Assembly (NCBI RefSeq): GCF_003544915.1
Contig: NZ_CP032097.1
Coordinates: forward strand, 1,116,001 to 1,180,000
Length of the DNA stretch: 64,000 nt
Reading direction: 5' to 3'
Source of the DNA: Arcobacter ellisii
Lineage (GTDB): Bacteria; Campylobacterota; Campylobacteria; Campylobacterales; Arcobacteraceae
Below are positions 1 through 64,000 of this stretch, piece by piece. The notes under the pieces are model-generated. The model saw only the letters and a program-made list of their open reading frames with translations, had not been told where the DNA came from and did not search any database. Made by a program: the position numbers and the translations under genes. Position 1 is the first letter of the stretch, and each line of letters opens with the position of its first letter.

Positions 1-1
1 A

Positions 2-373
2 CTTGATTTTGATGAAGAAAAATGTATTGTTTTATATCCAAATGATGATATGGTCGTGTTTTATGACTTTGAAACAGTTCATAGTCTGTTATCTTTAGCT
101 TATTGTTTAACTATTCACAAAACTCAAGGTATGGAGTATGAAAATGCTTTAATTCCTATGAGTTTTTCCCATTATATTATGCATAATACAAAACTTTTAT
201 ACACAGCAATCACAAGAGCTAAAAAAATGTGTTTTATTGTTGGGGAAGAAGAAGCTTTTAAAAGTGCTTGTAAAAAATTAGAAATAACAATTAGAGAATC
301 TGTAATAAATGATTTATTAAGTAAAAAAGAGCCGAATATTGAGTCTTTTAATGAAGAAATGATTATTATTTAA
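2..373 (+). CDS. C-terminal part of an SF1 (RecD/UvrD-like) DNA helicase, cut by window start
   Basis: The reading frame is already open at base 2 and runs to a stop at 371-373, so only about the last 123 residues are present. The visible part carries the UvrD_C_2-type helicase end: a block LTIHKTQGMEYENALIP (motif V-like, IHKTQG) and then LLYTAITRAKK (motif VI, with the arginine that contacts ATP). The product is an ATP-driven DNA helicase; the specific subfamily (RecD2-like or AAA_30) cannot be fixed without the N-terminal half. A methionine at 50 is internal and should not be used as the start. A decayed helicase remnant at 58.74-59.04 kb may be related but covers a different part of the protein. 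Confidence 0.8.
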   Translation, partial: LDFDEEKCIVLYPNDDMVVFYDFETVHSLLSLAYCLTIHKTQGMEYENALIPMSFSHYIMHNTKLLYTAITRAKKMCFIVGEEEAFKSACKKLEITIRESVINDLLSKKEPNIESFNEEMIII

Positions 374-431
374 CAAACATAAAAGCAACTTTTTTGTATT
401 ATCTCTAAAATTTTTAAGAGGATTATATTTT

Positions 432-1895
432 ATGATTACTTGGATGCAAAGACATAAAAAGTGGTTAGTAATTACTATTTGGATAAGTACAATTGCATTC
501 GTTGGAGCTGGATTTGTTGGTTGGGGTTCTTACGAGTATGGGAAACAAGGTGGTGCAGTAGCTGTTGTTGGAGATAGAGAAGTTTCTGTTGAAGAGTATC
601 AACAAGAGTATTCAAACCTTTATGACCAATATTCAAGAATGTTTGGCTCAATGTTTAATAACGAATTAGCTGAACAATTAAAATTAAAAGATGTAGCTTA
701 TAGACAAGTTTTACAAAAAAATCTAATTATGGCTTATGGTGATTCTTTAGGATTAGATGTTACTGATGAAGAAGTTGCAAGAGAATTAATAAAATATCAA
801 GCTTTTGCTAAAGATGGAAAATTTGATAAAGAGACTTATATCAAAGTTTTAGCTCAAAATAAAATGACACCAAAAGATTTTGAAGCTTCTTTAAAAAGAA
901 ATCTTTTATTACAAAAAGTTCAAACTCTATTCCAAGTAAATCCTACTTCAAATGAGATAGAGAATATTAGTAAATTATTATTCTTAGAAGATGATATAAC
1001 AATCAAAATATTATCAATCAATGATATTAATGTTGAATTAAAAGATGATGAACTAAAAAAATATTGGGAAGAAAATAAAAACTCTTATATGTCTGAAGTT
1101 TCATATGATTTACAAATTAAAGAAATCCCTTTAATCAATTCAAATTCAAGTGAAGATGATATAAAATCTCATTATGAAAAATTCAAAATTGATTATAAAC
1201 ATGAAGATGGAAAAATCAAATCTTTAGAAGAAGCAAGAGAACAAATAATCAAAGATTTAGATGAGAAGTTTACAAAAACTGAAGCTTTAAAAATCTATTT
1301 AAAACTTAAAAAAGATGAAGAGAAATTTGAAATTAATCAAACTTTTACAGAATCAGCTCTTCCATACTCTTCTGAAAACAGTACAAAAATTCAAGAGTTA
1401 AAAGAAACAGAAATAGTAAAACCATTTTTTGAAAATAATAAATACTATATAGTTAAATTAGTTAAGAAAAATCCTTCTACAGTTTTAGCTTATGAAAATG
1501 CTTTATCTCAAGTTAAAATAGATTTTGAAAAAGTTTTAAAAACTAAAAAATTAGAAGAAACAGCAAATACATCACTAAAAGATTTTAAAGGTGAAGAGAT
1601 TTCTGGAATTACTAGAGAATCAGTTACTAAAATTTCTGGTTTAGAACAACAAGAAGCTGCTAAATTTTTAAATCAATTATTTTCTGCTACAACTAAAGAG
1701 GGAATAATTAAATTAGACAATAAAGTTGTACTTTATAGAATAAATAATTCAAAAATGGGTGATTACAATAAAACTAAAGATGATGTTGTAAAAGAAACAA
1801 TAATCCAACTTCAAGAAGAAGAATTAATGTTAAATCTATTAAAAAGATTAGAAAATACTTTTGCAATTCAATCTTCAATCCAAGAGAAGGAGTAA
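432..1895 (+). CDS. PpiD/SurA-like periplasmic chaperone, membrane anchored
   Basis: This 487-residue protein starts with a short cytoplasmic segment and one membrane anchor (about residues 11-30, VITIWISTIAFVGAGFVGW), followed by a SurA_N-type chaperone region with the typical line VAVVGDREVSVEEYQQEY and many charged helices. The parvulin isomerase region in the middle is poorly conserved, so chaperone activity is more likely than proline isomerisation. An AGAGG-type ribosome site lies about 8 bases before the ATG at 432. It ends 3 bases before ftsA, and this chaperone-ftsA-ftsZ order is known in Campylobacterota. It probably helps fold outer-membrane proteins from the inner-membrane side. 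Confidence 0.82.
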   Translation: MITWMQRHKKWLVITIWISTIAFVGAGFVGWGSYEYGKQGGAVAVVGDREVSVEEYQQEYSNLYDQYSRMFGSMFNNELAEQLKLKDVAYRQVLQKNLIMAYGDSLGLDVTDEEVARELIKYQAFAKDGKFDKETYIKVLAQNKMTPKDFEASLKRNLLLQKVQTLFQVNPTSNEIENISKLLFLEDDITIKILSINDINVELKDDELKKYWEENKNSYMSEVSYDLQIKEIPLINSNSSEDDIKSHYEKFKIDYKHEDGKIKSLEEAREQIIKDLDEKFTKTEALKIYLKLKKDEEKFEINQTFTESALPYSSENSTKIQELKETEIVKPFFENNKYYIVKLVKKNPSTVLAYENALSQVKIDFEKVLKTKKLEETANTSLKDFKGEEISGITRESVTKISGLEQQEAAKFLNQLFSATTKEGIIKLDNKVVLYRINNSKMGDYNKTKDDVVKETIIQLQEEELMLNLLKRLENTFAIQSSIQEKE

Positions 1896-1898
1896 TAA

Positions 1899-3293
1899 TT
1901 GAATAATACTTTTTTAGCAATAGATATAGGTTCTTCAGCTGTAACTGCAGTTATTGCAAAACATGATTTAGATAATAATATAAATATTTTAGGTACGGGT
2001 ATTCAAAAAAGTAATGGTATTAATAAAGGTCTTATTATTAATATTGAAGAGGCTTCAAAAGCAATAAAAGATGCAGTTTCAGTAGCAAAAAGAAGTACAA
2101 CTGAAATGATTGACACAACTGTTGTTTCAATTTCAGGAAGTTATTCAAAAAGTATTAGAAGTTCTGGTTCAGTAAATGTTCCAAATGGTTTAATAACAGA
2201 AACAGAAATAAATCAAGTAATGCAAATGGCATTATATAATGCTACTATTGTTCCTGAATATGAAGTTGTTCATGTAGTACCAATCTTCTTTAAAGTTGAT
2301 GATTCTGTTGAAGTTGATAATCCTTTAAATATGAATGGTAGTAGACTTGAAGTTTCAGTTTATATAGTAACAGCTAAAAGAACTGCTTTAACAAATATCA
2401 AATCTGCTTTAAAAATCTCTGGAATAGAAATCGTAAAATTTGTTTTAGATTCATACGCTTCTGCACTTGCAGTTTTAGATGAACAACAAAGAAAATTTGG
2501 AGCGATTGTAATAAATTTAGGTTCTACAACAACAGAATTTGTTTATTACAAAGGTAATTCAATAATTTTTAATGGATTTATTCCTGTTGGTTCAAATCAT
2601 ATTACAAATGACTTATCAGTTATGCTTCATACTCCTCCAACAGCAGCAGAAAAAATAAAACTTGAATATGGTTCATTAACTAGAAACTATTCTCCAAATA
2701 ATGAATTAGGTGTAACAAAAGTTAAAATTCCTAGAATTGGTGATGAAGAGAGTATTTCTGAAGTTGCTCTTGATTATATTCAAACTATTATTCATGCACG
2801 TGTTGAAGAAGTTTTAGTTTTAGTAAAAAATAAACTTAAAAAAAGTGGTTTATTAGACAATACTGGTTCAGGAATTGTAATAACTGGTGGTATGAGTTAT
2901 TTAGATGGAATCAAAAAATTAACTGAAAAGATTTTTGATGGTATTCCAATTAGCATATCAAATCCAAAAAATATTAAAAATGGATTTATGAGTTTTGATG
3001 AAGCTAATATGGCAACAATTGTTGGATTGTTATTTTACTCATTAGGAACAAATAGAAGTTATCAATTAGATTCAAGTAAGAAACTAATTAAACCTTTAAG
3101 AAAAGATAGAGTGGTTGAGCCAAAAATTTCAGTTACAAATACTATGGCTTCTGAAAAGCCTACAATGGAAATGAATATGAATAATAAAGAACATATTCAA
3201 ATAAAAGATAACGGAGCAATTTTAACACCTTTAATCAAAGATAAGAAAAAAGGTGTTTCAAAGTTCTGGAGTAAAGTATCGGAGTGGTTTTAA
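1899..3293 (+). CDS. ftsA: Cell division protein FtsA
   Basis: FtsA is an actin-like ATPase that anchors FtsZ to the membrane. The 464-residue product begins AIDIGSSAVTAVIA (phosphate-1 loop), has the second phosphate loop around INLGSTTTEFVYY and the adenosine motif VITGGMSYLDGI. The C-terminus ends KKGVSKFWSKVSEWF, a basic amphipathic helix that fits the membrane-targeting sequence. The start is TTG, supported by GAAGGAG seven bases upstream and by the 3-base gap from the preceding gene. Its TAA shares one base with the ftsZ ATG, so translation is probably coupled. A linker of about 50 residues before the terminal helix is longer than in E. coli. Confidence 0.95.
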   Translation: MNNTFLAIDIGSSAVTAVIAKHDLDNNINILGTGIQKSNGINKGLIINIEEASKAIKDAVSVAKRSTTEMIDTTVVSISGSYSKSIRSSGSVNVPNGLITETEINQVMQMALYNATIVPEYEVVHVVPIFFKVDDSVEVDNPLNMNGSRLEVSVYIVTAKRTALTNIKSALKISGIEIVKFVLDSYASALAVLDEQQRKFGAIVINLGSTTTEFVYYKGNSIIFNGFIPVGSNHITNDLSVMLHTPPTAAEKIKLEYGSLTRNYSPNNELGVTKVKIPRIGDEESISEVALDYIQTIIHARVEEVLVLVKNKLKKSGLLDNTGSGIVITGGMSYLDGIKKLTEKIFDGIPISISNPKNIKNGFMSFDEANMATIVGLLFYSLGTNRSYQLDSSKKLIKPLRKDRVVEPKISVTNTMASEKPTMEMNMNNKEHIQIKDNGAILTPLIKDKKKGVSKFWSKVSEWF

Positions 3294-4432
3294 TGGAAAA
3301 TTTATTTAGAGTTGATGATATAAAAGTGGATATGCCAAGTAAAGTTTTATCTGATAACGTAGCTAAAATTGCTGTTATTGGAGTTGGTGGTGGTGGTTGT
3401 AATATGATTAACCACATGATAAACGAGGGTTCTCATAAAATTGATTTAATTGCTGCAAATACTGATTTACAAGTACTTCATATTTCAAAAGCTCCAAAAA
3501 AGATTCAATTAGGACTAAAACTTACTAAAGGTTTAGGTGCAGGAATGAAACCAGAAATTGGTAGAGATTCTGCTGTTGAAAGTTATGAAGAGATAAAAGG
3601 TTCTTTAAAAGGTGCTGATATTGTTTTCATTGCTGCTGGTCTTGGTGGTGGAACTGGAACAGGTGCTGCTGCAATAATAGCAAAAGCTGCAAAAGAAATC
3701 GGTGCTTTAACTGTTTCAGTTGTTACAAAACCATTCACTTGGGAAGGTAAAAAAAGAGCAGGTTTAGCAAATCTTGGACTTGAAGAACTTAAAAAAGTAA
3801 GTGATTCAATCATTATTGTTCCAAATGATAGATTATTAGAGATTATTGATGAAAATGTTGGTATGAAAGATGCCTTTAAAATCATTGATAATATTTTATA
3901 CCAAGCTGTAAATGGTATGTCTGAAGTGATTTTAAATCCAGGAAATTCAGATATTAATACAGACTTTGCTGACGTTAAAACTATTATGCAACATAAAGGT
4001 ATGGCATTAATGGGAATAGGGCGAGCAAAAGGTGAAAATGCAGCTCAAAGAGCATTGGAAGATGCAATTGATTCTCCATTATTAGATAAAGTATCTTTAA
4101 ATGGTGCAAAAGGTATTTTAATTCACTTTAATATCCACCCACAAGTTTCATTATTTGCAATTAATGATGTTATGGGAACAATCAATGAAAGAATGGATTC
4201 AAATGCTGAGATTATTTTTGGTACAACATCAGATAGCACTTTAGAAAAAGATGAAGTAAAAATTACTATTGTTGCAACTGGTTTTGAATCAAGAAATGAA
4301 GAGTTTGATGAACCACAAGAAGTGAGTGAAGAGCAAGAACAAAATAATAATGCCGTAATGGCAGATAGTGAGAACTATTTAGATATTCCACCTTTAATGA
4401 GAGATTATATTGTTCAATATCAATTGAACTAA
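3293..4432 (+). CDS. ftsZ: Cell division protein FtsZ
   Basis: FtsZ is the tubulin-like GTPase that forms the division ring. From the ATG at 3293 it has 379 residues. Visible hallmarks are the N-terminal GVGGGGCNMINHMI nucleotide loop, the tubulin signature GGGTGTG at about residues 118-124, and the T7 synergy loop near NTDFADVKTIM. The tail YLDIPPLMRDY matches the conserved C-terminal peptide that binds FtsA. A GTG nine bases upstream is in frame, but the ATG overlapping the ftsA stop (TAATG) and the GGAG at 3281-3284 favour 3293. A strong hairpin terminator follows directly. Confidence 0.97.
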   Translation: MENLFRVDDIKVDMPSKVLSDNVAKIAVIGVGGGGCNMINHMINEGSHKIDLIAANTDLQVLHISKAPKKIQLGLKLTKGLGAGMKPEIGRDSAVESYEEIKGSLKGADIVFIAAGLGGGTGTGAAAIIAKAAKEIGALTVSVVTKPFTWEGKKRAGLANLGLEELKKVSDSIIIVPNDRLLEIIDENVGMKDAFKIIDNILYQAVNGMSEVILNPGNSDINTDFADVKTIMQHKGMALMGIGRAKGENAAQRALEDAIDSPLLDKVSLNGAKGILIHFNIHPQVSLFAINDVMGTINERMDSNAEIIFGTTSDSTLEKDEVKITIVATGFESRNEEFDEPQEVSEEQEQNNNAVMADSENYLDIPPLMRDYIVQYQLN

Positions 4433-4445
4433 GATTTTTGATTAC

Positions 4446-4484
4446 AAAAAAAGGGTTTAAACTTTAAGTTTAAACCCTTTTTTT
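4446..4484. terminator. Two-way Rho-independent terminator after ftsZ
   Basis: A near-perfect stem centred on 4465 pairs an A-run plus GGGTTTAAACT with AGTTTAAACCC plus a T-run. Because both sides carry A/T tracts, it can end transcription of ftsZ from the left and of the convergent permease operon from the right. Confidence 0.9.
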
Positions 4485-4491
4485 ATCTCTG

Positions 4492-5586
4492 TTAAATCTG
4501 GAAATCAACAGGTTTATTCTCTTTTTCATCATTCCATTCAAAAATAAAACACATAGGTAGTTTTTCATATTTGTTTAAAATTTTAGCAGTTATTAAAGCA
4601 GAGATAAAAATAGAAATAATCGCTAAAGCTGAAGCAAAAGCAAGTGTTGAAAGCCCAGTTAAACCTTGTCCAACTGTACAACCTATTGCCATTATTCCAC
4701 CAGTTCCCATTAAAGCTCCACCAATCATATTGTATTTTACTTTGTTGATATTTTTATTTGCAGTACATCCAAAACTATATTTTTTGTTAAAAAATGACAT
4801 AATAAAAGTTCCAGCTAATACACCAACAACCATACTAATACCAAAAGTTACTTCATTTACTTGATAATAAGTAAATAATTCTAATGTTTTTGCAGTTGGA
4901 TATACAAAACTAATTCCTACTAATTCTATTTGTCTTTCCATGCTTTCTTGCCCAATATGACCGCTTACAAACCAAGCAGCACTAACAAGAAGACCTATTA
5001 ATACACCATCTATTAAAGTAAATACTCTTTTTAGTTTTTTATTTACAGTAAAAAATAGAATAACAAATAATATTGCTAAAACAACATAAATATTCATTTG
5101 AGTATTTGAAATATATGAAGATATACTTATTAAAAATTCATTATTAATAAAAGGGTTAAATATATCATATAATAGTCCTTTTGTTGTTGCATATGCAAAA
5201 ATAGCAATAAAAATAAGCGTAATTAAGGCATTTGTATCACCTTGGCCATATTTTACTAAACTTCTACTACTACAACCGTCAGCTATCATCATTCCACTAC
5301 CAAATAATAATCCACCTAAAATTATTGCAAAATAGTTGATATTACTTTTAAAATAATTTGTTTGTGTTAAATCTAATTCAAAATGATTTGATATTAAAGT
5401 TGTAGATATTATTGCTACAATCATTGCCATAATAACAGAAGCTGCTCTTTTAGTAGATTTAATTAAAATATAATCCTTTATTGAACCACTAAAACAAAAT
5501 TGATTTTTTTGTGCGATTATTCCAAAGGCTATACCAATAATAAGTCCTAAAATATTGACTATTTCATAAATTTCTAAATCAAACAT
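4492..5586 (-). CDS. YeeE/YedE-family sulfur-compound permease
   Basis: This 364-residue protein is almost entirely hydrophobic, with about nine to ten membrane helices. It belongs to the YeeE/YedE (Sulf_transp) family, which includes the thiosulfate channel TsuA. The family's cysteine sites are visible: QFCFSGS near residue 30, ADGCSSRSLVKYGQGD near 105, FGCTANKN near 275 and GTGGIMAIGCTVGQG near 300. These cysteines relay sulfur substrates through the pore in characterised members. No rhodanese or TusA partner is adjacent, so the substrate is not settled. It is the last gene of a reverse-strand run and starts two bases after the preceding small gene. Confidence 0.85.
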   Translation of the reverse strand: MFDLEIYEIVNILGLIIGIAFGIIAQKNQFCFSGSIKDYILIKSTKRAASVIMAMIVAIISTTLISNHFELDLTQTNYFKSNINYFAIILGGLLFGSGMMIADGCSSRSLVKYGQGDTNALITLIFIAIFAYATTKGLLYDIFNPFINNEFLISISSYISNTQMNIYVVLAILFVILFFTVNKKLKRVFTLIDGVLIGLLVSAAWFVSGHIGQESMERQIELVGISFVYPTAKTLELFTYYQVNEVTFGISMVVGVLAGTFIMSFFNKKYSFGCTANKNINKVKYNMIGGALMGTGGIMAIGCTVGQGLTGLSTLAFASALAIISIFISALITAKILNKYEKLPMCFIFEWNDEKENKPVDFQI

Positions 5587-5588
5587 TC

Positions 5589-5852
5589 TTATACCTCGTC
5601 ATCTTCTGCTCTCATATCTTCTAAATCTTGAAGGATATTTACAGCATCTTCTAAAGATAATTGATTTCTTTCAATATGAAGTAAAACTTCATCATAAAAT
5701 TTTTTTACATCTAACATATAATCTAATTCTATTTTATAATCTTCATTATCTTTATTTTTTGAAATTAATTTATCTAAAGCTTTTATCTCTTCATTTACTT
5801 CAACTAAAACGTCTGTTCTTAAAAGTTTTTCTAATTCTTCTATTTTATTCAT
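5589..5852 (-). CDS. Small acidic helical protein of unknown function
   Basis: An 87-residue, highly charged, mostly helical protein with heptad-like leucines (IEELEKLLRTD, LDKLISKNKD, LQDLEDMRAEDDEV) that could form a coiled coil. No signal peptide, cysteine or catalytic motif is visible. It sits 12 bases after hemF and 2 bases before the sulfur permease and so is probably co-transcribed. I do not recognise the family; the only clue is the stable-looking position beside hemF. Confidence 0.7.
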   Translation of the reverse strand: MNKIEELEKLLRTDVLVEVNEEIKALDKLISKNKDNEDYKIELDYMLDVKKFYDEVLLHIERNQLSLEDAVNILQDLEDMRAEDDEV

Positions 5853-5864
5853 TTTCTATTCCTT

Positions 5865-6899
5865 TTATTTTATATGATTATCAACAGTTGTTGGAATAAT
5901 ATTCCCACTTGCTTGATATTTTAACGAATCTGGAAACTCTTTATAGTGATTTCTTACTACATTTGCTAAGTTTTCTTTTGTTATTGTATCAATTAAACCA
6001 TTATCATTTATGTTTTCAATTATTTTTATAAGTAACTTATCTTGTGGATTTGGAACTTTTTCTATCCAAGATTCTAAAAGTTTTTTATTTACAAATTTTG
6101 GAAGTGAGCCCATAATTCCAATATCATTTTCATTATGAACTAAAAGTCCAGAAGTTGTACCTCTATCCAAAGTTAAAACTTGGAATAGATATAAAGTATG
6201 ATAATCAAGTTGTTTTTTAATATCTTGAACACTAAATGTTTGTCTATTTAAAAAAGCATTTTTTAAAATCAAAATATATCTATCAATTACAATTTCACCA
6301 AAATTTAATGCATATGAAAAATCTTTTTCTTTATCATTTGTTTTATAATTTTCTAAATAAAAATGAGAAATTCCTCTATGTCTATTTAATGCAGGAATAA
6401 AAAAGTATTTTTCACCTTGTTTTACACCTTCTTCAAAACTCTCTTTTGAAGCCTCTTTTAAGGCTTTCTCAAAAACTTTTTTATCTTCAAGATTTTCAAT
6501 ACTTGGATTTAGATCAGCCATAATTCGCCAATATGAATTTCCATCTTTTAAAATAGTTAAACTAATATGAATATGAATTGATGGTAGGTTTGGATTTTTT
6601 GGATGAATTATAGTTGAAATTGCAGTTGCACTATCCAAACTTTTTGTTGAATCATTTTCATAATGAACTTGTGATACATTAACGCTTGCTCTATTAAAAA
6701 ATATTTCATCTCTTGCTTCAAATCTACTTCCCCCACCAAAAGTTCCACCATTTCTTAACCAAATAACTTCTTCAAATTTTTTATTTTCCCCATATTTTTC
6801 ACTTAAATCATTTAGTTTTTCTACAAATCTTGTTTGTAAACTTCTAACTAATTCATAAGCTTTTTTAGCATCAGGGGATGAAGCAAAAATTAAACTCAT
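5865..6899 (-). CDS. hemF: Oxygen-dependent coproporphyrinogen III oxidase
   Basis: HemF oxidatively decarboxylates coproporphyrinogen III to protoporphyrinogen IX with O2. The 344-residue length is slightly above the usual 300. Diagnostic stretches are GGTFGGGSRFEARDEIFFNRASVNVSQ cut here as GGTFGGGSRFEA then NRASVNVSQVHY, and NPNLPSIHIHISL, which holds the conserved histidines. The line ALNFGEIVIDRYILIL near the C-terminal third also fits the family. Its start overlaps the stop of the upstream deoxyribosyltransferase-like gene by 4 bases. An oxygen-dependent enzyme fits a microaerobic to aerobic life such as that of Arcobacter. Confidence 0.92.
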   Translation of the reverse strand: MSLIFASSPDAKKAYELVRSLQTRFVEKLNDLSEKYGENKKFEEVIWLRNGGTFGGGSRFEARDEIFFNRASVNVSQVHYENDSTKSLDSATAISTIIHPKNPNLPSIHIHISLTILKDGNSYWRIMADLNPSIENLEDKKVFEKALKEASKESFEEGVKQGEKYFFIPALNRHRGISHFYLENYKTNDKEKDFSYALNFGEIVIDRYILILKNAFLNRQTFSVQDIKKQLDYHTLYLFQVLTLDRGTTSGLLVHNENDIGIMGSLPKFVNKKLLESWIEKVPNPQDKLLIKIIENINDNGLIDTITKENLANVVRNHYKEFPDSLKYQASGNIIPTTVDNHIK

Positions 6900-7393
6900 T
6901 TACAAATCTCCTTTAAACAATCTTCAAATTCTCCAAATACCATCTTTTCTATACTACAAGCAATCATTAAATTTATAGGGTAATCAAAATCCTCAATAAC
7001 TCTATTTTCTAAATCATAAGTTACATCATCTATAACATTTTTTTCATCTTTTGAAAAACTATCTATATAATTTTGCTCTTTTTTCATATAACCATATACT
7101 TTTTTTCCTAATGCAGTTGCATAACCACATTCCCAAACTGTTCCACTGTCTGCTTCTTTTCCTCTAAATGAGTTTAAATTTGCAATAACAATATCGCATT
7201 GATTTATCAAGTTTACATTAGCTTTAAAAATATCTTGTGCAATTTTTCTTTTTTCTTGATTGAAATCTACGATATTATCTAGTGGATATAAACCTTCAAA
7301 TCCATAGTTTTTGCAAAGTTGTACATACTTTTTGCCAATCTCTATGGAATTACTTTCAAAAACATCAAATCCTGCTATATATATCTTTTTCAT
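6896..7393 (-). CDS. Nucleoside 2-deoxyribosyltransferase-like protein
   Basis: This 165-residue protein has the Nuc_deoxyrib_tr fold pattern: an N-terminal strand KKIYIAGFDVF followed by a helix, ANLNSFRGKEADSGTVWECGYATALGKKVYGY with the conserved D-S-G-T-x-x-E-x-G segment, where the glutamate is the usual nucleophile. Family members exchange bases between deoxynucleosides or hydrolyse nucleotide N-glycosidic bonds in nucleotide salvage or clean-up. It is the first gene of the reverse-strand run and overlaps hemF by 4 bases. Confidence 0.83.
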   Translation of the reverse strand: MKKIYIAGFDVFESNSIEIGKKYVQLCKNYGFEGLYPLDNIVDFNQEKRKIAQDIFKANVNLINQCDIVIANLNSFRGKEADSGTVWECGYATALGKKVYGYMKKEQNYIDSFSKDEKNVIDDVTYDLENRVIEDFDYPINLMIACSIEKMVFGEFEDCLKEICK

Positions 7394-7467
7394 GGGCTAA
7401 TTATATATAAATTTACTTATGAATAAGAAAGAAAATCTTACAATGATAAAAAAGCAAAGGAGCATAT

Positions 7468-7917
7468 ATGAAAAATATTTTAAATTACATCAAAATTAAT
7501 GAACTTATTTCAACTTCTGGTCAGCCAAAAATAGAAGAGTTTGATTTGATAAAAGATGAAGGTTTTGAAGTAGTTATTAATTTAGCTTTATGTAATGCTT
7601 CTAATGCTATAGAAAATGAGGATAAAGTTGTAACAAATCTTGGAATGAGTTATTTTCATATTCCTGTAGATTTTGAAAATCCAAAAGCTAGTGATTTAAA
7701 ACTTTTTATAAATGTAATGCAATCACTTGGAGCAAATAAAGTTTGGGTACATTGTGCGAAAAATTATAGAGTTAGTGCCTTTATGTATGTTTATCATAAA
7801 TATGTTTTAAAAACTCCTTTTGAGAATATTGATTTATCAATATTTAATATTTGGAATCCAGATAAAACTTGGCAAGAGTTGATGAAAATAACTCTTGAAG
7901 ATTTATACAAAGCTTAA
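7468..7917 (+). CDS. Protein tyrosine phosphatase-like (DUF442/BLH type) protein
   Basis: The 149-residue product fits the small phosphatase-like family that includes the N-terminal domain of Blh. It opens with INELISTSGQPKIEEFDLIKDEGF, typical of the family, and contains the signature HCAKNYRVSA, a C-x5-R loop with catalytic cysteine and arginine. An aspartate suitable as general acid is present upstream (IPVDFENP). The cellular substrate is unknown. It stands alone, divergent from the upstream run and ahead of metX; AAAGGAG precedes the ATG. Confidence 0.78.
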   Translation: MKNILNYIKINELISTSGQPKIEEFDLIKDEGFEVVINLALCNASNAIENEDKVVTNLGMSYFHIPVDFENPKASDLKLFINVMQSLGANKVWVHCAKNYRVSAFMYVYHKYVLKTPFENIDLSIFNIWNPDKTWQELMKITLEDLYKA

Positions 7918-7971
7918 TAAATAGCTTTCTTATGATAGTTTAGATAGACTATCAAGCTTAAAATAAAAGAG

Positions 7972-9090
7972 TTGGGAAAAGTTTTGAAGATAGAAACAAA
8001 AGTAGAAAAATTCAATGAACCTTTATATTTAGAAAGTGGAAGACTTTTAGAAAAATTTGAAATAATATATGAAACTTATGGTGAGTTAAATGAAGATAAA
8101 TCAAATGTAATTGTTATTTGCCACGCACTTTCAGGAAGTCATCACGCAGCTGGTCGATATGCAGATGAAGCAAAGCCAGGTTGGTGGGATAAATTTATAG
8201 GTGATGGAAAAGCAATAGATACAACAAAATATTTTGTGATTTGTTCAAATAATATTGGAAGTTCTTATGGTTCAACAAATCCAATGAGCATAGACCCTTC
8301 AACAAAAAAAGAGTATAGATTAAAATTTCCTGTTTTAGCAATTTCTGATATTGTAAAAGCTCAAATGAAACTATATAAAAGATTAGGCATTTCAAATGCA
8401 GTTGCAGTTATTGGTGGAAGTATGGGAGGAATGCAAGCACTTTGTTATGCAATAGAGTATCCAACTTTTGCTAAAGAGATTATAGCTCTTGCAACAACTG
8501 CATATACAAGACCGTGGGCAATTGCTTTTAATAAAATAGGAATTGAAGCAATTAGACACGACCCAATTTTTAAAAATGGAAATTATGCTAAAGATGATTT
8601 AAAAGCTTTAGGACTTCCTGGACTTGCTATTGGAAGAATGGCAGGATTAATCTGTTATTTAAGTCCAAACTTATTTAATAAAAAATTTGGAAGAGATTAT
8701 GCCTCAACAGATGGATTATATGAACTTTTTGGAAGATTTGAAGTAGAAAAATATTTAGAATATAATGCTTATAGTTTCCCAAAATATTTTGACCCACTTT
8801 CATATTTATATATTTGTAAAACAATGAATATATTTGATGCGGGAAGAAATAAAGATAAAATAGAAGACTCTTTTGATAAAGTTCAAGCAAATTTACATTT
8901 AATTGCTTTTAGTGATGATATGCTATTTTTCCCTGAAGAGATGGAAGAAATACGAGATATTATGGTAAAACTTGGACGAGAAAATCAAGTTACATATAAA
9001 TTAATACAGAGTCAATCAGGACATGATTCATTTTTAGTTGAAGTTGAAAAATTTGAAAATCATGTTAGAGAAATTTTAAAAGATAAATAG
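7972..9090 (+). CDS. metX: Homoserine O-acetyltransferase
   Basis: MetX transfers an acetyl group from acetyl-CoA to homoserine in methionine synthesis. The 372-residue protein is an alpha/beta hydrolase with the nucleophile elbow GGSMGGMQA (Ser about 150), the oxyanion region ICHALSGSHHAAGRY near residue 50, the acid in FSDDMLFFPEE and the histidine in SGHDSFLVE. The given start is TTG at 7972; a second TTG at 7984 is possible, and no ATG is close. A 7-bp hairpin lies at about 7932-7953 but has no U-tract, and I see no SAM riboswitch. Confidence 0.93.
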   Translation: MGKVLKIETKVEKFNEPLYLESGRLLEKFEIIYETYGELNEDKSNVIVICHALSGSHHAAGRYADEAKPGWWDKFIGDGKAIDTTKYFVICSNNIGSSYGSTNPMSIDPSTKKEYRLKFPVLAISDIVKAQMKLYKRLGISNAVAVIGGSMGGMQALCYAIEYPTFAKEIIALATTAYTRPWAIAFNKIGIEAIRHDPIFKNGNYAKDDLKALGLPGLAIGRMAGLICYLSPNLFNKKFGRDYASTDGLYELFGRFEVEKYLEYNAYSFPKYFDPLSYLYICKTMNIFDAGRNKDKIEDSFDKVQANLHLIAFSDDMLFFPEEMEEIRDIMVKLGRENQVTYKLIQSQSGHDSFLVEVEKFENHVREILKDK

Positions 9091-10695
9091 TTATTTACCA
9101 GATGAAAGAATAGCTTTATGGATATAATAGTTTATTCGATAGATATGAATACTTACACGATGTAACCATCTAATAGCTTCTAATCTATCTGAACCATCTG
9201 GAACATCAAGCTCTCCTGTTGCAATTTTATTTGCAATATCTTCTCTATATTTTTGATTCATTTTTTCTATATCTATTGTTAGTTTTTTACTATTTTTAAT
9301 TATATTATTCCAGTCATTTGTCTTTTGAGCAAGAATACTATTTAGAATATTTGTATAAAATTGTTTTAAAATACTTTCTAATTCCAAAATATTTTTAGCA
9401 CAAATAATTCTCTCTTCTTCCTCTTCACATCTTTCATGTAATCTTTGAAGATGGTCAATTGAATGAATTAAATCAACCAAATATGCCCAATCAGGACTAT
9501 CTTTTTGTTTGATATGAATTTTATCTATAAATTCATGGGTGATATTTAATATATCTTGAACCTCTTTCATATCCATTCTTTTATAGTCTGATTTTTCATT
9601 TAATAAAGTTTCAATATGTTTTAATATGATTATGTACTCTTTAATAATAGTTTGTAATGTAACATTTAAAGCAATTTTGGGTTCTTTTAAAAACTCTTCA
9701 TTAAAATTATTTATATCATTGTTAGATTTATCTTTTATTATATTTTTTATAAACAGAGCAAATATATTTGTAAATGGTAAAATTAGTAAAACACTTATAA
9801 TATTAAATGAACTATGAAATGCAACCAATGAAATTTGTGAGTTTTCTAAAATAAAACCAGGTTTTATATATTCTAAAATAGTTATAAAAGGTGTAATAAA
9901 CATAAAAGCAAATATTGCACTTAAACAATTGTAAATTACATGAGAAAATCCTGTTCTTTTTGCATTTATATTTCCACCAATTGTGGCCATCGCTGCTGTT
10001 ATTGTTGTTCCTACATCCATACCAATAACTAAAGCTGCTGCTTGTTCAAAATTAACTGCACCACCATAAAGAAGAGTTAATGTCATCGCAATTCCAGCAC
10101 TTGAAGCTTGGGTAATCATAGTAATTAAAATACCTATACTTATAAGTATTAGCCTTCCAGAAAAAGAATCACTAGGTAGAATATTTGGAGTTAAAATATT
10201 TTCAAAACCTTTAACTGCCTCTTGCATAGTATCAATACCAACAAATATTAGCCCAAATCCAGCTATTGCAAAACCAATTGAAGCAAGATTTTCTTTTGCA
10301 AAAAGTTTTAAAATCGCACCTAAAAAAATAAAAGGTAAAACTATTGTTCCTAAATCAAATTTGAATCCAAATATAGCAACTATCCAACCTGTAAAAGTAC
10401 TTCCAATATTTGCACCAAAAATAATACCTAAAGATTGAGAAAAGCTGATAATCCCTGCACCTACAAAACCAACAGCTGCAACTGTGGTGGCACTTGAAGA
10501 TTGTAATAAAGTGGTCATAATTGCACCACTTAAGGCTCCACTATATGGGCTTTTTGTAAAATGTAACATGGCATTTCTTAATGTATCACCTGCAAGTGAC
10601 TGTAAACCTTTTGTCATGATTATTAAACCAATCAAAAAAATACCAAGTCCACCAAGAAGAGTAACAATAATAATTAACTTTGAAAAATCTATCAT
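9091..10695 (-). CDS. Na+/phosphate cotransporter with PhoU-like tail
   Basis: This 534-residue protein contains two Na_Pi_cotrans repeats, each with a QSSSATT-type motif: TTLLQSSSATTVAAVGFVGAG near residue 65 and ITQASSAGIAMTLTLLYGG near 195. After about eight or nine membrane helices comes a soluble helical part from about residue 330 with PhoU-like features (HIETLLNEKSDYKRMDMKEVQ, HRVSIHIYRINYYI). The family couples inward sodium to phosphate uptake. It converges with metX; the two stop codons abut at 9090/9091 with no space for a separate terminator. Confidence 0.87.
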   Translation of the reverse strand: MIDFSKLIIIVTLLGGLGIFLIGLIIMTKGLQSLAGDTLRNAMLHFTKSPYSGALSGAIMTTLLQSSSATTVAAVGFVGAGIISFSQSLGIIFGANIGSTFTGWIVAIFGFKFDLGTIVLPFIFLGAILKLFAKENLASIGFAIAGFGLIFVGIDTMQEAVKGFENILTPNILPSDSFSGRLILISIGILITMITQASSAGIAMTLTLLYGGAVNFEQAAALVIGMDVGTTITAAMATIGGNINAKRTGFSHVIYNCLSAIFAFMFITPFITILEYIKPGFILENSQISLVAFHSSFNIISVLLILPFTNIFALFIKNIIKDKSNNDINNFNEEFLKEPKIALNVTLQTIIKEYIIILKHIETLLNEKSDYKRMDMKEVQDILNITHEFIDKIHIKQKDSPDWAYLVDLIHSIDHLQRLHERCEEEEERIICAKNILELESILKQFYTNILNSILAQKTNDWNNIIKNSKKLTIDIEKMNQKYREDIANKIATGELDVPDGSDRLEAIRWLHRVSIHIYRINYYIHKAILSSGK

Positions 10696-10784
10696 GTTAA
10701 CACCAATGTTTTTTTTAGTTTACAAGTTCTTTTATTAATTATTGATATAATAAACAATTATATAAATAATAATGAGGATATTAA

Positions 10785-10973
10785 ATGAATGAAGAGATTA
10801 GTTTTGAAGAAAAAGTTATAAAGGCAAAAGAACTTTTAGAAAAATTATCAAATCCACAAATAACACTTAGTGATTCAATAAAACTTTATAAAACAGGTAT
10901 CAAAGAGTTAGAAGATGCGCAAAAACTTCTTGACGAAGCTAAGCTTATCTTCTTAGTTGAAAACAAAAATTAA
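10785..10973 (+). CDS. xseB: Exodeoxyribonuclease VII small subunit
   Basis: XseB is the small helical subunit that clamps XseA in exonuclease VII, which degrades single-stranded DNA. The 62-residue product has the family pattern SFEEKVIKAKELLEKLSNPQITLSDSIKLYKTG, given here in part as FEEKVIKAKELLEKL and LSDSIKLYKTGI, followed by a second helix KLLDEAKLIFLV. The large subunit is not in this window. The gene is alone between divergent or convergent neighbours and is followed by a two-way hairpin. Confidence 0.88.
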   Translation: MNEEISFEEKVIKAKELLEKLSNPQITLSDSIKLYKTGIKELEDAQKLLDEAKLIFLVENKN

Positions 10974-11000
10974 TCTGATTATTTTAAAGAATAATCAGAT
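10973..11000. terminator. Hairpin terminator between xseB and deacetylase gene
   Basis: An 11-bp perfect stem (ATCTGATTATT with AATAATCAGAT) around a 6-base loop lies at the convergent ends of xseB and the deacetylase gene. It overlaps the last codons of the deacetylase. T-richness is modest, so efficiency is uncertain. Confidence 0.6.
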
Positions 11001-11773
11001 AATTTAACAAACGTAAAACCTTCTGCTTTTAATTTTTTAATAACTCTAATAATTCCTTCTCTTGTATAAGATTCAGGATGATTAAAATGAACTATTGCAA
11101 TTTCCCCACCTTTAACATCTTCAAAAGCTTTTTCGATTTTTTTAGCTGTATATGTTGCTCCAGCATCGCCTAAAACAGAAAAACCAACAACTTCTTGTTT
11201 TAAACTATTTGCAATTTTAACAGCAACTTCATCATAATATGCAGTTCCTGAACGGAAATATTTAGGTCTTTTATTTGTTAATTCTTCAATTTTTCTTGCA
11301 TTCAATTCTATTTCATCAACAAGTTCTGAAATATTTGCTGTACCATTTATTCCATAAACAGATTTTCCTTCAACAGAAGCTGGTTTATGTAAATGTCCAT
11401 GATTCCCAATTTCAAATAGTGAATTTGAAGCTAGTGATTTAAAATTCTCAAGATTTTGATCAATCCATCTTCCATTTACAAATAAAGTCGCAGGAATTTT
11501 CTCTTTTTCTAAATATGCAATTAAATGCTTATCATATCCCATTCCACCTTCTGTTCCACAAGCATCCATTGTAAGAGCAATAATTTTTTTATTAGTATTT
11601 AGCTTTGTTTTTACACCTTTTACTTTTTCTCCCCACTCTTTAGGAATTTGTTTTTCATATTTTTTCTCAATAGATTGTTTTAACTTTTCATAATCATTTG
11701 AAGGATTAGTTGAAGCAGAGTTAGCACTTAATGCTAAAAGAGATAGTGATAAAAAAATTGAAAATTTTTTCAT
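10979..11773 (-). CDS. Secreted polysaccharide deacetylase family protein
   Basis: The 264-residue product begins with a clear Sec signal peptide (MKKFSIFLSLSLLALSANSA) and acts in the periplasm or outside. The NodB-type fold is shown by ALTMDACGTEGG (metal-binding aspartate), FEIGNHGHLHKP with the H-x3-H metal ligands, and FRSGTAYYDEVAVKIA for the third conserved block, ending with IAIVHFNHPES. Family members remove acetyl groups from peptidoglycan or other polysaccharides; the substrate here is not determined. It is divergent from thiF. Confidence 0.85.
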   Translation of the reverse strand: MKKFSIFLSLSLLALSANSASTNPSNDYEKLKQSIEKKYEKQIPKEWGEKVKGVKTKLNTNKKIIALTMDACGTEGGMGYDKHLIAYLEKEKIPATLFVNGRWIDQNLENFKSLASNSLFEIGNHGHLHKPASVEGKSVYGINGTANISELVDEIELNARKIEELTNKRPKYFRSGTAYYDEVAVKIANSLKQEVVGFSVLGDAGATYTAKKIEKAFEDVKGGEIAIVHFNHPESYTREGIIRVIKKLKAEGFTFVKLSDYSLK

Positions 11774-11921
11774 TTGTTGCCTTGTATTGATTTCTTTTTT
11801 ATAATATGTAATTATAGATTAGGAATACTTGATTTTAGTCATAGTTTTTTAATTATAATTTGATATTATTACAAAATGATATAAAAATAATAATCTTTAC
11901 TAATAAACTAAGGAATAAATA

Positions 11922-12605
11922 ATGCAAAATGAATTTAATGAATATTTTAATAGACAAATAAAACTTTGGGGAGAAGAGGTACAAAATTCACTTCAAAATA
12001 AAAAAATAGCGATTATTGGAAGTGGAGGTTTAGGATGTACACTTGGAATTGCACTTGGAGCATCTGGAATTGGTGAGTTTGCATTTATTGATTTTGATAC
12101 AGTTGGAGTTCATAATATTCATAGACAAATAGGTTTTAAAGTAGGGGATGATGGAAAATATAAAGCTGATGTTTTAAAAGAATTAATTGAATCAAGATGT
12201 CCATATACTAAAGTGACAGCTTATAAAGAGAGTTTTGATGATTTTGCAAAAAGAGATTTAGAATTTGATTTAATCATTGATGCAACAGATAATCTTCCAA
12301 CAAGAGCTGCTATTAATGAATATTGTATGAAAAAACAACAACCTTGGATTTATGGAAGTGTTGAAGAATTTCATGGTCAAGTTTGTTTTTTTGAAAAAGC
12401 CTCTTATGAAGCAGTTTTTCAAATAAATGATAGAAAACCAAACGGAATCGCTTGTCCTATTGTTATGCATATAGGTTCACTTCAAGCAAATTTAGCTTTA
12501 AGATATTTAGCTGGTTTAGAAGTGAAAAAAGATGTTTTATACTATCTATCTTTTGATAATGAAGGTATTTTAAATACAAAAAAATTTAATCTTCCAAAAG
12601 CATAA
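11922..12605 (+). CDS. ThiF/MoeB-family adenylyltransferase (E1-like)
   Basis: A 227-residue E1-like enzyme with the nucleotide loop IIGSGGLGC (residues about 31-39), the FIDFDTVGVHNIHRQ segment that binds ATP and magnesium, and the Asp-containing IDATDNLPTRAAIN. Such proteins adenylate the C-terminal glycine of a small sulfur carrier (ThiS, MoaD or similar). The usual CxxC pairs that bind zinc are missing and no sulfur-carrier gene is next to it, so the partner is unknown. The lysE-type gene starts directly after its stop codon, suggesting co-transcription. Confidence 0.85.
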   Translation: MQNEFNEYFNRQIKLWGEEVQNSLQNKKIAIIGSGGLGCTLGIALGASGIGEFAFIDFDTVGVHNIHRQIGFKVGDDGKYKADVLKELIESRCPYTKVTAYKESFDDFAKRDLEFDLIIDATDNLPTRAAINEYCMKKQQPWIYGSVEEFHGQVCFFEKASYEAVFQINDRKPNGIACPIVMHIGSLQANLALRYLAGLEVKKDVLYYLSFDNEGILNTKKFNLPKA

Positions 12606-13232
12606 ATGTTAGATTTAGAAATTTTAAGTGCATTTTTTATAACTTCTATATTACTTGCACTTGTTCCTGGACCTGATAATCTATTTGTATTAACTCAATC
12701 AATGTTACAAGGTAAAAAAGCTGGTTTTATAGTAGTTTTAGGACTTTGTACAGGATTGTTATTTCATACATTTATGGTAGTTATGGGAGTTTCTGTACTT
12801 TTTCAAACTTCAATAATTGCTTTTACATTTTTAAAAATAATTGGAGCACTTTATCTTTTATATCTTGCTTGGCAATTATTTAAAAGTTCAAATTCTAAAA
12901 TAGAAACAAAAAAATCACATTTGATTGAGTATAAAAAACTCTATTTTAAAGGGATTTTTATGAACATAACAAATCCTAAAGTATCTCTATTCTTTTTAGC
13001 ATTTTTGCCACAATTTACAAATATAAATTTAGGGAATATCTCTTTTCAAATGTTAGTTTTAGGAATATTATTTATTCTTTCAACTATTTTAGTTTTTGGC
13101 TTAATTGCTTTTTTTTCAGAAAAATTGGCAAAAAATTTTAATAAATCAAATAACTTTCAAAATATTTTGAATAAATTTACAAGTTTTATATTTGTTGTAT
13201 TAGCAATAAAACTCTTAATTACAAAACAGTAA
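12606..13232 (+). CDS. LysE/RhtB-family amino-acid exporter
   Basis: The 208-residue protein has about six membrane helices and the family signature LVPGPDNLFVLTQSMLQGKKAG near the N-terminus (partially shown: PGPDNLFVL). The motif NITNPKVSLFFLAFLPQF near residue 120 is also typical. Family members export amino acids such as homoserine, threonine or lysine. The ATG follows the thiF stop with no gap, so it is probably the second gene of that unit. Confidence 0.87.
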   Translation: MLDLEILSAFFITSILLALVPGPDNLFVLTQSMLQGKKAGFIVVLGLCTGLLFHTFMVVMGVSVLFQTSIIAFTFLKIIGALYLLYLAWQLFKSSNSKIETKKSHLIEYKKLYFKGIFMNITNPKVSLFFLAFLPQFTNINLGNISFQMLVLGILFILSTILVFGLIAFFSEKLAKNFNKSNNFQNILNKFTSFIFVVLAIKLLITKQ

Positions 13233-13305
13233 CAGCATAACCCAATCTTAAGCCCTTTTTAGATACACTATCCAAATTTTATACAAAAGATATGGGGAAT
13301 TTTTT

Positions 13306-16300
13306 ATGCCAAAAAGAGAAGATATAAAGTCTATTTTACTTATTGGTTCTGGACCAATTGTAATTGGTCAAGCGTGTGAGTTCGATTATTCAGGAACTCA
13401 AGCTACTAAAACGCTAAAAGAACTTGGATATAGAGTTGTTTTAATAAATTCAAATCCAGCTACGATTATGACAGATCCTGAGTTCGCTGATAAAACATAT
13501 ATTGAACCAATTACAGAAGAAGTTGTTGCAAAAATAATTAAAAAAGAAAATATTGATGCTATTTTACCAACAATGGGTGGGCAAACAGCACTAAATGTTG
13601 CAACATCTATGTATGATAAAGGTATGTTAGAAGGTATTCACTTTTTAGGAGCAAATCCTGAAGCTATTAAAAAAGGTGAAGATAGACATCTTTTTAACGA
13701 AGCAATGAAAAAAATTGGTATGGATTTACCAAGAAGTGAAAATGCATATAATTTAGAAGAAGCTATCAAAGTTGTAAAAGAGATTGGATTTCCAGTAATT
13801 TCAAGAGCTTCATTTACACTTGCTGGTGGTGGTTCAGGTGTTGCTTATAATATGGATGAATTTAAAAAATTGGCAGCAGCTGGTTTAGAAGCAAGTCCTA
13901 TTAATGAAATCGAAATTATGGAATCTATGCTTGGGTGGAAAGAGTATGAGATGGAAGTTATTAGAGACCACAAAGATAACTGTATTATCGTATGTTCTAT
14001 TGAAAACTTAGACCCAATGGGAGTTCATACCGGAGATTCTATCACTATTGCACCTGCTCTTACTCTTACAGATAAAGAGTATCAAGATATGAGAAACGCA
14101 TCTTTTGCAATTCTTAGAGAAATTGGTGTTGATACTGGTGGTTCAAATGTTCAATTCTCAATTTGTCCAAATACTGGAAGAATGATTGTAATTGAGATGA
14201 ATCCAAGGGTTTCAAGATCATCTGCACTTGCTTCAAAAGCTACTGGATATCCTATTGCAAAAGTAGCAACTTTATTAGCTGTTGGATTTACTCTTGATGA
14301 AATTACAAATGATATCACAGGAACTGCTGCTTCATTTGAACCTGTAATTGACTATATTGTTACAAAAGTTCCAAGATTTACTTTTGAAAAATTCCCTAAA
14401 GCTGATTCTACTTTAACTACTTCTATGAAATCTGTTGGTGAAGCAATGGCTATTGGAAGAACGTTTAATGAATCTATTCAAAAAGCTCTTTGTTCAATGG
14501 AAACTGGTCTTATTGGATTTGATAGAATTTTAGATAAAGATTTAGATTTTATTAAAAAAGAGATTAGAAGACCAAATGATAAAAGACTTTTATATCTAAT
14601 GGAAGGTATGAGACAAGGTTTATCAAATGAAGAGATTTTTGAGTTATCAAAAATTGATCCTTGGTTCTTAACTAAATTTAGAGAACTTCATGATTTAGAA
14701 AAATCAATTAATGAATCAATATTAACTGATGAAAATTTCATGAGAAAAATTAAAACAAATGGATTTAGCGATAAAATGATTGCTAAATTAATAGGTAAAA
14801 CAGAAGAAGATGTTTATCAAGCAAGAAAAACTTTAGATGTTGATTTTGAATACAATGAAGTTGATACTTGTGCGGCTGAATTTAAAGCTTTAACACCATA
14901 TTTATACTCTACAACAAATATTACAAAATTACCAAAAGTTTCTAAAACAGAATCAAACGAGAAAAAAGTTATGATTATTGGTGGTGGACCAAATAGAATT
15001 GGTCAAGGTATTGAGTTTGACTATTGTTGTGTACATGCATCATTTGCTTTAAATGAAATGGGTGTAAAAACAATTATGTATAACTGCAACCCAGAAACAG
15101 TTTCAACTGATTATGATACATCAGATATTTTATACTTTGAACCAATTGATTTTGAACATGTTAGAAGTGTTGTTGAAAAAGAGAATCCAGATGGTGTTAT
15201 CGTTCATTTTGGTGGACAAACTCCATTAAAATTAGCAAATGCTTTAACAAAAGCAGGAGCAAAAATCATTGGAACAACTGCAGAAGTTATTGATTTAGCA
15301 GAAGATAGAAAAAAATTCTCAGCATTTGTTGAAAATATTGGATTATTACAACCAGATAATGGAACAGCTGTTGAAGTTGAAGAAGCAATAGAAATTGCTG
15401 AAAAAATCGGATATCCAGTTCTTGTTAGACCATCATTCGTTCTTGGTGGAAGAGGTATGAGAATTGTTTATTCAACTGATGAATTAAAACAATATATGGA
15501 TGAAGCAGTTTCTGTTTCAAATGATGCACCTGTATTAATTGACAAATTCCTTGATAGAGCAATTGAGCTTGATGTTGATTGTATTTGTGATGGAAAAGAA
15601 GTTTACATTGGTGGAATTATGCAACATATTGAAGAAGCTGGAATTCACTCAGGTGACTCTGCTTGTTCATTACCTCCTGTTTCTATTAGTGATGATTTAA
15701 TTAAAGAATTAGAAACTAAAACAAAAGAGATGGCTTTAGGTCTTGGTGTTGTAGGTTTAATGAATACTCAATACGCAATTCATAAAGGACAAATTTATTT
15801 AATTGAAGTAAATCCAAGAGCTTCTAGAACAGTTCCATTTGTATCTAAAGCAACAGGAATGCCACTAGCTAAAGTTGCAACTAGAGTTATGTGGGGTGAA
15901 ACTTTAAGAGATGCTTTAAAAGTATATGATAAAGATATTGTTACTGAAAATAATGGTGTATTAAAACCAAAATTAAAAAATCATGTTGCAGTAAAAGAAG
16001 CTGTTTTCCCATTCAATAAATTAAATGGTGCAGATTTACTTTTAAGTCCAGAGATGAAATCAACTGGTGAAGTTATGGGTATTTCTGATAACTTTGGTAT
16101 GGCATTTGCAAAATCTCAAAGTGCAGCTAAAAATAATCTTCCAAAAGAAGGAAAAGTATTTATTTCATTATGTGATTTAGATAAAGAATTTGCTCCAAGT
16201 ATTGCTAAAGGTCTAACTGAAAATGGATTTACAATCGTTGCAACTGGTGGAACTTATAAAATTATTGCTGAATCAGGTGTAGATTGTGAAAAAGTATTAA

Positions 16301-16551
16301 AAGTTAGTGAAGGAAGACCAAATATTATTGATTTACTTACTAATGGTGATATTTCAATGGCTATTAATACAAGTGAAGCTAAAGAATCATCAAAAGATGA
16401 TGGTAAAGAGATTAGAAGATCTGTATTAAGAATGAATGTACCATATTTTACAACTGTAGCTGCTGCAAATGCTGCTGTTGAAGCAATTAAAGTTTTAAAA
16501 ACAAACGATGTTTCAACTCCAAAATCAATTCAAGAGTTTTTAAACGATTAA
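13306..16551 (+). CDS. carB: Carbamoyl-phosphate synthase large subunit
   Basis: CarB makes carbamoyl phosphate from ammonia, bicarbonate and two ATP for arginine and pyrimidine synthesis. At 1,081 residues it has the normal length and duplicated layout: first half from [20 protein letters not shown] with ATP-grasp region, second half from [20 protein letters not shown], and a C-terminal MGS-like allosteric domain ([20 protein letters not shown]). Conserved metal-site lines [20 protein letters not shown] and [18 protein letters not shown] are present. The small subunit carA is not here. A Sua5-like gene starts 2 bases downstream. Confidence 0.97.
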
Positions 16552-16553
16552 TA

Positions 16554-16997
16554 ATGAACTCTGATTTAATTTATCTTGTTCAAACAGATACAACTGTAGG
16601 TTTCTCATCATCAAGTGATGAGAAACTTTCACTTCTAAAACAAAGACCTCTTACAAAAAAAATACTCAATACTGTTGATTCTTTCTCAACACTAAATAAG
16701 AATACTAGAATTCCTAAAGAGTTTAGAAAGAAAGTTAGAAATAGTAAAAAAACAACATTTATTTATCCAAATGGTATGTCTTTCCGTGTTGTAGAAAAGA
16801 GTTCTAAATTTTATGATTTTATACATAAATTTGGTGTTTTATATTCAACATCAGCAAATAAAACAGGTAAAAATTTTGATAGAGAATTTGCAATAAGTGG
16901 TGCAGAAATTATAGTTGAAGATAAAAGAGGTTTTTATGAAACTACAGCTTCAACAATTATAAAGTTAGGTAAAAAATCATTTAAGAAATTACGATAG
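16554..16997 (+). CDS. Short Sua5/YciO/YrdC-family protein
   Basis: The 147-residue product is a short member of the family that makes threonylcarbamoyl-AMP for the t6A modification of tRNA. The family pattern is seen in YLVQTDTTVGFSSSSDEKLSLLKQRP (partly: QTDTTVGF) at the N-terminus and in the conserved YSTSANKTG segment near residue 100. It is about 50 residues shorter than typical TsaC, so it may be a divergent, nucleotide-binding paralogue. It begins 2 bases after carB and probably shares its transcript. Confidence 0.8.
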   Translation: MNSDLIYLVQTDTTVGFSSSSDEKLSLLKQRPLTKKILNTVDSFSTLNKNTRIPKEFRKKVRNSKKTTFIYPNGMSFRVVEKSSKFYDFIHKFGVLYSTSANKTGKNFDREFAISGAEIIVEDKRGFYETTASTIIKLGKKSFKKLR

Positions 16998-17068
16998 AAT
17001 CACTATTTGATAATAGACTTTAAGCAAAAACAAACTCAAACTAAATTATAATTTCAATCTTCATTTTT

Positions 17069-17144
17069 GACCCTGTCGTCTAGAGGCCAAGGACGTCTGG
17101 ATTTCCTCCAGAACACGCAAGTTCGAATCTTGCTGGGGTCGCCA
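17069..17144 (+). tRNA. tRNA-Glu (anticodon TTC)
   Basis: The 76-nt sequence folds as a cloverleaf. The acceptor GACCCTG pairs with TGGGGTC, the anticodon stem TCTGG/CCAGA encloses the loop ATTTCCT with anticodon TTC, and the T arm is GCAAG-TTCGAAT-CTTGC. The encoded 3' end is GCCA. The accessory island begins right after it, making it a likely attachment site for an integrated element. Confidence 0.96.
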
Positions 17145-17618
17145 TTGATTTAAAGGGCTTTTTAAGTTTTATTAGATTTTACTATTTCCCACTTATTTCC
17201 CACTAAATTATTAAAATATAATATTTTAAATTAAAAAACATCTAATTATCAAAGTTACTTTTATATTTCTAAATTTAAGTTCATTTCAATTTATTACACT
17301 CACATTAATAAAATACAAAATTAATATTAATCTCAACATCAAAATGTAAAAAATAACAAAAAATAGCAAAAATTTCTGAATAAAAAATCTTCAATAAAAT
17401 CAAATTTCCAAAAAGTTTTAAAATTTATCTTAGATAGTCTAATTTATCGGTCTTTTTAGTAGTTTTGAGTGAGTCAAAAATGCGTATATTTAGTATGCAC
17501 TTATTTTAAGTATTAAAGCACATCTTCTGATTTGACATATAGAATTTTTAATGTTTATAATTTCATGTTTCAAATAATTATGAAATAAATACAATCTTTA
17601 TAATAAAGGAGTTTTTCT
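17145..17618. other. Gene-free stretch after tRNA-Glu, island edge
   Basis: No convincing gene is present in these 474 bases. They contain a short tandem repeat at 17183-17204, then very AT-rich DNA, and a promoter-like region before the HTH gene (AAAGGAG precedes the ATG at 17619). I did not find a second copy of the tRNA 3' end inside the island that would mark a right attachment site. Confidence 0.6.
17183..17204. repeat. 11-bp tandem repeat, integrase-arm-like
   Basis: The unit TATTTCCCACT occurs twice with no gap, 38 bases after the tRNA. Paired short repeats of this kind next to a tRNA are often arm-type sites of tyrosine integrases, but no integrase gene is present here. The repeat itself is seen directly; the integration role is inferred. 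Confidence 0.6.
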
Positions 17619-17852
17619 ATGAATTTACAAGAGCTAAATTCAATTTTACCACCAGAGCAAAGAAAACAAGCTTGCTTAAATCAGACTCAAGTTTCACAAC
17701 TTTTAGGTGTATCTTCAAGTACCTTAGCAAACTGGAGAGCAGAGGGCATTTCTCTAGAATACATAAAAGTAGGAAAGGGTAAAAGTAGGGTTATGTATTT
17801 GAAAACAAAATTAGTAGAATTTTTGAATTCTAATCAAATTAAAGTTAGTTAG
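17619..17852 (+). CDS. Small helix-turn-helix (MerR/AlpA-like) protein
   Basis: A 77-residue protein with an HTH near residues 22-45 (TQVSQLLGVSSSTLANWRAEG), followed by KVGKGKSRVMYLKTKLVEFL, the pattern of excisionase/AlpA-like DNA-binding proteins. AAAGGAG lies upstream of the ATG. It opens the mobile island and likely regulates the adjacent replication or transfer genes. A similar layout (small HTH genes before a replication-like gene) recurs at 48.95-49.4 kb. Confidence 0.75.
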   Translation: MNLQELNSILPPEQRKQACLNQTQVSQLLGVSSSTLANWRAEGISLEYIKVGKGKSRVMYLKTKLVEFLNSNQIKVS

Positions 17853-17916
17853 TTGTCCACTTTTAAAAAGTTTTGGCGAACGCTAAAAGTGGACTTATCC
17901 AATGTGTTGGACAACT
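17851..17916 (+). promoter_or_regulatory. Competing stem-loops before the replication-like gene
   Basis: GTCCACTTTTA (17855-17865) pairs perfectly with TAAAAGTGGAC (17884-17894). The overlapping segment AGTTGTCCA (17851-17859) pairs perfectly with TGGACAACT (17908-17916). The two stems share 17855-17859, so only one can form at a time. This resembles an attenuator or antisense-target leader controlling the downstream replication-like gene; an oriT or origin hairpin is an alternative. Confidence 0.5.
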
Positions 17917-17968
17917 GAATTATAGTCAGTATGTCCTTATTTACTATTGAAAAGTAAGAAGGTAAAGT

Positions 17969-18607
17969 ATGTCAATAAAAAAATACTATTGGTTAAAATT
18001 AAAAGAAACATTTTTTTCAGATTTGAGAATAAAAAAATTGAGAAAAATGGCGGGTGGAGATACCTATACTATAATTTTCCAAAAAATTATGCTTCTAAGT
18101 CTAAAAGATAATGGGCTTATCAAGTTCCAAAATATAGAACAAAACTTACAAAAAGAGTTAGCATTAATACTAGATGAAGATGAAGATAATTTAATTGTAA
18201 CTCTAGGTTTTTTAACTCAAACTAACATTCTAGAAAAAAAAGATGAAAGAACTTTTTACATTCCTTTAGTTGCAGAACTTACTGGTGTTGAAACAGATTT
18301 TGCAAGAAAAAAAAGAGAATATAGAGAAAGACAAAAAAAAGACAATGTCCTCCCCATGTCCGACAAGAGAAAAGAGATAGAGAAAAGAGATAGAGAAAGA
18401 GAAGATATACAAGAAGATATACAAGAAGATATCAAAAAACTTTCAATGTTTTCTTCTTTAACTGCAATTGAAATGTCAAATGTTGATATTGAAAAATTAG
18501 ATGTCAGCGAAGCTACTATTAATTATCTAAAAAAACATTCATTATCAGAAGTTGTTAATTATGCTGTGGATCATGAAGATTATTTATTAAAGGAAATACT
18601 ACAATGA
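17969..18607 (+). CDS. Phage replisome-organiser/plasmid replication-like protein
   Basis: The 212-residue product begins IKKYYWLKLKETFFSDLRIKKLRKMAGGDTYTII (shown in part), which matches the N-terminal domain of phage replisome organisers: a winged-helix DNA-binding region. It is followed by a basic, charged linker (FARKKREYRERQKK) and a KERD-rich low-complexity part around residues 130-155 (repeated EDIQ). It probably binds the element's origin, but an accessory replication or regulatory role cannot be excluded. Its stop overlaps the next ATG by 4 bases. Confidence 0.65.
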   Translation: MSIKKYYWLKLKETFFSDLRIKKLRKMAGGDTYTIIFQKIMLLSLKDNGLIKFQNIEQNLQKELALILDEDEDNLIVTLGFLTQTNILEKKDERTFYIPLVAELTGVETDFARKKREYRERQKKDNVLPMSDKRKEIEKRDREREDIQEDIQEDIKKLSMFSSLTAIEMSNVDIEKLDVSEATINYLKKHSLSEVVNYAVDHEDYLLKEILQ

Positions 18608-18900
18608 ATCATCTAAGCAAAAAACAATTACAAGAGAAGATATTGGAATTGGAAAAAGAAAGAGCTAGCTTAATCAGCTTATATTTAGCATCAGATAATT
18701 TGATAAAAGATTCAAAAGCTTATATTACAGATTTACTAACTACTCGAATGGAACTTGAAGAGGAGATTAAAAATCTAAAAAGTTATATAAAAACACCTTT
18801 TAGCGCTAAAGATGAATTTGAAAAAATAAAATTAGAATTAAGAAAATTAGAGGAGAATAAAAAGGGAGAAAATCCTGATAATTGGCGAAAGGAAATCTAA
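18604..18900 (+). CDS. Coiled-coil protein, unknown
   Basis: A 98-residue, highly charged protein with two helical stretches of heptad character (KKQLQEKILELEKERASL and MELEEEIKNLKSY). It overlaps the preceding gene by 4 bases and touches the next one, so all three are probably translated as a unit. Position before a VirB6/TrbL gene suggests a mobilisation or transfer accessory role, but no family is recognised. Confidence 0.6.
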   Translation: MNHLSKKQLQEKILELEKERASLISLYLASDNLIKDSKAYITDLLTTRMELEEEIKNLKSYIKTPFSAKDEFEKIKLELRKLEENKKGENPDNWRKEI

Positions 18901-19782
18901 ATGGAACAAAATATTTTTAAATATCTGATATCCATATTCGAAAATGTAACTGGAGATATTCAGAATGGCTTGTATCAAAGTTCGAAAGCGATTTTTGATA
19001 ACGGATTTTTTAATATTGCTTTTGCTTTTGCAATAATTTATATCGGCTTTATGATTGCTTTTAAAAAATTTGGAAGTGAAGAAATTGCATATAAATCAAT
19101 ATGGACTATATTGGTTTTTTCAACTGTAAAAATGTTATTAATAAATCATTCTGTATATCAGAACTTAATTGATATTTTTAATTTACCAAGAGAAACATTT
19201 ACAACAGCAATACATAGTTTAATTAGAAAAGCTAATAATTCAGCTGATATTGAAAATATCATCAATTCATTGTACAGCGCACAAACATTAATTACTAAAA
19301 GTATTTTTGATAAAGGAGGTATTACAGATATTGCTCCTTTTATTTATGGAATTATTGTTTGGTTTTCGGGGTCTTTATTGATGTTAGTGATTATTTTAAA
19401 TACTGTTTTTTCAATCTTTTTAAGTGAGATTGTTTTAGCTTTATTACCTCTTATTTTACCTACATTAATTTGGAAAAAGACGGAATATGTATTTTTTTCA
19501 TGGGTAAAGCTTTATATATCTATTTCTCTGTATGCTCCGTTTACAATACTTTTCGGTTTAGTATCAATAAAAGTAGTTGATTTAACTATGGTAACAGCTA
19601 AGGCAATAGATACAAGTTTTGAACAAAATATACAATATATTTTAGTTTTAATTTTAGCTCAAGGTTTAGTAATTATTGCGGTTTTTAAAATACCAAACAT
19701 TATTAACCAGTTAATAGGAAGCTCAAATGAGGGAAGCAGTTTAACAAGTGGTGTAGGGTGGAGCTATGGTAAGCACATTTAG
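18901..19782 (+). CDS. VirB6/TrbL-like type IV secretion inner-membrane protein
   Basis: The 293-residue protein has about six membrane helices and the overall layout of VirB6/TrbL: a hydrophobic N-terminal helix after a short amphipathic region, a central soluble loop (about residues 85-145) and a cluster of helices from 150 to 275, with the conserved tryptophan-rich region (LPTLIWKKTEYVFFSWVKLY). Such proteins form the inner-membrane part of conjugation channels. No other VirB/Trb component is in the window, so this may be an orphan that works with a helper system. The tail is shorter than usual, see the overlapping 44-residue frame. Confidence 0.7.
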   Translation: MEQNIFKYLISIFENVTGDIQNGLYQSSKAIFDNGFFNIAFAFAIIYIGFMIAFKKFGSEEIAYKSIWTILVFSTVKMLLINHSVYQNLIDIFNLPRETFTTAIHSLIRKANNSADIENIINSLYSAQTLITKSIFDKGGITDIAPFIYGIIVWFSGSLLMLVIILNTVFSIFLSEIVLALLPLILPTLIWKKTEYVFFSWVKLYISISLYAPFTILFGLVSIKVVDLTMVTAKAIDTSFEQNIQYILVLILAQGLVIIAVFKIPNIINQLIGSSNEGSSLTSGVGWSYGKHI

Positions 19783-19900
19783 TAAATATACGGGATTAAA
19801 GTTTGCTGGTCAAGCGATTAATAAAACAGCAAAAAGTGCAGGTGTAGCAATAGTAAATAGGGTAAAAGATACATTGGCAAATAAAGTGCAAATTAGATAG
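19766..19900 (+). CDS. 44-residue frame overlapping the VirB6/TrbL end
   Basis: An ATG at 19766 in another frame opens a 44-residue product (FAGQAINKTAKSAGVAIVNR inside), rich in Ala, Lys and Thr, with a 17-base overlap with the VirB6/TrbL-like gene. Its composition resembles the Ala/Gly-rich tail that TrbL proteins often carry, so it may be that tail separated by a frameshift, or a separate small gene. No good ribosome site is seen. Confidence 0.35.
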   Translation: MVSTFSKYTGLKFAGQAINKTAKSAGVAIVNRVKDTLANKVQIR

Positions 19901-19911
19901 GAGAGTAGAGC

Positions 19912-20241
19912 ATGAAAGCTAACAGAATATTCAATTACGATGAAATAAAGTCGATTTTAAGCGCTTATAATAATCATCTGAAAGAGTTTGATTTATCAAA
20001 ACCATTAGTTACAAAAATTGACTTATTGTGTTGGGGCAAAACCAATAACTTGGTGGTTTTTTTCAAAACTGATAATATCAAATTTAAAAGTAGTGTATTT
20101 TTTAATGAAGATTATTGTGCTAGAGATAAAAGTATTTGTTTTAAGAATTTAGAGCTGACTGGTAGAGAACTAGAACTATTTATTTCTCGGACGAAGAGAG
20201 GCTATCTAAACATTCAAAATGCAAAGCTTTTAGAAATATAA
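19912..20241 (+). CDS. Unknown small protein in mobilisation cluster
   Basis: The 109-residue product has no recognised domain. It contains several aromatic and cysteine positions (LLCWGKTNNLVVFF, NEDYCARDKSICF) but no metal-site spacing I trust, and no signal or membrane helix. AGGAGAG sits five bases before the ATG, so it is very likely translated. It lies between the VirB6/TrbL-like gene and a small coiled-coil gene. Confidence 0.6.
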   Translation: MKANRIFNYDEIKSILSAYNNHLKEFDLSKPLVTKIDLLCWGKTNNLVVFFKTDNIKFKSSVFFNEDYCARDKSICFKNLELTGRELELFISRTKRGYLNIQNAKLLEI

Positions 20242-20252
20242 AAAGGAAAATC

Positions 20253-20507
20253 ATGAATAAGAATTATACAATAGAAGAGTTAATTAAAAAAAATGAAACA
20301 TCAAGAAATGAGAATTTGAAAATAGAAAATATGATTCTGAAAGCTGAAATTTCAAAATTATTCGACCAAAATTTATTTTTGAGTAGCGCTTTAGCTGACA
20401 TGGCAGAACTGGCAAGAAAATCAATATGTATAGATGAAGATGAAATTGAATTACTTACAGAAACGATTGAAAAACAAAATATAAAACGCAGAGCAGAGCG
20501 TGAGTGA
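20253..20507 (+). CDS. Small coiled-coil protein, unknown
   Basis: An 84-residue, helix-rich protein (NLKIENMILKAEISKLFDQN, ETIEKQNIKRRAERE) with strong ribosome site AAAGG before its ATG. It is the last gene of the forward unit and is followed by a hairpin terminator and the oriT-like region. Family unknown. Confidence 0.6.
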   Translation: MNKNYTIEELIKKNETSRNENLKIENMILKAEISKLFDQNLFLSSALADMAELARKSICIDEDEIELLTETIEKQNIKRRAERE

Positions 20508-20528
20508 ATTGAATGTGTGATAAAAATT

Positions 20529-20553
20529 GGGAGATTGATTTCTCCCTTTTATT
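20529..20553 (+). terminator. Rho-independent terminator
   Basis: GGGAGA pairs with TCTCCC across the loop TTGATT, and a T-rich run (TTTTATTT) follows. It ends the small-gene unit before the oriT candidate. Confidence 0.8.
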
Positions 20554-20557
20554 TCTA

Positions 20558-20656
20558 TACCCTTGTGGTATGTAAAACTATAAATAGACTAAGTCTATTG
20601 GATAGTGCGCACTATCCAATTGAAATTGTAATTTAGTTGCTTCTACCACAAGGGTA
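20558..20656. other. Candidate origin of transfer with nested inverted repeats
   Basis: Three symmetric elements are nested here. The outer pair is TACCCTTGTGGTA at 20558-20570 and its exact complement TACCACAAGGGTA at 20644-20656. Inside are AATAGACT and AGTCTATT around one base (20583-20599), and a perfect 24-bp palindrome at 20597-20620 with core GATAGTGCGCACTATC. The block lies 35 bases upstream of the relaxase gene, the usual place for oriT. No nick site can be assigned from sequence alone. Confidence 0.6.
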
Positions 20657-20690
20657 GATTCTTTTTATAAAAAAGGGAGGAGTTTTTCTA

Positions 20691-22019
20691 ATGAGTTTTG
20701 AATATGAATTAGAAGATGAATTTGAAAAAAATAGTGGAACACCAACTCCAAAAGGTGGATTTAAAACTTCAAAAAATGATTATGAAAATACTACAAATAA
20801 TTTCGCTGGCGAAAAAAATAAATTAAATTCTTCAAGTAAAAAAGTTGCAAAATCTTCTATAAATTTTCAAAAAGTAAATATCCATGCTTTTAAACATAAT
20901 GCTAGAGAAGAAGAAAAAAAAGCTAATACAATCTTTGAAGAATATACAAAAGATAATGAGTTTGATATTGGCTCAAAAGAGGCATTGACAAAGTTTAATG
21001 AAATGTATAAAAAGGCAAAAGAAAATAGATTAGAAAAAGGACTAAATAAAACAGCTGATAAAAAAAATACTTTATGGGAAGCAATAGTAAATTTAAAAAC
21101 AGAGCATAAGTTAGATGATGTTTTAGAACTCGCAAAAAAGATTGAAAAAGAAACTGGCTTTCAAACAATTCAAGTTGCAATTCATAAAGATGAAGGTCAA
21201 GAAAAAGATGGAAAACTAATTAGAAAAAATCATCATGCTCATATAAGTTTTTTTACACTTGATAAAGAAACAGGGCAACAAATGTATAGAAGAGAGCATA
21301 TGAATAGAACTAAGCTTATAAAGCTTCAAGATATTGTTGCTGAACACTTAGGAATGGAGAGAGGAGAACGTGGAAGTAAAGCAAAAAGATTAGGTCATAA
21401 AGAGTACAAAGTTGTTATGAAAGAGAAAGAAGAGTATTTAGAAAAACTTAGATTATTAAAATTAGCAATAAACAATCAAAGGGAAGAGTTAAAAGAACAA
21501 AAAGCAACTAGACCAGAGTATGCAAAGCTAGAGCAAGTAAATAAAGATTTAAAACAGCAATTAGAACTTAAAGAGCTAAGTTTAGAAGATTTAAAACAAT
21601 TAATAGATGAAAAAGTTAAAACAATAAATATTCAAAATGAAAAATTAACTAAACTGGAGCAAAAAGAAAGAGATACAACTTTAACAGTAAAAGGGGAAAT
21701 TTTAAAAGAGAGGGTTACTATCTCAAAAGGAATACTAAAAAAAGAAGATCGATATATTTATCATACTGAAAGTGTAGATAACTTTATTGTAAAATCAAAG
21801 AATAAAGAAGAAGAACTTAATCGTAAAGTTGAACAACTAGAAAAAAATAATGATATTTTACAAGAGAAAGCTAATCAATATGAGAGATTTAAAGTATTTG
21901 CAAAGGCATATTTTAAAACAGCTGACTTTGATAAAGTAAAAGAGCTTATAAAAGAGAAAATGCCTAGAATAGACGTTATAAAGACTAATGATAAAGATAG
22001 AGGATTTGAAAGAGATTAA
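20691..22019 (+). CDS. MobV/Pre-type relaxase (mobilisation protein)
   Basis: Relaxases nick oriT and lead the transferred strand. In this 442-residue protein the Mob_Pre-type core spans about residues 60-245: HNAREEEKKAN, then FQTIQVAIHKDEG, and the metal-binding HxH motif KNHHAHISFFTLDK, then MNRTKLIKLQDIVAEHLGM. The C-terminal half is a long coiled coil, as in the family. The first 60 residues are polar and low in complexity and may be an extension. A strong site AGGGAGGAG precedes the ATG. It probably acts on the adjacent palindromic region. Confidence 0.8.
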   Translation: MSFEYELEDEFEKNSGTPTPKGGFKTSKNDYENTTNNFAGEKNKLNSSSKKVAKSSINFQKVNIHAFKHNAREEEKKANTIFEEYTKDNEFDIGSKEALTKFNEMYKKAKENRLEKGLNKTADKKNTLWEAIVNLKTEHKLDDVLELAKKIEKETGFQTIQVAIHKDEGQEKDGKLIRKNHHAHISFFTLDKETGQQMYRREHMNRTKLIKLQDIVAEHLGMERGERGSKAKRLGHKEYKVVMKEKEEYLEKLRLLKLAINNQREELKEQKATRPEYAKLEQVNKDLKQQLELKELSLEDLKQLIDEKVKTINIQNEKLTKLEQKERDTTLTVKGEILKERVTISKGILKKEDRYIYHTESVDNFIVKSKNKEEELNRKVEQLEKNNDILQEKANQYERFKVFAKAYFKTADFDKVKELIKEKMPRIDVIKTNDKDRGFERD

Positions 22020-22049
22020 TAAAAAGTATTTTAGTGATATAAATTTCAC

Positions 22050-22083
22050 TTTAGTGAGTTAAAATTAATAATTACTCACTAAA
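22050..22083. repeat. Inverted repeat with repeated TTAGTGA units
   Basis: TTTAGTGAGT at 22050-22059 pairs exactly with ACTCACTAAA at 22074-22083. Just upstream, at about 22030-22050, the same TTAGTGA word and its complement TCACT recur. It could be a terminator stem after the relaxase gene or a set of protein-binding sites. Confidence 0.55.
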
Positions 22084-22110
22084 ATATTTCTCCTTAATTT
22101 TTAAAAGTAT

Positions 22111-22160
22111 AAGAAATATTACAAAATGTAATATTTCTTGTTATTAATTATTTTTTATTG
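22111..22160 (+). terminator. Hairpin terminator
   Basis: A perfect 12-bp stem (AAGAAATATTAC with GTAATATTTCTT) around a five-base loop AAAAT is followed by a T-rich run containing TTTTTTA. It likely ends the mobilisation unit before the membrane pseudogene. Confidence 0.75.
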
Positions 22161-22193
22161 TATTATGTCAAAAATAAATTAAAAGGTGAAAGA

Positions 22194-22697
22194 GTGAATA
22201 GTTTATATTTCAAAATAATTAAGTTATTAGCAAAAAATGAGTATGAATTAAAAGCTAGATATTAGCCAGCTTTAATATTTACTCTTATTTTTGAAGTAGC
22301 AATTGTTTCAAAATATTATCCAATTTTAGGATTAGGTTGGTTAGATTTATTAAAAATTCCATTAGTGGTTTTTTCGGCTTTATTTATTGCATTACTTCCA
22401 AAATTTTGTGCAACAACAATTTCAGGTTATATTCAAACACTATATTGGGATAAATTTGGTAATACAATTATTAAATATATTCAAAAAAGTAAGAATAAAG
22501 TATATCGTGATCTATTAGAAATATTTGATTGTGAAGATAAACTAATATCAAATATGTTAATGATAACAAGAGAAGATAAATTATTATTTCCAAAAAATAT
22601 TTTTTATGGTTTTATGAGAAATTTTAGTTTTCTAATTTTTATATTTTTGATGATTAATTTATATTATTTTGATTATTTTATTATAGAAAATTTATAA
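22194..22697 (+). pseudogene. Membrane protein gene interrupted by one amber codon
   Basis: A GTG at 22194 with AAGGTGAA upstream opens a frame that reads 23 codons, meets TAG at 22263-22265, and then continues open to 22697 with no further stop. The joined product would be about 167 residues with two hydrophobic segments in the first half (around LIFTLIFEVAIV and FSALFIALLPKF) and one at the C-terminus. The stop sits in KARY-stop-PALIF, so a single CAG-to-TAG change would explain it. From memory the layout resembles a widespread family of accessory membrane proteins, but I cannot name it. Translation could restart at the methionines after the stop. Confidence 0.7.
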
Positions 22698-22743
22698 CCA
22701 TGAAGATTTTAAATTAAATGCCCAAGAAACAAAAAAAATAGTT

Positions 22744-23427
22744 GTGAATAATAAATATCAAGAGCTATTTGAAGAACTTTTATCTAATTTATTAAATGGT
22801 CAAAAGAATAATTTTTATGATTTAGTTCAAAAAAACTTAAAACTTTTTGATAATAATATTTTTCTTTTTATTCAAGAGTTAATAAATCCTTTGATGTATA
22901 AAGTTGGTCAACTTTGGCAACTAAACGAGTTAAGTGTAGCAAAAGAGCATTTGGCTAGTTCTTTAATTGATGATGTGATTAATTATTATATAAAAGATAA
23001 TCTTTTTCTTGATATTGATAAACCAAAAGTAATTATCTCAACTGTAGGTGATGAATTACATAATTTGGGAATAAAAATTGTAGGAAAATTTCTCGAAAGT
23101 AATGGATTTAGTGTAAAAAATCTAGGTTCAAAATTATCAAATAAAGAGTTGATAAATTCAATTTATGAACTAAAACCTGATTTAGTAATTTTAAGTGTAA
23201 CCCTTCCTTCAAATGTTGCAACTTTGCAACAAATAGTAAAAGAGTTAAAAAGTGATTATAATCTTTTTTTGGGAAAAATAATTATTGGTGGACAAGGATT
23301 ATTTGTAAATAATAAAATGATTTCCATAAAAGAGGCTGATTTTTGTAGTAAAAATTTGGAAGATTTAAAAATATTTCTGAAAACTTTAAATTACAGCATA
23401 AAAAATGAGATGGAAGAGATTATTTAA
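22744..23427 (+). CDS. Cobalamin (B12)-binding domain protein
   Basis: The 227-residue product has a four-helix B12-binding cap (about 1-85) with the motif W-x9-EH (WQLNELSVAKEH), typical of CarH/LitR-type light sensors, followed by the Rossmann-like B12 domain (about 90-205). The usual D-x-H-x-x-G appears as ELHNLG, with Glu for Asp, so the lower-ligand histidine is kept. No MerR DNA-binding domain is attached. The start is a GTG with no clear ribosome site, so the 5' end may have been altered near the island border. Confidence 0.8.
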   Translation: MNNKYQELFEELLSNLLNGQKNNFYDLVQKNLKLFDNNIFLFIQELINPLMYKVGQLWQLNELSVAKEHLASSLIDDVINYYIKDNLFLDIDKPKVIISTVGDELHNLGIKIVGKFLESNGFSVKNLGSKLSNKELINSIYELKPDLVILSVTLPSNVATLQQIVKELKSDYNLFLGKIIIGGQGLFVNNKMISIKEADFCSKNLEDLKIFLKTLNYSIKNEMEEII

Positions 23428-23575
23428 TATATTTTATAATAATTTTAAAAAATAATTTTTTTAAATGCCATCAAATCAATGTTGAAATAAAATTATTATT
23501 TTATTTAACTTAATAATTAAGAAATGAATTTTAGGATAGTATTGTATATCTTAAAGAAAATTTGTAGGACATAAG

Positions 23576-24334
23576 ATGGATTTAACTGTACTTATTGGGA
23601 TAATTGGGGCTATTGCATCTATTTCTATTGGTGATATATTAGAAGGTGGTAATCCAGTTCACGTTGTTCATATTACATCTTTAATAATCGTTATTCCAAC
23701 AGCAATGTTTGCAGCAGCAGCAGCTTGTGAAACTTCAGCTATAAAAGCAGCTTTTATTGAATTAAAAATGGTTTTTAAACAATTACCAATTGATTTTGAA
23801 AGTAGAATTGATGAATTAGTTGAGTATTCAATTTTAGTTAAAAAAAATGGAGTTCTTTCTTTAGAAAAATATCTTGAAGAAATAGATGATGAATTTCTAA
23901 AAGAAGCAATGAATATGGTTGTTGATGGTTCTAAAGAAGAACAAATAGAAGAATCTTTAGATGCAATTATTGAAGAAACAGAACACTATTATCACAGTGC
24001 ATCTCACTATTGGATATTAGCAGCTGAAACATCACCAACTATTGGATTAATTGGTGCAGTTCTTGGACTAATCTTAGCTTTACAAAGATTAGATAATCCA
24101 GCAGAAATGGCAGCAGGAATTGCAGGTGCATTTACAGCAACAGTTACAGGAATTGCAGCATCTTATGTTTTCTTTGGTCCATGGGGAAATAAAATGAGAG
24201 CTAAAGCTCGTACAATTATAAAAGAAAAAGAGATAATTTTATATGCAGCAAAAGCTATTGTAAGAGGTGATGCTCCAGGTGAATTGAAGTTAAAATTAAC
24301 TAAATTAATAACAGTTATGCCCTTAAGAAGTTAA
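23576..24334 (+). CDS. motA: Flagellar motor stator protein MotA
   Basis: MotA forms the ring of the proton-driven stator. The 252-residue protein has four membrane helices in the normal order (two at the N-terminus, two at about 150-205) with the conserved segment SPTIGLIGAVLGLILALQ and the proline-containing third helix. The cytoplasmic loop holds the charged residues that contact FliG. The partner motB follows after 2 bases. No other flagellar genes are near, as is common in Campylobacterota. Confidence 0.93.
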   Translation: MDLTVLIGIIGAIASISIGDILEGGNPVHVVHITSLIIVIPTAMFAAAAACETSAIKAAFIELKMVFKQLPIDFESRIDELVEYSILVKKNGVLSLEKYLEEIDDEFLKEAMNMVVDGSKEEQIEESLDAIIEETEHYYHSASHYWILAAETSPTIGLIGAVLGLILALQRLDNPAEMAAGIAGAFTATVTGIAASYVFFGPWGNKMRAKARTIIKEKEIILYAAKAIVRGDAPGELKLKLTKLITVMPLRS

Positions 24335-24336
24335 AA

Positions 24337-25074
24337 ATGGCAAGAAGACGACGAAAAAAATGTGAATGTCCTTCTGGCGAAAAATGGGCAGTTCCATATG
24401 CAGATTTTTTGAGTTTATTACTTGCATTATTTATTGCTCTTTATGCTTTAGCTTCTGTAAATGTAGAAAAACAAAAGGCTTTAAAAGAAGAGTTTTTTAA
24501 AATCTTTAATTTACATGTAGATACAAGTTCTATGGTAGATAGAGAAAAAATTTCTCAAGCGATTGCAGAAAATAATGCAAATATGGATGATGCTAAAGAT
24601 ACTTTTGCACAAATAAATTCAAAGTTAAATGATTTAGAAACTAAAAATGCAAATGATGGAAACTTTGAAGAAAGAATAAACGGGGCATTGATGTCGATAC
24701 CTGCGCAACTTTTATTTGAAGATGGTAGAGCTGATATAAAAAGTAAAGATGCAACTGTATTTTTCTCAAGATTGGCTAAAATAATAACTGTTTTACCTAA
24801 AGATACACAAATAAATGTAAAGGGTTATGCTGAAGATTATGAAATTAAAGGCTCAAAGTATAAAGATGCTTTAGATTTATCAACAGCAAGAGCAAATAAT
24901 GTAATTAGAGAATTATTAAAGTATGATATTCCAGCTGAAAAATTATATTCAAGTGGTTTTGGTTCAACAAAACTTTCTGAAATTAAAGATAGAAAAGCTG
25001 TTGAATTTGAATTTAAAACAACAAAACAGTTTGTTAAAGAGCATACTATTGATGATTTGTTAAAAGATAATTAG
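24337..25074 (+). CDS. motB: Flagellar motor stator protein MotB
   Basis: MotB anchors the stator to peptidoglycan. The 245-residue protein begins with a basic cytoplasmic tip, then a membrane helix WAVPYADFLSLLLALFIALY with the proton-carrying aspartate at about residue 23, a plug/linker region, and an OmpA-like peptidoglycan-binding domain from about 120 (INVKGYAEDYEIKGSKYKDA, LSTARANNVIRELL). It is coupled to motA. Confidence 0.93.
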   Translation: MARRRRKKCECPSGEKWAVPYADFLSLLLALFIALYALASVNVEKQKALKEEFFKIFNLHVDTSSMVDREKISQAIAENNANMDDAKDTFAQINSKLNDLETKNANDGNFEERINGALMSIPAQLLFEDGRADIKSKDATVFFSRLAKIITVLPKDTQINVKGYAEDYEIKGSKYKDALDLSTARANNVIRELLKYDIPAEKLYSSGFGSTKLSEIKDRKAVEFEFKTTKQFVKEHTIDDLLKDN

Positions 25075-25101
25075 AAATTTTTAGTTTAAAGGAAGTGTGA
25101 T

Positions 25102-26169
25102 TTGAAAGAAAAATCTATAGTTTCATATTTTTATGGATTTTTTGTAGTTTGGTTTATTGCTAGTTTATTACTCTATTTTTATGGTGGAATATTTGCAGTT
25201 TATCAAGGTACAATTTTATCAGTTCTTGAATTATCTTTATCTTTTGATAATGCAGTTGTAAATGCCACAATTTTGGCAACAATGGCTGTTGTTTGGAGAC
25301 AAAGATTTCTTGTTTGGGGTATGATTATTGCTGTTTTTGGAGTAAGATTTATATTTCCTATTTTCATAGTATATTTTTCAACATCAATGAATTTAGTTGA
25401 TTCATTTAATCTAGCAATAACTAATCCAGATGAGTATGAAAAAATAATAGAGAGTTCTCATCATGTGATTATGTCTTTTGGTGGGATGTTTTTATTGATG
25501 TTATTTTTGAAGTTTTTATTTGACGCAAACAAAGATTTACATTGGATAAAATATATTGAAAATTTTGCAACAAAAATATCAAAAAAAGGTGATATAAAAA
25601 TTATATTTATTCTTTTTTTGATGTTAGGAATTACATATTTTGCACCAAATGAAGTAGTAATGGGCGATGAAATGGCAGTTGTAAATAAGATAGAAATACT
25701 TGCACCTATGTTAATTGGAATGATTGCTTTTTATTTAATAGAGTTTTTTAAAGATTTTATGGAAAAAAATAAAGAAGAAAAAGATTCTAAAGTTACTCAA
25801 TTAAGTGGTGGTTTTATCTCTTTTATTTATCTTGAGATTATTGATATGTCATTTTCATTAGATGGAGTTTTAGGTGCTTTTGCAGTTACTCAAAATATTG
25901 TTATTATTATGTTAGGACTTGGAATTGGTGCGATGGCTGTTAGGTCTTTAACTATATACATGGTTGAAAAAGATGTTGTAACAAAATATATCTATCTTGA
26001 ACATGGAGCTATGTGGTCTATTGGTTTTTTATCTTTTTCTATGATAATACAGATTTTTCACCATCTTCCATCAATGTTTGTTACAACTTTAGCAATTGTT
26101 CCAATTTCACTTGCCTTTATTCAATCAATTTATAAAAATAGACAATTTATTTTAGATAGTGAAAAATAA
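25102..26169 (+). CDS. TerC/DUF475-family integral membrane protein
   Basis: This 355-residue, multi-pass protein has the DUF475 pattern: VLELSLSFDNAVVNATILATM near residue 45 (partly: LELSLSFDNAVVNA) and a mirror segment YLEIIDMSFSLDGVLGAFAVT near residue 245. These acidic S-F/L-D-N/G motifs in paired helices are typical of the TerC/YceF type and suggest metal or cation transport. The start is TTG with AAGGAAG upstream. It sits 27 bases after motB but has no evident functional link. Confidence 0.85.
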   Translation: MKEKSIVSYFYGFFVVWFIASLLLYFYGGIFAVYQGTILSVLELSLSFDNAVVNATILATMAVVWRQRFLVWGMIIAVFGVRFIFPIFIVYFSTSMNLVDSFNLAITNPDEYEKIIESSHHVIMSFGGMFLLMLFLKFLFDANKDLHWIKYIENFATKISKKGDIKIIFILFLMLGITYFAPNEVVMGDEMAVVNKIEILAPMLIGMIAFYLIEFFKDFMEKNKEEKDSKVTQLSGGFISFIYLEIIDMSFSLDGVLGAFAVTQNIVIIMLGLGIGAMAVRSLTIYMVEKDVVTKYIYLEHGAMWSIGFLSFSMIIQIFHHLPSMFVTTLAIVPISLAFIQSIYKNRQFILDSEK

Positions 26170-26174
26170 TTATT

Positions 26175-26203
26175 AAAATATTTGGTTAAAAACCAAATAT
26201 TTT
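26175..26203. terminator. Two-way hairpin terminator
   Basis: AAAATATTTGGTT at 26175-26187 pairs perfectly with AACCAAATATTTT at 26191-26203 around AAA. It lies between the convergent DUF475 and tatA genes and reaches into the tatA stop codon. Confidence 0.8.
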
Positions 26204-26405
26204 ATATTTTTCTTTCTTCATTTTTTGTTTGTACTGTTTTTGTATCTGCTTGTAATTCAGTATCATCATCACTTATTGCTTTTTTAAAGTTTTTAATTCC
26301 ACTTCCTAAACCTTTTGCTAATTCAGGTATTTTTTTACCACCAAAAAGTAAAAGTATTACAACCATAATTACAACTAATTGCATTCCACTTGGCATATGA
26401 AACAT
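26202..26405 (-). CDS. tatA: Sec-independent translocase protein TatA
   Basis: TatA multimers form the pore for folded twin-arginine substrates. The 67-residue protein has a short N-terminus, one membrane helix (about residues 8-22, LVVIMVVILLLFGG), the FGG hinge, the amphipathic helix KKIPELAKGLGSGIKNFKKA and an acidic tail. It is a single gene; tatB and tatC are not in the window. Confidence 0.92.
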   Translation of the reverse strand: MFHMPSGMQLVVIMVVILLLFGGKKIPELAKGLGSGIKNFKKAISDDDTELQADTKTVQTKNEERKI

Positions 26406-26671
26406 TTTTTTCTCCTAAAGATATTTGAAAAATTATAGCTTATTTTTAGAAATTTTAATCAATAGATTTTAGATTTTTATTCAAAATAATAAAGCATTAA
26501 TTAAATATAAATATAGCACTAAATAACAATAATTTTAGCACAAAATAAAAAGACCTAATTTGTAAATTAAAATACAATACGTTTCAAAATTCTTGAAAAA
26601 GAATCATCTTTTGTAAAATCTTTATAGGGGTTAAAATTAAAGAATTTACATAAAAAACAAAAAGGAAACAA

Positions 26672-28057
26672 ATGCTAAAAATCTTTTTAGGATTATTTTT
26701 AACTATGTTGCATCTCTTTGCAAGTAGTTCACAAAGTGTAAGTGAAGTTTTTCCAGATATAACTATGACTTGGGTTGGAATTAGTTCTTTAGTTATATTT
26801 GTAATTGGTTACTATTTTATAGCAGCTGAAGATAAATATCATGTTGATAAAGCAAAACCAGCTTTATTTATTGGAACATTTATGTTTATGTTGATTGGTT
26901 TATATTACGTATTAAATGATTTAGATATAAATATTTTAAGTAATGATATGAATCATTTGATTTTAGAAATAGCAGGGATTTTCTTCTTTTTATACGTTGC
27001 TATGACTTATATTGAAACTTTAATTTCAATGGGAGTATTTGATAGACTAAAATATAATCTAATCTCAAAAGGTTATACATATAGAAAACTATTTTGGGTA
27101 ACTGGATTTTTAGCATTTTTTATCTCTCCAATTGCTGATAACTTAACAACTGCGCTTATTTTATCTACGGTTTTAATTACAATTGATAAGAATAAAAAAG
27201 AGTTTTTAGTACCAGGTGCTATAAATATTGTTGTAGCTGCAAATGCAGGTGGTGCTTGGTCTCCATTTGGTGATATTACAACTTTAATGGTTTGGACAGC
27301 AGGAAAGGGTGTATTTACTGATTTCTTCTATTTATTCCCAGCTTCATTTATAGGGTTTATTGTAACTTCATTTTTACTTTCAAGATTTGTTCCAAATAGT
27401 AAACCTGCATTTGATATTTCAAAAGAGACAAAACCAGAGTTAATGACAGGTGCAAATATTGTAATTGCTCTTGGAATTTTAACAATTATTTTAGCTGTTA
27501 TTTCTCATCAAGTTTTCCATTTTCCAGCAATGTGGGGGATGTTATTTGGTCTTGCTTTACTAAAACTTTATACAATTAGAATTGTTAAAAAATATAATAG
27601 TCCTTTAAATATTTTTCACTCAATTGCAAAAATAGAAAATAATACTTTACTTTTCTTTTTTGGTATTTTAGCAGCAGTTGGAGCTTTATATTTTATTGGT
27701 TGGTTAGGTTTAGCAGTTGTTGTTTATGAACCTGAAATGTTAGGGGCAACTTGGGCAAATATTGCTGTTGGACTTTTATCAGCAGTTGTAGATAATGTTC
27801 CTGTTATGAGTGCTGTTTTAAAAGCAAATCCTCAAATGGGACTAGACCAATGGATGCTTGTAACTATGACAGCTGGAATTGGAGGTTCATTAATCTCTTT
27901 TGGAAGTGCAGCTGGTGTTGGAGTTATGGGAAAAATGCCTGGAGTTTATACTTTTGCAAGTCATATGAAATATGCTTGGACAGTATTTATAGGATATGTT
28001 GTTTCTGTAGCTATTTGGTATTTACAATACGAAATTTTACAAATTAGTCATTTATAA
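26672..28057 (+). CDS. nhaD: Na+/H+ antiporter NhaD
   Basis: NhaD expels sodium in exchange for protons. The 461-residue protein has an N-terminal signal-like helix, then about twelve membrane segments. Family features include FISPIADNLTTALILSTVL and NAGGAWSPFGDITTLMVW in the first half and SAVVDNVPVMSAVL in the second, all part of the ion-binding core. AAAGGAAA precedes the ATG. Its convergent neighbour is a voltage-gated sodium channel, and the two share a terminator. Confidence 0.93.
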   Translation: MLKIFLGLFLTMLHLFASSSQSVSEVFPDITMTWVGISSLVIFVIGYYFIAAEDKYHVDKAKPALFIGTFMFMLIGLYYVLNDLDINILSNDMNHLILEIAGIFFFLYVAMTYIETLISMGVFDRLKYNLISKGYTYRKLFWVTGFLAFFISPIADNLTTALILSTVLITIDKNKKEFLVPGAINIVVAANAGGAWSPFGDITTLMVWTAGKGVFTDFFYLFPASFIGFIVTSFLLSRFVPNSKPAFDISKETKPELMTGANIVIALGILTIILAVISHQVFHFPAMWGMLFGLALLKLYTIRIVKKYNSPLNIFHSIAKIENNTLLFFFGILAAVGALYFIGWLGLAVVVYEPEMLGATWANIAVGLLSAVVDNVPVMSAVLKANPQMGLDQWMLVTMTAGIGGSLISFGSAAGVGVMGKMPGVYTFASHMKYAWTVFIGYVVSVAIWYLQYEILQISHL

Positions 28058-28058
28058 A

Positions 28059-28089
28059 AAATAAATAAGGTTTTAAACCTTATTTATTT
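28059..28089. terminator. Two-way terminator between nhaD and the sodium channel gene
   Basis: A 15-bp inverted repeat with one central base (AAATAAATAAGGTTT against AAACCTTATTTATTT) overlaps the stop codon of the channel gene. The A- and T-rich arms allow use from both sides. Confidence 0.75.
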
Positions 28090-28880
28090 AACTCTTTTAT
28101 CATAGTTTTTAATTCAACGATTTCTTCTCTTAATTTTTTCACTTCTTCATGGATATGTGTTTCGTTTATATGTACTTCACTTATAATATTTTCTTCTTCT
28201 TTTGCATTTAAAATAGCCATTGCATCAACGATAATAGCAACTACTAAGTTTATCATTACAAATGTTGTAATAAAAATAAATGGTACGAAAAAAATCCAAG
28301 CATATGGATGAATATCCATAATTGGTCGTACAATTCCCATAGACCAAGATTCTAAAGTCATAATTTGGAATAAACTATAAAAAGATTCTCCTAATGTTCC
28401 AAACCATTGTGGGAAAGTTTGAGCAAAAAGATGTGTTGCCATAATTGCAAAAACATAGAAAAATAGAACCATCAATGCAACAACACTTAACATTCCTGGA
28501 ATTACACTAATTAGTGCTGAAACAATTTTTCTCATTTGAGGAACAACTGTAATTAATCTAAATAATCTTAAAACTCTTAAAACCCTTAATATTTCAAATC
28601 CTGGATTTAAAGGAACCAATGAAATTGCAACTATTGTAAAATCAAAAAGACTCCAAGGGTCTTTGAAAAATGAGCTTTTGTGAACATAAATTCTAAGTAT
28701 TATTTCTATTGTAAAAATAGTAATAACAATTTGATTAAAAAGGTTTGTAAAATTTCCAAAACTTGTCATAAAATCTTTTGAAGTTTCTAAACCCATTGTA
28801 ATACCATTTAAAATGATTAAATAAGTAATGAATTTTGTGAAAAATCCACTTTCTATGAAAGTTTTTATATTTTGATACAT
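28080..28880 (-). CDS. Bacterial voltage-gated sodium channel (NavAb orthologue)
   Basis: The 266-residue protein is one six-helix channel subunit that assembles as a tetramer. S4 has the arginine ladder [15 protein letters not shown] (about residues 96-110), the selectivity filter is TLESWS at 175-180, the same numbering as in NavAb, and S6 is [18 protein letters not shown] cytoplasmic coiled coil ends the protein ([15 protein letters not shown]). As I recall NavAb of Arcobacter butzleri, the match is very high along the entire length, which strongly points to a near relative of that species. Confidence 0.96.
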
Positions 28881-28954
28881 ATTACTCCTACTTTTGGTTA
28901 AAATTTTTTTGCAATAATAACCAAAAATTTGTTAAGTAAATATGTATTTAAAAT

Positions 28955-30067
28955 TTAATAAGTAATATCTTTTAATTCCATAATAATCTCTTTTATTCTA
29001 AATGAAATATAACTATCTAAAATTTCATAATCTTGTTTGTTAAGTTTAAATCTTAAAAGAATTTTTTCTCCATCAGCAGTAGAATAAATCTCTTTTACAA
29101 AAGCTGTAGTTTTTATAATATAGTTTAGATTATTACTGTTTTTTTGATTGATATTACAATTAATTGAGATTTTAACATTTGAGTGAATTTTTAAATCAGG
29201 AATTAAATCTTTTGAAAGACATAAAACATGATTGATTGAGATATTTACAATATCAATTTTGATTAGTTTCTTATTTAATTCTATTATAACATTTGAACCT
29301 TTTTTAGGGTCAACTCTTGGAGTTTTTCTATGATGTACATATGAATCTATTAAATTGTTATATTTTAGATGAATCTCATCTTTTTCAAGGTCAACAAATT
29401 GTGTAGTTGTTAATATTTCAACTCCTAAATGAATAGATGAAATAACAACTTGATTATCTTTTTTCATGGTTCTTAGTTGAGTATTGTCTGCTTTCATTTT
29501 AATTATTTGTTCATCAAATTCTAAAATTTGTGCAGCTCTTATAATAGCTATTCCTTTAAAATGGTTAACTAAATTTAATTTTGCTTCTTCCTCTTTTAGA
29601 AAATTTAAACAATCAATTACATCAAATTTATTTTTATTTTCATTAAATTTGTGGCTATTATTAAGTAAAAGTCGTCTAACTGATATTTTTAGAAAATCTT
29701 TTAAATCTTGTTCATTACTATTAAAAGACATAAAACCTGTAACATTATATTTAAAACATTTTATTAATATATGATAATCAACATATTTTGAAAAAAGAAT
29801 AATTTTAATTAAAGGATTGATTTTATGAATCTCTTTTATAAACAAAAATGTAGATTCAATATCGATTACTTCGTTATCAAGTAATAAAATATCAAAATTA
29901 TTTTCATTTAAGTCTATTAGAAACTCTTCTTGAGAATCATAGTTTTTTACATTTTTAAAGATAGATTGAAGATAATCGTTGTATTTATCTGTTATGGAAG
30001 AGTTTTTTTCAATAATAACTAAATCTAATTTTTTTGTAAAATAAGTTAATAAAAAAACATTTAACAC
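28955..30067 (-). CDS. Receiver-like protein with degenerate PilZ-like C-terminus
   Basis: The 370-residue protein begins with a response-regulator fold (about 15-125): LDLVIIEKNS, ILLLDNEVI with the candidate phospho-aspartate, and GFMSFNSNE in place of the usual Lys site. The middle is helical, and from about residue 250 comes a PilZ-like part: YVHHRKTPR (R-x4-R-like) and IVNISINHVLC, where the usual D/N-x-S-x-x-G lacks the glycine. Cyclic-di-GMP binding is therefore uncertain. The start is GTG with AGGATA upstream. It is a single gene with no partner kinase next to it. Confidence 0.65.
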   Translation of the reverse strand: MLNVFLLTYFTKKLDLVIIEKNSSITDKYNDYLQSIFKNVKNYDSQEEFLIDLNENNFDILLLDNEVIDIESTFLFIKEIHKINPLIKIILFSKYVDYHILIKCFKYNVTGFMSFNSNEQDLKDFLKISVRRLLLNNSHKFNENKNKFDVIDCLNFLKEEEAKLNLVNHFKGIAIIRAAQILEFDEQIIKMKADNTQLRTMKKDNQVVISSIHLGVEILTTTQFVDLEKDEIHLKYNNLIDSYVHHRKTPRVDPKKGSNVIIELNKKLIKIDIVNISINHVLCLSKDLIPDLKIHSNVKISINCNINQKNSNNLNYIIKTTAFVKEIYSTADGEKILLRFKLNKQDYEILDSYISFRIKEIIMELKDITY

Positions 30068-30216
30068 AAGGTATCCTAAAATAAAATTCTAACACAAAAG
30101 ATTATTTTACCTTTTTTTCTAAAAATTTTATTGATTTTAATCAATAAATTATTTTTAACTTATTATTTGAAACTTTATATCACAATTTATAACATTTTAG
30201 AGTTAAATAGAAGCTC

Positions 30217-31308
30217 TTAAGACCTTTTATTTTTAAAAAATTGTATTGTTCCATATAAAGAGATTACTCCAAATAAAAACATTGGAGTTAAATTATTTAA
30301 AGCAATATCAAAACTAATATCTTTTAAAAATACTCCTTTTATTAGTTCTAAATAGTATTTTAATGGTATTAAATCTGTAAAAGGTTGAAGCCAAGAAGGC
30401 ATATTTGAAATTGGTGTTGCAAAACCTGAGAGTAAAAAAGAGGGAAGCATCACGACAAAACTTCCTAAAATTGCTTGTTGTTGTGTGTTTGAAATTGAAG
30501 AGATAAATAATCCAATTCCTGACATAGAAAATAAAAATACAATTACACTTAAATATAAAAGCCAAATTGAGCCATTTAATGGAACACCAAAAAGAAAAAT
30601 TGCAATAAAAAGTATAAAACTAGACTCAACAATACTAATAATAAGTGCAGGTAAAAGTTTTCCTAAAAGAATTTCAAAAGAGTTTAAAGGAGATACTAAA
30701 ATTTGTTCAAAAGTTCCTAACTCTTTTTCTCTTGCTATTGATAAAGCAGTTAAAAGCATAGCGACAACCATAGAAATAGAACCAAATAATGAAGGAACTA
30801 TCCACCAAAAGTTATCTAAATTTGGATTGTAAAAGTTCCTTGAGATAATATTTATTTTTGAAATATTTTCATCTTTTTTAAAGCTATTTAAAATTATTTG
30901 ATTTATATAACCTTCAACTATTTGTGAAGTATTTGAGCGTCTTCCATCAAGAATTAGTTGTATATTTGAGCTTCCATTTTGTAAATCTTTTGCAAAATCA
31001 CTTGGGATTACTAAAAATCCTATAGCATCTTGAATATCAATTTTTTCTTTTCCTTCTTCATAACTTTTTACAAAATTTAATGATTTTATATATGATGAGC
31101 CTTGAAAATTTCTTATTAATTCTTGACTTTTTTGACTTCCATCTTGATTTAATAAAACTAAATCTATATTTTTTACTTCCAAAGTTGCTGCAAAAGAAAA
31201 AATAACCACTTGAACAAGTGGTGGAAGAATAACAACCATTAGACTTTTTTTATCATTTTTTATGGCTAGAATCTCTTTTTTTATCAAAGCCAACAATCTT
31301 TGTAACAT
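30217..31308 (-). CDS. ABC-2 type transporter permease (second of pair)
   Basis: The 363-residue protein is an ABC2_membrane_3-type permease: one N-terminal membrane helix (LMVVILPPLVQVVIFSFAAT), a large periplasmic domain of about 150 residues, and five C-terminal helices with the family line SIAREKELGTFEQILVSPLNSFEILLGKLLP, shown in part (EKELGTFEQILVSP). It pairs with the next permease, whose stop abuts its start. Together with the two-domain ATPase and HlyD-like adaptor it forms a YbhGFSR-type exporter for drugs or other hydrophobic compounds. Confidence 0.87.
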   Translation of the reverse strand: MLQRLLALIKKEILAIKNDKKSLMVVILPPLVQVVIFSFAATLEVKNIDLVLLNQDGSQKSQELIRNFQGSSYIKSLNFVKSYEEGKEKIDIQDAIGFLVIPSDFAKDLQNGSSNIQLILDGRRSNTSQIVEGYINQIILNSFKKDENISKINIISRNFYNPNLDNFWWIVPSLFGSISMVVAMLLTALSIAREKELGTFEQILVSPLNSFEILLGKLLPALIISIVESSFILFIAIFLFGVPLNGSIWLLYLSVIVFLFSMSGIGLFISSISNTQQQAILGSFVVMLPSFLLSGFATPISNMPSWLQPFTDLIPLKYYLELIKGVFLKDISFDIALNNLTPMFLFGVISLYGTIQFFKNKRS

Positions 31309-32397
31309 TTATAAACCTTTTTTTGACTTTTTTAGAACTAATAAAAAGAAAAAAGCACCTATTAAAATCATAGAAATAATATTTGAAATAAATATCTCAT
31401 ATATATTTCCTGCTAAAAATATAGTTTGTAAAGACTCTACAAAATATCTAGCTGGAACAATTAAAGTTAGAGTTTGAAGCCATGTTGGCATATTTCCTAT
31501 TTCAAATAAAAATCCTGATAATAAAAATGCTGGTAAAAAACCTGCAATAATAGATATTTGAGCTGCAACAAATTGATTTTTGGCAAGTGTAGAAATAAGT
31601 AAACCAATACTTAAAGATGAAAATAGATAAATCGCACTTAGTATTAATAGTATCCAAAAACTTCCTATAAATGGTATTTGATACCAAAAATATGCAACTA
31701 CAAAACATAAAAGCATAGAGAACATTCCAAGGATAAAATAGGGGATTAATTTACCAACAATAATTTCACTCATAGTTGCAGGTGTTGCCATAAGTGCTTC
31801 CATAGTTCCTCTTTCCCATTCTCTAGCAATTACAAGAGCAGTAAGAAGTGTTCCTATCAAAGTCATAATAACGGCAATAGAACCAGGAAGTAAAAAATAT
31901 CTACTTGATAGTGGCGTATTAAACCAATATCTTGTTAGAAGTTGAATATTCTCTTTATTTGCTATATTATTGTTTTTTGCCCAAAGTTTAATAACTCCAT
32001 TTACATAGTTTTGAATTAATCCTGCACTATTTGGCTCACTTCCATCAGTTATTACTTGTATATCAAAATTGTTATTCTTCCCAAAATCATTATTTAAACT
32101 AAGAATTGCTTTTATTTTTCCTTCTTGCATTTTTTCTATATAAAGATTTTTATTTTTATCTAAATCAACTTCAAAATATCTAGAACTAATAAAAGAAGAG
32201 ATTAACTTTTGAGATAATTCACTATTACTTTTTGAAATAATTGCTATTGGAATTTTTCTAGCATCTAAAGAAACGGCATAACCCATTAGAAAAAGTAAAA
32301 GTAGGGGTAAAATAAAAGCAATTAAAATTGAACTTGGATCTCTAAATATTTGTAAACTCTCTTTTTTGAATAGGGCTTTTAATCTTTTTAAATTCAT
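31309..32397 (-). CDS. ABC-2 type transporter permease (first of pair)
   Basis: A 362-residue paralogue of its neighbour, with the same layout: N-terminal helix SILIAFILPLLLLFLMGYAVS, periplasmic domain, then EWERGTMEALMATPATMSEIIVGKLIP (in part: ERGTMEALMATP) and helices. It overlaps the ATPase gene by 4 bases. Duplication of the permease within one operon is standard for YbhS/YbhR-type systems, which work as heterodimers. Confidence 0.87.
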   Translation of the reverse strand: MNLKRLKALFKKESLQIFRDPSSILIAFILPLLLLFLMGYAVSLDARKIPIAIISKSNSELSQKLISSFISSRYFEVDLDKNKNLYIEKMQEGKIKAILSLNNDFGKNNNFDIQVITDGSEPNSAGLIQNYVNGVIKLWAKNNNIANKENIQLLTRYWFNTPLSSRYFLLPGSIAVIMTLIGTLLTALVIAREWERGTMEALMATPATMSEIIVGKLIPYFILGMFSMLLCFVVAYFWYQIPFIGSFWILLILSAIYLFSSLSIGLLISTLAKNQFVAAQISIIAGFLPAFLLSGFLFEIGNMPTWLQTLTLIVPARYFVESLQTIFLAGNIYEIFISNIISMILIGAFFFLLVLKKSKKGL

Positions 32398-34091
32398 TTT
32401 TCTTCTTTATCATATTGTTTAATTAAAGAGATAAATGTTTCTTGCATAGATACTTGTGAACCAACTAAGTTTTTTAGTTCATCAGGAGTTCCATTTGCAA
32501 TAGCTTTTCCTTTATAAATAAGCATAATTTTATCGCAATATTCTGCTTCATCCATAAAATGGGTTGTTACCATAATTGAAACACCTTTTTTTACCAAACT
32601 ATTTATATGTGTCCAAAACTCTTTTCTTGTAATTGGGTCAACTCCTGAAGTTGGTTCATCTAAAAATAGAACTTTTGGTTCATGCATCACTGAACATGCA
32701 AGAGAAAGTCTTTGTTTTATTCCAAGTGGTAAAGAGTCTGTATTTGTTTGTAAATAGTTTTTAAAATCAAAAATTTCTATCATCTCTTCTATTTTTTCTT
32801 TTCTTTTTTTACCTTTTAAACCATAAATTCCAGAAAAAAATTCAAGATTATCTTTTATATTTAGATTTCCATATAAGGAAAATTTTTGTGCCATATAACC
32901 AATAGAGTTTCTAATAGTTGATTTTGAGTTATATAAATCTTCTCCTAAAACTTTTGCAGTTCCAAAAGTAGGGGTTAATAATCCGCAAAGCATTTTAAAA
33001 GTTGTTGATTTTCCTGCACCATTTGGTCCTAAAAATCCAAAAATTTCACCTTGTCCTATTTCAAAATCTATATTATCAGTTGCTATAAAATCTCCAAATT
33101 TTTTTGTTAAATTTTTTGCTTCGATAAGTTTTTTATCTGATGGTTCAACATTTTTCATATTTCTTACAAGTTTTGAGTGAGCTTGAGTTTTTTCATTTAA
33201 AATATCAACAAAGGCATCTTCAAAAATTGGATTTATTGGTTCGATTTTTATATCTTTTCCTAAAGAATAATAAATATCTTTTTTTAATAATTTATTTTTT
33301 TGTAAATTTATTCTAATTTTTGAACCAACTAATACGGCATCTAAAATCTCATCTTGTTCCAAAATAGTAGTAAGTGCTTCTCTTTTTTTGTAAAACTCTC
33401 CACTTACTAAAAAGACTCTATTTTTCATTTTTTCTCGTAAAACTTGTGGAGTTCCTTGATATAGACAAGTTCCTTCATTTAATAAAATCACTTCATCACA
33501 AATATCAGCTTCATCTAAATAAGAAGTACTCCAAACAACAGCAATATCTTCTTTTAAAAGTTCTTGAACCATTTGCCAAAGTTCAATTCTAGAAATAGGG
33601 TCAACACCAACTCCTGGTTCATCTAGTAGAAGAAGTTTTGGTTTTTTTATTAAGGCACAAGCAAGTCCAAGTTTTTGTTTCATTCCACCAGATAAATTTC
33701 CAGCAAGCCTATCTTTGAATTTTTTCAATGAAGTAAAATCTAAAAGTTCTTCTATTCTTAAAAAAAGATTTTCAACTCCTTGTAAATTTCCATAGAGTTC
33801 CAAATTTTCATAAACACTTAAATCTTCATATAAACCAAATTTCTGTGGCATGTAACCAATTTGTTTTAAAAATTCACTTGAAGTATTTGGCATTTGATAA
33901 CCTAAAACATTAAGTTTTCCAAAACTTGGAGTTAAAAGACCTGTAAGCATTCTAATAAGTGTAGTTTTCCCTGCACCATCTGGTCCAACAAGTCCAGTTA
34001 TTTTTCCACTTTTTATAGAAAAACTGATTTTTTTTATAGCATTTGTATTTTGAAAATTTTTTTCTAAATCTATTGCGTTAATTACTTGCAT
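32394..34091 (-). CDS. ABC exporter ATPase with two fused nucleotide-binding domains
   Basis: The 565-residue protein holds two ABC domains. The first has Walker A GPDGAGKTT, signature LSGGMKQKLGLACAL and Walker B LLLLDEPGVGVDP. The second, from about residue 315, has GPNGAGKST, LPLGIKQRLSLACS in place of the LSGGQ signature and VLFLDEPTSGVDP. The altered second signature is usual for YbhF-like proteins. It drives the adjacent permeases. The start overlaps the adaptor gene by 14 bases. Confidence 0.9.
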   Translation of the reverse strand: MQVINAIDLEKNFQNTNAIKKISFSIKSGKITGLVGPDGAGKTTLIRMLTGLLTPSFGKLNVLGYQMPNTSSEFLKQIGYMPQKFGLYEDLSVYENLELYGNLQGVENLFLRIEELLDFTSLKKFKDRLAGNLSGGMKQKLGLACALIKKPKLLLLDEPGVGVDPISRIELWQMVQELLKEDIAVVWSTSYLDEADICDEVILLNEGTCLYQGTPQVLREKMKNRVFLVSGEFYKKREALTTILEQDEILDAVLVGSKIRINLQKNKLLKKDIYYSLGKDIKIEPINPIFEDAFVDILNEKTQAHSKLVRNMKNVEPSDKKLIEAKNLTKKFGDFIATDNIDFEIGQGEIFGFLGPNGAGKSTTFKMLCGLLTPTFGTAKVLGEDLYNSKSTIRNSIGYMAQKFSLYGNLNIKDNLEFFSGIYGLKGKKRKEKIEEMIEIFDFKNYLQTNTDSLPLGIKQRLSLACSVMHEPKVLFLDEPTSGVDPITRKEFWTHINSLVKKGVSIMVTTHFMDEAEYCDKIMLIYKGKAIANGTPDELKNLVGSQVSMQETFISLIKQYDKEEK

Positions 34092-35079
34092 TATTTTTTG
34101 CTATTTGTAAAGTTACTGGCATCCCTTGTCTTAGTTTATCATCACTATTTTTAATAATAACTCTAAAACTATAAACTAAATCAGCTCTTAACTCTTGAGT
34201 TTCAATATTTTTAGGAGTAAATTCAGCAATAGGTGAAATAAATCCAATATAACCTTCATAAGGCTCATTTCTTGAATCACTAAAAACTTGCATTTCAAGT
34301 CCAGGTTTTATATCCCCTAAATTTTTTTCATCTATATAAGCTCGTACCCAAAATTCATCATTTTTTGCAATTTCTAAAATAGCTTCACCAGCAGTTGCAA
34401 TAGAACCAATTTCTTTATATCTTGTAAGAATGACACCATTAACAGGTGAAGTTATAACAGAATCTTTTATATCTATCTCTAATTTTTCTTTTTGAGCTTT
34501 TAACGCTTTTATTTTTTCTTCTTGGATTTTTATATCTTCATTTCTATAACCGTTTTTCATTAGTTCATAAGCAGCTTTTGCTTTATTTAAAGAAGCAAGT
34601 GCAAGATTATAGTTTAATTCAGAAATAGTATAACTCTCTTGGGATGTAGATTTTGTTTTATATAGATTTTTTTGTCTAATGAAATTATCATTTGCTTTAT
34701 TTAGATTCGCAAGTGCTTCATCAACAGAAGCTTTTGCTTCTAAAATCTCTTCATATCTATAACCTGATTTTAATTTTGATAATTCAATATTTGAAGCATT
34801 TATATTTATTTCAACTTCTTCAAGTGATTTTTTTAAGCTTGAGTTATCTAATTGAACTAAAATTTCATCTTTTTTTACACTTTGACCTTCATCTTTTATG
34901 ATATTTTCTATTTTACCTATAAATCTAAATCCAACTTTTACAGTTCTTGTATCTATATTTCCATAGTATTTTGACTCTTTTTGTGAATTATTGAAAAAAT
35001 TTTTATAATTAAAAAAAACTAGAAAAATTAGAAAAATAATAATGATGCTTGAAATAATAACAATAATCTTTTTCATCAA
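34078..35079 (-). CDS. HlyD/YbhG-like membrane fusion protein
   Basis: The 333-residue adaptor begins with one membrane anchor (IIVIISSIIIIFLIFLVFF), a biotinyl-lipoyl half (GKIENIIKDEGQSVKKDEILVQLD in part), a long helical hairpin (about 80-215), the second lipoyl half (VNGVILTRYKEIGSIATAGE) and a beta barrel. It connects the ABC exporter with an outer-membrane channel, presumably a TolC protein encoded elsewhere. It is the first gene of the four-gene exporter operon. Confidence 0.87.
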   Translation of the reverse strand: MMKKIIVIISSIIIIFLIFLVFFNYKNFFNNSQKESKYYGNIDTRTVKVGFRFIGKIENIIKDEGQSVKKDEILVQLDNSSLKKSLEEVEININASNIELSKLKSGYRYEEILEAKASVDEALANLNKANDNFIRQKNLYKTKSTSQESYTISELNYNLALASLNKAKAAYELMKNGYRNEDIKIQEEKIKALKAQKEKLEIDIKDSVITSPVNGVILTRYKEIGSIATAGEAILEIAKNDEFWVRAYIDEKNLGDIKPGLEMQVFSDSRNEPYEGYIGFISPIAEFTPKNIETQELRADLVYSFRVIIKNSDDKLRQGMPVTLQIAKNNASN

Positions 35080-35240
35080 AAAACCTTATAAGTGTAGATT
35101 ATATTTAATAATAAATAATGAATTATATTTATATTACAAACTCTATTAAATAGAACTTATTAAATAAATAATTTATTGAATAAGTAAATATGTTATTAAA
35201 TAATTAAAAAATGTAGAAAAAGTGTAAGAATAGTGTAATA

Positions 35241-35269
35241 TTGAGTTATTTTTATAAGATTACTTTAAT
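35241..35269 (+). promoter_or_regulatory. Plus-strand sigma-70-like promoter facing the inverted T1SS block
   Basis: TTGAGT at 35241-35246 and TTTAAT at 35264-35269 are separated by 17 bases. The promoter points right, towards genes that lie on the opposite strand. If the block 35283-39541 is turned round, this promoter reads directly into tolC. Box quality is fair; in such AT-rich DNA chance matches are common. Confidence 0.4.
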
Positions 35270-35282
35270 AATTCTTATGTAA

Positions 35283-35501
35283 TCATAGCTTTTTATTTTC
35301 ATCAAAAGAGATAACTTTTCCTTCTCCTCTTACTATCTCATCTACTTCAGAAAAATAAGCCCATACAATAAATAAAAAAACAGTTATTATCCAAACCCAA
35401 AGAATAATTTTCAATTTTTTTGGACTTTTTTCCAAAATAGCTGAATTTAAACTATTCATAAATTCATAATCAGCTTCTGTATAATTGAATCTATTTTTCA
35501 A
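35283..35501 (-). pseudogene. N-terminal fragment of T1SS adaptor (HlyD/LapC)
   Basis: The 72 codons encode the cytoplasmic start, the membrane helix (IILWVWIITVFLFIVWAYFS) and the first strand EVDEIVRGEGKVIS of an HlyD-type adaptor, then stop at TGA. A normal adaptor continues with a lipoyl domain and a long coiled coil. The remainder of such a protein is found at 39542-40504 on the other strand. About 50 residues, covering the first lipoyl half, are in neither fragment. It overlaps the end of the T1SS ATPase gene by 11 bases, the normal lapB-lapC arrangement. Confidence 0.82.
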
Positions 35502-37659
35502 TGTGTTCTCCTTGAGATAGAGCTTTAATCACAGCTTCTTTATCTCCATACAAATATATAGTATTGTTATTTAATACTATTATTTTATCAACTATTTGCA
35601 GAATTGGCATTTTTTGAGTGACAATAAGTAATGTTTTACCTTTCATAAATTTATTTAAGTTACTTAAAACATTATCTTCTGTTTGCTTATCCATAGAACT
35701 TGTTGGCTCATCAAAAAGATTAATAGGATAATCAAATAAACAAGCCCTTGAAATACCAACTGATTGTATTTGTCCACCGGATAATCCTTCACCTTTTTCA
35801 CCAACTTCCATATCATAGCCTCTTGGATGTGCATTAGCAAAATTATCTACTCCTGCTATTTTTGCAGCTGTAAGCATTTTTTCATCATTAACAAATGAAG
35901 CTCTAAAGGTAATATTATCTCTTAATGTTCCATTAAATAATGATACATGTTGAGAAAGATAACTCATATTTCTTCTTATATCAGCAGGATCTAATTGAGT
36001 AATATCAATATCATCAATTAAAATTGAACCATTTGTTGGTTCGTAAAGTTTTAAAATTAGTTTTAAAATAGTACTTTTACCAGTTCCAATTTTTCCTAAA
36101 ATTGCAACTCTTTCTCCTGGATTAATTACAAATGAAACATTTTTTAAAATTTCTACTTCTGTATTTGGATATTTAAAAGTAACATTTCTAAATTCAATTT
36201 TTCCTTGAAAACTTTTTTTAGAAACAAAATCACTCTCTTTTGGTCTCTCTTCTGGTTTATGCATTAAATCATTCAAAATTCTATAAGAATTTGAAGCATC
36301 TTCATAATTAGTTATTAGCCCTGCTGCTTGTCCCATTGGGGCAACTGCTCTTGATGACAAAATAACAATTGCAATTAATGCTCCCATAGTTAATTGAAAA
36401 TCTTTAATTAAATAAACTCCAGCAATAACTATTGCTATTGTATTAAGTTGTATTAATAATGCCGTAAAAGATGGAATAAATGCTGATAGCATTCTTGATA
36501 AAAGACCTGTTTGAGCAATATTACCATTACTCTCTTCCCAATTCCATCTTATATTGTTATTACCACCTAAACTTTTTAATGTCTCAATATTATTTAAAAC
36601 TTCAATTAATATTGCATTCTTTTTTGAAACAATTTCATTTATTTTTTTAATATTTCTTTGAATTGGAACTTTTAAAACTAATGCCATAATTAAAATTATT
36701 AAAATAACAATAATTGGAATAATAACAATTACACCACCAAGATAATATATAACAATCAAAAAAATTACAGAAAAAGGAAGGTCTATAAAAGCAACTAAAG
36801 TTGCATTTGTTAAAAAACCTCTAATTACATCAAAATTTTTTAAATTATTAGCAAAAGAACCAATTGGTTTAGGAATTTGTTCTAACTTTAAACCTAAAAC
36901 TTTTTCAAAAATTATTGAGGACATAATTATGTCACTCTTTTTTGCAGCAATTTCTAAAAAATAACTTCTAATTAATTTTAAAGAAATATCTAAAAAATAA
37001 ACTAATAATACTCCAAAAGCAAAAAACCATAATGTTTCTATTGCATTATTTGGAATAACTCTATCATAAACACTCATTGTAAATAATGGTGTAGCTAAAA
37101 CAAAAAGATTAATTAATATTGAAGCAAAAATCACATCAATATAAATCCCTCTTGAAATTTTTAATGTACTCCAAAACCAATGTTTAACTACAAAATCAGA
37201 TTGATTTTTTTTATCAGAATCTACATAGTCAAAACTTTTTTTAACTAAGATTGCAAAACCTAAATACTCTTGTTTTATAGCATCTATATCAAACCACTCT
37301 TCAACAATATCCCCTGATAATTCAGAAATAATTTTTACTTTTTTTCTATCTTCTGAAAATGAATCTACTATACAACTATTAGAATTATTCATCAATAAAA
37401 TAATTGGTAACTGTAAATTTGAGATATCATCTAAATCTTTTTTAATAAATTTAGTTTTTAATCCAGCATTTGCTGCTGCTCTTGAGAAAAGTCCTTTTGA
37501 ACTATTTAAGGAGAATAATTCAGGACTTTCTTTACCTTTTTCAATAGGCAAATCATGAACTAATGACTCTTTTGAATATGCCTTGTTATAAAACTTTGAA
37601 TATGTTACTAATGCATCTAGAAGAGAATCTAATGTCTCTTCTTCGTTATATTCTTTCAT
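35491..37659 (-). CDS. Type I secretion ABC transporter (LapB-like)
   Basis: The 722-residue protein has an N-terminal C39-like domain without an evident catalytic cysteine (about 1-135), six membrane helices (about 165-440) and an ATPase domain with Walker A GKIGTGKST, signature LSGGQIQSVGISRA and Walker B INLFDEPTSSMD. This is the LapB/RtxB class that exports large RTX adhesins. It follows tolC by 14 bases and precedes the adaptor fragment. Because the adaptor is split, export is likely abolished in this orientation. Confidence 0.92.
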   Translation of the reverse strand: MKEYNEEETLDSLLDALVTYSKFYNKAYSKESLVHDLPIEKGKESPELFSLNSSKGLFSRAAANAGLKTKFIKKDLDDISNLQLPIILLMNNSNSCIVDSFSEDRKKVKIISELSGDIVEEWFDIDAIKQEYLGFAILVKKSFDYVDSDKKNQSDFVVKHWFWSTLKISRGIYIDVIFASILINLFVLATPLFTMSVYDRVIPNNAIETLWFFAFGVLLVYFLDISLKLIRSYFLEIAAKKSDIIMSSIIFEKVLGLKLEQIPKPIGSFANNLKNFDVIRGFLTNATLVAFIDLPFSVIFLIVIYYLGGVIVIIPIIVILIILIMALVLKVPIQRNIKKINEIVSKKNAILIEVLNNIETLKSLGGNNNIRWNWEESNGNIAQTGLLSRMLSAFIPSFTALLIQLNTIAIVIAGVYLIKDFQLTMGALIAIVILSSRAVAPMGQAAGLITNYEDASNSYRILNDLMHKPEERPKESDFVSKKSFQGKIEFRNVTFKYPNTEVEILKNVSFVINPGERVAILGKIGTGKSTILKLILKLYEPTNGSILIDDIDITQLDPADIRRNMSYLSQHVSLFNGTLRDNITFRASFVNDEKMLTAAKIAGVDNFANAHPRGYDMEVGEKGEGLSGGQIQSVGISRACLFDYPINLFDEPTSSMDKQTEDNVLSNLNKFMKGKTLLIVTQKMPILQIVDKIIVLNNNTIYLYGDKEAVIKALSQGEHIEK

Positions 37660-37673
37660 TTAACTCCTAGTTA

Positions 37674-39518
37674 TTATAAAAGATATTGTTCTTTTACACT
37701 TTTTACATTTTCAATATAAGGTTTGTTTATTTTTACTATATTTGGTAATTTAGCTAACTCTGCATAAGCTTGTTTTTCTGTATCAAATGCACCATAAACT
37801 ACTTTGTATAACTCTTTTTTAGAATCTTTTGTAAGATATTTTATAGTATATAGATTTTCACTATTTAATTTGCTATCAGATATAAATTTATTAAAACTAT
37901 CTTTTGAAGCAAATGTAGCTACATTAATCGTAAATCCATTTTCAACTTTACTAAAAGAATTAGTTTTGTCTACATTTGATGGAGCTATAACTTCATTACT
38001 TGATACTTCATTTTGTAATAACTCTTTTTCTGATGAAATTTCATTTGTTTTCACAGGTTCAATAACTTTTTTTTCTTCAACTGCACAACCAAACATATCA
38101 ACTTTCATACCTAAAGAAGTGTTATCACATAAGTCCATACTATCATCAACTTTATCTTTGTCTAAATCACTTCTATCTTGTAATTCATAATCAGTTGTGT
38201 TTTGATAATCTGCAAGCACAGGTTTGTAGTATTTAACAGCATCACCTTTATATAAAGAGTTTACTAATTCTCCCATTGCATCTAAAACTCTATATTTTGC
38301 AAATACTAAATCATAATTTGCTGTGATTAATTTATTTCTAGCAGAAATATAATCATCTTGAGCTGTTAATAAATCAATCAATGTTCTAGTTCCAGCTTCA
38401 AACTCTTCTTTATATAAATCTAAAGTTGCTTTACTTTGATTTTGATAAGACTCTAAAAATACAATTTGTTTTTGAAGCATTGTATAAGCAGACCATGATA
38501 AATCTAAACCTTCAATAATTTGTCTTTTTATATCTCTTTGAGTTTCATACTCTTGTTTTATATTCATTTTACTTTTTCTAACAGCATTGATATCAGCTTG
38601 TCCATTATATAAATTTTGTCTATAAACAATTAATGCTGAATAATTTCTTTCATGCCCTTCATCTCCACCTGTGTTTCTATCATAGTTATATGCTAACTCA
38701 AAATCAACAGTTGGTGAAAATTTACTTCTACTTTGAACTAATTGAGCTTTTGCTGTTTCGATATTGTAATTTGTAACTAACATCGAAGGATTAAATTTTA
38801 TTGCATGATTTAATGCTTCTTCTTTTGTTTTTGGTAAATCAAAATTTGAAGAAGGAATTGTTAACTCTTCTTTTGGAATTCTTTTACCAGTTAATTTTGC
38901 TAAATTAAACTGTGCATCCATTAAATTATTTTCTTGTGTTAAAAGATTAAATTCTGCTAATTGTAAACTTGAATCAACTTTTTTTACATCTGAAATTAAT
39001 CCTGAACCACCATCAGCTAAATTTTGAGTTTTTTCTAAAATATCTCTTGTAAGAAGTACATTCTCTTTTTCTAGTTCATGTAAATCATTGAATTTTAATA
39101 CATTTATATATTGTCTAATTAAATTAAATGCAACATCATTTGTTTGTTCAACATAATTATAAGCTGCAGCCATAACTCTTGCTTCTTCAAATTTAACTCT
39201 ATAAGTTGTATTTAAACCATTAAATAAATTTTGAGTTAAAACTAAAGAGTTTCTATATGTGTGATAACCAACATCATTTACTCCACCTACTTGTTCTAAA
39301 GTCTTTTCATAACCAAACTTTCCAACATAATCAAGTGTAGGTTGATACTCTGATTTAGCAATTTTTAAATCATAAACTGTTTTTTCGTAATTGTTAAGTC
39401 TTTCTTGAATTAATGGGTTATTAACCAACACATCATCTAATACCTGATTTAATTCGACAGCAGATAAAGACGAAGCTAAAATAATTGATGAGAAAACTGA
39501 TATACATACCTTTTTCAT
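37674..39518 (-). CDS. TolC-family outer-membrane channel with TSP3 and SPOR-like C-terminus
   Basis: After a signal peptide (SVFSSIILASSLSAVEL) come two OEP repeats (about 25-225 and 230-420), including the DLLTAQDDYISARNKLI segment of TolC. The 614-residue length exceeds the usual 450. The extra part holds a calcium-binding TSP3/OmpA-linker-like motif (LDKDKVDDSMDLCDNTS, about 470) and an apparent SPOR domain at the end (INVATFASKDSFNKFI ... YKVVYGAFDTEKQAYAEL). The latter could tether the channel to peptidoglycan. AAAGGAGAACG precedes the ATG, but only 23 bases separate it from the adaptor fragment on the other strand, leaving no room for its own promoter. Confidence 0.88.
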   Translation of the reverse strand: MKKVCISVFSSIILASSLSAVELNQVLDDVLVNNPLIQERLNNYEKTVYDLKIAKSEYQPTLDYVGKFGYEKTLEQVGGVNDVGYHTYRNSLVLTQNLFNGLNTTYRVKFEEARVMAAAYNYVEQTNDVAFNLIRQYINVLKFNDLHELEKENVLLTRDILEKTQNLADGGSGLISDVKKVDSSLQLAEFNLLTQENNLMDAQFNLAKLTGKRIPKEELTIPSSNFDLPKTKEEALNHAIKFNPSMLVTNYNIETAKAQLVQSRSKFSPTVDFELAYNYDRNTGGDEGHERNYSALIVYRQNLYNGQADINAVRKSKMNIKQEYETQRDIKRQIIEGLDLSWSAYTMLQKQIVFLESYQNQSKATLDLYKEEFEAGTRTLIDLLTAQDDYISARNKLITANYDLVFAKYRVLDAMGELVNSLYKGDAVKYYKPVLADYQNTTDYELQDRSDLDKDKVDDSMDLCDNTSLGMKVDMFGCAVEEKKVIEPVKTNEISSEKELLQNEVSSNEVIAPSNVDKTNSFSKVENGFTINVATFASKDSFNKFISDSKLNSENLYTIKYLTKDSKKELYKVVYGAFDTEKQAYAELAKLPNIVKINKPYIENVKSVKEQYLL

Positions 39519-39541
39519 GACGTTCTCCTTTGTGTCTATAA

Positions 39542-40504
39542 AGATTGAAAGCTGAAATTGATGGAACAGAATTTATCATAGATGAAAATGCACCTGAAGA
39601 GTTTAAGCATTATGAACGATTAGAAATTAATTTATTTGAATTAAATAGAAATAGATTAAATTCAGAGATAAGTGGTTTAGAAGAACAACTTAAACAAAAA
39701 ATAAATGATTTGAACTCTACAAAAAGTAGTATAAATTATTTAAGTAGTGAATACTCTTTAGTTATTCAAGAGTTAAGAATTGCTGAGCCATTAGTTGCTA
39801 AAAAATTAAAATCTCAAGCAGAATTATTAAAAATAAAAAGAGATGCTAATAATATTTCAATGCAATTAGCAGAAGCAAGAATTTCAATTCCTAAAATTGA
39901 ATCATTAATTGAAGAGACAAAAAATAAAATTTCTGAATCAAAAGAAAATTTCAAAAAAACAGCTCAAGAACAGTTAAATGAATCAAGTGCAGAGTTAGAA
40001 CGAATAAATGCAAATATGAATAATTTGAAAGATAAGGTTTTTAGAACAAATGTTTATTCTCCAAATGATGGGATTATTCAAAAAGTATTTTTTAATACAA
40101 TAGGTGGAGTAATAAAACCAGGAGATAATTTAGTTGAACTTGTACCAACTGGTGAAAATTTATTAATTCAAACTAAAATAAAGCCATCTGATATCGCATT
40201 TATTCATTATGACCAAAAAGCTCAAGTTAAATTTACTGCTTATGATTATGCAATTTATGGAGGATTAGAAGGAAGAGTTATAAAAATTAGTCCTGATACA
40301 GAAATGGATGAAACAAAAAAAGAGAGTTTTTATAACATCAATATTCAAACTCAAAATAGTCATCTTGAAAAAGGTAATCAAAAACTACCAATTATTCCTG
40401 GAATGGTAGTAAATGTAGATATTCTAACAGGAAAGAAAACAGTATTTGATTATATTATGAAACCAATTCTCAGAGCTAAACAATACACTTTTACAGAGAG
40501 GTGA
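39542..40504 (+). pseudogene. C-terminal fragment of T1SS adaptor (HlyD/LapC)
   Basis: This frame starts without a proper N-terminus: TAA at 39539-39541 precedes R-LKAEIDGTEF, which in intact adaptors lies in the middle of the helical hairpin. The rest is typical: coiled coil to about residue 165, the second lipoyl half VYSPNDGIIQKVFFNTIGG, the barrel region KFTAYDYAIYGGLEGRVIKISPD (in part) and the LTGKKTVFDYIMKPILRA ending. A TTG at 39545 is the only possible start nearby and has no ribosome site. It represents the missing part of the fragment at 35283-35501. Confidence 0.85.
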
Positions 40505-40508
40505 GAAA

Positions 40509-41102
40509 ATGATTTATATTTATGGAAATGACTTAAATTTGATAGATAGATATAATAATTCACTAAGGAATTTTAATTATAAAATAATTGATAATACTCA
40601 ATTCTCTTTAGTAAAAAGTGAAGATATAATGATTATTTCAAATATTAATTTTGAAAAAGAGTCAAATTTAGAAATAATTGAAAATCTAAATCAAGAAGGT
40701 GTGAGAATTATAATTTTAGATCCTGTTCCTACTTTTGAAAAAGGTAGGAGTTTCATTTCTATGGGTATAAAAGCATATGCAAATATGATGATAAATGACA
40801 TACATTTAAAGGATGTAATAGATAGTGTAAAAGATGGGAATATTTGGTTATATCCTGAATTTATCAATACATTAGTATCAAATATGTCTTTGCCAAAAAA
40901 GATAAAAAATGCGGATCAAATATTAAATATTTTAACAGATAGAGAAAAAGAGGTTGCTTTACTTGTTTTAGAAAAGCTTCCTTATTCAGTAATATCAGAA
41001 AAATTAAATATTTCTATTCGTACAGTAAAGGCACATACTAAAAATATTTATGAAAAATTTAATGTCTCTAATAGATTGGCATTTATATTGAGATTTTCAT
41101 AA
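40509..41102 (+). CDS. LuxR-type response regulator-like protein
   Basis: The 197-residue protein has an N-terminal receiver-like fold (about 1-115) that lacks a clear phospho-aspartate at the expected strand end (IMIISNINFE), and a C-terminal LuxR HTH (about 135-195) with LTDREKEVALLVLEKLPYSVISEKLNISIRTVKAHTKNIYEKF (in part). It starts 4 bases after the adaptor fragment, so it was likely part of the same secretion operon and may control adhesin or secretion genes. Confidence 0.82.
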   Translation: MIYIYGNDLNLIDRYNNSLRNFNYKIIDNTQFSLVKSEDIMIISNINFEKESNLEIIENLNQEGVRIIILDPVPTFEKGRSFISMGIKAYANMMINDIHLKDVIDSVKDGNIWLYPEFINTLVSNMSLPKKIKNADQILNILTDREKEVALLVLEKLPYSVISEKLNISIRTVKAHTKNIYEKFNVSNRLAFILRFS

Positions 41103-41128
41103 GAAATAGCTATTTCTAGCTATTTCTT
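41101..41128. terminator. Two-way hairpin terminator
   Basis: AAGAAATAGCT at 41101-41111 pairs perfectly with AGCTATTTCTT at 41118-41128, loop ATTTCT. It lies between the convergent luxR-type gene and hspR. Confidence 0.75.
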
Positions 41129-41500
41129 AACAATAACCATATCAAAAGTAGTTTTTTGAACTACTAAAGCTTTGGTATCAGGTACAACAGAAAGCGAATT
41201 TATACTTTTTATTTTACTTTTATAAACGTAAATATCTTTTTCTAACTCTTCAATTTTTCTATTTAATTGTAAAATAATATCAACTCCAGCTAGATTTACC
41301 CCAAGTTCTCTTGTAAGAGTTAGAACATATTTTATATGGTCAATATCTTTTTGTGAATAAAGTCTTATTTTTCCATTTGTTCTTGAAGGTTTAATTAAAC
41401 CCTCTCTTTCATATTGTCTTAAAGTTTGTGGATGAATATTCAAAATTTCAGCAACAGCAGAAATCAGATAAACAGGTTCAATATAGCTATTTGTCTCCAT
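41120..41500 (-). CDS. hspR: MerR-family heat-shock repressor HspR
   Basis: The 126-residue product opens with the MerR HTH (VYLISAVAEILNIHPQTLRQYEREGLIKPSRTNGKIRLYSQ, shown in part as NIHPQTLRQYEREGLI) and a wing, followed by a dimerising helix (LQLNRKIEELEKDIYV). In Campylobacterota HspR represses the cbpA-hspR and groE/dnaK heat-shock genes. It is 14 bases downstream of cbpA. A HAIR-like operator lies at the cbpA promoter, consistent with self-regulation. Confidence 0.9.
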   Translation of the reverse strand: METNSYIEPVYLISAVAEILNIHPQTLRQYEREGLIKPSRTNGKIRLYSQKDIDHIKYVLTLTRELGVNLAGVDIILQLNRKIEELEKDIYVYKSKIKSINSLSVVPDTKALVVQKTTFDMVIVKK

Positions 41501-41514
41501 GAAAAATCCTTTTT

Positions 41515-42384
41515 CTATTTTTCAGGAAGCTTTGCTTCCAACATTGTTACTAATTCTGAATCCAACTCTTCAATTTTTGGTAAAACAATGTTTGCTTTTA
41601 GATATAAATCACCTTTAGTTCCAATTTTTCTATTCAAAACCCCTAACTCTTTTACTCTAAATTTTTGGTTTTGTTTTGTATTTTGTGGAACTTTTAATGT
41701 TATATTTTTATGTATAGTTTTTATTTCAATCTTTCCACCAAATAATGCAGTTTTTAAAGGTAAATCAAAATATTTAGTTAAAGTATCACCTTCTCTTGTA
41801 TATTCAGGACTTTGTGCAACATTAACTTTTAGAATTAAATCGCCTTTTTGACCTTGATATGATTTTCCTCTTCCTTTTGCTCTAATTTTTTGACCATCTT
41901 CAATTCCTTCTGGAATCTTTACATCAAAAGAGTCATTATTTAAACTAATATGTTGTTTTCCTCCAAGAATAGCAACATCAAAAGGAATAGTTATTTGTGC
42001 ATTAGTATCTAAGTCAGGTTCACTAAACCCTCCAAAACCACCAAATCCACCTCTTGAGAATCCAGAACCACCAAATCCTCCTGATTGACCAAACATTTGT
42101 CTTAAAATTTCATCTAAATCTACGTTTGAGCCTTGTGATCTTGCAAAGTCTTGGAAGTTTTGTCCTCCGAACATAGAATCACCATATTGGTCATATTGTT
42201 GTTTTTTTTCTGCATTACTTAAAACTTCGTAAGCAGCATTAATCTCTTTAAATTTTTCTTCAGCACCAGGATCTTTATTTACATCTGGGTGATATTTTCT
42301 TGCTAGTTTTCTATATGCTTTTTTTATCTCTTCAGCACTAGCATTTTCACTTACTTCTAATGTTTCGTATAAACTTTTTGCCAT
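41515..42384 (-). CDS. cbpA: DnaJ-family co-chaperone CbpA
   Basis: The 289-residue protein has an N-terminal J domain with the essential HPD ([16 protein letters not shown], about residues 30-45), a Gly/Phe-rich linker ([18 protein letters not shown]) and two C-terminal substrate-binding barrels from about residue 125. The four-cysteine zinc domain of true DnaJ is missing, so it is of the CbpA type. It stimulates DnaK. It is the first gene of the cbpA-hspR unit under the operator-promoter at 42431-42465. Confidence 0.92.
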
Positions 42385-42430
42385 TTTATATCCTATTCAT
42401 ATTTATTATAAATTAAATTTCTAAAATATA

Positions 42431-42465
42431 ATTATATCAAAAAGGTTGAGTCAATGTCAATCAAG
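42431..42465 (-). promoter_or_regulatory. cbpA-hspR promoter overlapped by a HAIR-like HspR operator
   Basis: Read on the minus strand, TTGACA (42455-42460) and TATAAT (42431-42436) are exact consensus boxes 18 bases apart. Over the -35 box lies CTTGATT-N7-ACTCAAC (42445-42465), matching the HAIR consensus CTTGAGT-N7-ACTCAAG at 12 of 14 positions. The operator reaches into the last codons of the upstream kinase gene. Confidence 0.8.
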
Positions 42466-43954
42466 TATTGCTTGGAAGCGTGATTTTAAATTCTGCACCA
42501 ATATACTCTTTATCTTCATATGTAAATTCTTTATTAGATACAGTAATTTTCCCTTTCATACTCATTTTTATAATTTTATGAGTCATATAAAGTCCTAAAC
42601 CAGTGCCTTGGAATTTATGTTTTGTAGTAAAATATGGCTCGAATATTTTTTCAATAATATCTTTTTCTATACCACCGGCATTGTCTAAAATAGTAATTTC
42701 AACAATATCTTTAAGTTGTTTTGTCGAGATTTTTATCAATCTTAATTCATTTTGTTTTAACTTAGAACTAATTGCATCACTTGCATTGTTTAAAATATTG
42801 ATTAATGCTTGACTAAACTCATTTGAAAAATTGAATAAATAGATTTCATCATCTAAATCTAAATCTATTCTAATTTTATTTTCATTTAAAATAGTTTCAA
42901 TTAAAGCAATATTATTTTGTATATTTTGGGTTAAATTAAATAAAGATTTTTCTTTATCTTCTTTTAAAAAGTCTTTAAATACATCAATTGTATTTGATAG
43001 ATGTTCCGTTGTATCAGAAATTAGTTTTAAAGAGTCTAATAAAATTTTATCTGTTAATAAACCAATCTCTTTTTTTAGTTTAGTGCTTGATGCTGTAATT
43101 GAAATAATATTTAAAGGTTGTCTCCATTGATGTGCAATGTTTCCAATCATTTCTCCCATTGCAGCAAGTTTTGATTGTTCAGCCAAAAGGTTCTCTTTTC
43201 TTTTAATTTCACTAATATCAACTATTGTTACAATTTTAAATATTTGAGAATTAATAACAGTATCTTTTATATTAATTAAAGCTTTAAATGAACTATCATC
43301 ACTTCTTAAAATAGTTGTTTCAAGTGGTCTATCATGTATTTTTTCTAGGATTCTTTTATTGTGAATTAATTCATAAAAACTTTTATTAATTAAATCATAT
43401 TTTGACGAATAGTTAAGTAATTCAATAGCAACTTTATTACAATCAACAACTCTATCATCTTTAAATAAAATTATTGCTTCCATAGTTGTATCAAATAGAA
43501 GATTTAATTCTTCATTTTTTTCTTCAACTTTTTCTTTTATCTCTTTTAATTTAAAGTTTATTTCACAAAGCATTGTAACATCATAAATATAGATAATTAC
43601 AAGTTCATTTTCTATATCTAAAGGAGTTATTGTAATACTTTGTTGCATATTATCAAAAACTTTATCAGTAACTTTTCCTAATTCTATATTTACTAAATAT
43701 TTACTAATTTGAGGAGTATAAAATGTAGATGAATTTAATTTTAATGCCGTAGAAATTTTTCTTGTTAATTTTTTTTCATCAATATTTGGATAAAAATCAA
43801 TCAAATTCTTATTAATTATTTCATTTGCACTAATACCTGTTCTAATCTCAAGCCATTTATTCCAAAATTGAACTTCTAAATTTTTATTTATAAGGATAAT
43901 TCCATTATCTACAGTATTGCAGATAATATCAAATTTACTATTATCTAATTTCAA
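42461..43954 (-). CDS. PAS-domain sensor histidine kinase
   Basis: The 497-residue protein has two PAS-like regions (about 5-125 and 150-255) without membrane helices, so it is probably a cytoplasmic sensor. The H box is AAMGEMIGNIAHQWRQPLN (His about 275), followed by the N box (ALINILNNASDAI), G1 (ILDNAGGIEKDII) and G2 (KFQGTGLGLYMTHKI). It overlaps the CheC-like gene by 4 bases and belongs to a three-gene unit REC-CheC-kinase. Confidence 0.9.
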   Translation of the reverse strand: MKLDNSKFDIICNTVDNGIILINKNLEVQFWNKWLEIRTGISANEIINKNLIDFYPNIDEKKLTRKISTALKLNSSTFYTPQISKYLVNIELGKVTDKVFDNMQQSITITPLDIENELVIIYIYDVTMLCEINFKLKEIKEKVEEKNEELNLLFDTTMEAIILFKDDRVVDCNKVAIELLNYSSKYDLINKSFYELIHNKRILEKIHDRPLETTILRSDDSSFKALINIKDTVINSQIFKIVTIVDISEIKRKENLLAEQSKLAAMGEMIGNIAHQWRQPLNIISITASSTKLKKEIGLLTDKILLDSLKLISDTTEHLSNTIDVFKDFLKEDKEKSLFNLTQNIQNNIALIETILNENKIRIDLDLDDEIYLFNFSNEFSQALINILNNASDAISSKLKQNELRLIKISTKQLKDIVEITILDNAGGIEKDIIEKIFEPYFTTKHKFQGTGLGLYMTHKIIKMSMKGKITVSNKEFTYEDKEYIGAEFKITLPSNT

Positions 43955-44571
43955 AGTTCATCCAATATTTTATTTAGTTTCTCTTTTATATATAAAATTG
44001 AGTTATCTGTTGTAAAAATAAATAGCTCAGCTTGAATATTCAAATCTTCAAAATTTAATTGAGTAGAAATAATAATTACTTTTTCATATTTACTAATAAA
44101 TAGATTATTTAATTGATTTATTGATGTCAAAGTTTTTATAGATGGTGCAGAAAAAGATACATTTGTATCTATATCTTCAGCTAATTTACTAATTGTTGAA
44201 GATGATAAAATATTTGTTATTTCTAAAACAATGTCAGCAACTTCTTCGTCATTGATTTCATCTTCATCTAAACCAAATTTATAAGCAATATTTTTTGCAG
44301 ATTTTTTGTCAATAACAAACATATTTTCGCCACTGATTGTTCCATTTATTTGTTGAAGTGCAACTAAATGCTCTTCATCAAGATTTAACTCTTTTGATAA
44401 ATATGATTTTAGTTCACTTGCATTTATTATTTGGATTTTTGGGATTGATAATTTTGCAAAGGCATCTAAAATTTCTGTAATTGCAGCTGTTGCACTACCA
44501 TATGCAACATTCATAAGTTCTTGTAGACAATCTTTTTCATCTTCTGTTAAATTTATTTTAGATTCCATCAT
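43951..44571 (-). CDS. CheC/CheX-like phosphatase protein
   Basis: CheC-type proteins dephosphorylate CheY-like regulators. This 207-residue product has two CheC motifs: CLQELMNVAYGSATAAI near the N-terminus and VLEITNILSSSTISKL near residue 120, each with the E-x2-N pair. It lies between a receiver protein and a kinase, which suggests it acts on that receiver. Possible starts are at 44583, 44571 and 44568; I prefer 44571 because GGA lies six bases upstream and the overlap with the preceding gene is shorter. Confidence 0.8.
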   Translation of the reverse strand: MMESKINLTEDEKDCLQELMNVAYGSATAAITEILDAFAKLSIPKIQIINASELKSYLSKELNLDEEHLVALQQINGTISGENMFVIDKKSAKNIAYKFGLDEDEINDEEVADIVLEITNILSSSTISKLAEDIDTNVSFSAPSIKTLTSINQLNNLFISKYEKVIIISTQLNFEDLNIQAELFIFTTDNSILYIKEKLNKILDEL

Positions 44572-44938
44572 GTTCCAATTCATCTAATTTTTTGAAAATT
44601 TGTTGCATTTTTACTATATCAATAGGTTTTTTTATAAAATTAAATGCACCAAGGGCTAAAACTCTGTCCATTGAAAGTTTTTGAATATCTGCTGAAACAA
44701 TAACCACTTTGGCATTTTTATCATATTCTTTAATTTTTTCAAGAGCTGTAAAACCATCCATAACAGGCATAGTCAAATCAAGAAAAACAATTTTGGGAGA
44801 TAATTCTTTATATAAATCAAGTGCTTCTTGACCATTTTGAGCTTCAAAGATTTCTAACTCTTTATTTGTAGAATCTTTTAAAGTTTTAATAACCATTTTT
44901 CTTGCCATTTTTGAATCATCAGTAACCAATATTTTCAT
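44558..44938 (-). CDS. Single-domain response regulator (CheY-like)
   Basis: The 126-residue protein consists only of a receiver domain: acidic pocket LVTDDSKMARKM, phospho-aspartate in IVFLDLTMPVMDG (about residue 55), the conserved Ser/Thr site VIVSADIQ and Lys in FIKKPID. It leads the unit with a CheC-like protein and a PAS kinase, probably forming a small signalling circuit separate from the main chemotaxis genes. Confidence 0.9.
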   Translation of the reverse strand: MKILVTDDSKMARKMVIKTLKDSTNKELEIFEAQNGQEALDLYKELSPKIVFLDLTMPVMDGFTALEKIKEYDKNAKVVIVSADIQKLSMDRVLALGAFNFIKKPIDIVKMQQIFKKLDELEHDGI

Positions 44939-45052
44939 TAATTATTTCCTATTATCTTATTGTTGGTTATTTTATCTAAAATACAATAAGAATTACTTTT
45001 ATTTAATAGGGAATATACTAAGATTAGTTTTTACAAAAAGGAAATTATTAAA

Positions 45053-45367
45053 ATGTTTTCTAAAGATGAATGGACTCAAATTGAGTTATACAAAAATAAA
45101 AAGCTATTAGAAAAAGAGGGAGTTAAAGTTGTGGTTGTAGATACAATATTAAAACCTCTTGAAACTATTGAAACAATAACTTATAATCCTTATGAGATGG
45201 ATTTATATGAAGAAGGTACAGTATTTGTTTTTTATTGTGATACTGGAAAATCAACAAAAGAGAGATTAGAATATTATAAAAAAAAGTTTCCAAAATACAA
45301 ATGTATTAGTTTAAAAGGTGGAAGAGCTTATTTTAGACCAAACTACCAACTTTTGGATGATAAGTGA
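45053..45367 (+). CDS. Rhodanese-like small protein
   Basis: The 104-residue product resembles a reduced rhodanese domain: VFVFYCDTGKSTKERLEYY holds a single cysteine in a loop after a strand, as in the rhodanese active site, and CISLKGGRAYFRPNY matches the typical L-x-G-G end. The first half (EEGVKVVVVDTI) is short. No CxxxxR loop of the classical length is seen, so catalysis is unproven. It overlaps the next gene by 4 bases. Confidence 0.6.
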   Translation: MFSKDEWTQIELYKNKKLLEKEGVKVVVVDTILKPLETIETITYNPYEMDLYEEGTVFVFYCDTGKSTKERLEYYKKKFPKYKCISLKGGRAYFRPNYQLLDDK

Positions 45368-46524
45368 AAGAGTTTGATTATTTAGTAATAGGTGCTGGAA
45401 TTGCTGGTTGTTCTTTAGTTCACTTTTTAAAAAATTATTCAAGTTCAATTTTATTGATTGATAAAAATGAAGATGTAGCATTTGGAGCAAGTGGTGCTGC
45501 TGGAGCATTTTTGTCTCCACTTTTAGGAAAACCAAATAAATTTAAAGATTTAGTTACAAAGTCATTAAATTTTTCAATTAATTATTATAAAGAATTTTTT
45601 AGTGATGAGTTAATAAATTGTGGAACTTGCCGAATTCCAAAAAATCAAGAAGATGAAGAAAAATTTCAAAGTTATATTCCTTTTATGGATTTTGAATATG
45701 AAAAATTTGAAGAAGGTTGTTTTTTCCCAATTGGAAGTGTTGTAAAACCCTATGAAGTTTGCAAAAAATTATCAAAAGATGTGGATAAACTTTTTAATTT
45801 TAATGTTACAAAAATAGAAAGAATTGAAGATTTTTGGCTTATAAATAACGAAATAAAAGCAAAAAATCTTTTTTTGACAACTGGAGCAAATATCTCTTTG
45901 ATAGATGAAGAGTATTTTGATATAAGAGCTGTTTGGGGACAAAAAATTGATATTTTAACTTCTTCAAAAATTGATATAAATTATCATAAAGAGTGTTCTT
46001 TATCAAAAAGTAAAAAAATTGATGAAAATAGATATTTAGTTTCCATTGGAGCTACTCATAATCGATTTAATAAAGATATGAAAAATAGTAGTTATAATTT
46101 AGAATTAGCAAATATAAATAAAATTGAACATAATGAAGAAACAAAAGAGATTATTGAAGCGGATATTCAAAAATTATTAAAAAAAGCAAATGATATTAAA
46201 GAATTAAATAATATTGAAGTTATTGATGTAAAAATTGGTGCAAGAGCTTCTAGTGTTGATTATTTTCCTATGGTTGGAAAGTTAGTAGATTCTAAAAAAA
46301 GTATAGAAAAATTTCCTCATATAAAAAATGGAACACATATAAAAAATGAAAATTTAATAATGAAAGATAATCTTTTTGTTTTAAATGGTGTTGGGGGAAG
46401 AGGATTTGTTTTATCTTTATATTTAGCAAATCAATTAGTTGAAAATATATTTAATAATAAAAAGTTAGATGATGAAATTACAAATTATCGACTTTTTTCA
46501 AGATGGGCTAAAAAACAAAAGTAA
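45364..46524 (+). CDS. FAD-dependent oxidoreductase, MnmC C-domain-like
   Basis: The 386-residue protein has the FAD dinucleotide fold FDYLVIGAGIAGCSLVHFL at its start, the DAO-type motif ASGAAGAFLSPLLGKPN (about 42-58) and a C-terminal FAD site VLNGVGGRGFVLSLYLANQL. The pattern resembles the oxidase half of MnmC, which processes the wobble uridine of tRNA, but the methyltransferase half is absent. Start is GTG overlapping the rhodanese-like gene. Confidence 0.75.
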   Translation: MKEFDYLVIGAGIAGCSLVHFLKNYSSSILLIDKNEDVAFGASGAAGAFLSPLLGKPNKFKDLVTKSLNFSINYYKEFFSDELINCGTCRIPKNQEDEEKFQSYIPFMDFEYEKFEEGCFFPIGSVVKPYEVCKKLSKDVDKLFNFNVTKIERIEDFWLINNEIKAKNLFLTTGANISLIDEEYFDIRAVWGQKIDILTSSKIDINYHKECSLSKSKKIDENRYLVSIGATHNRFNKDMKNSSYNLELANINKIEHNEETKEIIEADIQKLLKKANDIKELNNIEVIDVKIGARASSVDYFPMVGKLVDSKKSIEKFPHIKNGTHIKNENLIMKDNLFVLNGVGGRGFVLSLYLANQLVENIFNNKKLDDEITNYRLFSRWAKKQK

Positions 46525-46535
46525 TGAGAGGAAAT

Positions 46536-47111
46536 ATGAAAAATATAATAAAAATAGTAATTTTAGGAATAGTTGGATTTGGAATTTTGGTTTATCTAAC
46601 TGCACCTAAAAATATAAATAAAATTGATGAAAATCAAAATGTTACAATTGAATCACTTCCAAGATATTTTGATGTTCTTGGAAAAAATCCATATACAAAA
46701 ATGCAGGATTTATTTAAAGAAGGTGAAGAGAAGTATTTAGTAGTTTTAAATCATGATTCTTTAGTTGTTTTTAAAGAGTTATATAAAAAAATTGATAAAA
46801 ATAATATTGTTTTAATTGCAAATATATCAAATACACCTTGGATTGTAAAACAAATTGCTGTAAATGGTGAATTAGAAAAAATGTATAAAGAGTCTAAAAT
46901 CCCTTTAATAAATGATTCAGATGGAGCTTTTATAAGCACACTTGGTCAAAGAGATACAAAACAGAATAAATACTTTGTTTATAAATTATTTACAAATGGA
47001 GAAATTAAAAAAATCTCTGAAGGAAATGTAAAAGAGAAAGCTTTAGAAAATGGTTTATCTAAGGATGAACTTGAAAAAAGTTTAAAAGAAATAGTAAAAA
47101 TATTCGAATAA
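46536..47111 (+). CDS. Membrane-anchored protein of unknown function
   Basis: From the ATG at 46536 (GAGAGG upstream) the 191-residue product has one N-terminal membrane helix (IIKIVILGIVGFGILVYL) and a soluble domain outside the membrane. The soluble part (LVVLNHDSLVVFKELYKKI, IANISNTPWIVKQIAV, FVYKLFTNGEIKKI) looks like an alpha/beta fold of thioredoxin type without the CxxC. An in-frame ATG at 46524 overlaps the previous stop and is less likely. It is probably the last gene of the rhodanese-FAD unit. Confidence 0.6.
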   Translation: MKNIIKIVILGIVGFGILVYLTAPKNINKIDENQNVTIESLPRYFDVLGKNPYTKMQDLFKEGEEKYLVVLNHDSLVVFKELYKKIDKNNIVLIANISNTPWIVKQIAVNGELEKMYKESKIPLINDSDGAFISTLGQRDTKQNKYFVYKLFTNGEIKKISEGNVKEKALENGLSKDELEKSLKEIVKIFE

Positions 47112-47187
47112 TAATTAATATGGTACCGCTAGTCGGAGTCTAAAAAGTGTAGTAATAAGCCTATTTAAAGGATAGTTTATAAAATAG

Positions 47188-47208
47188 TACCGTTATAAAT
47201 ACCGTTAT
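47188..47208. repeat. Paired TACCGTTAT repeats, possible integrase arm or island edge
   Basis: TACCGTTAT occurs at 47188-47196 and 47200-47208, separated by AAA. A related word GGTACCG occurs at about 47124. The gene-free stretch 47112-47217 that contains them lies exactly where accessory genes begin. No integrase gene is present. Confidence 0.5.
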
Positions 47209-47217
47209 TATTTTATA

Positions 47218-47487
47218 TTATCTAAAAAGTTGAGAATGTGTTCCAATTCTAAGAAGTTGTAATGTATTGTCATTTATCATATAAATTACAAGTAAATCAC
47301 CACTTATATGAAACTCTTTTGTATCTTTCCATTCACCTGTTAAATAATGATCTCTTGCTTCACTTGGTAATTCTTCATTATTTAATAGCATTGAAATATA
47401 AAAAAATAGTTTTGCACTATTTGTTGGATTTAGTTGAGCTTTATTTAAATCTTTTGTAAAGATTTTATGAACGGATAAATCAAGCAC
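47218..47487 (-). CDS. YafQ/RelE-family mRNA interferase toxin
   Basis: The 89-residue toxin has the YafQ pattern: DHYLTGEWKDTKEFHISGDLLVIYMI, shown in part, and the C-terminal RIGTHSQLF with the histidine that acts in catalysis in E. coli YafQ. Members cleave mRNA on the ribosome. It follows the antitoxin gene with an 8-base overlap. Confidence 0.87.
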   Translation of the reverse strand: MLDLSVHKIFTKDLNKAQLNPTNSAKLFFYISMLLNNEELPSEARDHYLTGEWKDTKEFHISGDLLVIYMINDNTLQLLRIGTHSQLFR

Positions 47488-47746
47488 CTAAATCCTTTTT
47501 TAAATCCTCTAATCTAACTTTTGTCATATTTTTATTTGCTCTTGCATCTTTTATAGCTTCAAGTGTTTCATCATTTGGAATTTTAATTTCAAAAGGAATT
47601 CCTCTTTGTAAAACAGATTGAGTTAAAAATATATTAAAAGCTTCACTTAATCCTAAACCATATTGTTTAAATATTTCTTGAGCTTTCTCTTTTGTAGTTG
47701 CATCAAGGTAAACATTTGTTCTAACTTTATTAGTAGTTGCAGTCAT
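47480..47746 (-). CDS. RelB/DinJ-family antitoxin
   Basis: The 88-residue protein carries the ribbon-helix-helix RTNVYLDATTKEKAQEIFKQYGLGLSEAFNIFL (in part: NVYLDATTKEKAQEIF) and a C-terminal acidic/basic tail that would wrap the toxin. The ATG at 47746 is chosen because AAAGGA lies before it; a longer frame begins at 47785 within the promoter region. It binds the palindrome upstream. Confidence 0.88.
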   Translation of the reverse strand: MTATTNKVRTNVYLDATTKEKAQEIFKQYGLGLSEAFNIFLTQSVLQRGIPFEIKIPNDETLEAIKDARANKNMTKVRLEDLKKDLGA

Positions 47747-47771
47747 TTTAAATCCTTTATTTATTAGAGAA

Positions 47772-47801
47772 AGTATAACACACAATGTGTGTTATTGTCA
47801 A
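47772..47801 (-). promoter_or_regulatory. Toxin-antitoxin promoter with embedded palindromic operator
   Basis: On the minus strand TTGACA (47796-47801) and TATACT (47772-47777) are 18 bases apart. The spacer is filled by a palindrome with 10-bp arms (ATAACACACA/TGTGTGTTAT, 47775-47795). This is the expected binding site for the antitoxin or its complex. Confidence 0.8.
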
Positions 47802-47810
47802 ATTTAAAAA

Positions 47811-48248
47811 CTATGAATTATATTTTAATTTACCAAGGGCTTCATATAATTTTATTAAATTATTTTCTTCTTCAAGTTTTTTATAAACTTGCACAAAACT
47901 TATAACAATTGTTTCATCCATTTTTAAAATTTCTTCAATGGTTCTTCTTTTTGTAATTTGTTTTACTAATTTTTTTTGTGCCTCATCATATATACTAGGT
48001 GGAGATTCTAAATCATAATCATAATCATAATTGTACTCAGGAGAAGATGTAAAATCATTTATTACAAATATTTCATCATAAATACCCAATTCACGACATT
48101 TCTTTTTGATAGCATTTACAGAATTACGAGACTTCCAACTTGATAATGAACTTTGTTTAATGTTTAATTTTTCTGCAAGTTTTTGCAAACTTGTTAAATT
48201 GTAATAATTTAATAGTTTTTCTATTAAAAATATTGCTTCATTTTGCAT
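47811..48248 (-). CDS. CI-like helix-turn-helix repressor
   Basis: The 145-residue protein begins with a phage CI/XRE-type HTH (LQKLAEKLNIKQSSLSSWKSRNSVNAIKKKCRELGI, in part: AEKLNIKQSSLSSWKSRN). The rest is an acidic linker with a YDYDYD run and a helical C-terminus, without the LexA-type peptidase. It is divergent from the following genes and probably represses them through operators in 48249-48440. Confidence 0.75.
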   Translation of the reverse strand: MQNEAIFLIEKLLNYYNLTSLQKLAEKLNIKQSSLSSWKSRNSVNAIKKKCRELGIYDEIFVINDFTSSPEYNYDYDYDLESPPSIYDEAQKKLVKQITKRRTIEEILKMDETIVISFVQVYKKLEEENNLIKLYEALGKLKYNS

Positions 48249-48328
48249 TTTATAACCTTTTTTTGCTTATTTTATAAAATTTGCTAATTATTTGTAAAAT
48301 AATGCAAGAATTAAGTTTTAACTAAGCG

Positions 48329-48344
48329 AATTATTGCAATAATT
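48329..48344. promoter_or_regulatory. Palindromic operator candidate
   Basis: A perfect 16-bp palindrome AATTATTGCAATAATT lies midway between the divergent CI-like gene and the 166-residue gene. GCGAATTA half-sites recur at 48326 and about 48367. The arrangement fits a switch-like operator region. Confidence 0.5.
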
Positions 48345-48420
48345 ACTATGTATAAAGCAAACTAATGCGAATTAATGTGAATAATATCATTAGTTGTCTT
48401 TTAAATTCTTTAAAAGTGGT

Positions 48421-48440
48421 GAGGCTTAAATTTAAGCCTC
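48421..48440 (+). repeat. Perfect 20-bp palindrome in the leader of the next gene
   Basis: GAGGCTTAAATTTAAGCCTC is exactly self-complementary, 32 bases before the ATG at 48473. It could form a leader hairpin or be a dimer-binding site. It has no long T-tract and therefore is not a typical terminator. Confidence 0.55.
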
Positions 48441-48472
48441 AATAAATTTAATTTCAAAAAAAGGAAATACAA

Positions 48473-48973
48473 ATGAAAACATTAATTGAAAAATTAGAAA
48501 ATAGAAAAAAAATAACAGGAAAAGCCCTTCAAGAACTTTTTAAACTAGTTTTAGAACTTGAAAAAAATATTGATAAAGATATAACGACTTCAGATACAAC
48601 TTGTAAAGTAAATATTAAAGCAGAAGATTATTTTTGTGGAAGTTGGCTTCAATCAGATGATAATTTTTCATTATGTATACTTAATGGGAAAATAACTATA
48701 AAAGATATATTTACAAGAACAAAAAAAGATGAAAACGGTGAAAAATATGAAGTTAAAGAATCACAATATATTGATTATTTTTCAATAGATGATGAAGATA
48801 CAAATATTGTAAGAATTAATTTTACAGAATTTATTAAAGCTTTGGAGGAAGTGATGAAACTTGCAATTGAAGAATCTCAAAAAATAGATAATGATGCTCA
48901 AGAATTTATTGATTTTTGTCTAAATTGGAGAGAAATTAAGGGGAACAAAAATGAATCAACAATTAATAGATAA
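48473..48973 (+). CDS. Unknown acidic protein, island gene
   Basis: The 166-residue protein has no recognised domain. It is acidic, starts with a basic helix (LIEKLENRKKITGKALQELF), and contains a beta-rich middle (DNFSLCILNGKITIKDIFTR). AAAAGGAAA precedes the ATG. It is the first gene of the forward unit of the second island and overlaps the next by 23 bases. Confidence 0.6.
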   Translation: MKTLIEKLENRKKITGKALQELFKLVLELEKNIDKDITTSDTTCKVNIKAEDYFCGSWLQSDDNFSLCILNGKITIKDIFTRTKKDENGEKYEVKESQYIDYFSIDDEDTNIVRINFTEFIKALEEVMKLAIEESQKIDNDAQEFIDFCLNWREIKGNKNESTINR

Positions 48974-49172
48974 ATATCTATCCGATATTGATGAGTTAGG
49001 GTTTGAAAAAACCTTAACTCTTGATAGTCATGATGTTGCAAAAATATTGAAAGTGCAAACAAGAACAATCGTAAATTGGGCAAAAGAAAATATTGGTCCA
49101 AAATGTAAAAAAATAGGTAAATCATATCTTTACACTAAAAGAGATGTAGCTAAATTTTTAGCTCAAAATTAA
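48951..49172 (+). CDS. Small HTH (MerR/AlpA-like) protein
   Basis: The 73-residue protein has an HTH segment (LDSHDVAKILKVQTRTIVNWAKENIGPKCKKIGKSYLYTKRDVAKFL, in part: SHDVAKILKVQTRTIVNW), the excisionase/MerR-like pattern. GGGGAAC lies upstream of the ATG. It likely regulates element functions together with the next HTH gene. Confidence 0.75.
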   Translation: MNQQLIDKYLSDIDELGFEKTLTLDSHDVAKILKVQTRTIVNWAKENIGPKCKKIGKSYLYTKRDVAKFLAQN

Positions 49173-49183
49173 AGGACTGAAAA

Positions 49184-49417
49184 ATGAGTGATACGTTATT
49201 AAAAAAACCAGATATTCTTAAAATACTCAAAATAGGGAGAAATAAACTATATGACATAATCAATAGTGGTGATTTTATAAAACCTATGAGGCTTCCAAAT
49301 ACTCAAATAGACTTATATAGTAATAATGAGTTACAAGATTGGATTCAAAAACAAAAAGAAGCAAGAGATAAAACTCCCTCTTTTACGTCGCCAAACAGTC
49401 AAAAGAGAGAGAATTAA
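49184..49417 (+). CDS. Small AlpA-like DNA-binding protein
   Basis: A 77-residue product with HTH pattern ILKILKIGRNKLYDIINSGDFIKPMRL, shown in part, followed by LYSNNELQDWIQKQKEAR. The layout matches AlpA-type regulators of mobile elements. AAAGGA precedes the ATG. It lies 11 bases after the preceding HTH gene. Confidence 0.75.
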   Translation: MSDTLLKKPDILKILKIGRNKLYDIINSGDFIKPMRLPNTQIDLYSNNELQDWIQKQKEARDKTPSFTSPNSQKREN

Positions 49418-49494
49418 AACGGATTAAGGTTTTAATCGTTTATATTATAACTAACGATTATTTAACTCATTATAAATATATAAGGATAATTTAA

Positions 49495-50154
49495 ATGAGT
49501 GCAAATGAGAAAAAAGAAACATGTTATTTTTCACATGATGCTAATGCAAAAGATGATTTTAAAATCATGCTTTTAATTGAAGAACTGGGATTAGAAGGCT
49601 ATGGAATATTCTGGATTTTGATTGAAACTTTACGGGAGCAACAAAACTATAAATATCCACTCAAACTACTGTCAGTATTAGCTAGAAAATATAATACAAC
49701 ATTAGTAAAACTTGAAGTTGTTGTAAGAAATTATTATCTCTTTGAGATTGAGGATGAGTGCTTTTTCTTTTCAAAAAGTCTTAATAGAAGAATGGAGGTA
49801 ATGCATAAAGCGATTGAGCAAAGAAAAATTGCAGGTCAAATAAGTGCAATTAGAAGAAAAAAGAAATTAGAAGAACAATTAAAACAACTACAAATAAATA
49901 TGAGTGATATAGACTCAAGTCAACGGTCGTTGAACGAATGCTTAACGAGTGCTCAACAAATAAAAGAAAATAAAATAAAAGTAAATTTAAATAAAGTAAA
50001 AAAAATTAATTCTCAAGAAGATGAAACTGAAAAATTTGATAAATTGAATCAACAGCTTTTGGAAAAACAATTATCAAAAGATTTAGAGATTGAGAAGCTT
50101 GAAAATCTTGCTCAAGCAAATGCTCATACTCAAGTAATAGAGATAGAAATATAG
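49495..50154 (+). CDS. DUF4373 (Lin1244-like) replication-associated protein
   Basis: The N-terminal 100 residues of this 219-residue protein match DUF4373: YFSHDANAKDDFKIMLLIEELGLEGYGIFWILIETLREQ (in part: LIEELGLEGYGIFWILIE). Such domains occur in phage and plasmid replication initiators as winged-helix DNA binders. The C-terminus is a charged coiled coil. AAGGATAA precedes the ATG. It fills the same place as the replisome-organiser-like gene of the first island. Confidence 0.72.
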   Translation: MSANEKKETCYFSHDANAKDDFKIMLLIEELGLEGYGIFWILIETLREQQNYKYPLKLLSVLARKYNTTLVKLEVVVRNYYLFEIEDECFFFSKSLNRRMEVMHKAIEQRKIAGQISAIRRKKKLEEQLKQLQINMSDIDSSQRSLNECLTSAQQIKENKIKVNLNKVKKINSQEDETEKFDKLNQQLLEKQLSKDLEIEKLENLAQANAHTQVIEIEI

Positions 50155-50163
50155 GCACTCGTA

Positions 50164-50214
50164 AAACAACTGGATTAATTTTCAGTTAAAAATGAGCTAC
50201 CTAGCCAGTTGTTT
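50164..50214. repeat. Inverted repeat upstream of the mobilisation operon, oriT candidate
   Basis: AAACAACTGG (50164-50173) pairs exactly with CCAGTTGTTT (50205-50214) across 31 bases. A further short pair, GAGC/GCTC, overlaps its right arm, and GGATT-N6-AATCC lies at about 50232-50247. The block lies before the unit that ends in mobC and the relaxase. Confidence 0.45.
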
Positions 50215-50289
50215 GCTCACTTTTTTTAACGGATTTTGACAAATCCTAAAAAGTCGAGCCTAAATTAAAAAAATTGGAGATGAAAATTG

Positions 50290-50655
50290 ATGGAAAATCT
50301 TCAAAATAGAAAAAAAGAAATAATTCAGCAAATAGGTGAAGATAGATTAAAAAAATTAAAATTTTCAAAATTGTTAAAGTTGATTATTTTTGAAATTGAA
50401 GAATTGATGGTGTATTGGACTGTTAGGCAAGTCAATAAAATGGTTTGTGAAGTGTTTGATATAAATATCTCTGAACCTCTTTTTTATAGATTTTGTTTGA
50501 AAAATCTTAAAAAAGATGAAATATCAAAACCAATAAAAAGAGACAAAATAGAAGAAGGTGTATCTCAAAATAGAGATACAAAAAAAGAAGAAATAGCAAC
50601 ACTTAACGAGGAAGAGTTAAGTGCAATTGCAATGTTCAATTCTAAAATAGATTAA
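50290..50655 (+). CDS. Unknown mobilisation-operon protein
   Basis: A 121-residue, basic, helical protein (LKKLKFSKLLKLIIFEIEEL, VYWTVRQVNKMVCEVFDINI) that resembles a small DNA-binding protein with an HTH-like region at about 45-75. ATG at 50290 is preferred over the TTG before it because GGAG lies about 10 bases upstream. It is the first gene of the ParA-MobC-relaxase unit; a transfer accessory role is inferred. Confidence 0.6.
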   Translation: MENLQNRKKEIIQQIGEDRLKKLKFSKLLKLIIFEIEELMVYWTVRQVNKMVCEVFDINISEPLFYRFCLKNLKKDEISKPIKRDKIEEGVSQNRDTKKEEIATLNEEELSAIAMFNSKID

Positions 50656-50669
50656 ATGAAAGGTGTTAA

Positions 50670-51455
50670 ATGAAAAAAATAAAAATGGTTATTACCAATC
50701 ATAAAGGTGGTTCTTCAAAGAGTACAAAAACTATGCAAGTAGGTGGAGCATATGGATTGTATAAAGGTTTGCAAGCACAAATTTTCGAATTTGATGATGA
50801 AAACAAAGATTCTCAAAATTTCACAAAATCAGCAATTTTAAGTGAACAAATTGAAGTAGGTGATGGAGCTGAAATTACAACTACATTAAGGGATCTATTT
50901 TCAAAAGATAGTGATACAGATATTCATCTTTTTGATGTTGGAGGAAATAAGACAACAACTCTTTTTCTTGAGGGACTAAAAAAATCAAGAATGTTTAAAA
51001 AAGTGGATTTATTTGTCATCCCTATGTCAGGAGGGTCTCAAGACTTAAAAAACGCAAAAAAAACATTAGATATTATTTTAGATATGGATTCAAATGCAAA
51101 TATCATGTTCTGTCTTTCAAGAGTTCGTAATCCTAAAAGAGTGCAATTTCAGTATGGTGATTTTTTTTCAGATAAAGATTTAAAAAAATACCCATATATA
51201 GTATTAAAAGATAGTGATGTAATAGATTTGAGCAGGAAATTAAAAAAATCTGTTTATGAGTTAGCAACTGATTTAGATTCAAAAAAAGGAATTGAAGCTG
51301 CTTTTGATAAAGCTTTAGATGAGAATGATACCTCTAAAATTAATAATTTGTCAATTATGTTAGAGATTTACGATGAGGCTGAGGATTACCTAAAAACAAC
51401 ACTAATTCCAGCTTTTAATCAACTAGATAAAACATTGAATAAGGATAAAAAATGA
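50670..51455 (+). CDS. ParA/MinD-like ATPase
   Basis: The 261-residue protein has a deviant Walker A motif NHKGGSSKSTKTMQ at residues about 8-21, Walker A' region IHLFDVGGNKTT and long C-terminal helices. Such ATPases partition plasmids or assist conjugation (TraL- or StbB-like). No ParB gene follows; instead a coiled-coil membrane protein and MobC do, so a role in mobilisation is as likely as partitioning. Confidence 0.75.
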   Translation: MKKIKMVITNHKGGSSKSTKTMQVGGAYGLYKGLQAQIFEFDDENKDSQNFTKSAILSEQIEVGDGAEITTTLRDLFSKDSDTDIHLFDVGGNKTTTLFLEGLKKSRMFKKVDLFVIPMSGGSQDLKNAKKTLDIILDMDSNANIMFCLSRVRNPKRVQFQYGDFFSDKDLKKYPYIVLKDSDVIDLSRKLKKSVYELATDLDSKKGIEAAFDKALDENDTSKINNLSIMLEIYDEAEDYLKTTLIPAFNQLDKTLNKDKK

Positions 51456-51949
51456 GTAGTGAATTATCTGCAAATGAGGTAATTAAAATTGTTCAAGAGT
51501 TAAAAGCTCTTGAGAGAAGATTTGGTGGAGAAAAGGGTTTAATTAATCATCTTCTTCAAATTAGTGAAAATTTAAATCATCAACATCAAGATATTTATAA
51601 TTCACAAAAAGAGTTAGAGGATTTATTTCAAAAACTCCAAGATTCAAAAAATTTAAAACTCGAAATAGAGACACTAAAACTTGATTTTGTTGGTAAAAAA
51701 GAGTTTGATGATTTAACTCAACTAGTTAAATATATAAATGGATTTAAAACTTTTATAACTCAAAAAAGTAATGAAATAAACAACGCTTATATAAAATTAA
51801 ATAGGCTTTGGCTTGAGGAAAATGAGATTTTACAAAGAATTGAAAAATTAGAAAAAAATCTAATATCTAAAGTTTTATTAGGTGGTGTTGGTATAGGTAC
51901 ATTGTTGACTCTAACAACAGTCGGTATTTTTAAGTATTTTATTCAATAA
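51452..51949 (+). CDS. Coiled-coil protein with C-terminal membrane anchor
   Basis: The 165-residue protein has a long coiled coil (about 10-140) and a C-terminal hydrophobic stretch (VLLGGVGIGTLLTLTTVGIF) that fits a tail anchor. It overlaps the ParA-like gene by 4 bases. The layout resembles TraK/TraM-like accessory proteins that may attach the relaxosome to the membrane; this is inference. Confidence 0.6.
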   Translation: MSSELSANEVIKIVQELKALERRFGGEKGLINHLLQISENLNHQHQDIYNSQKELEDLFQKLQDSKNLKLEIETLKLDFVGKKEFDDLTQLVKYINGFKTFITQKSNEINNAYIKLNRLWLEENEILQRIEKLEKNLISKVLLGGVGIGTLLTLTTVGIFKYFIQ

Positions 51950-51965
51950 AATTAAAAAATAAAAA

Positions 51966-52310
51966 ATGAAAAAGCAAGAAAAACAGCTTAAAACAAAAGT
52001 TCTAAAAGATAAAAGGATTGAAATAAGAGTAAGTGAAGAGTTTTTTCAAAATCTAAACTCAAAAATTCAAGATAGTGGTCTAAAAAAAGCAGAATACTTT
52101 AGATATATATTATCTCAAGGTAAAGTTGTTGTAAAAAAAGATTACAACAGCCTAGCCACACAAGTTCGAAAATGTGGAGTAAATATTAATGAGATAGCCT
52201 ATGTCTTAAATGTTGCAAATTTAAAAAATGCTTTAAATAATTATGATTATCAGGCTTTATTAGTTGAGTTAAAACTAATTCAAAATCAACTAAATAGATT
52301 AGGAGCTTAA
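51966..52310 (+). CDS. mobC: MobC-like relaxosome accessory protein
   Basis: The 114-residue product has an N-terminal ribbon-helix-helix (RIEIRVSEEFFQNLNSKIQ) and the MobC C-terminal pattern VRKCGVNINEIAYVLN. MobC binds oriT and helps the relaxase to open the strands. The relaxase gene begins 2 bases after its stop. Confidence 0.82.
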   Translation: MKKQEKQLKTKVLKDKRIEIRVSEEFFQNLNSKIQDSGLKKAEYFRYILSQGKVVVKKDYNSLATQVRKCGVNINEIAYVLNVANLKNALNNYDYQALLVELKLIQNQLNRLGA

Positions 52311-52311
52311 T

Positions 52312-54159
52312 TTGATAGTTCGTGTAAGAAGAAATAAAACTGGAGGTTTAGCAAAATATCTTCGTGATGGTGTAAAAAAAGATTCAAATTTCTTAAGAAA
52401 TGAAAAAGATATAGTTATCCCAATTTGGGGTAACTTAGATGAGTTTGAAAAAATTGAAGATTATGTTCTAAATCATAAAAAATTCTCTGAAATAAGTATG
52501 CATATAACCTTTGGTTTTTCAGATAGTGATTGGCAAAAAATAGAATCTTTGCCAACAAAAGATGAACAAAATGCATTAATGCAAGAGTTAGTTCAAGATT
52601 ATATTAAGCACCATTTCTCAGGTTATGACATTTATAACGAAGTAATTGCTTATTCAGAGCTTCATTATCCAAAGCTAAAGTACGATGAATACGGATATAA
52701 ACGTTATCCCCATATACATTTAGCTGTATCGTTCTTAAACCCATTAAGTGATACTAAACTTCGTAATTTATTTGCCATAAATTCATATTATGATGATGTA
52801 ATGGTGCGAAAATCTAACTTCAAATTTGGATTTGAGCAAACTAAAAGAAAAGAGTTTAGAATTAAAAACTTTGATTCACAATTAGGGAGAGACCGTAGAG
52901 AATGGATTGAATTACTTGATGAGTTGAATGACCGTGAGGAACTTATTTATTTTCTAAAAAATCAAATGAACTTCAAAGAGGGAATAGACTACAGAGTTGT
53001 TGATACAAAAAATAATAACTATGTAAAACTAATAAATAAAAGTTTTAAAAATGATAAAAGTGGTAAAAAAATAGTTCAAGATATAAACTTACAGGGTAAG
53101 GGATTTGAACGATTTGTAGATGTTAATTCAACTGAAAAAAATCATAAAAAACTCGAAGATATGACACAACAAGAGCTAGAGGAAATTCTAAATGATGTAT
53201 ATGTAAAAAGAGTGGAGGAAATAACAAAAAGAAGAAGTAAAAAATCAATAGAAGATTTAAAAAAAATTTATGAAGATGATAAACAAATAAAGAAAGATTT
53301 TGAAAAAAAATACTCAAAAAAAGCTGATTATAACTCTATTAAATCTTTAACTTTCCAACAAAAGATTTTTTATAAACATTATGGTGTAAATATTCAAGAT
53401 TCACTAGAAGGATATTATATAAAAGTTGATGAAAACAATGAAAATAATGCAACTTTTATCAATCATTCAAAAGGTATAAAAATTGAAGATAAAGAAGATG
53501 AAATACTCTCTTATTCAAATGAAGATTCTACTCATGAAGAAGTTAAATTAATGCTTGATATAGCTCTTGCAAAAGGTTGGAATCTTTTAGAAATTAAAAT
53601 TGATGGAACACCTCAATTTATCAAAGAAGCAAAAAAACAAATTCTTATAAAAGTTGAAGAGCAAAATCAAACTCAAAAAAAAGAAGAAGAAAAAAAAGAG
53701 ATAAAAAAAGTTGAAATAAAACCAACTAGACCAATATCTCAACTAGATAATTTTATTCTTGAAAATGAATCAAAAATCTTTGAATCTGAAAAAGTATACG
53801 ATTTAAAATTTTTAAAAGAAAACTTATCAGCTCAAATAGTTTTAGATTTTGCAATTAAAAAATATAATATTAATCTTGATGAGTTTGAAGTTGTTGATGA
53901 TAATAAAATCAACAATAAAACTAATAGACAAAAACCCAAATCTATTATTGATTTTTTTACTAAAGAAATAGGTGTCTCAATAAAAGAAACAACAGAGATT
54001 TGTAATAATTTAATGACTAAACAGCCTAAAAAAATAGTTGATAAAATTGAGGATGAAGAAAAATCACAAGAATTGATTTATCCATATATAGATGAAAATT
54101 TAGAACAAAATAAAGAGATTTTAAATGAAAAAAATAAAAGGAAAAAGAGAAAAAATTGA
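52312..54159 (+). CDS. Relaxase (MOB-type, MobA-like)
   Basis: The 615-residue protein has a relaxase core in the first 200 residues: start VRVRRNKTGGLAKYLRDG, then EISMHITFGFSD, and the metal site YPHIHLAVSFLNPLSDTKL with HxH. The C-terminal part is charged and coiled (EEQNQTQKKEEEKKEIKKVE). Start is TTG with AGGAG seven bases upstream. Its class differs from the MobV-like protein of the first island, so the two islands are of separate origin. Confidence 0.8.
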   Translation: MIVRVRRNKTGGLAKYLRDGVKKDSNFLRNEKDIVIPIWGNLDEFEKIEDYVLNHKKFSEISMHITFGFSDSDWQKIESLPTKDEQNALMQELVQDYIKHHFSGYDIYNEVIAYSELHYPKLKYDEYGYKRYPHIHLAVSFLNPLSDTKLRNLFAINSYYDDVMVRKSNFKFGFEQTKRKEFRIKNFDSQLGRDRREWIELLDELNDREELIYFLKNQMNFKEGIDYRVVDTKNNNYVKLINKSFKNDKSGKKIVQDINLQGKGFERFVDVNSTEKNHKKLEDMTQQELEEILNDVYVKRVEEITKRRSKKSIEDLKKIYEDDKQIKKDFEKKYSKKADYNSIKSLTFQQKIFYKHYGVNIQDSLEGYYIKVDENNENNATFINHSKGIKIEDKEDEILSYSNEDSTHEEVKLMLDIALAKGWNLLEIKIDGTPQFIKEAKKQILIKVEEQNQTQKKEEEKKEIKKVEIKPTRPISQLDNFILENESKIFESEKVYDLKFLKENLSAQIVLDFAIKKYNINLDEFEVVDDNKINNKTNRQKPKSIIDFFTKEIGVSIKETTEICNNLMTKQPKKIVDKIEDEEKSQELIYPYIDENLEQNKEILNEKNKRKKRKN

Positions 54160-54316
54160 TGTGATATTAGCAGTATATACAACAAAATTTGAACTAAGTA
54201 TAATTTTTCAAAATGAAAAATTTACAGCTTGGTATATTCAAGGAATCTCTAAAGAGGAATTAATAGAAAAATTCACAAAGGAAGAAATTGAGTATATTTA
54301 TTATCATGCAGTTTGA
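54125..54316 (+). CDS. Small unknown protein after the relaxase
   Basis: A 63-residue frame (VILAVYTTKFELSIIFQNEK, EELIEKFTKEEIEYIYYHAV) that overlaps the relaxase end by 35 bases. The sequence looks coding (helical, balanced), but no ribosome site stands out. Family unknown. Confidence 0.45.
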   Translation: MKKIKGKREKIDVILAVYTTKFELSIIFQNEKFTAWYIQGISKEELIEKFTKEEIEYIYYHAV

Positions 54317-54375
54317 TTCTTAAAAATAAGTGTTCATTTCATTTAAGTGATTTGAACACTAACTCAAAAAAACAC

Positions 54376-54834
54376 TCACTTCTTTCTCTTAGCTTTTATC
54401 TCTTGCCATTCTTTCAATAATTCTTTTTCATACACTTGTAAACTAAATGATTCTTCTTTTTGATTATGATATATTTTTAATTCTTTAATTTCTTCTTCTG
54501 TATATGTTAATGCTTCTTGATTTTCTTGCGAAGATTTTTCTAGTTCATTAAAAATATCAAGATATTTTTTTGAAGTATGGTAAGGTATATTTTTATATTT
54601 TTTTAGATTGTATTGTGTAACTTCAATATCTTTTTCAGTTAAATCAAAAATTGCATCAAATAATTTTGCTCTTGCTATTTCACTTCTATGAAATGTAGCT
54701 CTTTTCATTGAATCAGTTTTTTTTTCTGATACTTTAATCTTTTTTGCTTTTGATAATATATTCTCATTTAGATTGTTTTTTATTAAATTAAATTCATCTT
54801 CTGTTAAATCTAACCTATAAGTAAATTTATCCAT
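54376..54834 (-). CDS. Unknown charged helical protein on reverse strand
   Basis: A 152-residue, lysine/glutamate-rich protein, mainly helical (LTEDEFNLIKNNLNENIL, TYTEEEIKELKIYHNQKEES). It has an RHH-like or mobilisation-protein-like start, but no clear family. It is the only reverse-strand gene in this part of the island, divergent from the cargo genes, so it may regulate them or belong to a separate unit. Confidence 0.6.
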   Translation of the reverse strand: MDKFTYRLDLTEDEFNLIKNNLNENILSKAKKIKVSEKKTDSMKRATFHRSEIARAKLFDAIFDLTEKDIEVTQYNLKKYKNIPYHTSKKYLDIFNELEKSSQENQEALTYTEEEIKELKIYHNQKEESFSLQVYEKELLKEWQEIKAKRKK

Positions 54835-54999
54835 TCATTTTTCCAATAATTAATAATTCTAAATGTTTAAATATGTTTAACGTATTTAAACAATAATTTA
54901 AGAATTTATGTATTAGAATAACGTAATTTGAATTAAAAGATTTAGAATCAAAATAATGCTTCTATAAACTCTTTTATACACTTTAATTTGGAGTTAAAT

Positions 55000-55293
55000 A
55001 TGTTCATAATAAAAGAAAAAGATAATGTAGAAGTTGTTTTAAAAATAAACTCAAAAGAAAATAAAAATTTAGAATCTGTCAAAAACAGAATTAATGATAT
55101 TGTTGATGAGTTTAATATCTCACTTTTTTTAGATATTAAAATAGATAATTTAGTTCCAAAAGATGAAGTAAAAATTGAATACTACTCAAGAGCTTCTGCA
55201 AGTGAAAAAATAGGGGATAACTATTTAAACTTCTTAAATAAGTTTTTAGAAATTGGTTATGAAGATGGTGTAAAAACTGTTCCTATGGAGTAA
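55000..55293 (+). CDS. Unknown small protein, first cargo gene
   Basis: A 97-residue product starting at ATG 55000, with TTGGAG upstream (a longer in-frame TTG at 54988 contains that site and is unlikely). The protein is acidic with alternating strands and helices (DNVEVVLKINSKENKNLESV, LFLDIKIDNLVPKDEVK). No family recognised. It starts the five-gene cargo unit followed by a phosphatase. Confidence 0.6.
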   Translation: MFIIKEKDNVEVVLKINSKENKNLESVKNRINDIVDEFNISLFLDIKIDNLVPKDEVKIEYYSRASASEKIGDNYLNFLNKFLEIGYEDGVKTVPME

Positions 55294-55297
55294 AAAA

Positions 55298-56071
55298 ATG
55301 TTAGAAAATTCAGAAAACAGAAAAAAATTAAAAGAGTTAAAAATCTTTGAAAAAGTACCATTTGAATTTAAAGATGGTTGGACTGATTTAGTTTATGAAT
55401 TAGGAAAAAATATAGAAGAGCTTTGTGAATTAACAAACTATGAACTTCCAATGATTCAACAAATAAAAGAAAAAATGGGAACTCTAAGATTTTATTACAA
55501 TACTTTAAATTCGCAATATCCTCCAATTGTTGAAAAAAGTATTAGAGCTTTAGTAAGCCAAACAGTAAGTAAATCTGCTAATATTTGTGAAACTTGTGGC
55601 AAATATGGGGAATTAAGAGTTGATGGTGGTTATTGGTTTGTTTCTTGTGATGAACACAAAAGAAATTCAATTACAGCAGAAGAGTGGAAAGAATTAGACA
55701 AAAAACAAAGAGAAGATTTAGAAAATGAAAAAATTAATACAAAACCTTACAAAGTATTAAAATTTGAAGAGATTAAATCGCCAATTTTAAAAAGAAAAAT
55801 CATGGAAAAAGTTGCTTGTTTTGAAGCGGTATGTTGGGATTATGAAATAAATGCAGTTGATGTTTTTAATATTTTAAGAACAAAAGATGATGAAGATTTT
55901 CCAATTAGTTATGATGTTTTGAGAAAAAAAGTATTGAAATATGTATCAGTAGATAATTTGAAAAATGTATTTAATCAGGAGCAATTAATAGAGATTTTTT
56001 CTGATATAAGTTTAAGAGCAATCAGAAATCCTGATACAAAAATTTTTATAAAAGAGTTGAAAAAGGCTTGA
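55298..56071 (+). CDS. Zinc-ribbon protein, larger paralogue
   Basis: The N-terminal 130 residues of this 257-residue protein follow a pattern known from phage and accessory proteins: GWTDLVYELGKNIEELCEL, then QIKEKMGTLRFYYN, then a zinc site CETCGKYGELR ... VSCDEH. The C-terminal 120 residues (FEAVCWDYEINAVDVFNILR, VDNLKNVFNQEQLIEIFSDI) have no counterpart in the neighbouring paralogue. GGAG precedes the ATG. Function unknown; nucleic-acid or protein binding through the ribbon is a reasonable guess. Confidence 0.65.
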   Translation: MLENSENRKKLKELKIFEKVPFEFKDGWTDLVYELGKNIEELCELTNYELPMIQQIKEKMGTLRFYYNTLNSQYPPIVEKSIRALVSQTVSKSANICETCGKYGELRVDGGYWFVSCDEHKRNSITAEEWKELDKKQREDLENEKINTKPYKVLKFEEIKSPILKRKIMEKVACFEAVCWDYEINAVDVFNILRTKDDEDFPISYDVLRKKVLKYVSVDNLKNVFNQEQLIEIFSDISLRAIRNPDTKIFIKELKKA

Positions 56072-56073
56072 AA

Positions 56074-56523
56074 ATGGAAGAGAATTTTGAAGAAAGAATT
56101 ATTGAAACAATACAAAAATCTAAATCAAGATTAAGCGAAGAAAATAGAGCTAAATTGAATGAGCTAGAATTATTTAAAAATAAAGTACCTTATCAAATAT
56201 TAAATGGATGGACAGATTTAGTTTATGAATTAGGAAAAAATATAGAAGAGCTTTGCAAATTAGCAAGTTGTGAACTTCCACAAATTGAACATATAAAAAG
56301 TAAATATGCAAGTTTGAGATTTGATTACTACTTTAATTCATCTGTTCCAAGAATTGTTGAAAAATTAATTGATTCACTAATTTATGAAGCAGAAGATAAA
56401 TCAGAAAGAATATGTGAATATTGTGGAGCAGATGGAGAATTAAGGGAAGTAAAAAGCGGTAGTTGGCGGTTAGTGTCTTGTGATAAATGTGCAAAAGAAA
56501 AAGATTTAAAATGCAAGATGTAA
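56074..56523 (+). CDS. Zinc-ribbon protein, shorter paralogue
   Basis: A 149-residue paralogue of the previous gene: GWTDLVYELGKNIEELCKLA, then SLRFDYYF, and a full four-cysteine site CEYCGADGELR ... VSCDKC. A 41-bp stretch is identical in the two genes (55385-55425 and 56215-56255), indicating tandem duplication. ATG 56074 is chosen because AAAAGG is 7 bases upstream. It overlaps the preceding stop region only slightly. Confidence 0.65.
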   Translation: MEENFEERIIETIQKSKSRLSEENRAKLNELELFKNKVPYQILNGWTDLVYELGKNIEELCKLASCELPQIEHIKSKYASLRFDYYFNSSVPRIVEKLIDSLIYEAEDKSERICEYCGADGELREVKSGSWRLVSCDKCAKEKDLKCKM

Positions 56524-57044
56524 GTGAATTTTTAAAAGCTAGTCGCAAATGTAAAAAAAGTAGAGAAAACTGGTATGCAGATGAACTGCTTGAATTAGTT
56601 GCTCATATTCAAGAACACGCAGAAAATAAAGATATTTCAAAAGTTGATTATTGCGAAATGCTTGATGCGGTAATTAAAAGAGCAAATTTAATTAAAGAAA
56701 AAATGCTTGAAGATAAAGAGCTAGTAGTTTTTAATCCAAAAGATTTTACAGATAATTGTTTTTATAAACAACCAAATGCAGATAAACCATCAATTAAAAC
56801 AGTTTCAAATGTAATTAAAAGATATTTAGGAAATATGAATAAACAAGATATTCATACTTTATGTGAAAAGTTTGGAAAAGATAGGGTTTTAAAAGAACTA
56901 GATAACAAATTTATAGAACTTTTTGAGATAGGATATTATGAATTAAAAGGCGGTATGAGAATTCCTTTGACTGGTGATTACAAAGAATATGGGGTTTATA
57001 AAGAAATATTAGAAATTGTTGAGAGTTATGAGGAAATAGAATGA
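56511..57044 (+). CDS. Unknown helical cargo protein
   Basis: From ATG 56511 the product has 177 residues; an in-frame ATG at 56487 lies inside the previous gene. It is helical, with DYCEMLDAVIKRANLIKEKM near residue 45, a pattern partly shared with the next gene, and a globular C-terminal part (LCEKFGKDRVLKELDNKFIE). No catalytic motif or family recognised. It overlaps the preceding gene by 13 bases and the next by 4. Confidence 0.6.
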   Translation: MQDVSEFLKASRKCKKSRENWYADELLELVAHIQEHAENKDISKVDYCEMLDAVIKRANLIKEKMLEDKELVVFNPKDFTDNCFYKQPNADKPSIKTVSNVIKRYLGNMNKQDIHTLCEKFGKDRVLKELDNKFIELFEIGYYELKGGMRIPLTGDYKEYGVYKEILEIVESYEEIE

Positions 57045-57541
57045 GAAATATAGCTGATTTGATTAGATATAATCAAGAAGATAAAGATGATTTTTATAGA
57101 GATGCTCTTTATGGAGAATTAGACTGGTTCATTTCTACAACTCTTGATAGGAAGATTTCAAAAAAAGATTATTTAGAAAGATTGAGAGTTTTAATTAAAG
57201 AAGCAAATAGAATCTATGATGAATTATTGCCAAAATTTGATGAATACATTAAAAGATTTAATTTAAATATTGAAATTCCTCTTGAAGATTTGGAATACAA
57301 AGATTTTAAAATAGTTCCAAAAAATAAAAATGATGTGAACATAATAGAAAGTATTAAATTTGCCAATGAGCTTCTTTTTGAAGCAAAAAAGAAAATATAT
57401 GAAAGCAAATTAAATCCTCTTTATTTATTATTTGAAGCTTTAAATGATGATATTGATGGGATGTTTCTTGTTGCTTCAACAAATTGGTATAAAAGATTTT
57501 TTGTTGAAGAAGATATTAAGAACATATACCACATGGAATAA
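57041..57541 (+). CDS. Unknown helical cargo protein
   Basis: A 166-residue acidic, helical protein. Its segment DYLERLRVLIKEANRIYDEL resembles DYCEMLDAVIKRANLIKEKM of the gene before, pointing to a shared short module. No signal, membrane segment or cysteine pair. It overlaps the previous stop by 4 bases (ATGA) and is 11 bases before the phosphatase gene. Confidence 0.6.
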   Translation: MRNIADLIRYNQEDKDDFYRDALYGELDWFISTTLDRKISKKDYLERLRVLIKEANRIYDELLPKFDEYIKRFNLNIEIPLEDLEYKDFKIVPKNKNDVNIIESIKFANELLFEAKKKIYESKLNPLYLLFEALNDDIDGMFLVASTNWYKRFFVEEDIKNIYHME

Positions 57542-57552
57542 GTATATACAAG

Positions 57553-58239
57553 ATGGAACAAATATATATAATCGGTGATGTTCACGGTTGCTATAAATCA
57601 CTACTTGCATTAATAGAACAACTTCCAAATAAAAAAAACTCTAAAATAGTTTTTGTTGGAGATTTAATTGATAGAGGTTCTAATTCTTGTGAAGTTGTAA
57701 AATTTATTATGGATAATAATTATGATTGTGTAAAAGGTAATCATGAAGAGATGTTTTTAGAATATGCCCCTTCAAAAGAGAATGAAGATTTGTCAGATTC
57801 AAAATATTGGCTTTTAAAATGTGGAGGTGAACAAACTTTGAAATCATACACCTCAAAAGATGAATATTATAAACAATATGATTTTATAAAAACTCTTCCT
57901 TTATGTCTTGAATATAAAGATTATAAAACTACTGATAATAGATATTTAGTTGTTTCTCACTCAGCTGTTGGAAAAGTATGGGATAAAAGAGATAGTAAAG
58001 ATAAATTTGATATTGAAGATTTTGAAAATCAATTGCTCTATAAAAGATATAAACAATTTGATAATAAAGATATTTTTAATGTTTATGGACACACACCAAG
58101 AAGTGAAGCAAAATTAACTTCATTTGATGCAAATGTTGACTTAGGTTGCGTTTATAAAAAAGAAAAAGTAATAAACCCACGACTTTGTGCTTTAGAGTTT
58201 CCGTCTATGAAAATTTATACACAAAAAAATATAGAATAA
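57553..58239 (+). CDS. PP1-like serine/threonine protein phosphatase
   Basis: The 228-residue metallophosphatase has the standard PPP signatures: IIGDVHGCYKSLLAL (GDxHG), VFVGDLIDRGSNS (GDxxDRG), VKGNHEEMF (GNHE), and later histidines in VSHSAVGK and YGHTPR. It matches bacteriophage lambda and PrpA/PphA-type enzymes, which remove phosphate from Ser, Thr, Tyr or His. It is the last gene of the cargo unit, before a large stem-loop. Confidence 0.9.
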   Translation: MEQIYIIGDVHGCYKSLLALIEQLPNKKNSKIVFVGDLIDRGSNSCEVVKFIMDNNYDCVKGNHEEMFLEYAPSKENEDLSDSKYWLLKCGGEQTLKSYTSKDEYYKQYDFIKTLPLCLEYKDYKTTDNRYLVVSHSAVGKVWDKRDSKDKFDIEDFENQLLYKRYKQFDNKDIFNVYGHTPRSEAKLTSFDANVDLGCVYKKEKVINPRLCALEFPSMKIYTQKNIE

Positions 58240-58313
58240 AAACACCCCAAAATAGACAAAAAGCTATTTAAAACTGAATCACTAAAGTTAGTGATTCAAG
58301 AGGTGTTTTATTC
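58234..58313. terminator. Two-level stem-loop after the phosphatase gene
   Basis: The outer arms GAATAAAAACACC (58234-58246) and GGTGTTTTATTC (58302-58313) pair with one bulged A. Inside lies a perfect 9-bp stem GAATCACTA/TAGTGATTC (58276-58297) with loop AAGT. It starts within the phosphatase stop region and is followed by a T-rich stretch, so it most likely ends the unit. Confidence 0.65.
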
Positions 58314-58514
58314 TTGTATTGTAGCATTTTTTTAATTTTTTTTAAATCCTATATTTTTCTTCAATAAAAATATAATAATTGATAATTTTGTATAAAAAGA
58401 TATAATTTTAGATAAAAAAAGATAAATTTTAATAGATTTGTATAATTAAAAATAAATTAGTAGAATTAAGTATAAAAAAGTATAAATCTCATATTTTAAT
58501 AAAAAGTGAAATAG

Positions 58515-58592
58515 GCACATCGACCAATCACCGTACAAAAACCGCCTACGCTAATTTTGAGTGATTGATGTGCTTTAAGGATTATTCCTTAA
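58515..58592. other. Structured non-coding block
   Basis: GCACATC (58515-58521) plus AATCAC (58526-58531) pair with GTGATT (58561-58566) and GATGTGC (58567-58573), leaving GACC as a bulge. A second hairpin TTAAGGA-TTAT-TCCTTAA follows at 58575-58592. The loop of the first is unusually GC-rich for this genome (ACCGCCTACGC). It could be an ssDNA origin, oriT, or small RNA; nothing decides between them. Confidence 0.45.
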
Positions 58593-58742
58593 AAAACCTA
58601 ATATAATAACTAATATAGAGAAAAACGTATTATTAGTGTCAAACGAAGTGTAAAAATTGGCAGATAAATTAATAAAAAAGTTACCTTCTAAAACTTAAAT
58701 CACTTCTGTTTTTCTACCATTTTTACTTTGCACTACTGGTAC

Positions 58743-59044
58743 ATTTTACCTTTGTATTTGACAATTTCAAATGAACTTTTTGAATTTATAATTGAAGTTG
58801 TTAAAAAATGTTATGTAAATACGATTTTGTTTATAGGTGACCAATATCAGTTATTGCCAGTAAATGAGAGTTCTAATAAGGTTTTTAGATTAAAAAATTA
58901 ATATACATTAACACAAATTGTAAGACAAGCAAAAGATAGTAAAATTATTCACCTTGCTAATTAACAAGAGTATGTATAGAAAATCAAGATTATGAAGATT
59001 TGAAAAAACTACTCTATAATAGTACTAGTCTTTTTCCTTTTTAG
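58743..59044 (+). pseudogene. Decayed helicase gene fragment
   Basis: The translation reads SNELFEFIIEVVKKCYVNT then ILFIGDQYQLLPVNESSNKV, with the Walker B/motif II and III region of an SF1 helicase (GDQYQLLPV), a stop at about 58900, then YTLTQIVRQAKDSKIIHLAN, another stop, and after a frameshift RVCIENQDYEDLKKLL. Two in-frame stops and a frameshift show it is dead. It matches the motif-II part of RecD/AAA_30-like helicases, the family of the gene at the window start. The flanking 58593-58742 and 59045-59226 hold no gene I can support. Confidence 0.7.
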
Positions 59045-59226
59045 ATTTTCCCTTTAAACTACTTTTGCTCTTAAATTATCATTCCAAAAATTAAGAGAAG
59101 AATCATTATTAATTAAAAATAGAAAAGAATTAATCAAAACATTATTTATTTCTAAAAATTTATTTTTTGATATTTTTCTAATACTATCTTTAAATATAAT
59201 TGTAAAAATGATTAAAAGGCGTAGAA

Positions 59227-60297
59227 ATGAAAAAAGGTAAATTTTATTTTTCGTTAAAAGATTTTTTAGAAGATAACGAAAATAATACTGAAAATATTTT
59301 TATTTTAGTAGCTGAATATACTAATATTAATTTAGAAAATCTGAAACATTATAATGGTGAAATTTTTGGTGGAATAGTTCCTTTTGTAATTTATAATAAT
59401 GAATATTACAATAAAGGGTTAATTGTTTGTTCTTTAGAAGAAAATTCTGATTTTCTTCTTGTTGAAGATTTAAATTATTTAGATGTTAATAGTACTTTTT
59501 TTGAAAACAGAAAATCATTTTTAGTATTACTTGATGGTTTAAGTCAAAATATTACTAAATTTTTAGAAAATTTATTTGAAGTGGTTTGTGAAAATGCAAA
59601 AGTTATAGGTGGAGGAGCAGGAAAAATGACTTTTGAAAATGATCCTGTAATTTTCACAAAGGATAAAATATATAAAAATGCAGCAATTATAATTGCAACA
59701 TCTATGAATTTACATAGTAAAATAAGTAATGGATGGGAATATTTAGATGGACCATTTTTAACTACAAACTCTGAAAAAAATATATTAAAAACACTAAATT
59801 ATAAGAACGCATTCGATGTTTATAAAAGTATAGTAGAAAAAAATTCTGGAATGATTTTTAGTGATGATAATTTTTTTGATATTGCAAAATCATACCCTTT
59901 GGGTATTGTTAAATTAAATAATCAAACGATAGTTAGAGATCCTATTTACATTGATAAAAATAACAATATAGTTTTAGTTGGTGATATTTTTCAGAATTCA
60001 ACAATAAATATTTTAAAAGGAGATGATAAGAATTTAATTAAATCTTCAGTTAATGCTGTAAAAGAACTTTTAGAAGAGTCAAATTCATGTGCAAATGAAG
60101 ATGTTATTATATTTAATTGTATATCTAGATCAATTTTTTTAGGGAATAATTTTCCTAATGAATTAGATGAAATAAAAAGTCACATGAAAAAAGATGCAAC
60201 ATTATTCGGTGCTCTAACTTTTGGCGAAATATGTAACGATTCAGATAAATATATTAGTTTTTATAATAAGTCATGCGTAGTAGGTGTACTTTGTTAA
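59227..60297 (+). CDS. FIST-domain sensory protein
   Basis: The 356-residue protein has FIST_N (about 20-205: GEIFGGIVPFVIYNNEYYNKG, VIGGGAGKMTFENDPVIFT in part) and FIST_C (about 215-350: YPLGIVKLNNQTIVRDPIYI in part, then DATLFGALTFGEICND). FIST domains are proposed to bind small ligands such as amino acids and feed signal systems. Its end overlaps the following histidine kinase gene, which makes a FIST-kinase-receiver/kinase operon. Confidence 0.87.
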   Translation: MKKGKFYFSLKDFLEDNENNTENIFILVAEYTNINLENLKHYNGEIFGGIVPFVIYNNEYYNKGLIVCSLEENSDFLLVEDLNYLDVNSTFFENRKSFLVLLDGLSQNITKFLENLFEVVCENAKVIGGGAGKMTFENDPVIFTKDKIYKNAAIIIATSMNLHSKISNGWEYLDGPFLTTNSEKNILKTLNYKNAFDVYKSIVEKNSGMIFSDDNFFDIAKSYPLGIVKLNNQTIVRDPIYIDKNNNIVLVGDIFQNSTINILKGDDKNLIKSSVNAVKELLEESNSCANEDVIIFNCISRSIFLGNNFPNELDEIKSHMKKDATLFGALTFGEICNDSDKYISFYNKSCVVGVLC

Positions 60298-61130
60298 TAG
60301 AACAATTATCAATCGCATATCGTTGTCATTGTTCAATAGGAAATAGTGTTAATCTAAAAGAGATGATTCATGAAGTTTTAAAAACTTTTGTAAGTGAATC
60401 ATATGCCTTTTATGGACATTTTTGTTTACTTACAGAAGATATGACATTTGAAAATTTTGATAGTTTTGGAAAAATTATTGATTTTGATTATAAAAAATAT
60501 GATGATTATAAAGATCAATTATCTATAATTAATGATGAAGATTTGATAATTTTAAAAATCAATTTAGATAATGGTATTTTATTTCTAGCTTCAAAAAATG
60601 TTGATGTTGATTGCTCTTTTTTTCTTCTTATGTTTGAAAGTTTAATCTCTAAATTAAATTTAAGTGTTAATGCCTGTTTAAATTATAATAAATTAGAAAA
60701 AGTAAATCATCTATTAAAAAAGCAAAAAAAAGAACTTATAAAAGCTAATAAAATAAAAGATGATTTTCTTGCAAATATGAGCCATGAATTAAAAACACCT
60801 CTAAACTCAATTAGTATAATTTCAAAAGTTATGGCAAATAATAAAGATAATAAATTAGACGATTTATCATTAAAGAATATAAAAATAATTAATAAATGTT
60901 CTGAAGATTTGACTGAAATAATAAATGATATATTAGATATTTCTAAAATAGAAGCAGGAGAATTAACAATTACTAAAAATAATATTTCTTTGAAAAATTT
61001 GATTGAAGAATTATATGATTCATTTGCGCCAATTGCTCATAATAAAAATATTGGATTTATCAATAATTTCCAAATTAATAATGATAATATCTTTACTGAT
61101 GAACATAGAACAAAACAAATCATAAAAAAT
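60291..61130 (+). pseudogene. Histidine kinase, N-terminal part, interrupted by IS element
   Basis: The frame encodes a sensor region (about 1-135), a short coiled coil and the H box DDFLANMSHELKTPLNSISI, then the dimerisation helices (LTEIINDILDISKIEAGEL) and the start of the ATPase domain (TDEHRTKQIIKN). At 61130 an IS3 element begins. The chosen start is TTG 60291 (LLIEQLSIAYRC); ATG 60273 is an alternative overlapping the FIST gene more. The interrupted protein would read a few IS-derived residues and stop at about 61172. Confidence 0.9.
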
Positions 61131-61160
61131 TGGAATGACCCCGAAGTAGTAGACACTTTT

Positions 61161-62027
61161 TTAATCAGTTAACACCTCAGGTTGAGTAACATTTTCATTG
61201 TACCTTTTCTCAAATTCATTTGGACTTATAAAACCTAAATAACTATGTCTTCTTTTTGAATTATAAAACATCTCAATATATTCAAATATTTTATCTCTTG
61301 CTTCTTCTCTTGTTCTAAAAATGGTTTTTCTTACTAACTCTTTTTTTAATGTTTTAAAAAAACTTTCTGCAACTGCATTATCATAACAATTTCCTCTTCT
61401 ACTCATACTTGGTGTGATGTTATGATGTTTTAAAAAAGTTTTATATTCATATGAGCTATATTGACTCCCTTGATCTGAATGTAAAATTACTCCATCTTTT
61501 GGAATTCTATATTTAGTATTTTTTAATGCTTGAATTATTAAATCTGTTGTAATTCTATGACTTGTTGCCCATCCTATAATTTTCCTTGAAAATAAATCTA
61601 AGATAATTGCAAGATATATCCATCCTTCATGAGTTCTTATATAAGTTATATCACTTACCCATGATTCATTTGGAGTTTGTGATATAAAACATTGTTTTAA
61701 ATGATTTGGATGAGCTTTATGAATTGAACCTGCTTTATACTTAGGTCTTCTTTTATAATTTCCTATTCCACAAAGTTTTGCTTCTTTCATTAATCTTGCA
61801 ACTCTTTTTTTATTTACATGAATATTTGAAGCTTTCAAATCCTTATGAATATTTCTATAACCATAAATTCCATTTGATTCTTTATATGCTTTTTTTATTT
61901 CAATAAGAAGTTCTTGATTCTCTTTTTCAAGATTTGAAATAGGTTGTTTTAACCATTTATAATACCCACTTGGATGAACTTTTAACACAGTACACATTCT
62001 TCTTATTGTGTACTGTATTTCATGCAC
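61161..62027 (-). CDS. IS3-family transposase OrfB (DDE integrase part)
   Basis: The 288-residue frame has the HTH_21 region (KKAYKESNGIYGYRNIHKDL) and an rve catalytic core with the DDE triad: SWVSDITYIRT, HSDQGSQYSS and NAVAESFFKTLKKE. It is in the -1 frame relative to orfA and most likely is made as an OrfAB fusion. The listed GTG start lies inside the longer open frame; natural expression as a separate protein is uncertain. Confidence 0.93.
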   Translation of the reverse strand: MHEIQYTIRRMCTVLKVHPSGYYKWLKQPISNLEKENQELLIEIKKAYKESNGIYGYRNIHKDLKASNIHVNKKRVARLMKEAKLCGIGNYKRRPKYKAGSIHKAHPNHLKQCFISQTPNESWVSDITYIRTHEGWIYLAIILDLFSRKIIGWATSHRITTDLIIQALKNTKYRIPKDGVILHSDQGSQYSSYEYKTFLKHHNITPSMSRRGNCYDNAVAESFFKTLKKELVRKTIFRTREEARDKIFEYIEMFYNSKRRHSYLGFISPNEFEKRYNENVTQPEVLTD

Positions 62028-62044
62028 TTTAATAAATGCGTACT

Positions 62045-62329
62045 TTAATTTGGGTTGCTTGCAAAGTACGCTGCGGCCTTTTTTAATATATCTCGTTCTT
62101 CTGTAACTCTTTTTAGCTCTTTTTGTAATCTTTTTATTTCAGCTTGTGTATCTTGAAACTTTTTTGTTTCTACTTCTGCTTCAGGTGATTGGTACTTTCT
62201 TATCCAATTTCTCAAAGAATCATGATGTACACCTAATCTCTCAGCTGTTTCAACAATCCCATATCCATTCTCAACAACTTGTTTTACAGCATCCCTTCTA
62301 AACTCTTCACTATATTCTCTTCTTCCCAT
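62045..62329 (-). CDS. IS3-family transposase OrfA (HTH part)
   Basis: From ATG 62329 the product has 94 residues. It has the HTH_Tnp_1 pattern RREYSEEFRRDAVKQVVENG and SLRNWIRKYQS, followed by a leucine zipper (IKRLQKELKRVTEERDILKK). GAAGGAA precedes the ATG; a TTG at 62344 lies before that site. It binds the IS ends and is extended by frameshifting into OrfB. Confidence 0.93.
   Translation of the reverse strand: MGRREYSEEFRRDAVKQVVENGYGIVETAERLGVHHDSLRNWIRKYQSPEAEVETKKFQDTQAEIKRLQKELKRVTEERDILKKAAAYFASNPN
62078..62084 (-). promoter_or_regulatory. Programmed -1 frameshift heptamer
   Basis: On the minus strand A AAA AAG occurs in the orfA frame at the codons for LKK, just before orfA ends. 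Shifting -1 here continues without stop into the orfB frame. This heptamer is the standard signal in IS3-family elements. Confidence 0.88.
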
Positions 62330-62419
62330 TTTTAATTCCTTCAATTATTTACAATTTTCTCTAAATTGTTATATTAATTAACTGAATTATTTTATGTCTA
62401 TATTTTTGGGGTCATTCCA

Positions 62420-63121
62420 AATCTTCTAAGTAATGCATTAAAATTTACAAAGGAAGGTAAGGTAGAAATATTATCAAAAGAATTTGATGAATATTTTGAA
62501 ATAAGTATAATTGATTCAGGTATAGGAATATCTAAAAATAATTTAAATTATATTTTTGATAGATTTAAACAAATTGATGATTCAATGGGTAAAAAACATC
62601 AAGGTACAGGTCTTGGATTGGCTATTTCTAAACAATTGTCAAAAATGTTAAATGGATATATAACTGTAGAAAGTGAAGAAGGAATAGGTTCTACTTTTAA
62701 ATATATAATTTATAAAAAATCTAATAAAAATATATTAGAAAATTATAATAAAACTGAAAGTGATATAAAAGAATCTGTTTTCTTATTTGATAAAATTTTT
62801 TTAGAAAAACAAATATATTTATTTCACTCAAATAGTATAGAACAATTTAATTTGACAATAAATCTAAAAAAATATGGATTAAAAGTAATACCTATTTTGA
62901 ATGAAGATAAATTAAAAGAGAAAATTGATGATATTAAAAATAACAACAATTTACTTATTTTAGATTCAAAAATAAAAAATTTACAAAATATAATAGATAA
63001 TGAAAAAATAATAAAATCAAATTTAATAATTTTAGAAGAAGGAATATCAATAGAAAATTTAATAGAAAATTTAAAAAACATTCAGTTTTTTAAAGGGGAG
63101 CTTATCAATGGGAAAATTTAA
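62420..63121 (+). pseudogene. Histidine kinase, C-terminal part, separated by IS element
   Basis: The frame continues exactly where the N-terminal part broke: NLLSNALKFTKEGKVEIL (N box), SIIDSGIGISKNNLNYIF (G1), KKHQGTGLGLAISKQLSKML (G2), then a 120-residue receiver-like extension (YLFHSNSIEQFNLTINL, NNLLILDSKIKNLQNI). Without the IS the gene would encode about 512 residues. An internal ATG at 62585 cannot give a functional kinase. Confidence 0.9.
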
Positions 63122-64000
63122 TGTGTTAATAGTTGACGATATTGAAGAAAATATATATTCACTTAGGTTATTAATTGAAGATAATTTTGATTTAAATATT
63201 TTTACAGCAACAAATGCAAATGATGCTATGAGTATTTTACTTAATAAACGAATTGATTTAATTTTAATGGATGTTCAAATGCCAGAAGTTGATGGTTTTG
63301 AGTTTACACTATATTTAAAAGATTTAGAAATTATAAAAGATATTCCTATTATATTTATTACAGGAATATATAATAATGAAGAATATAAATCAAAAGCTTA
63401 TGAAATAGGTGGTATTGAATACATTACTAAGCCTATTGATAATAATTTATTAATTTCTAAATTAAAAGTTTATATTGATATTTATGAAAATCTAAATAAT
63501 TCAAAAGAGGATTTGGTTAAAACTAAAAATTTATTGGTTCATAATAGTAAAATGGCAAGTTTAGGGGAAATGATAGGAATAATTTCACATCAATTAAAAC
63601 AGCCATTAAATGTATTATCTCTTTATTGTGATTGTGTAGAGTATTCTTATAAAGAAGGAGAAGTTGATGATATATATGTTAAGGAATTTTCTACAAATAC
63701 AAAATCTCAAATTAATTATATGAATGAAACAATTAACGGATTTTTAGATTTTTATAATCCAAATAAGAAAAAAGAAGTTTTTAATATTTCAGAAGCAATA
63801 AATTTTGCTTTAGCCATCTTGAAAAGTAAAATTATTGTAAATAATATAAAAGTTAATTTAGAACTTAATGAAAAATTAGAAATAGCAGGTGTAAAAATGG
63901 AACTTGCACAAGTTGTTATAAATATTGTAAATAATTCAATAGATGCATTTATTGAAAGAGGTATTTTTGAAAAAGATATAAATATTAAATTATTTGCCAA
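63108..64000 (+). CDS. Receiver-histidine kinase hybrid, cut by window end
   Basis: An ATG at 63108 with AAGGGGAG upstream opens a frame that runs off the window. It starts with a receiver domain: NVLIVDDIEENIYSLRLL, phospho-aspartate in LILMDVQMPEVDGF and the Lys in YITKPIDNN (about residues 1-120). A kinase follows with H box KMASLGEMIGIISHQLKQPLN (in part) and N box VVINIVNNSIDAF. It overlaps the IS-broken kinase by 14 bases and may have been its partner. Confidence 0.9.
   Translation, partial: MGKFNVLIVDDIEENIYSLRLLIEDNFDLNIFTATNANDAMSILLNKRIDLILMDVQMPEVDGFEFTLYLKDLEIIKDIPIIFITGIYNNEEYKSKAYEIGGIEYITKPIDNNLLISKLKVYIDIYENLNNSKEDLVKTKNLLVHNSKMASLGEMIGIISHQLKQPLNVLSLYCDCVEYSYKEGEVDDIYVKEFSTNTKSQINYMNETINGFLDFYNPNKKKEVFNISEAINFALAILKSKIIVNNIKVNLELNEKLEIAGVKMELAQVVINIVNNSIDAFIERGIFEKDINIKLFA

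Follow-up and report, generated by a model that had tools for sequence, protein, structure and literature searches.

Organization of the cassette and its element

The window, that is, the whole 64,000-nucleotide stretch of Arcobacter ellisii DNA that was analyzed, carries between positions 54321 and 58343 a cassette of seven genes, the limits of which were set by similarity to a sister element in a related genome (G010, locus L047). One of these genes, m54 (54376..54834, 152 aa), lies on the minus strand, and the other six, A to F, run forward from 55000 to 58239. A preliminary description of this DNA had counted six co-directional forward reading frames, as was confirmed, but had begun the cluster at 54376; since 54376–54834 is occupied on the minus strand by m54, the forward cluster starts at 55000.

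Gene A (55000..55293, plus strand, as are all six) encodes a protein of 97 aa that belongs to no known family. Gene B (55298..56071, 257 aa) encodes a zinc-ribbon domain (ZnR, residues 4–135) joined to a helical domain termed BC (residues 164–256), and gene C (56068..56523, 151 aa) encodes a ZnR paralogue of B. Gene D (56487..57044, 185 aa) combines an N-terminus like that of E (residues 16–76) with a domain termed DC (residues 77–181), gene E (57041..57541, 166 aa) has this N-terminus in common with D, and gene F (57553..58239, 228 aa) encodes a calcineurin-type phosphatase of the PPP/NinI-like kind. The genes had been described as mostly overlapping, which is true of three of the five junctions (B/C by 4 nt, D/E by 4 nt, and C/D by 37 or 13 nt), the remaining two being gaps of 4 and 11 nt. 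The C/D overlap measures 37 nt if D is taken to begin at its first ATG and 13 nt if it begins where the G010 copy does; the start of D is probably 56511 rather than 56487. When A–F and m54 were compared with Pfam, PHROGs, NCBIfam, and PADLOC, only F exceeded a curated cut-off (in Pfam), in agreement with the earlier statement that the phosphatase is the sole known enzyme of the set. Assignment of gene A to the 2H phosphoesterases was considered (Pfam HVSL, E 0.17) and dropped, as no supporting motif was present.

The intergenic region between the divergent genes m54 and A (54835..54999) contains a palindrome, TGTTTAAAT ... ATTTAAACA, that is also present in G010 and is a putative operator. The product of m54 is probably a regulator of the element; it bears a weak helix-turn-helix resemblance (Pfam MerR_1, E 0.026, below the cut-off), and its relatives adjoin a T4CP gene at one locus (L064) and a T4CP remnant at another (L048). 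Directly 3' of F lies a hairpin (58241..58310), within which a terminator-like site was scored on the minus strand at 58274–58299, one such site being found against 0.5 expected from shuffled sequences.

The backbone of the element is represented upstream by a mobC/NikA-like relaxosome gene (51966..52310, plus strand; Pfam NikA-like, 7.4e-10) and a relaxase gene (52312..54159, plus strand, 615 aa). Matches of the relaxase on plasmids are annotated as LPD7-domain or relaxase proteins, and its closest relatives within the family are 76% (G010) and 70% (G009) identical. Downstream of the cargo is an oriT-like (or ssi-like) inverted repeat (58514..58573, plus strand) that is conserved in sister elements, has no match in Rfam, and is followed by a small further hairpin extending to about 58593. 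The cassette lies between relaxase and repeat and is read from the relaxase side toward the repeat; sister elements have other genes in this position, which bears out the proposal that the genes were brought in as the cargo of a mobile element. No clear flanking direct repeat was seen at the element ends, and from about 59117 onward the sequence is again similar to two relatives. Five copies of the repeat were found in four of 104 family genomes. The cargo upstream includes a phosphoesterase in four of the five (shortened to 191 aa in one) and ZnR as well in three, the fifth copy (G020), where the contig extends for only 463 bases in that direction, being left out of the cargo count.

An exchangeable cargo cassette

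Comparison with G010 reveals different histories for the cassette and the backbone. DNA identity is 92–95% over the cassette and 80% over the mobC–relaxase region (blastn), and synonymous divergence (dS) is 0.025–0.204 for m54 and A–F, compared with 0.504 for mobC and 0.834 for the relaxase. The seven cassette genes are 83–98% identical to their G010 counterparts at the protein level, with dN/dS values of 0.14–0.57 for A–F and 0.32 for m54. They are therefore not chance reading frames, and the function of the cassette has been kept, every gene having a dN/dS below 1. Shuffled versions of the cassette occur in four related genomes, some of them in the same slot. As regards the same gene set elsewhere, with B, D, E, and F as queries against the 104 family genomes, B to F recur in order in G010 and in no other genome apart from this one. 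The genes constitute an exchangeable cargo cassette of a mobilizable Aliarcobacter element family, the domains of which are shuffled between loci, with the pairing of zinc ribbon and metallophosphoesterase the most constant.

It might be supposed that the genes instead serve the transfer or maintenance of the element, for example as relaxosome accessories next to oriT. Their position relative to relaxase and oriT-like repeat in this element, in G010, and in G009 (C7) accords with such a role, as does the proximity of m54 relatives to a T4CP gene and a T4CP remnant. We regard it as very improbable, however, because the content of the slot varies in sister elements, the divergence is unlike that of the backbone, and ZnR genes occur in phages. 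A parallel is offered by the leading-region anti-defence islands of plasmids, with which the cassette has in common variable cargo near an oriT-like site, a solitary antitoxin-like domain, and uncharacterized genes. The anti-defence genes of such regions lie on the other side of oriT, on the transferred strand (PMC11541004). Here the cargo occupies the relaxase side and runs toward the repeat, which counts against the counter-defence reading proposed below, and no known anti-defence gene was matched in it.

Zinc-ribbon proteins and their link to phosphoesterases

The earlier recognition of zinc-ribbon paralogues was borne out for the N-terminal half of B and for C: residues 5–121 of B are 58% identical to C (E 3e-33), a DNA repeat of 147 nt at 78% is shared by the two genes, and cysteine motifs are present in both (C97xxC/C117xxH in B; C116xxC/C138xxC in C). 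In an alignment of 60 sequences, the ZnR residues K57, K59, and R64 occur in at least 90% of rows. The family is without a Pfam name in these scans; C matches DUF2921 at 7e-4, below the Pfam cut-off, and the ZnR profile gave weak matches (best 0.0027) to a TnpB-like protein and to ribosomal zinc ribbons. An AlphaFold2 model of B (mean pLDDT 90.4) had no match below E 0.001 among PDB structures, while five phage proteins in BFVD were matched at E below 0.001. In a second structural search with the ZnR half of B, Z was 4.6 at most; ribosomal protein S3 scored this value, as did designed and unrelated proteins, so that the S3 likeness of the model does not indicate RNA binding. Viral contigs contain many ZnR genes, with 227 confirmed stretches. 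Searched with profiles of BC and DC, such contigs yielded no relatives and solved structures no convincing match, and no relationship between the two domains was detectable. No description of the cassette or of the zinc-ribbon family was found among the titles and abstracts listed from open-licence articles.

By its Pfam match (Metallophos, 2.2e-18), F is a metallophosphoesterase, and it contains GDVHG, GDLIDRG, GNHE, and GHT, corresponding to all four motifs of PPP phosphatases (GDxHG, GDxxDRG, GNHE, and GHT). Its earlier designation as PP1-like proved too specific. F matches the NinI-like phosphatase PHROG 246 (6.6e-35), and its best solved structure is 1g5b (5.2e-13), the phage lambda phosphatase, whereas the best of the structures named as PP1 scores 5.8e-5 and is matched over the first ~65 residues. 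Eukaryotic PP1 was accordingly set aside as its identity, and F belongs by profile and by its four motifs to the NinI/lambda type, with the same family, catalytic motifs, and similar length; it differs in its setting, a mobilizable element on which it shares an operon with ZnR genes. We know of no role for lambda-type phosphatases on mobile DNA. Relatives of F are present in 31 of the 104 family genomes, mostly away from ZnR, and those of 60–78% identity stand apart from ZnR in other Arcobacteraceae genomes.

The zinc-ribbon half of B matches at 11 family loci, seven of which have a phosphoesterase in the cargo, the exceptions being one remnant and three filamentous-phage-like loci that bear Zot and no phosphoesterase by motif. 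Two different phosphoesterase subfamilies fill the role beside ZnR. At 102 loci outside Arcobacter, 10 of the 12 phosphoesterases defined by motif lie within three genes of ZnR (Fisher p 0.0018; permutation p 0.002), several of the loci behind this count being interrelated; the motif pattern can miss members, as it did a copy at L064 that Pfam finds. Pfam counts alone gave no significant enrichment: Metallophos accounts for 9 of 296 neighbors, including one at the Arcobacter locus L095, and at the control distance of five to six genes it is absent from the 25 families listed out of 78, corresponding to at most 1 of 148. The link outside the genus hence rests on the motif-based count. The association of zinc ribbon and metallophosphoesterase does hold in the family and is weaker outside it.

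Tight coupling of the genes had been taken to suggest one function, to be doubted should they be found scattered in other elements. This is only partly supported, since the parts also occur separately, and it is the narrower zinc ribbon–metallophosphoesterase link that stands. A reading of the locus as loose cargo, in which several small, independent genes are gathered behind one promoter at a site prone to recombination and serve no common function, is possible if doubtful. It would account for ZnR alone in the three Zot loci, for F-like genes away from ZnR, DC beside AbiEii, and BC alone, and for the occurrence of B–F in order in G010 only among the other family genomes. It sits less easily with ZnR and phosphoesterase together at 7 of 11 loci, in two subfamilies and with a link that recurs outside the genus, or with the same domains recurring in several fusions.

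Antitoxin-like domains and the proposed role

The N-termini of D and E are related (E 8e-4). D does not match the AbiEi models of Pfam, its sole match being DUF6922 (E 0.014, below the cut-off), and its AlphaFold2 model is poor (pLDDT 51). At 15 of 19 non-module loci, the gene for the DC relative immediately precedes one for an AbiEii relative, and Pfam identifies AbiEii in both of the two DC neighbors tested and, in six family genomes, at the position adjacent to DC. From these positions, DC of D may be an antitoxin domain. The C-terminal domain of AbiEi alone suffices as antitoxin (PMC3985639). Unlike an AbiE type IV toxin–antitoxin system, the cassette has no adjacent AbiEii gene, none of A–F matching Pfam PF08843, and the start of D is E-like where that of its AbiEii-paired relatives appears by eye to be helix-turn-helix-like. 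The sole AbiEii match of this genome (G000:C1:2054728) is about 880 kb from the cassette. AbiEii occurs in 46 of the 104 family genomes, among them every one of the four that carry a DC module; as it is common in the genus anyway, this co-presence says little. A nucleotidyltransferase–DC fusion and a HepT-like gene are found in relatives and are absent from the window. The HepT-like gene in G010 has a match below the cut-off (0.0067) and no visible RX4-6H motif, the motif of HepT, and neither HepT nor MNT was matched by Pfam among A–F, as a HEPN/MNT toxin–antitoxin system would require.

The RNA-repair and NAD-ADPr neighborhoods of phages, which combine cREC, HAD, and calcineurin-type genes, provide a second comparison. 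At one locus (L051), a BC relative is fused to cREC (Pfam 6.9e-27), a fusion not present in the window, and cREC has been proposed to process cyclic phosphates (PMC9503650, PMC7824862). The likeness extends to the calcineurin-type phosphoesterase, and the zinc-ribbon family is not described in the available parts of these sources (PMC9503650, PMC7824862). A–F, by contrast, show no match to RNA ligase, sirtuin, 2H, or cREC, and membership in a phage-type RNA-repair operon was rejected, no ligase, cREC, or HAD gene accompanying F. An RNA-repair operon in which F would mend RNA ends while ZnR keeps hold of the broken RNA, with no antitoxin role, is for these reasons improbable, and A–F also have no kinase match and F is closer to NinI-type phosphatases. 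Its attraction lies in two resemblances of F, one to bacterial Pnkp in the phosphatase part of that protein (TIGR04075, 5.7e-15, well short of the cut-off) and one, in the phosphoesterase part of F, to a PHROG RNA-ligase profile (7.5e-16), together with the cREC fusion, a HAD_SAK gene beside a phosphoesterase near ZnR in L123, and RNA_ligase in 2 of 148 downstream neighbors.

Mobile elements often carry defence-type cargo, and the suggestion that the cassette serves defence or host interaction is plausible, given the toxin–antitoxin and RNA-repair domains of its relatives, although PADLOC gave no match better than E 0.012. In an anti-phage version, ZnR would sense infection or a nucleotide signal, the phosphoesterase would act as effector, and the antitoxin-like domain as brake. 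Two related loci lie one gene from restriction genes: that of G009 (C49) from a type I restriction locus with a patatin phospholipase and an SMODS/DncV-like cyclase, and that of G006 from type I restriction genes. Such a defence role is nonetheless unlikely: eight proteins compared with PADLOC 2.0 reached E 0.012 at best, no toxin, nuclease, or membrane effector is recognizable among A–F, and the spread of ZnR through viral contigs better fits counter-defence or phage biology.

The reading that we tentatively prefer is a mix-and-match counter-defence (establishment) cassette directed at host immunity that acts through toxins or RNA damage. The AbiEi-like antitoxin domain of D, present without a toxin, would neutralize nucleotidyltransferase toxins of the AbiEii type, frequent in these hosts, while the zinc-ribbon proteins would attach to damaged RNA, or to a toxin complex, via their conserved basic QxKxKxGxLRxY hairpin. 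F, or elsewhere a 273-aa phosphoesterase, could then take a phosphate or nucleotide group off that target. The cassette would be turned on by m54 after entry, and domain shuffling would track the variety of toxins met in recipients. It is conceivable, if somewhat doubtful, that a modular conflict system is involved, in which a ZnR adaptor, an exchangeable metallophosphoesterase, and AbiE/cREC-derived tails undo toxin or RNA damage to incoming elements; such a system would be previously unnamed, with its ZnR family spread over phages and mobile elements. If true, this would tie together lambda-type phosphatases, a large phage zinc-ribbon family, and solitary antitoxin domains, and would offer a testable cassette for which toxin partners are ready in the AbiEii pairs of sister genomes. 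Should no more than the narrower result hold, the locus is still an Aliarcobacter cargo slot with domains shuffled like cassettes.

Layout of the cassette and its surroundings

Within the window (G000:C1:1116001-1180000), part of the single-contig 2.8-Mb chromosome of an Aliarcobacter-group host, six forward genes occupy positions 55000-58239: A (55000-55293), B (55298-56071), C (56068-56523), D (56487-57044), E (57041-57541), and F (57553-58239). Three neighbouring pairs overlap and the other two are 4 and 11 nt apart; immediately 3' of F lies a hairpin. This tight coupling, the common orientation, and the setting on a mobile element, after mobC (51966-52310) and a relaxase gene (52312-54159), agree with the preliminary description, except that the start it gave, 54376, belongs to a divergent gene, m54 (54376-54834), since that gene lies on the minus strand; the forward genes begin at 55000.

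Neither A to E nor m54 matched a Pfam family above the cut-off. B comprises a zinc-ribbon domain (ZnR) followed by a helical domain, here named BC, and C is its ZnR paralogue, so that the zinc-ribbon paralogues noted previously are the N-terminal domain of B and C. D and E have an N-terminus in common (E 8e-4), followed in D by a domain here named DC. F, formerly labelled PP1-like, is a phosphatase with intact motifs and is instead a PPP enzyme of the NinI type. The AlphaFold2 model of B is confident (mean pLDDT 90.4) and predicts an alpha-beta-beta-alpha core with a zinc-ribbon hairpin; as no solved structure matched it below E 0.001 (best VIA Z = 4.6), we claim no fold relation. Among 72,556 plasmid and 50,697 phage records, translated searches with B matched 14 and 2, respectively, and the matches listed fall in its ZnR half.

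At the left edge of the element is a small minus-strand pair (47218-47487 and 47480-47785) that by eye resembles a RelE/ParE-type toxin with a RelB/DinJ-type antitoxin; its second gene (47480-47785) has two relatives in another family genome (G001, locus L066). A short ORF (58728-58901) with a helicase-like GDQYQLLPV motif, likewise seen by eye, is likely all that is left of a larger gene near the element's right end. Beside a FIST-domain gene (59227-60297), a histidine kinase gene is apparently split by an IS3-type insertion (61161-62344), with the HisKA part (60273-61172) before it and the HATPase part (62585-63121) after it.

Cassette exchange and domain shuffling

The cassette (54321-58343) is 92-95% identical in DNA to that of a sister element (genome G010, locus L047), whereas the mobC-relaxase region is only 80% identical; in G010 ~5 kb of other genes separate the relaxase from m54, and a small gene (54125-54316) is the only part of this insert common to both. 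Because dS between the elements is 0.025-0.204 for m54 and A to F, far below that of mobC (0.504) and the relaxase (0.834), the cassette has passed between elements on its own, independently of the backbone. dN/dS is below 1 in each gene, and the cassette proteins are under selection; F has the highest value in the cassette (0.57) with a dS inside its neighbours' range, indicating that its protein sequence changes faster. G010 carries an extra gene between C and D whose product is HepT-like but degenerate (its Pfam match, 0.0067, is below the cut-off), and in genome G006 this HepT-like piece is fused to a C-type ZnR (76.6% identity).

Downstream of the cargo is a conserved inverted repeat (58514-58573), which we term oriT-like because it accompanies this relaxase in three of the loci bearing it; no nic site was found in it, nor any Rfam match. 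Five copies occur in 4 of 104 family genomes: one in this element, one in G010, two in G009, and one, with three mismatches, in G020, where only 463 bases of contig remain on the would-be cargo side, too few for its cargo to be judged. The four remaining copies align with invariant blocks, and just upstream of them lie a metallophosphoesterase in all four, shortened to 191 aa on G009 contig C7, and ZnR in three. The versions in G005, G006, and G009 contig C49 are found at other sites, following a T4CP gene or what remains of one, or adjoining other genes.

Across loci, ZnR occurs as ZnR-BC, ZnR alone, ZnR-G, H-ZnR-H, and HepT-like-ZnR (G and H being our labels for recurrent domains without a name), and the other domains as BC-DC, H-BC-DC, E-like-DC, and nucleotidyltransferase-DC (Pfam Polbeta, 3e-13), while at some loci a ~273-aa phosphoesterase of another subfamily takes the place of F. 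This domain map shows shuffling between loci. A 50-aa ORF (L064:9607-9759, in the second element of G010) begins like a BC domain and finishes like a G domain, and so preserves a direct trace of domain recombination.

Association of ZnR with phosphoesterases

The ZnR half of B has matches at 11 family loci, 7 of which have a phosphoesterase in their cargo; by motif, none was found at three Zot-type filamentous-phage loci or one remnant with stops. The phage loci are solitary ZnR genes near Zot-type genes in three Arcobacteraceae genomes (L055, L056, L057). Two relaxase loci lacking ZnR (G009 contig C7 and L064) also have the second phosphoesterase type. Outside Arcobacter, 102 distinct ZnR loci were drawn from 50 genome hits and, for viruses, the 80 best of 227 hits. 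Of the 12 phosphoesterases defined by motif at these loci, 10 are no more than three genes away from ZnR (10/574 near against 2/926 far slots; Fisher p 0.0018, permutation p 0.002), the effective number of loci being smaller than counted as some are mutually related. Pfam Metallophos was found in 5/148 downstream neighbours (one from Arcobacter) and 4/148 upstream, and is absent among the families listed for control neighbours, hence at most 1/148, a difference not significant alone. The family loci and the motif-based counts show a link between ZnR and phosphoesterases. On two Eoetvoesiella caeni contigs (L101:6001-9128 and L104:910-4039) ZnR is followed each time by an unknown protein of 594 aa and then by a PPP-type phosphatase.

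That the cluster serves one function, as previously suggested, is weakened by this mix-and-match content and stands unrefuted because the core ZnR-phosphoesterase pair keeps its association. Loose cargo without a single function is nearly as probable as the counter-defence role considered below.

A possible counter-defence role

We tentatively favour, as a possibility still short of probable, that the cassette provides counter-defence against toxin-based or RNA-damage immunity. D would act like an antitoxin, the ZnR proteins would bind RNA or a complex, F would be an eraser, and m54 may be a switch. Outside the modules, DC proteins have an AbiEii relative directly downstream at 15 of 19 loci, the other four comprising two without such a relative alongside and two fragments; Pfam identifies the neighbour as AbiEii at two loci and, in six family genomes, at the corresponding position, and a Hydrogenimonas plasmid carries a DC gene with the same AbiEii-type neighbour. 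No AbiEii match lies beside DC in the modules. At locus L051, a BC domain is fused to cREC (6.9e-27), a domain proposed to act on cyclic phosphates, both in the repair of RNA and in the metabolism of ADP-ribose (PMC9503650, PMC7824862). The weak points are that the antitoxin role proposed for D rests on position and the RNA link on relatives.

The main functional rival, a phage defence cassette, draws on two relatives separated from restriction genes by a single gene, with CBASS-like genes also present at one of these loci; we consider it rather improbable. The CBASS-like genes are in G009, where a type I restriction locus stops one gene short of a ZnR module and encodes, ~10 kb from that module, a SMODS/DncV-like cyclase and a patatin phospholipase (L049:2655-4776).

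The layout also speaks against counter-defence: the cargo lies on the same side as the relaxase and its genes point to the oriT-like repeat, unlike in the leading-region islands of PMC11541004. AbiEii occurs in 46 of 104 family genomes, and the four that have a DC module are all among them, a co-presence that is not discriminating. In AbiE, according to PMC3985639, the C-terminal half of the antitoxin protects alone; with AbiEii so common in these hosts, an antitoxin on its own could be worth carrying.
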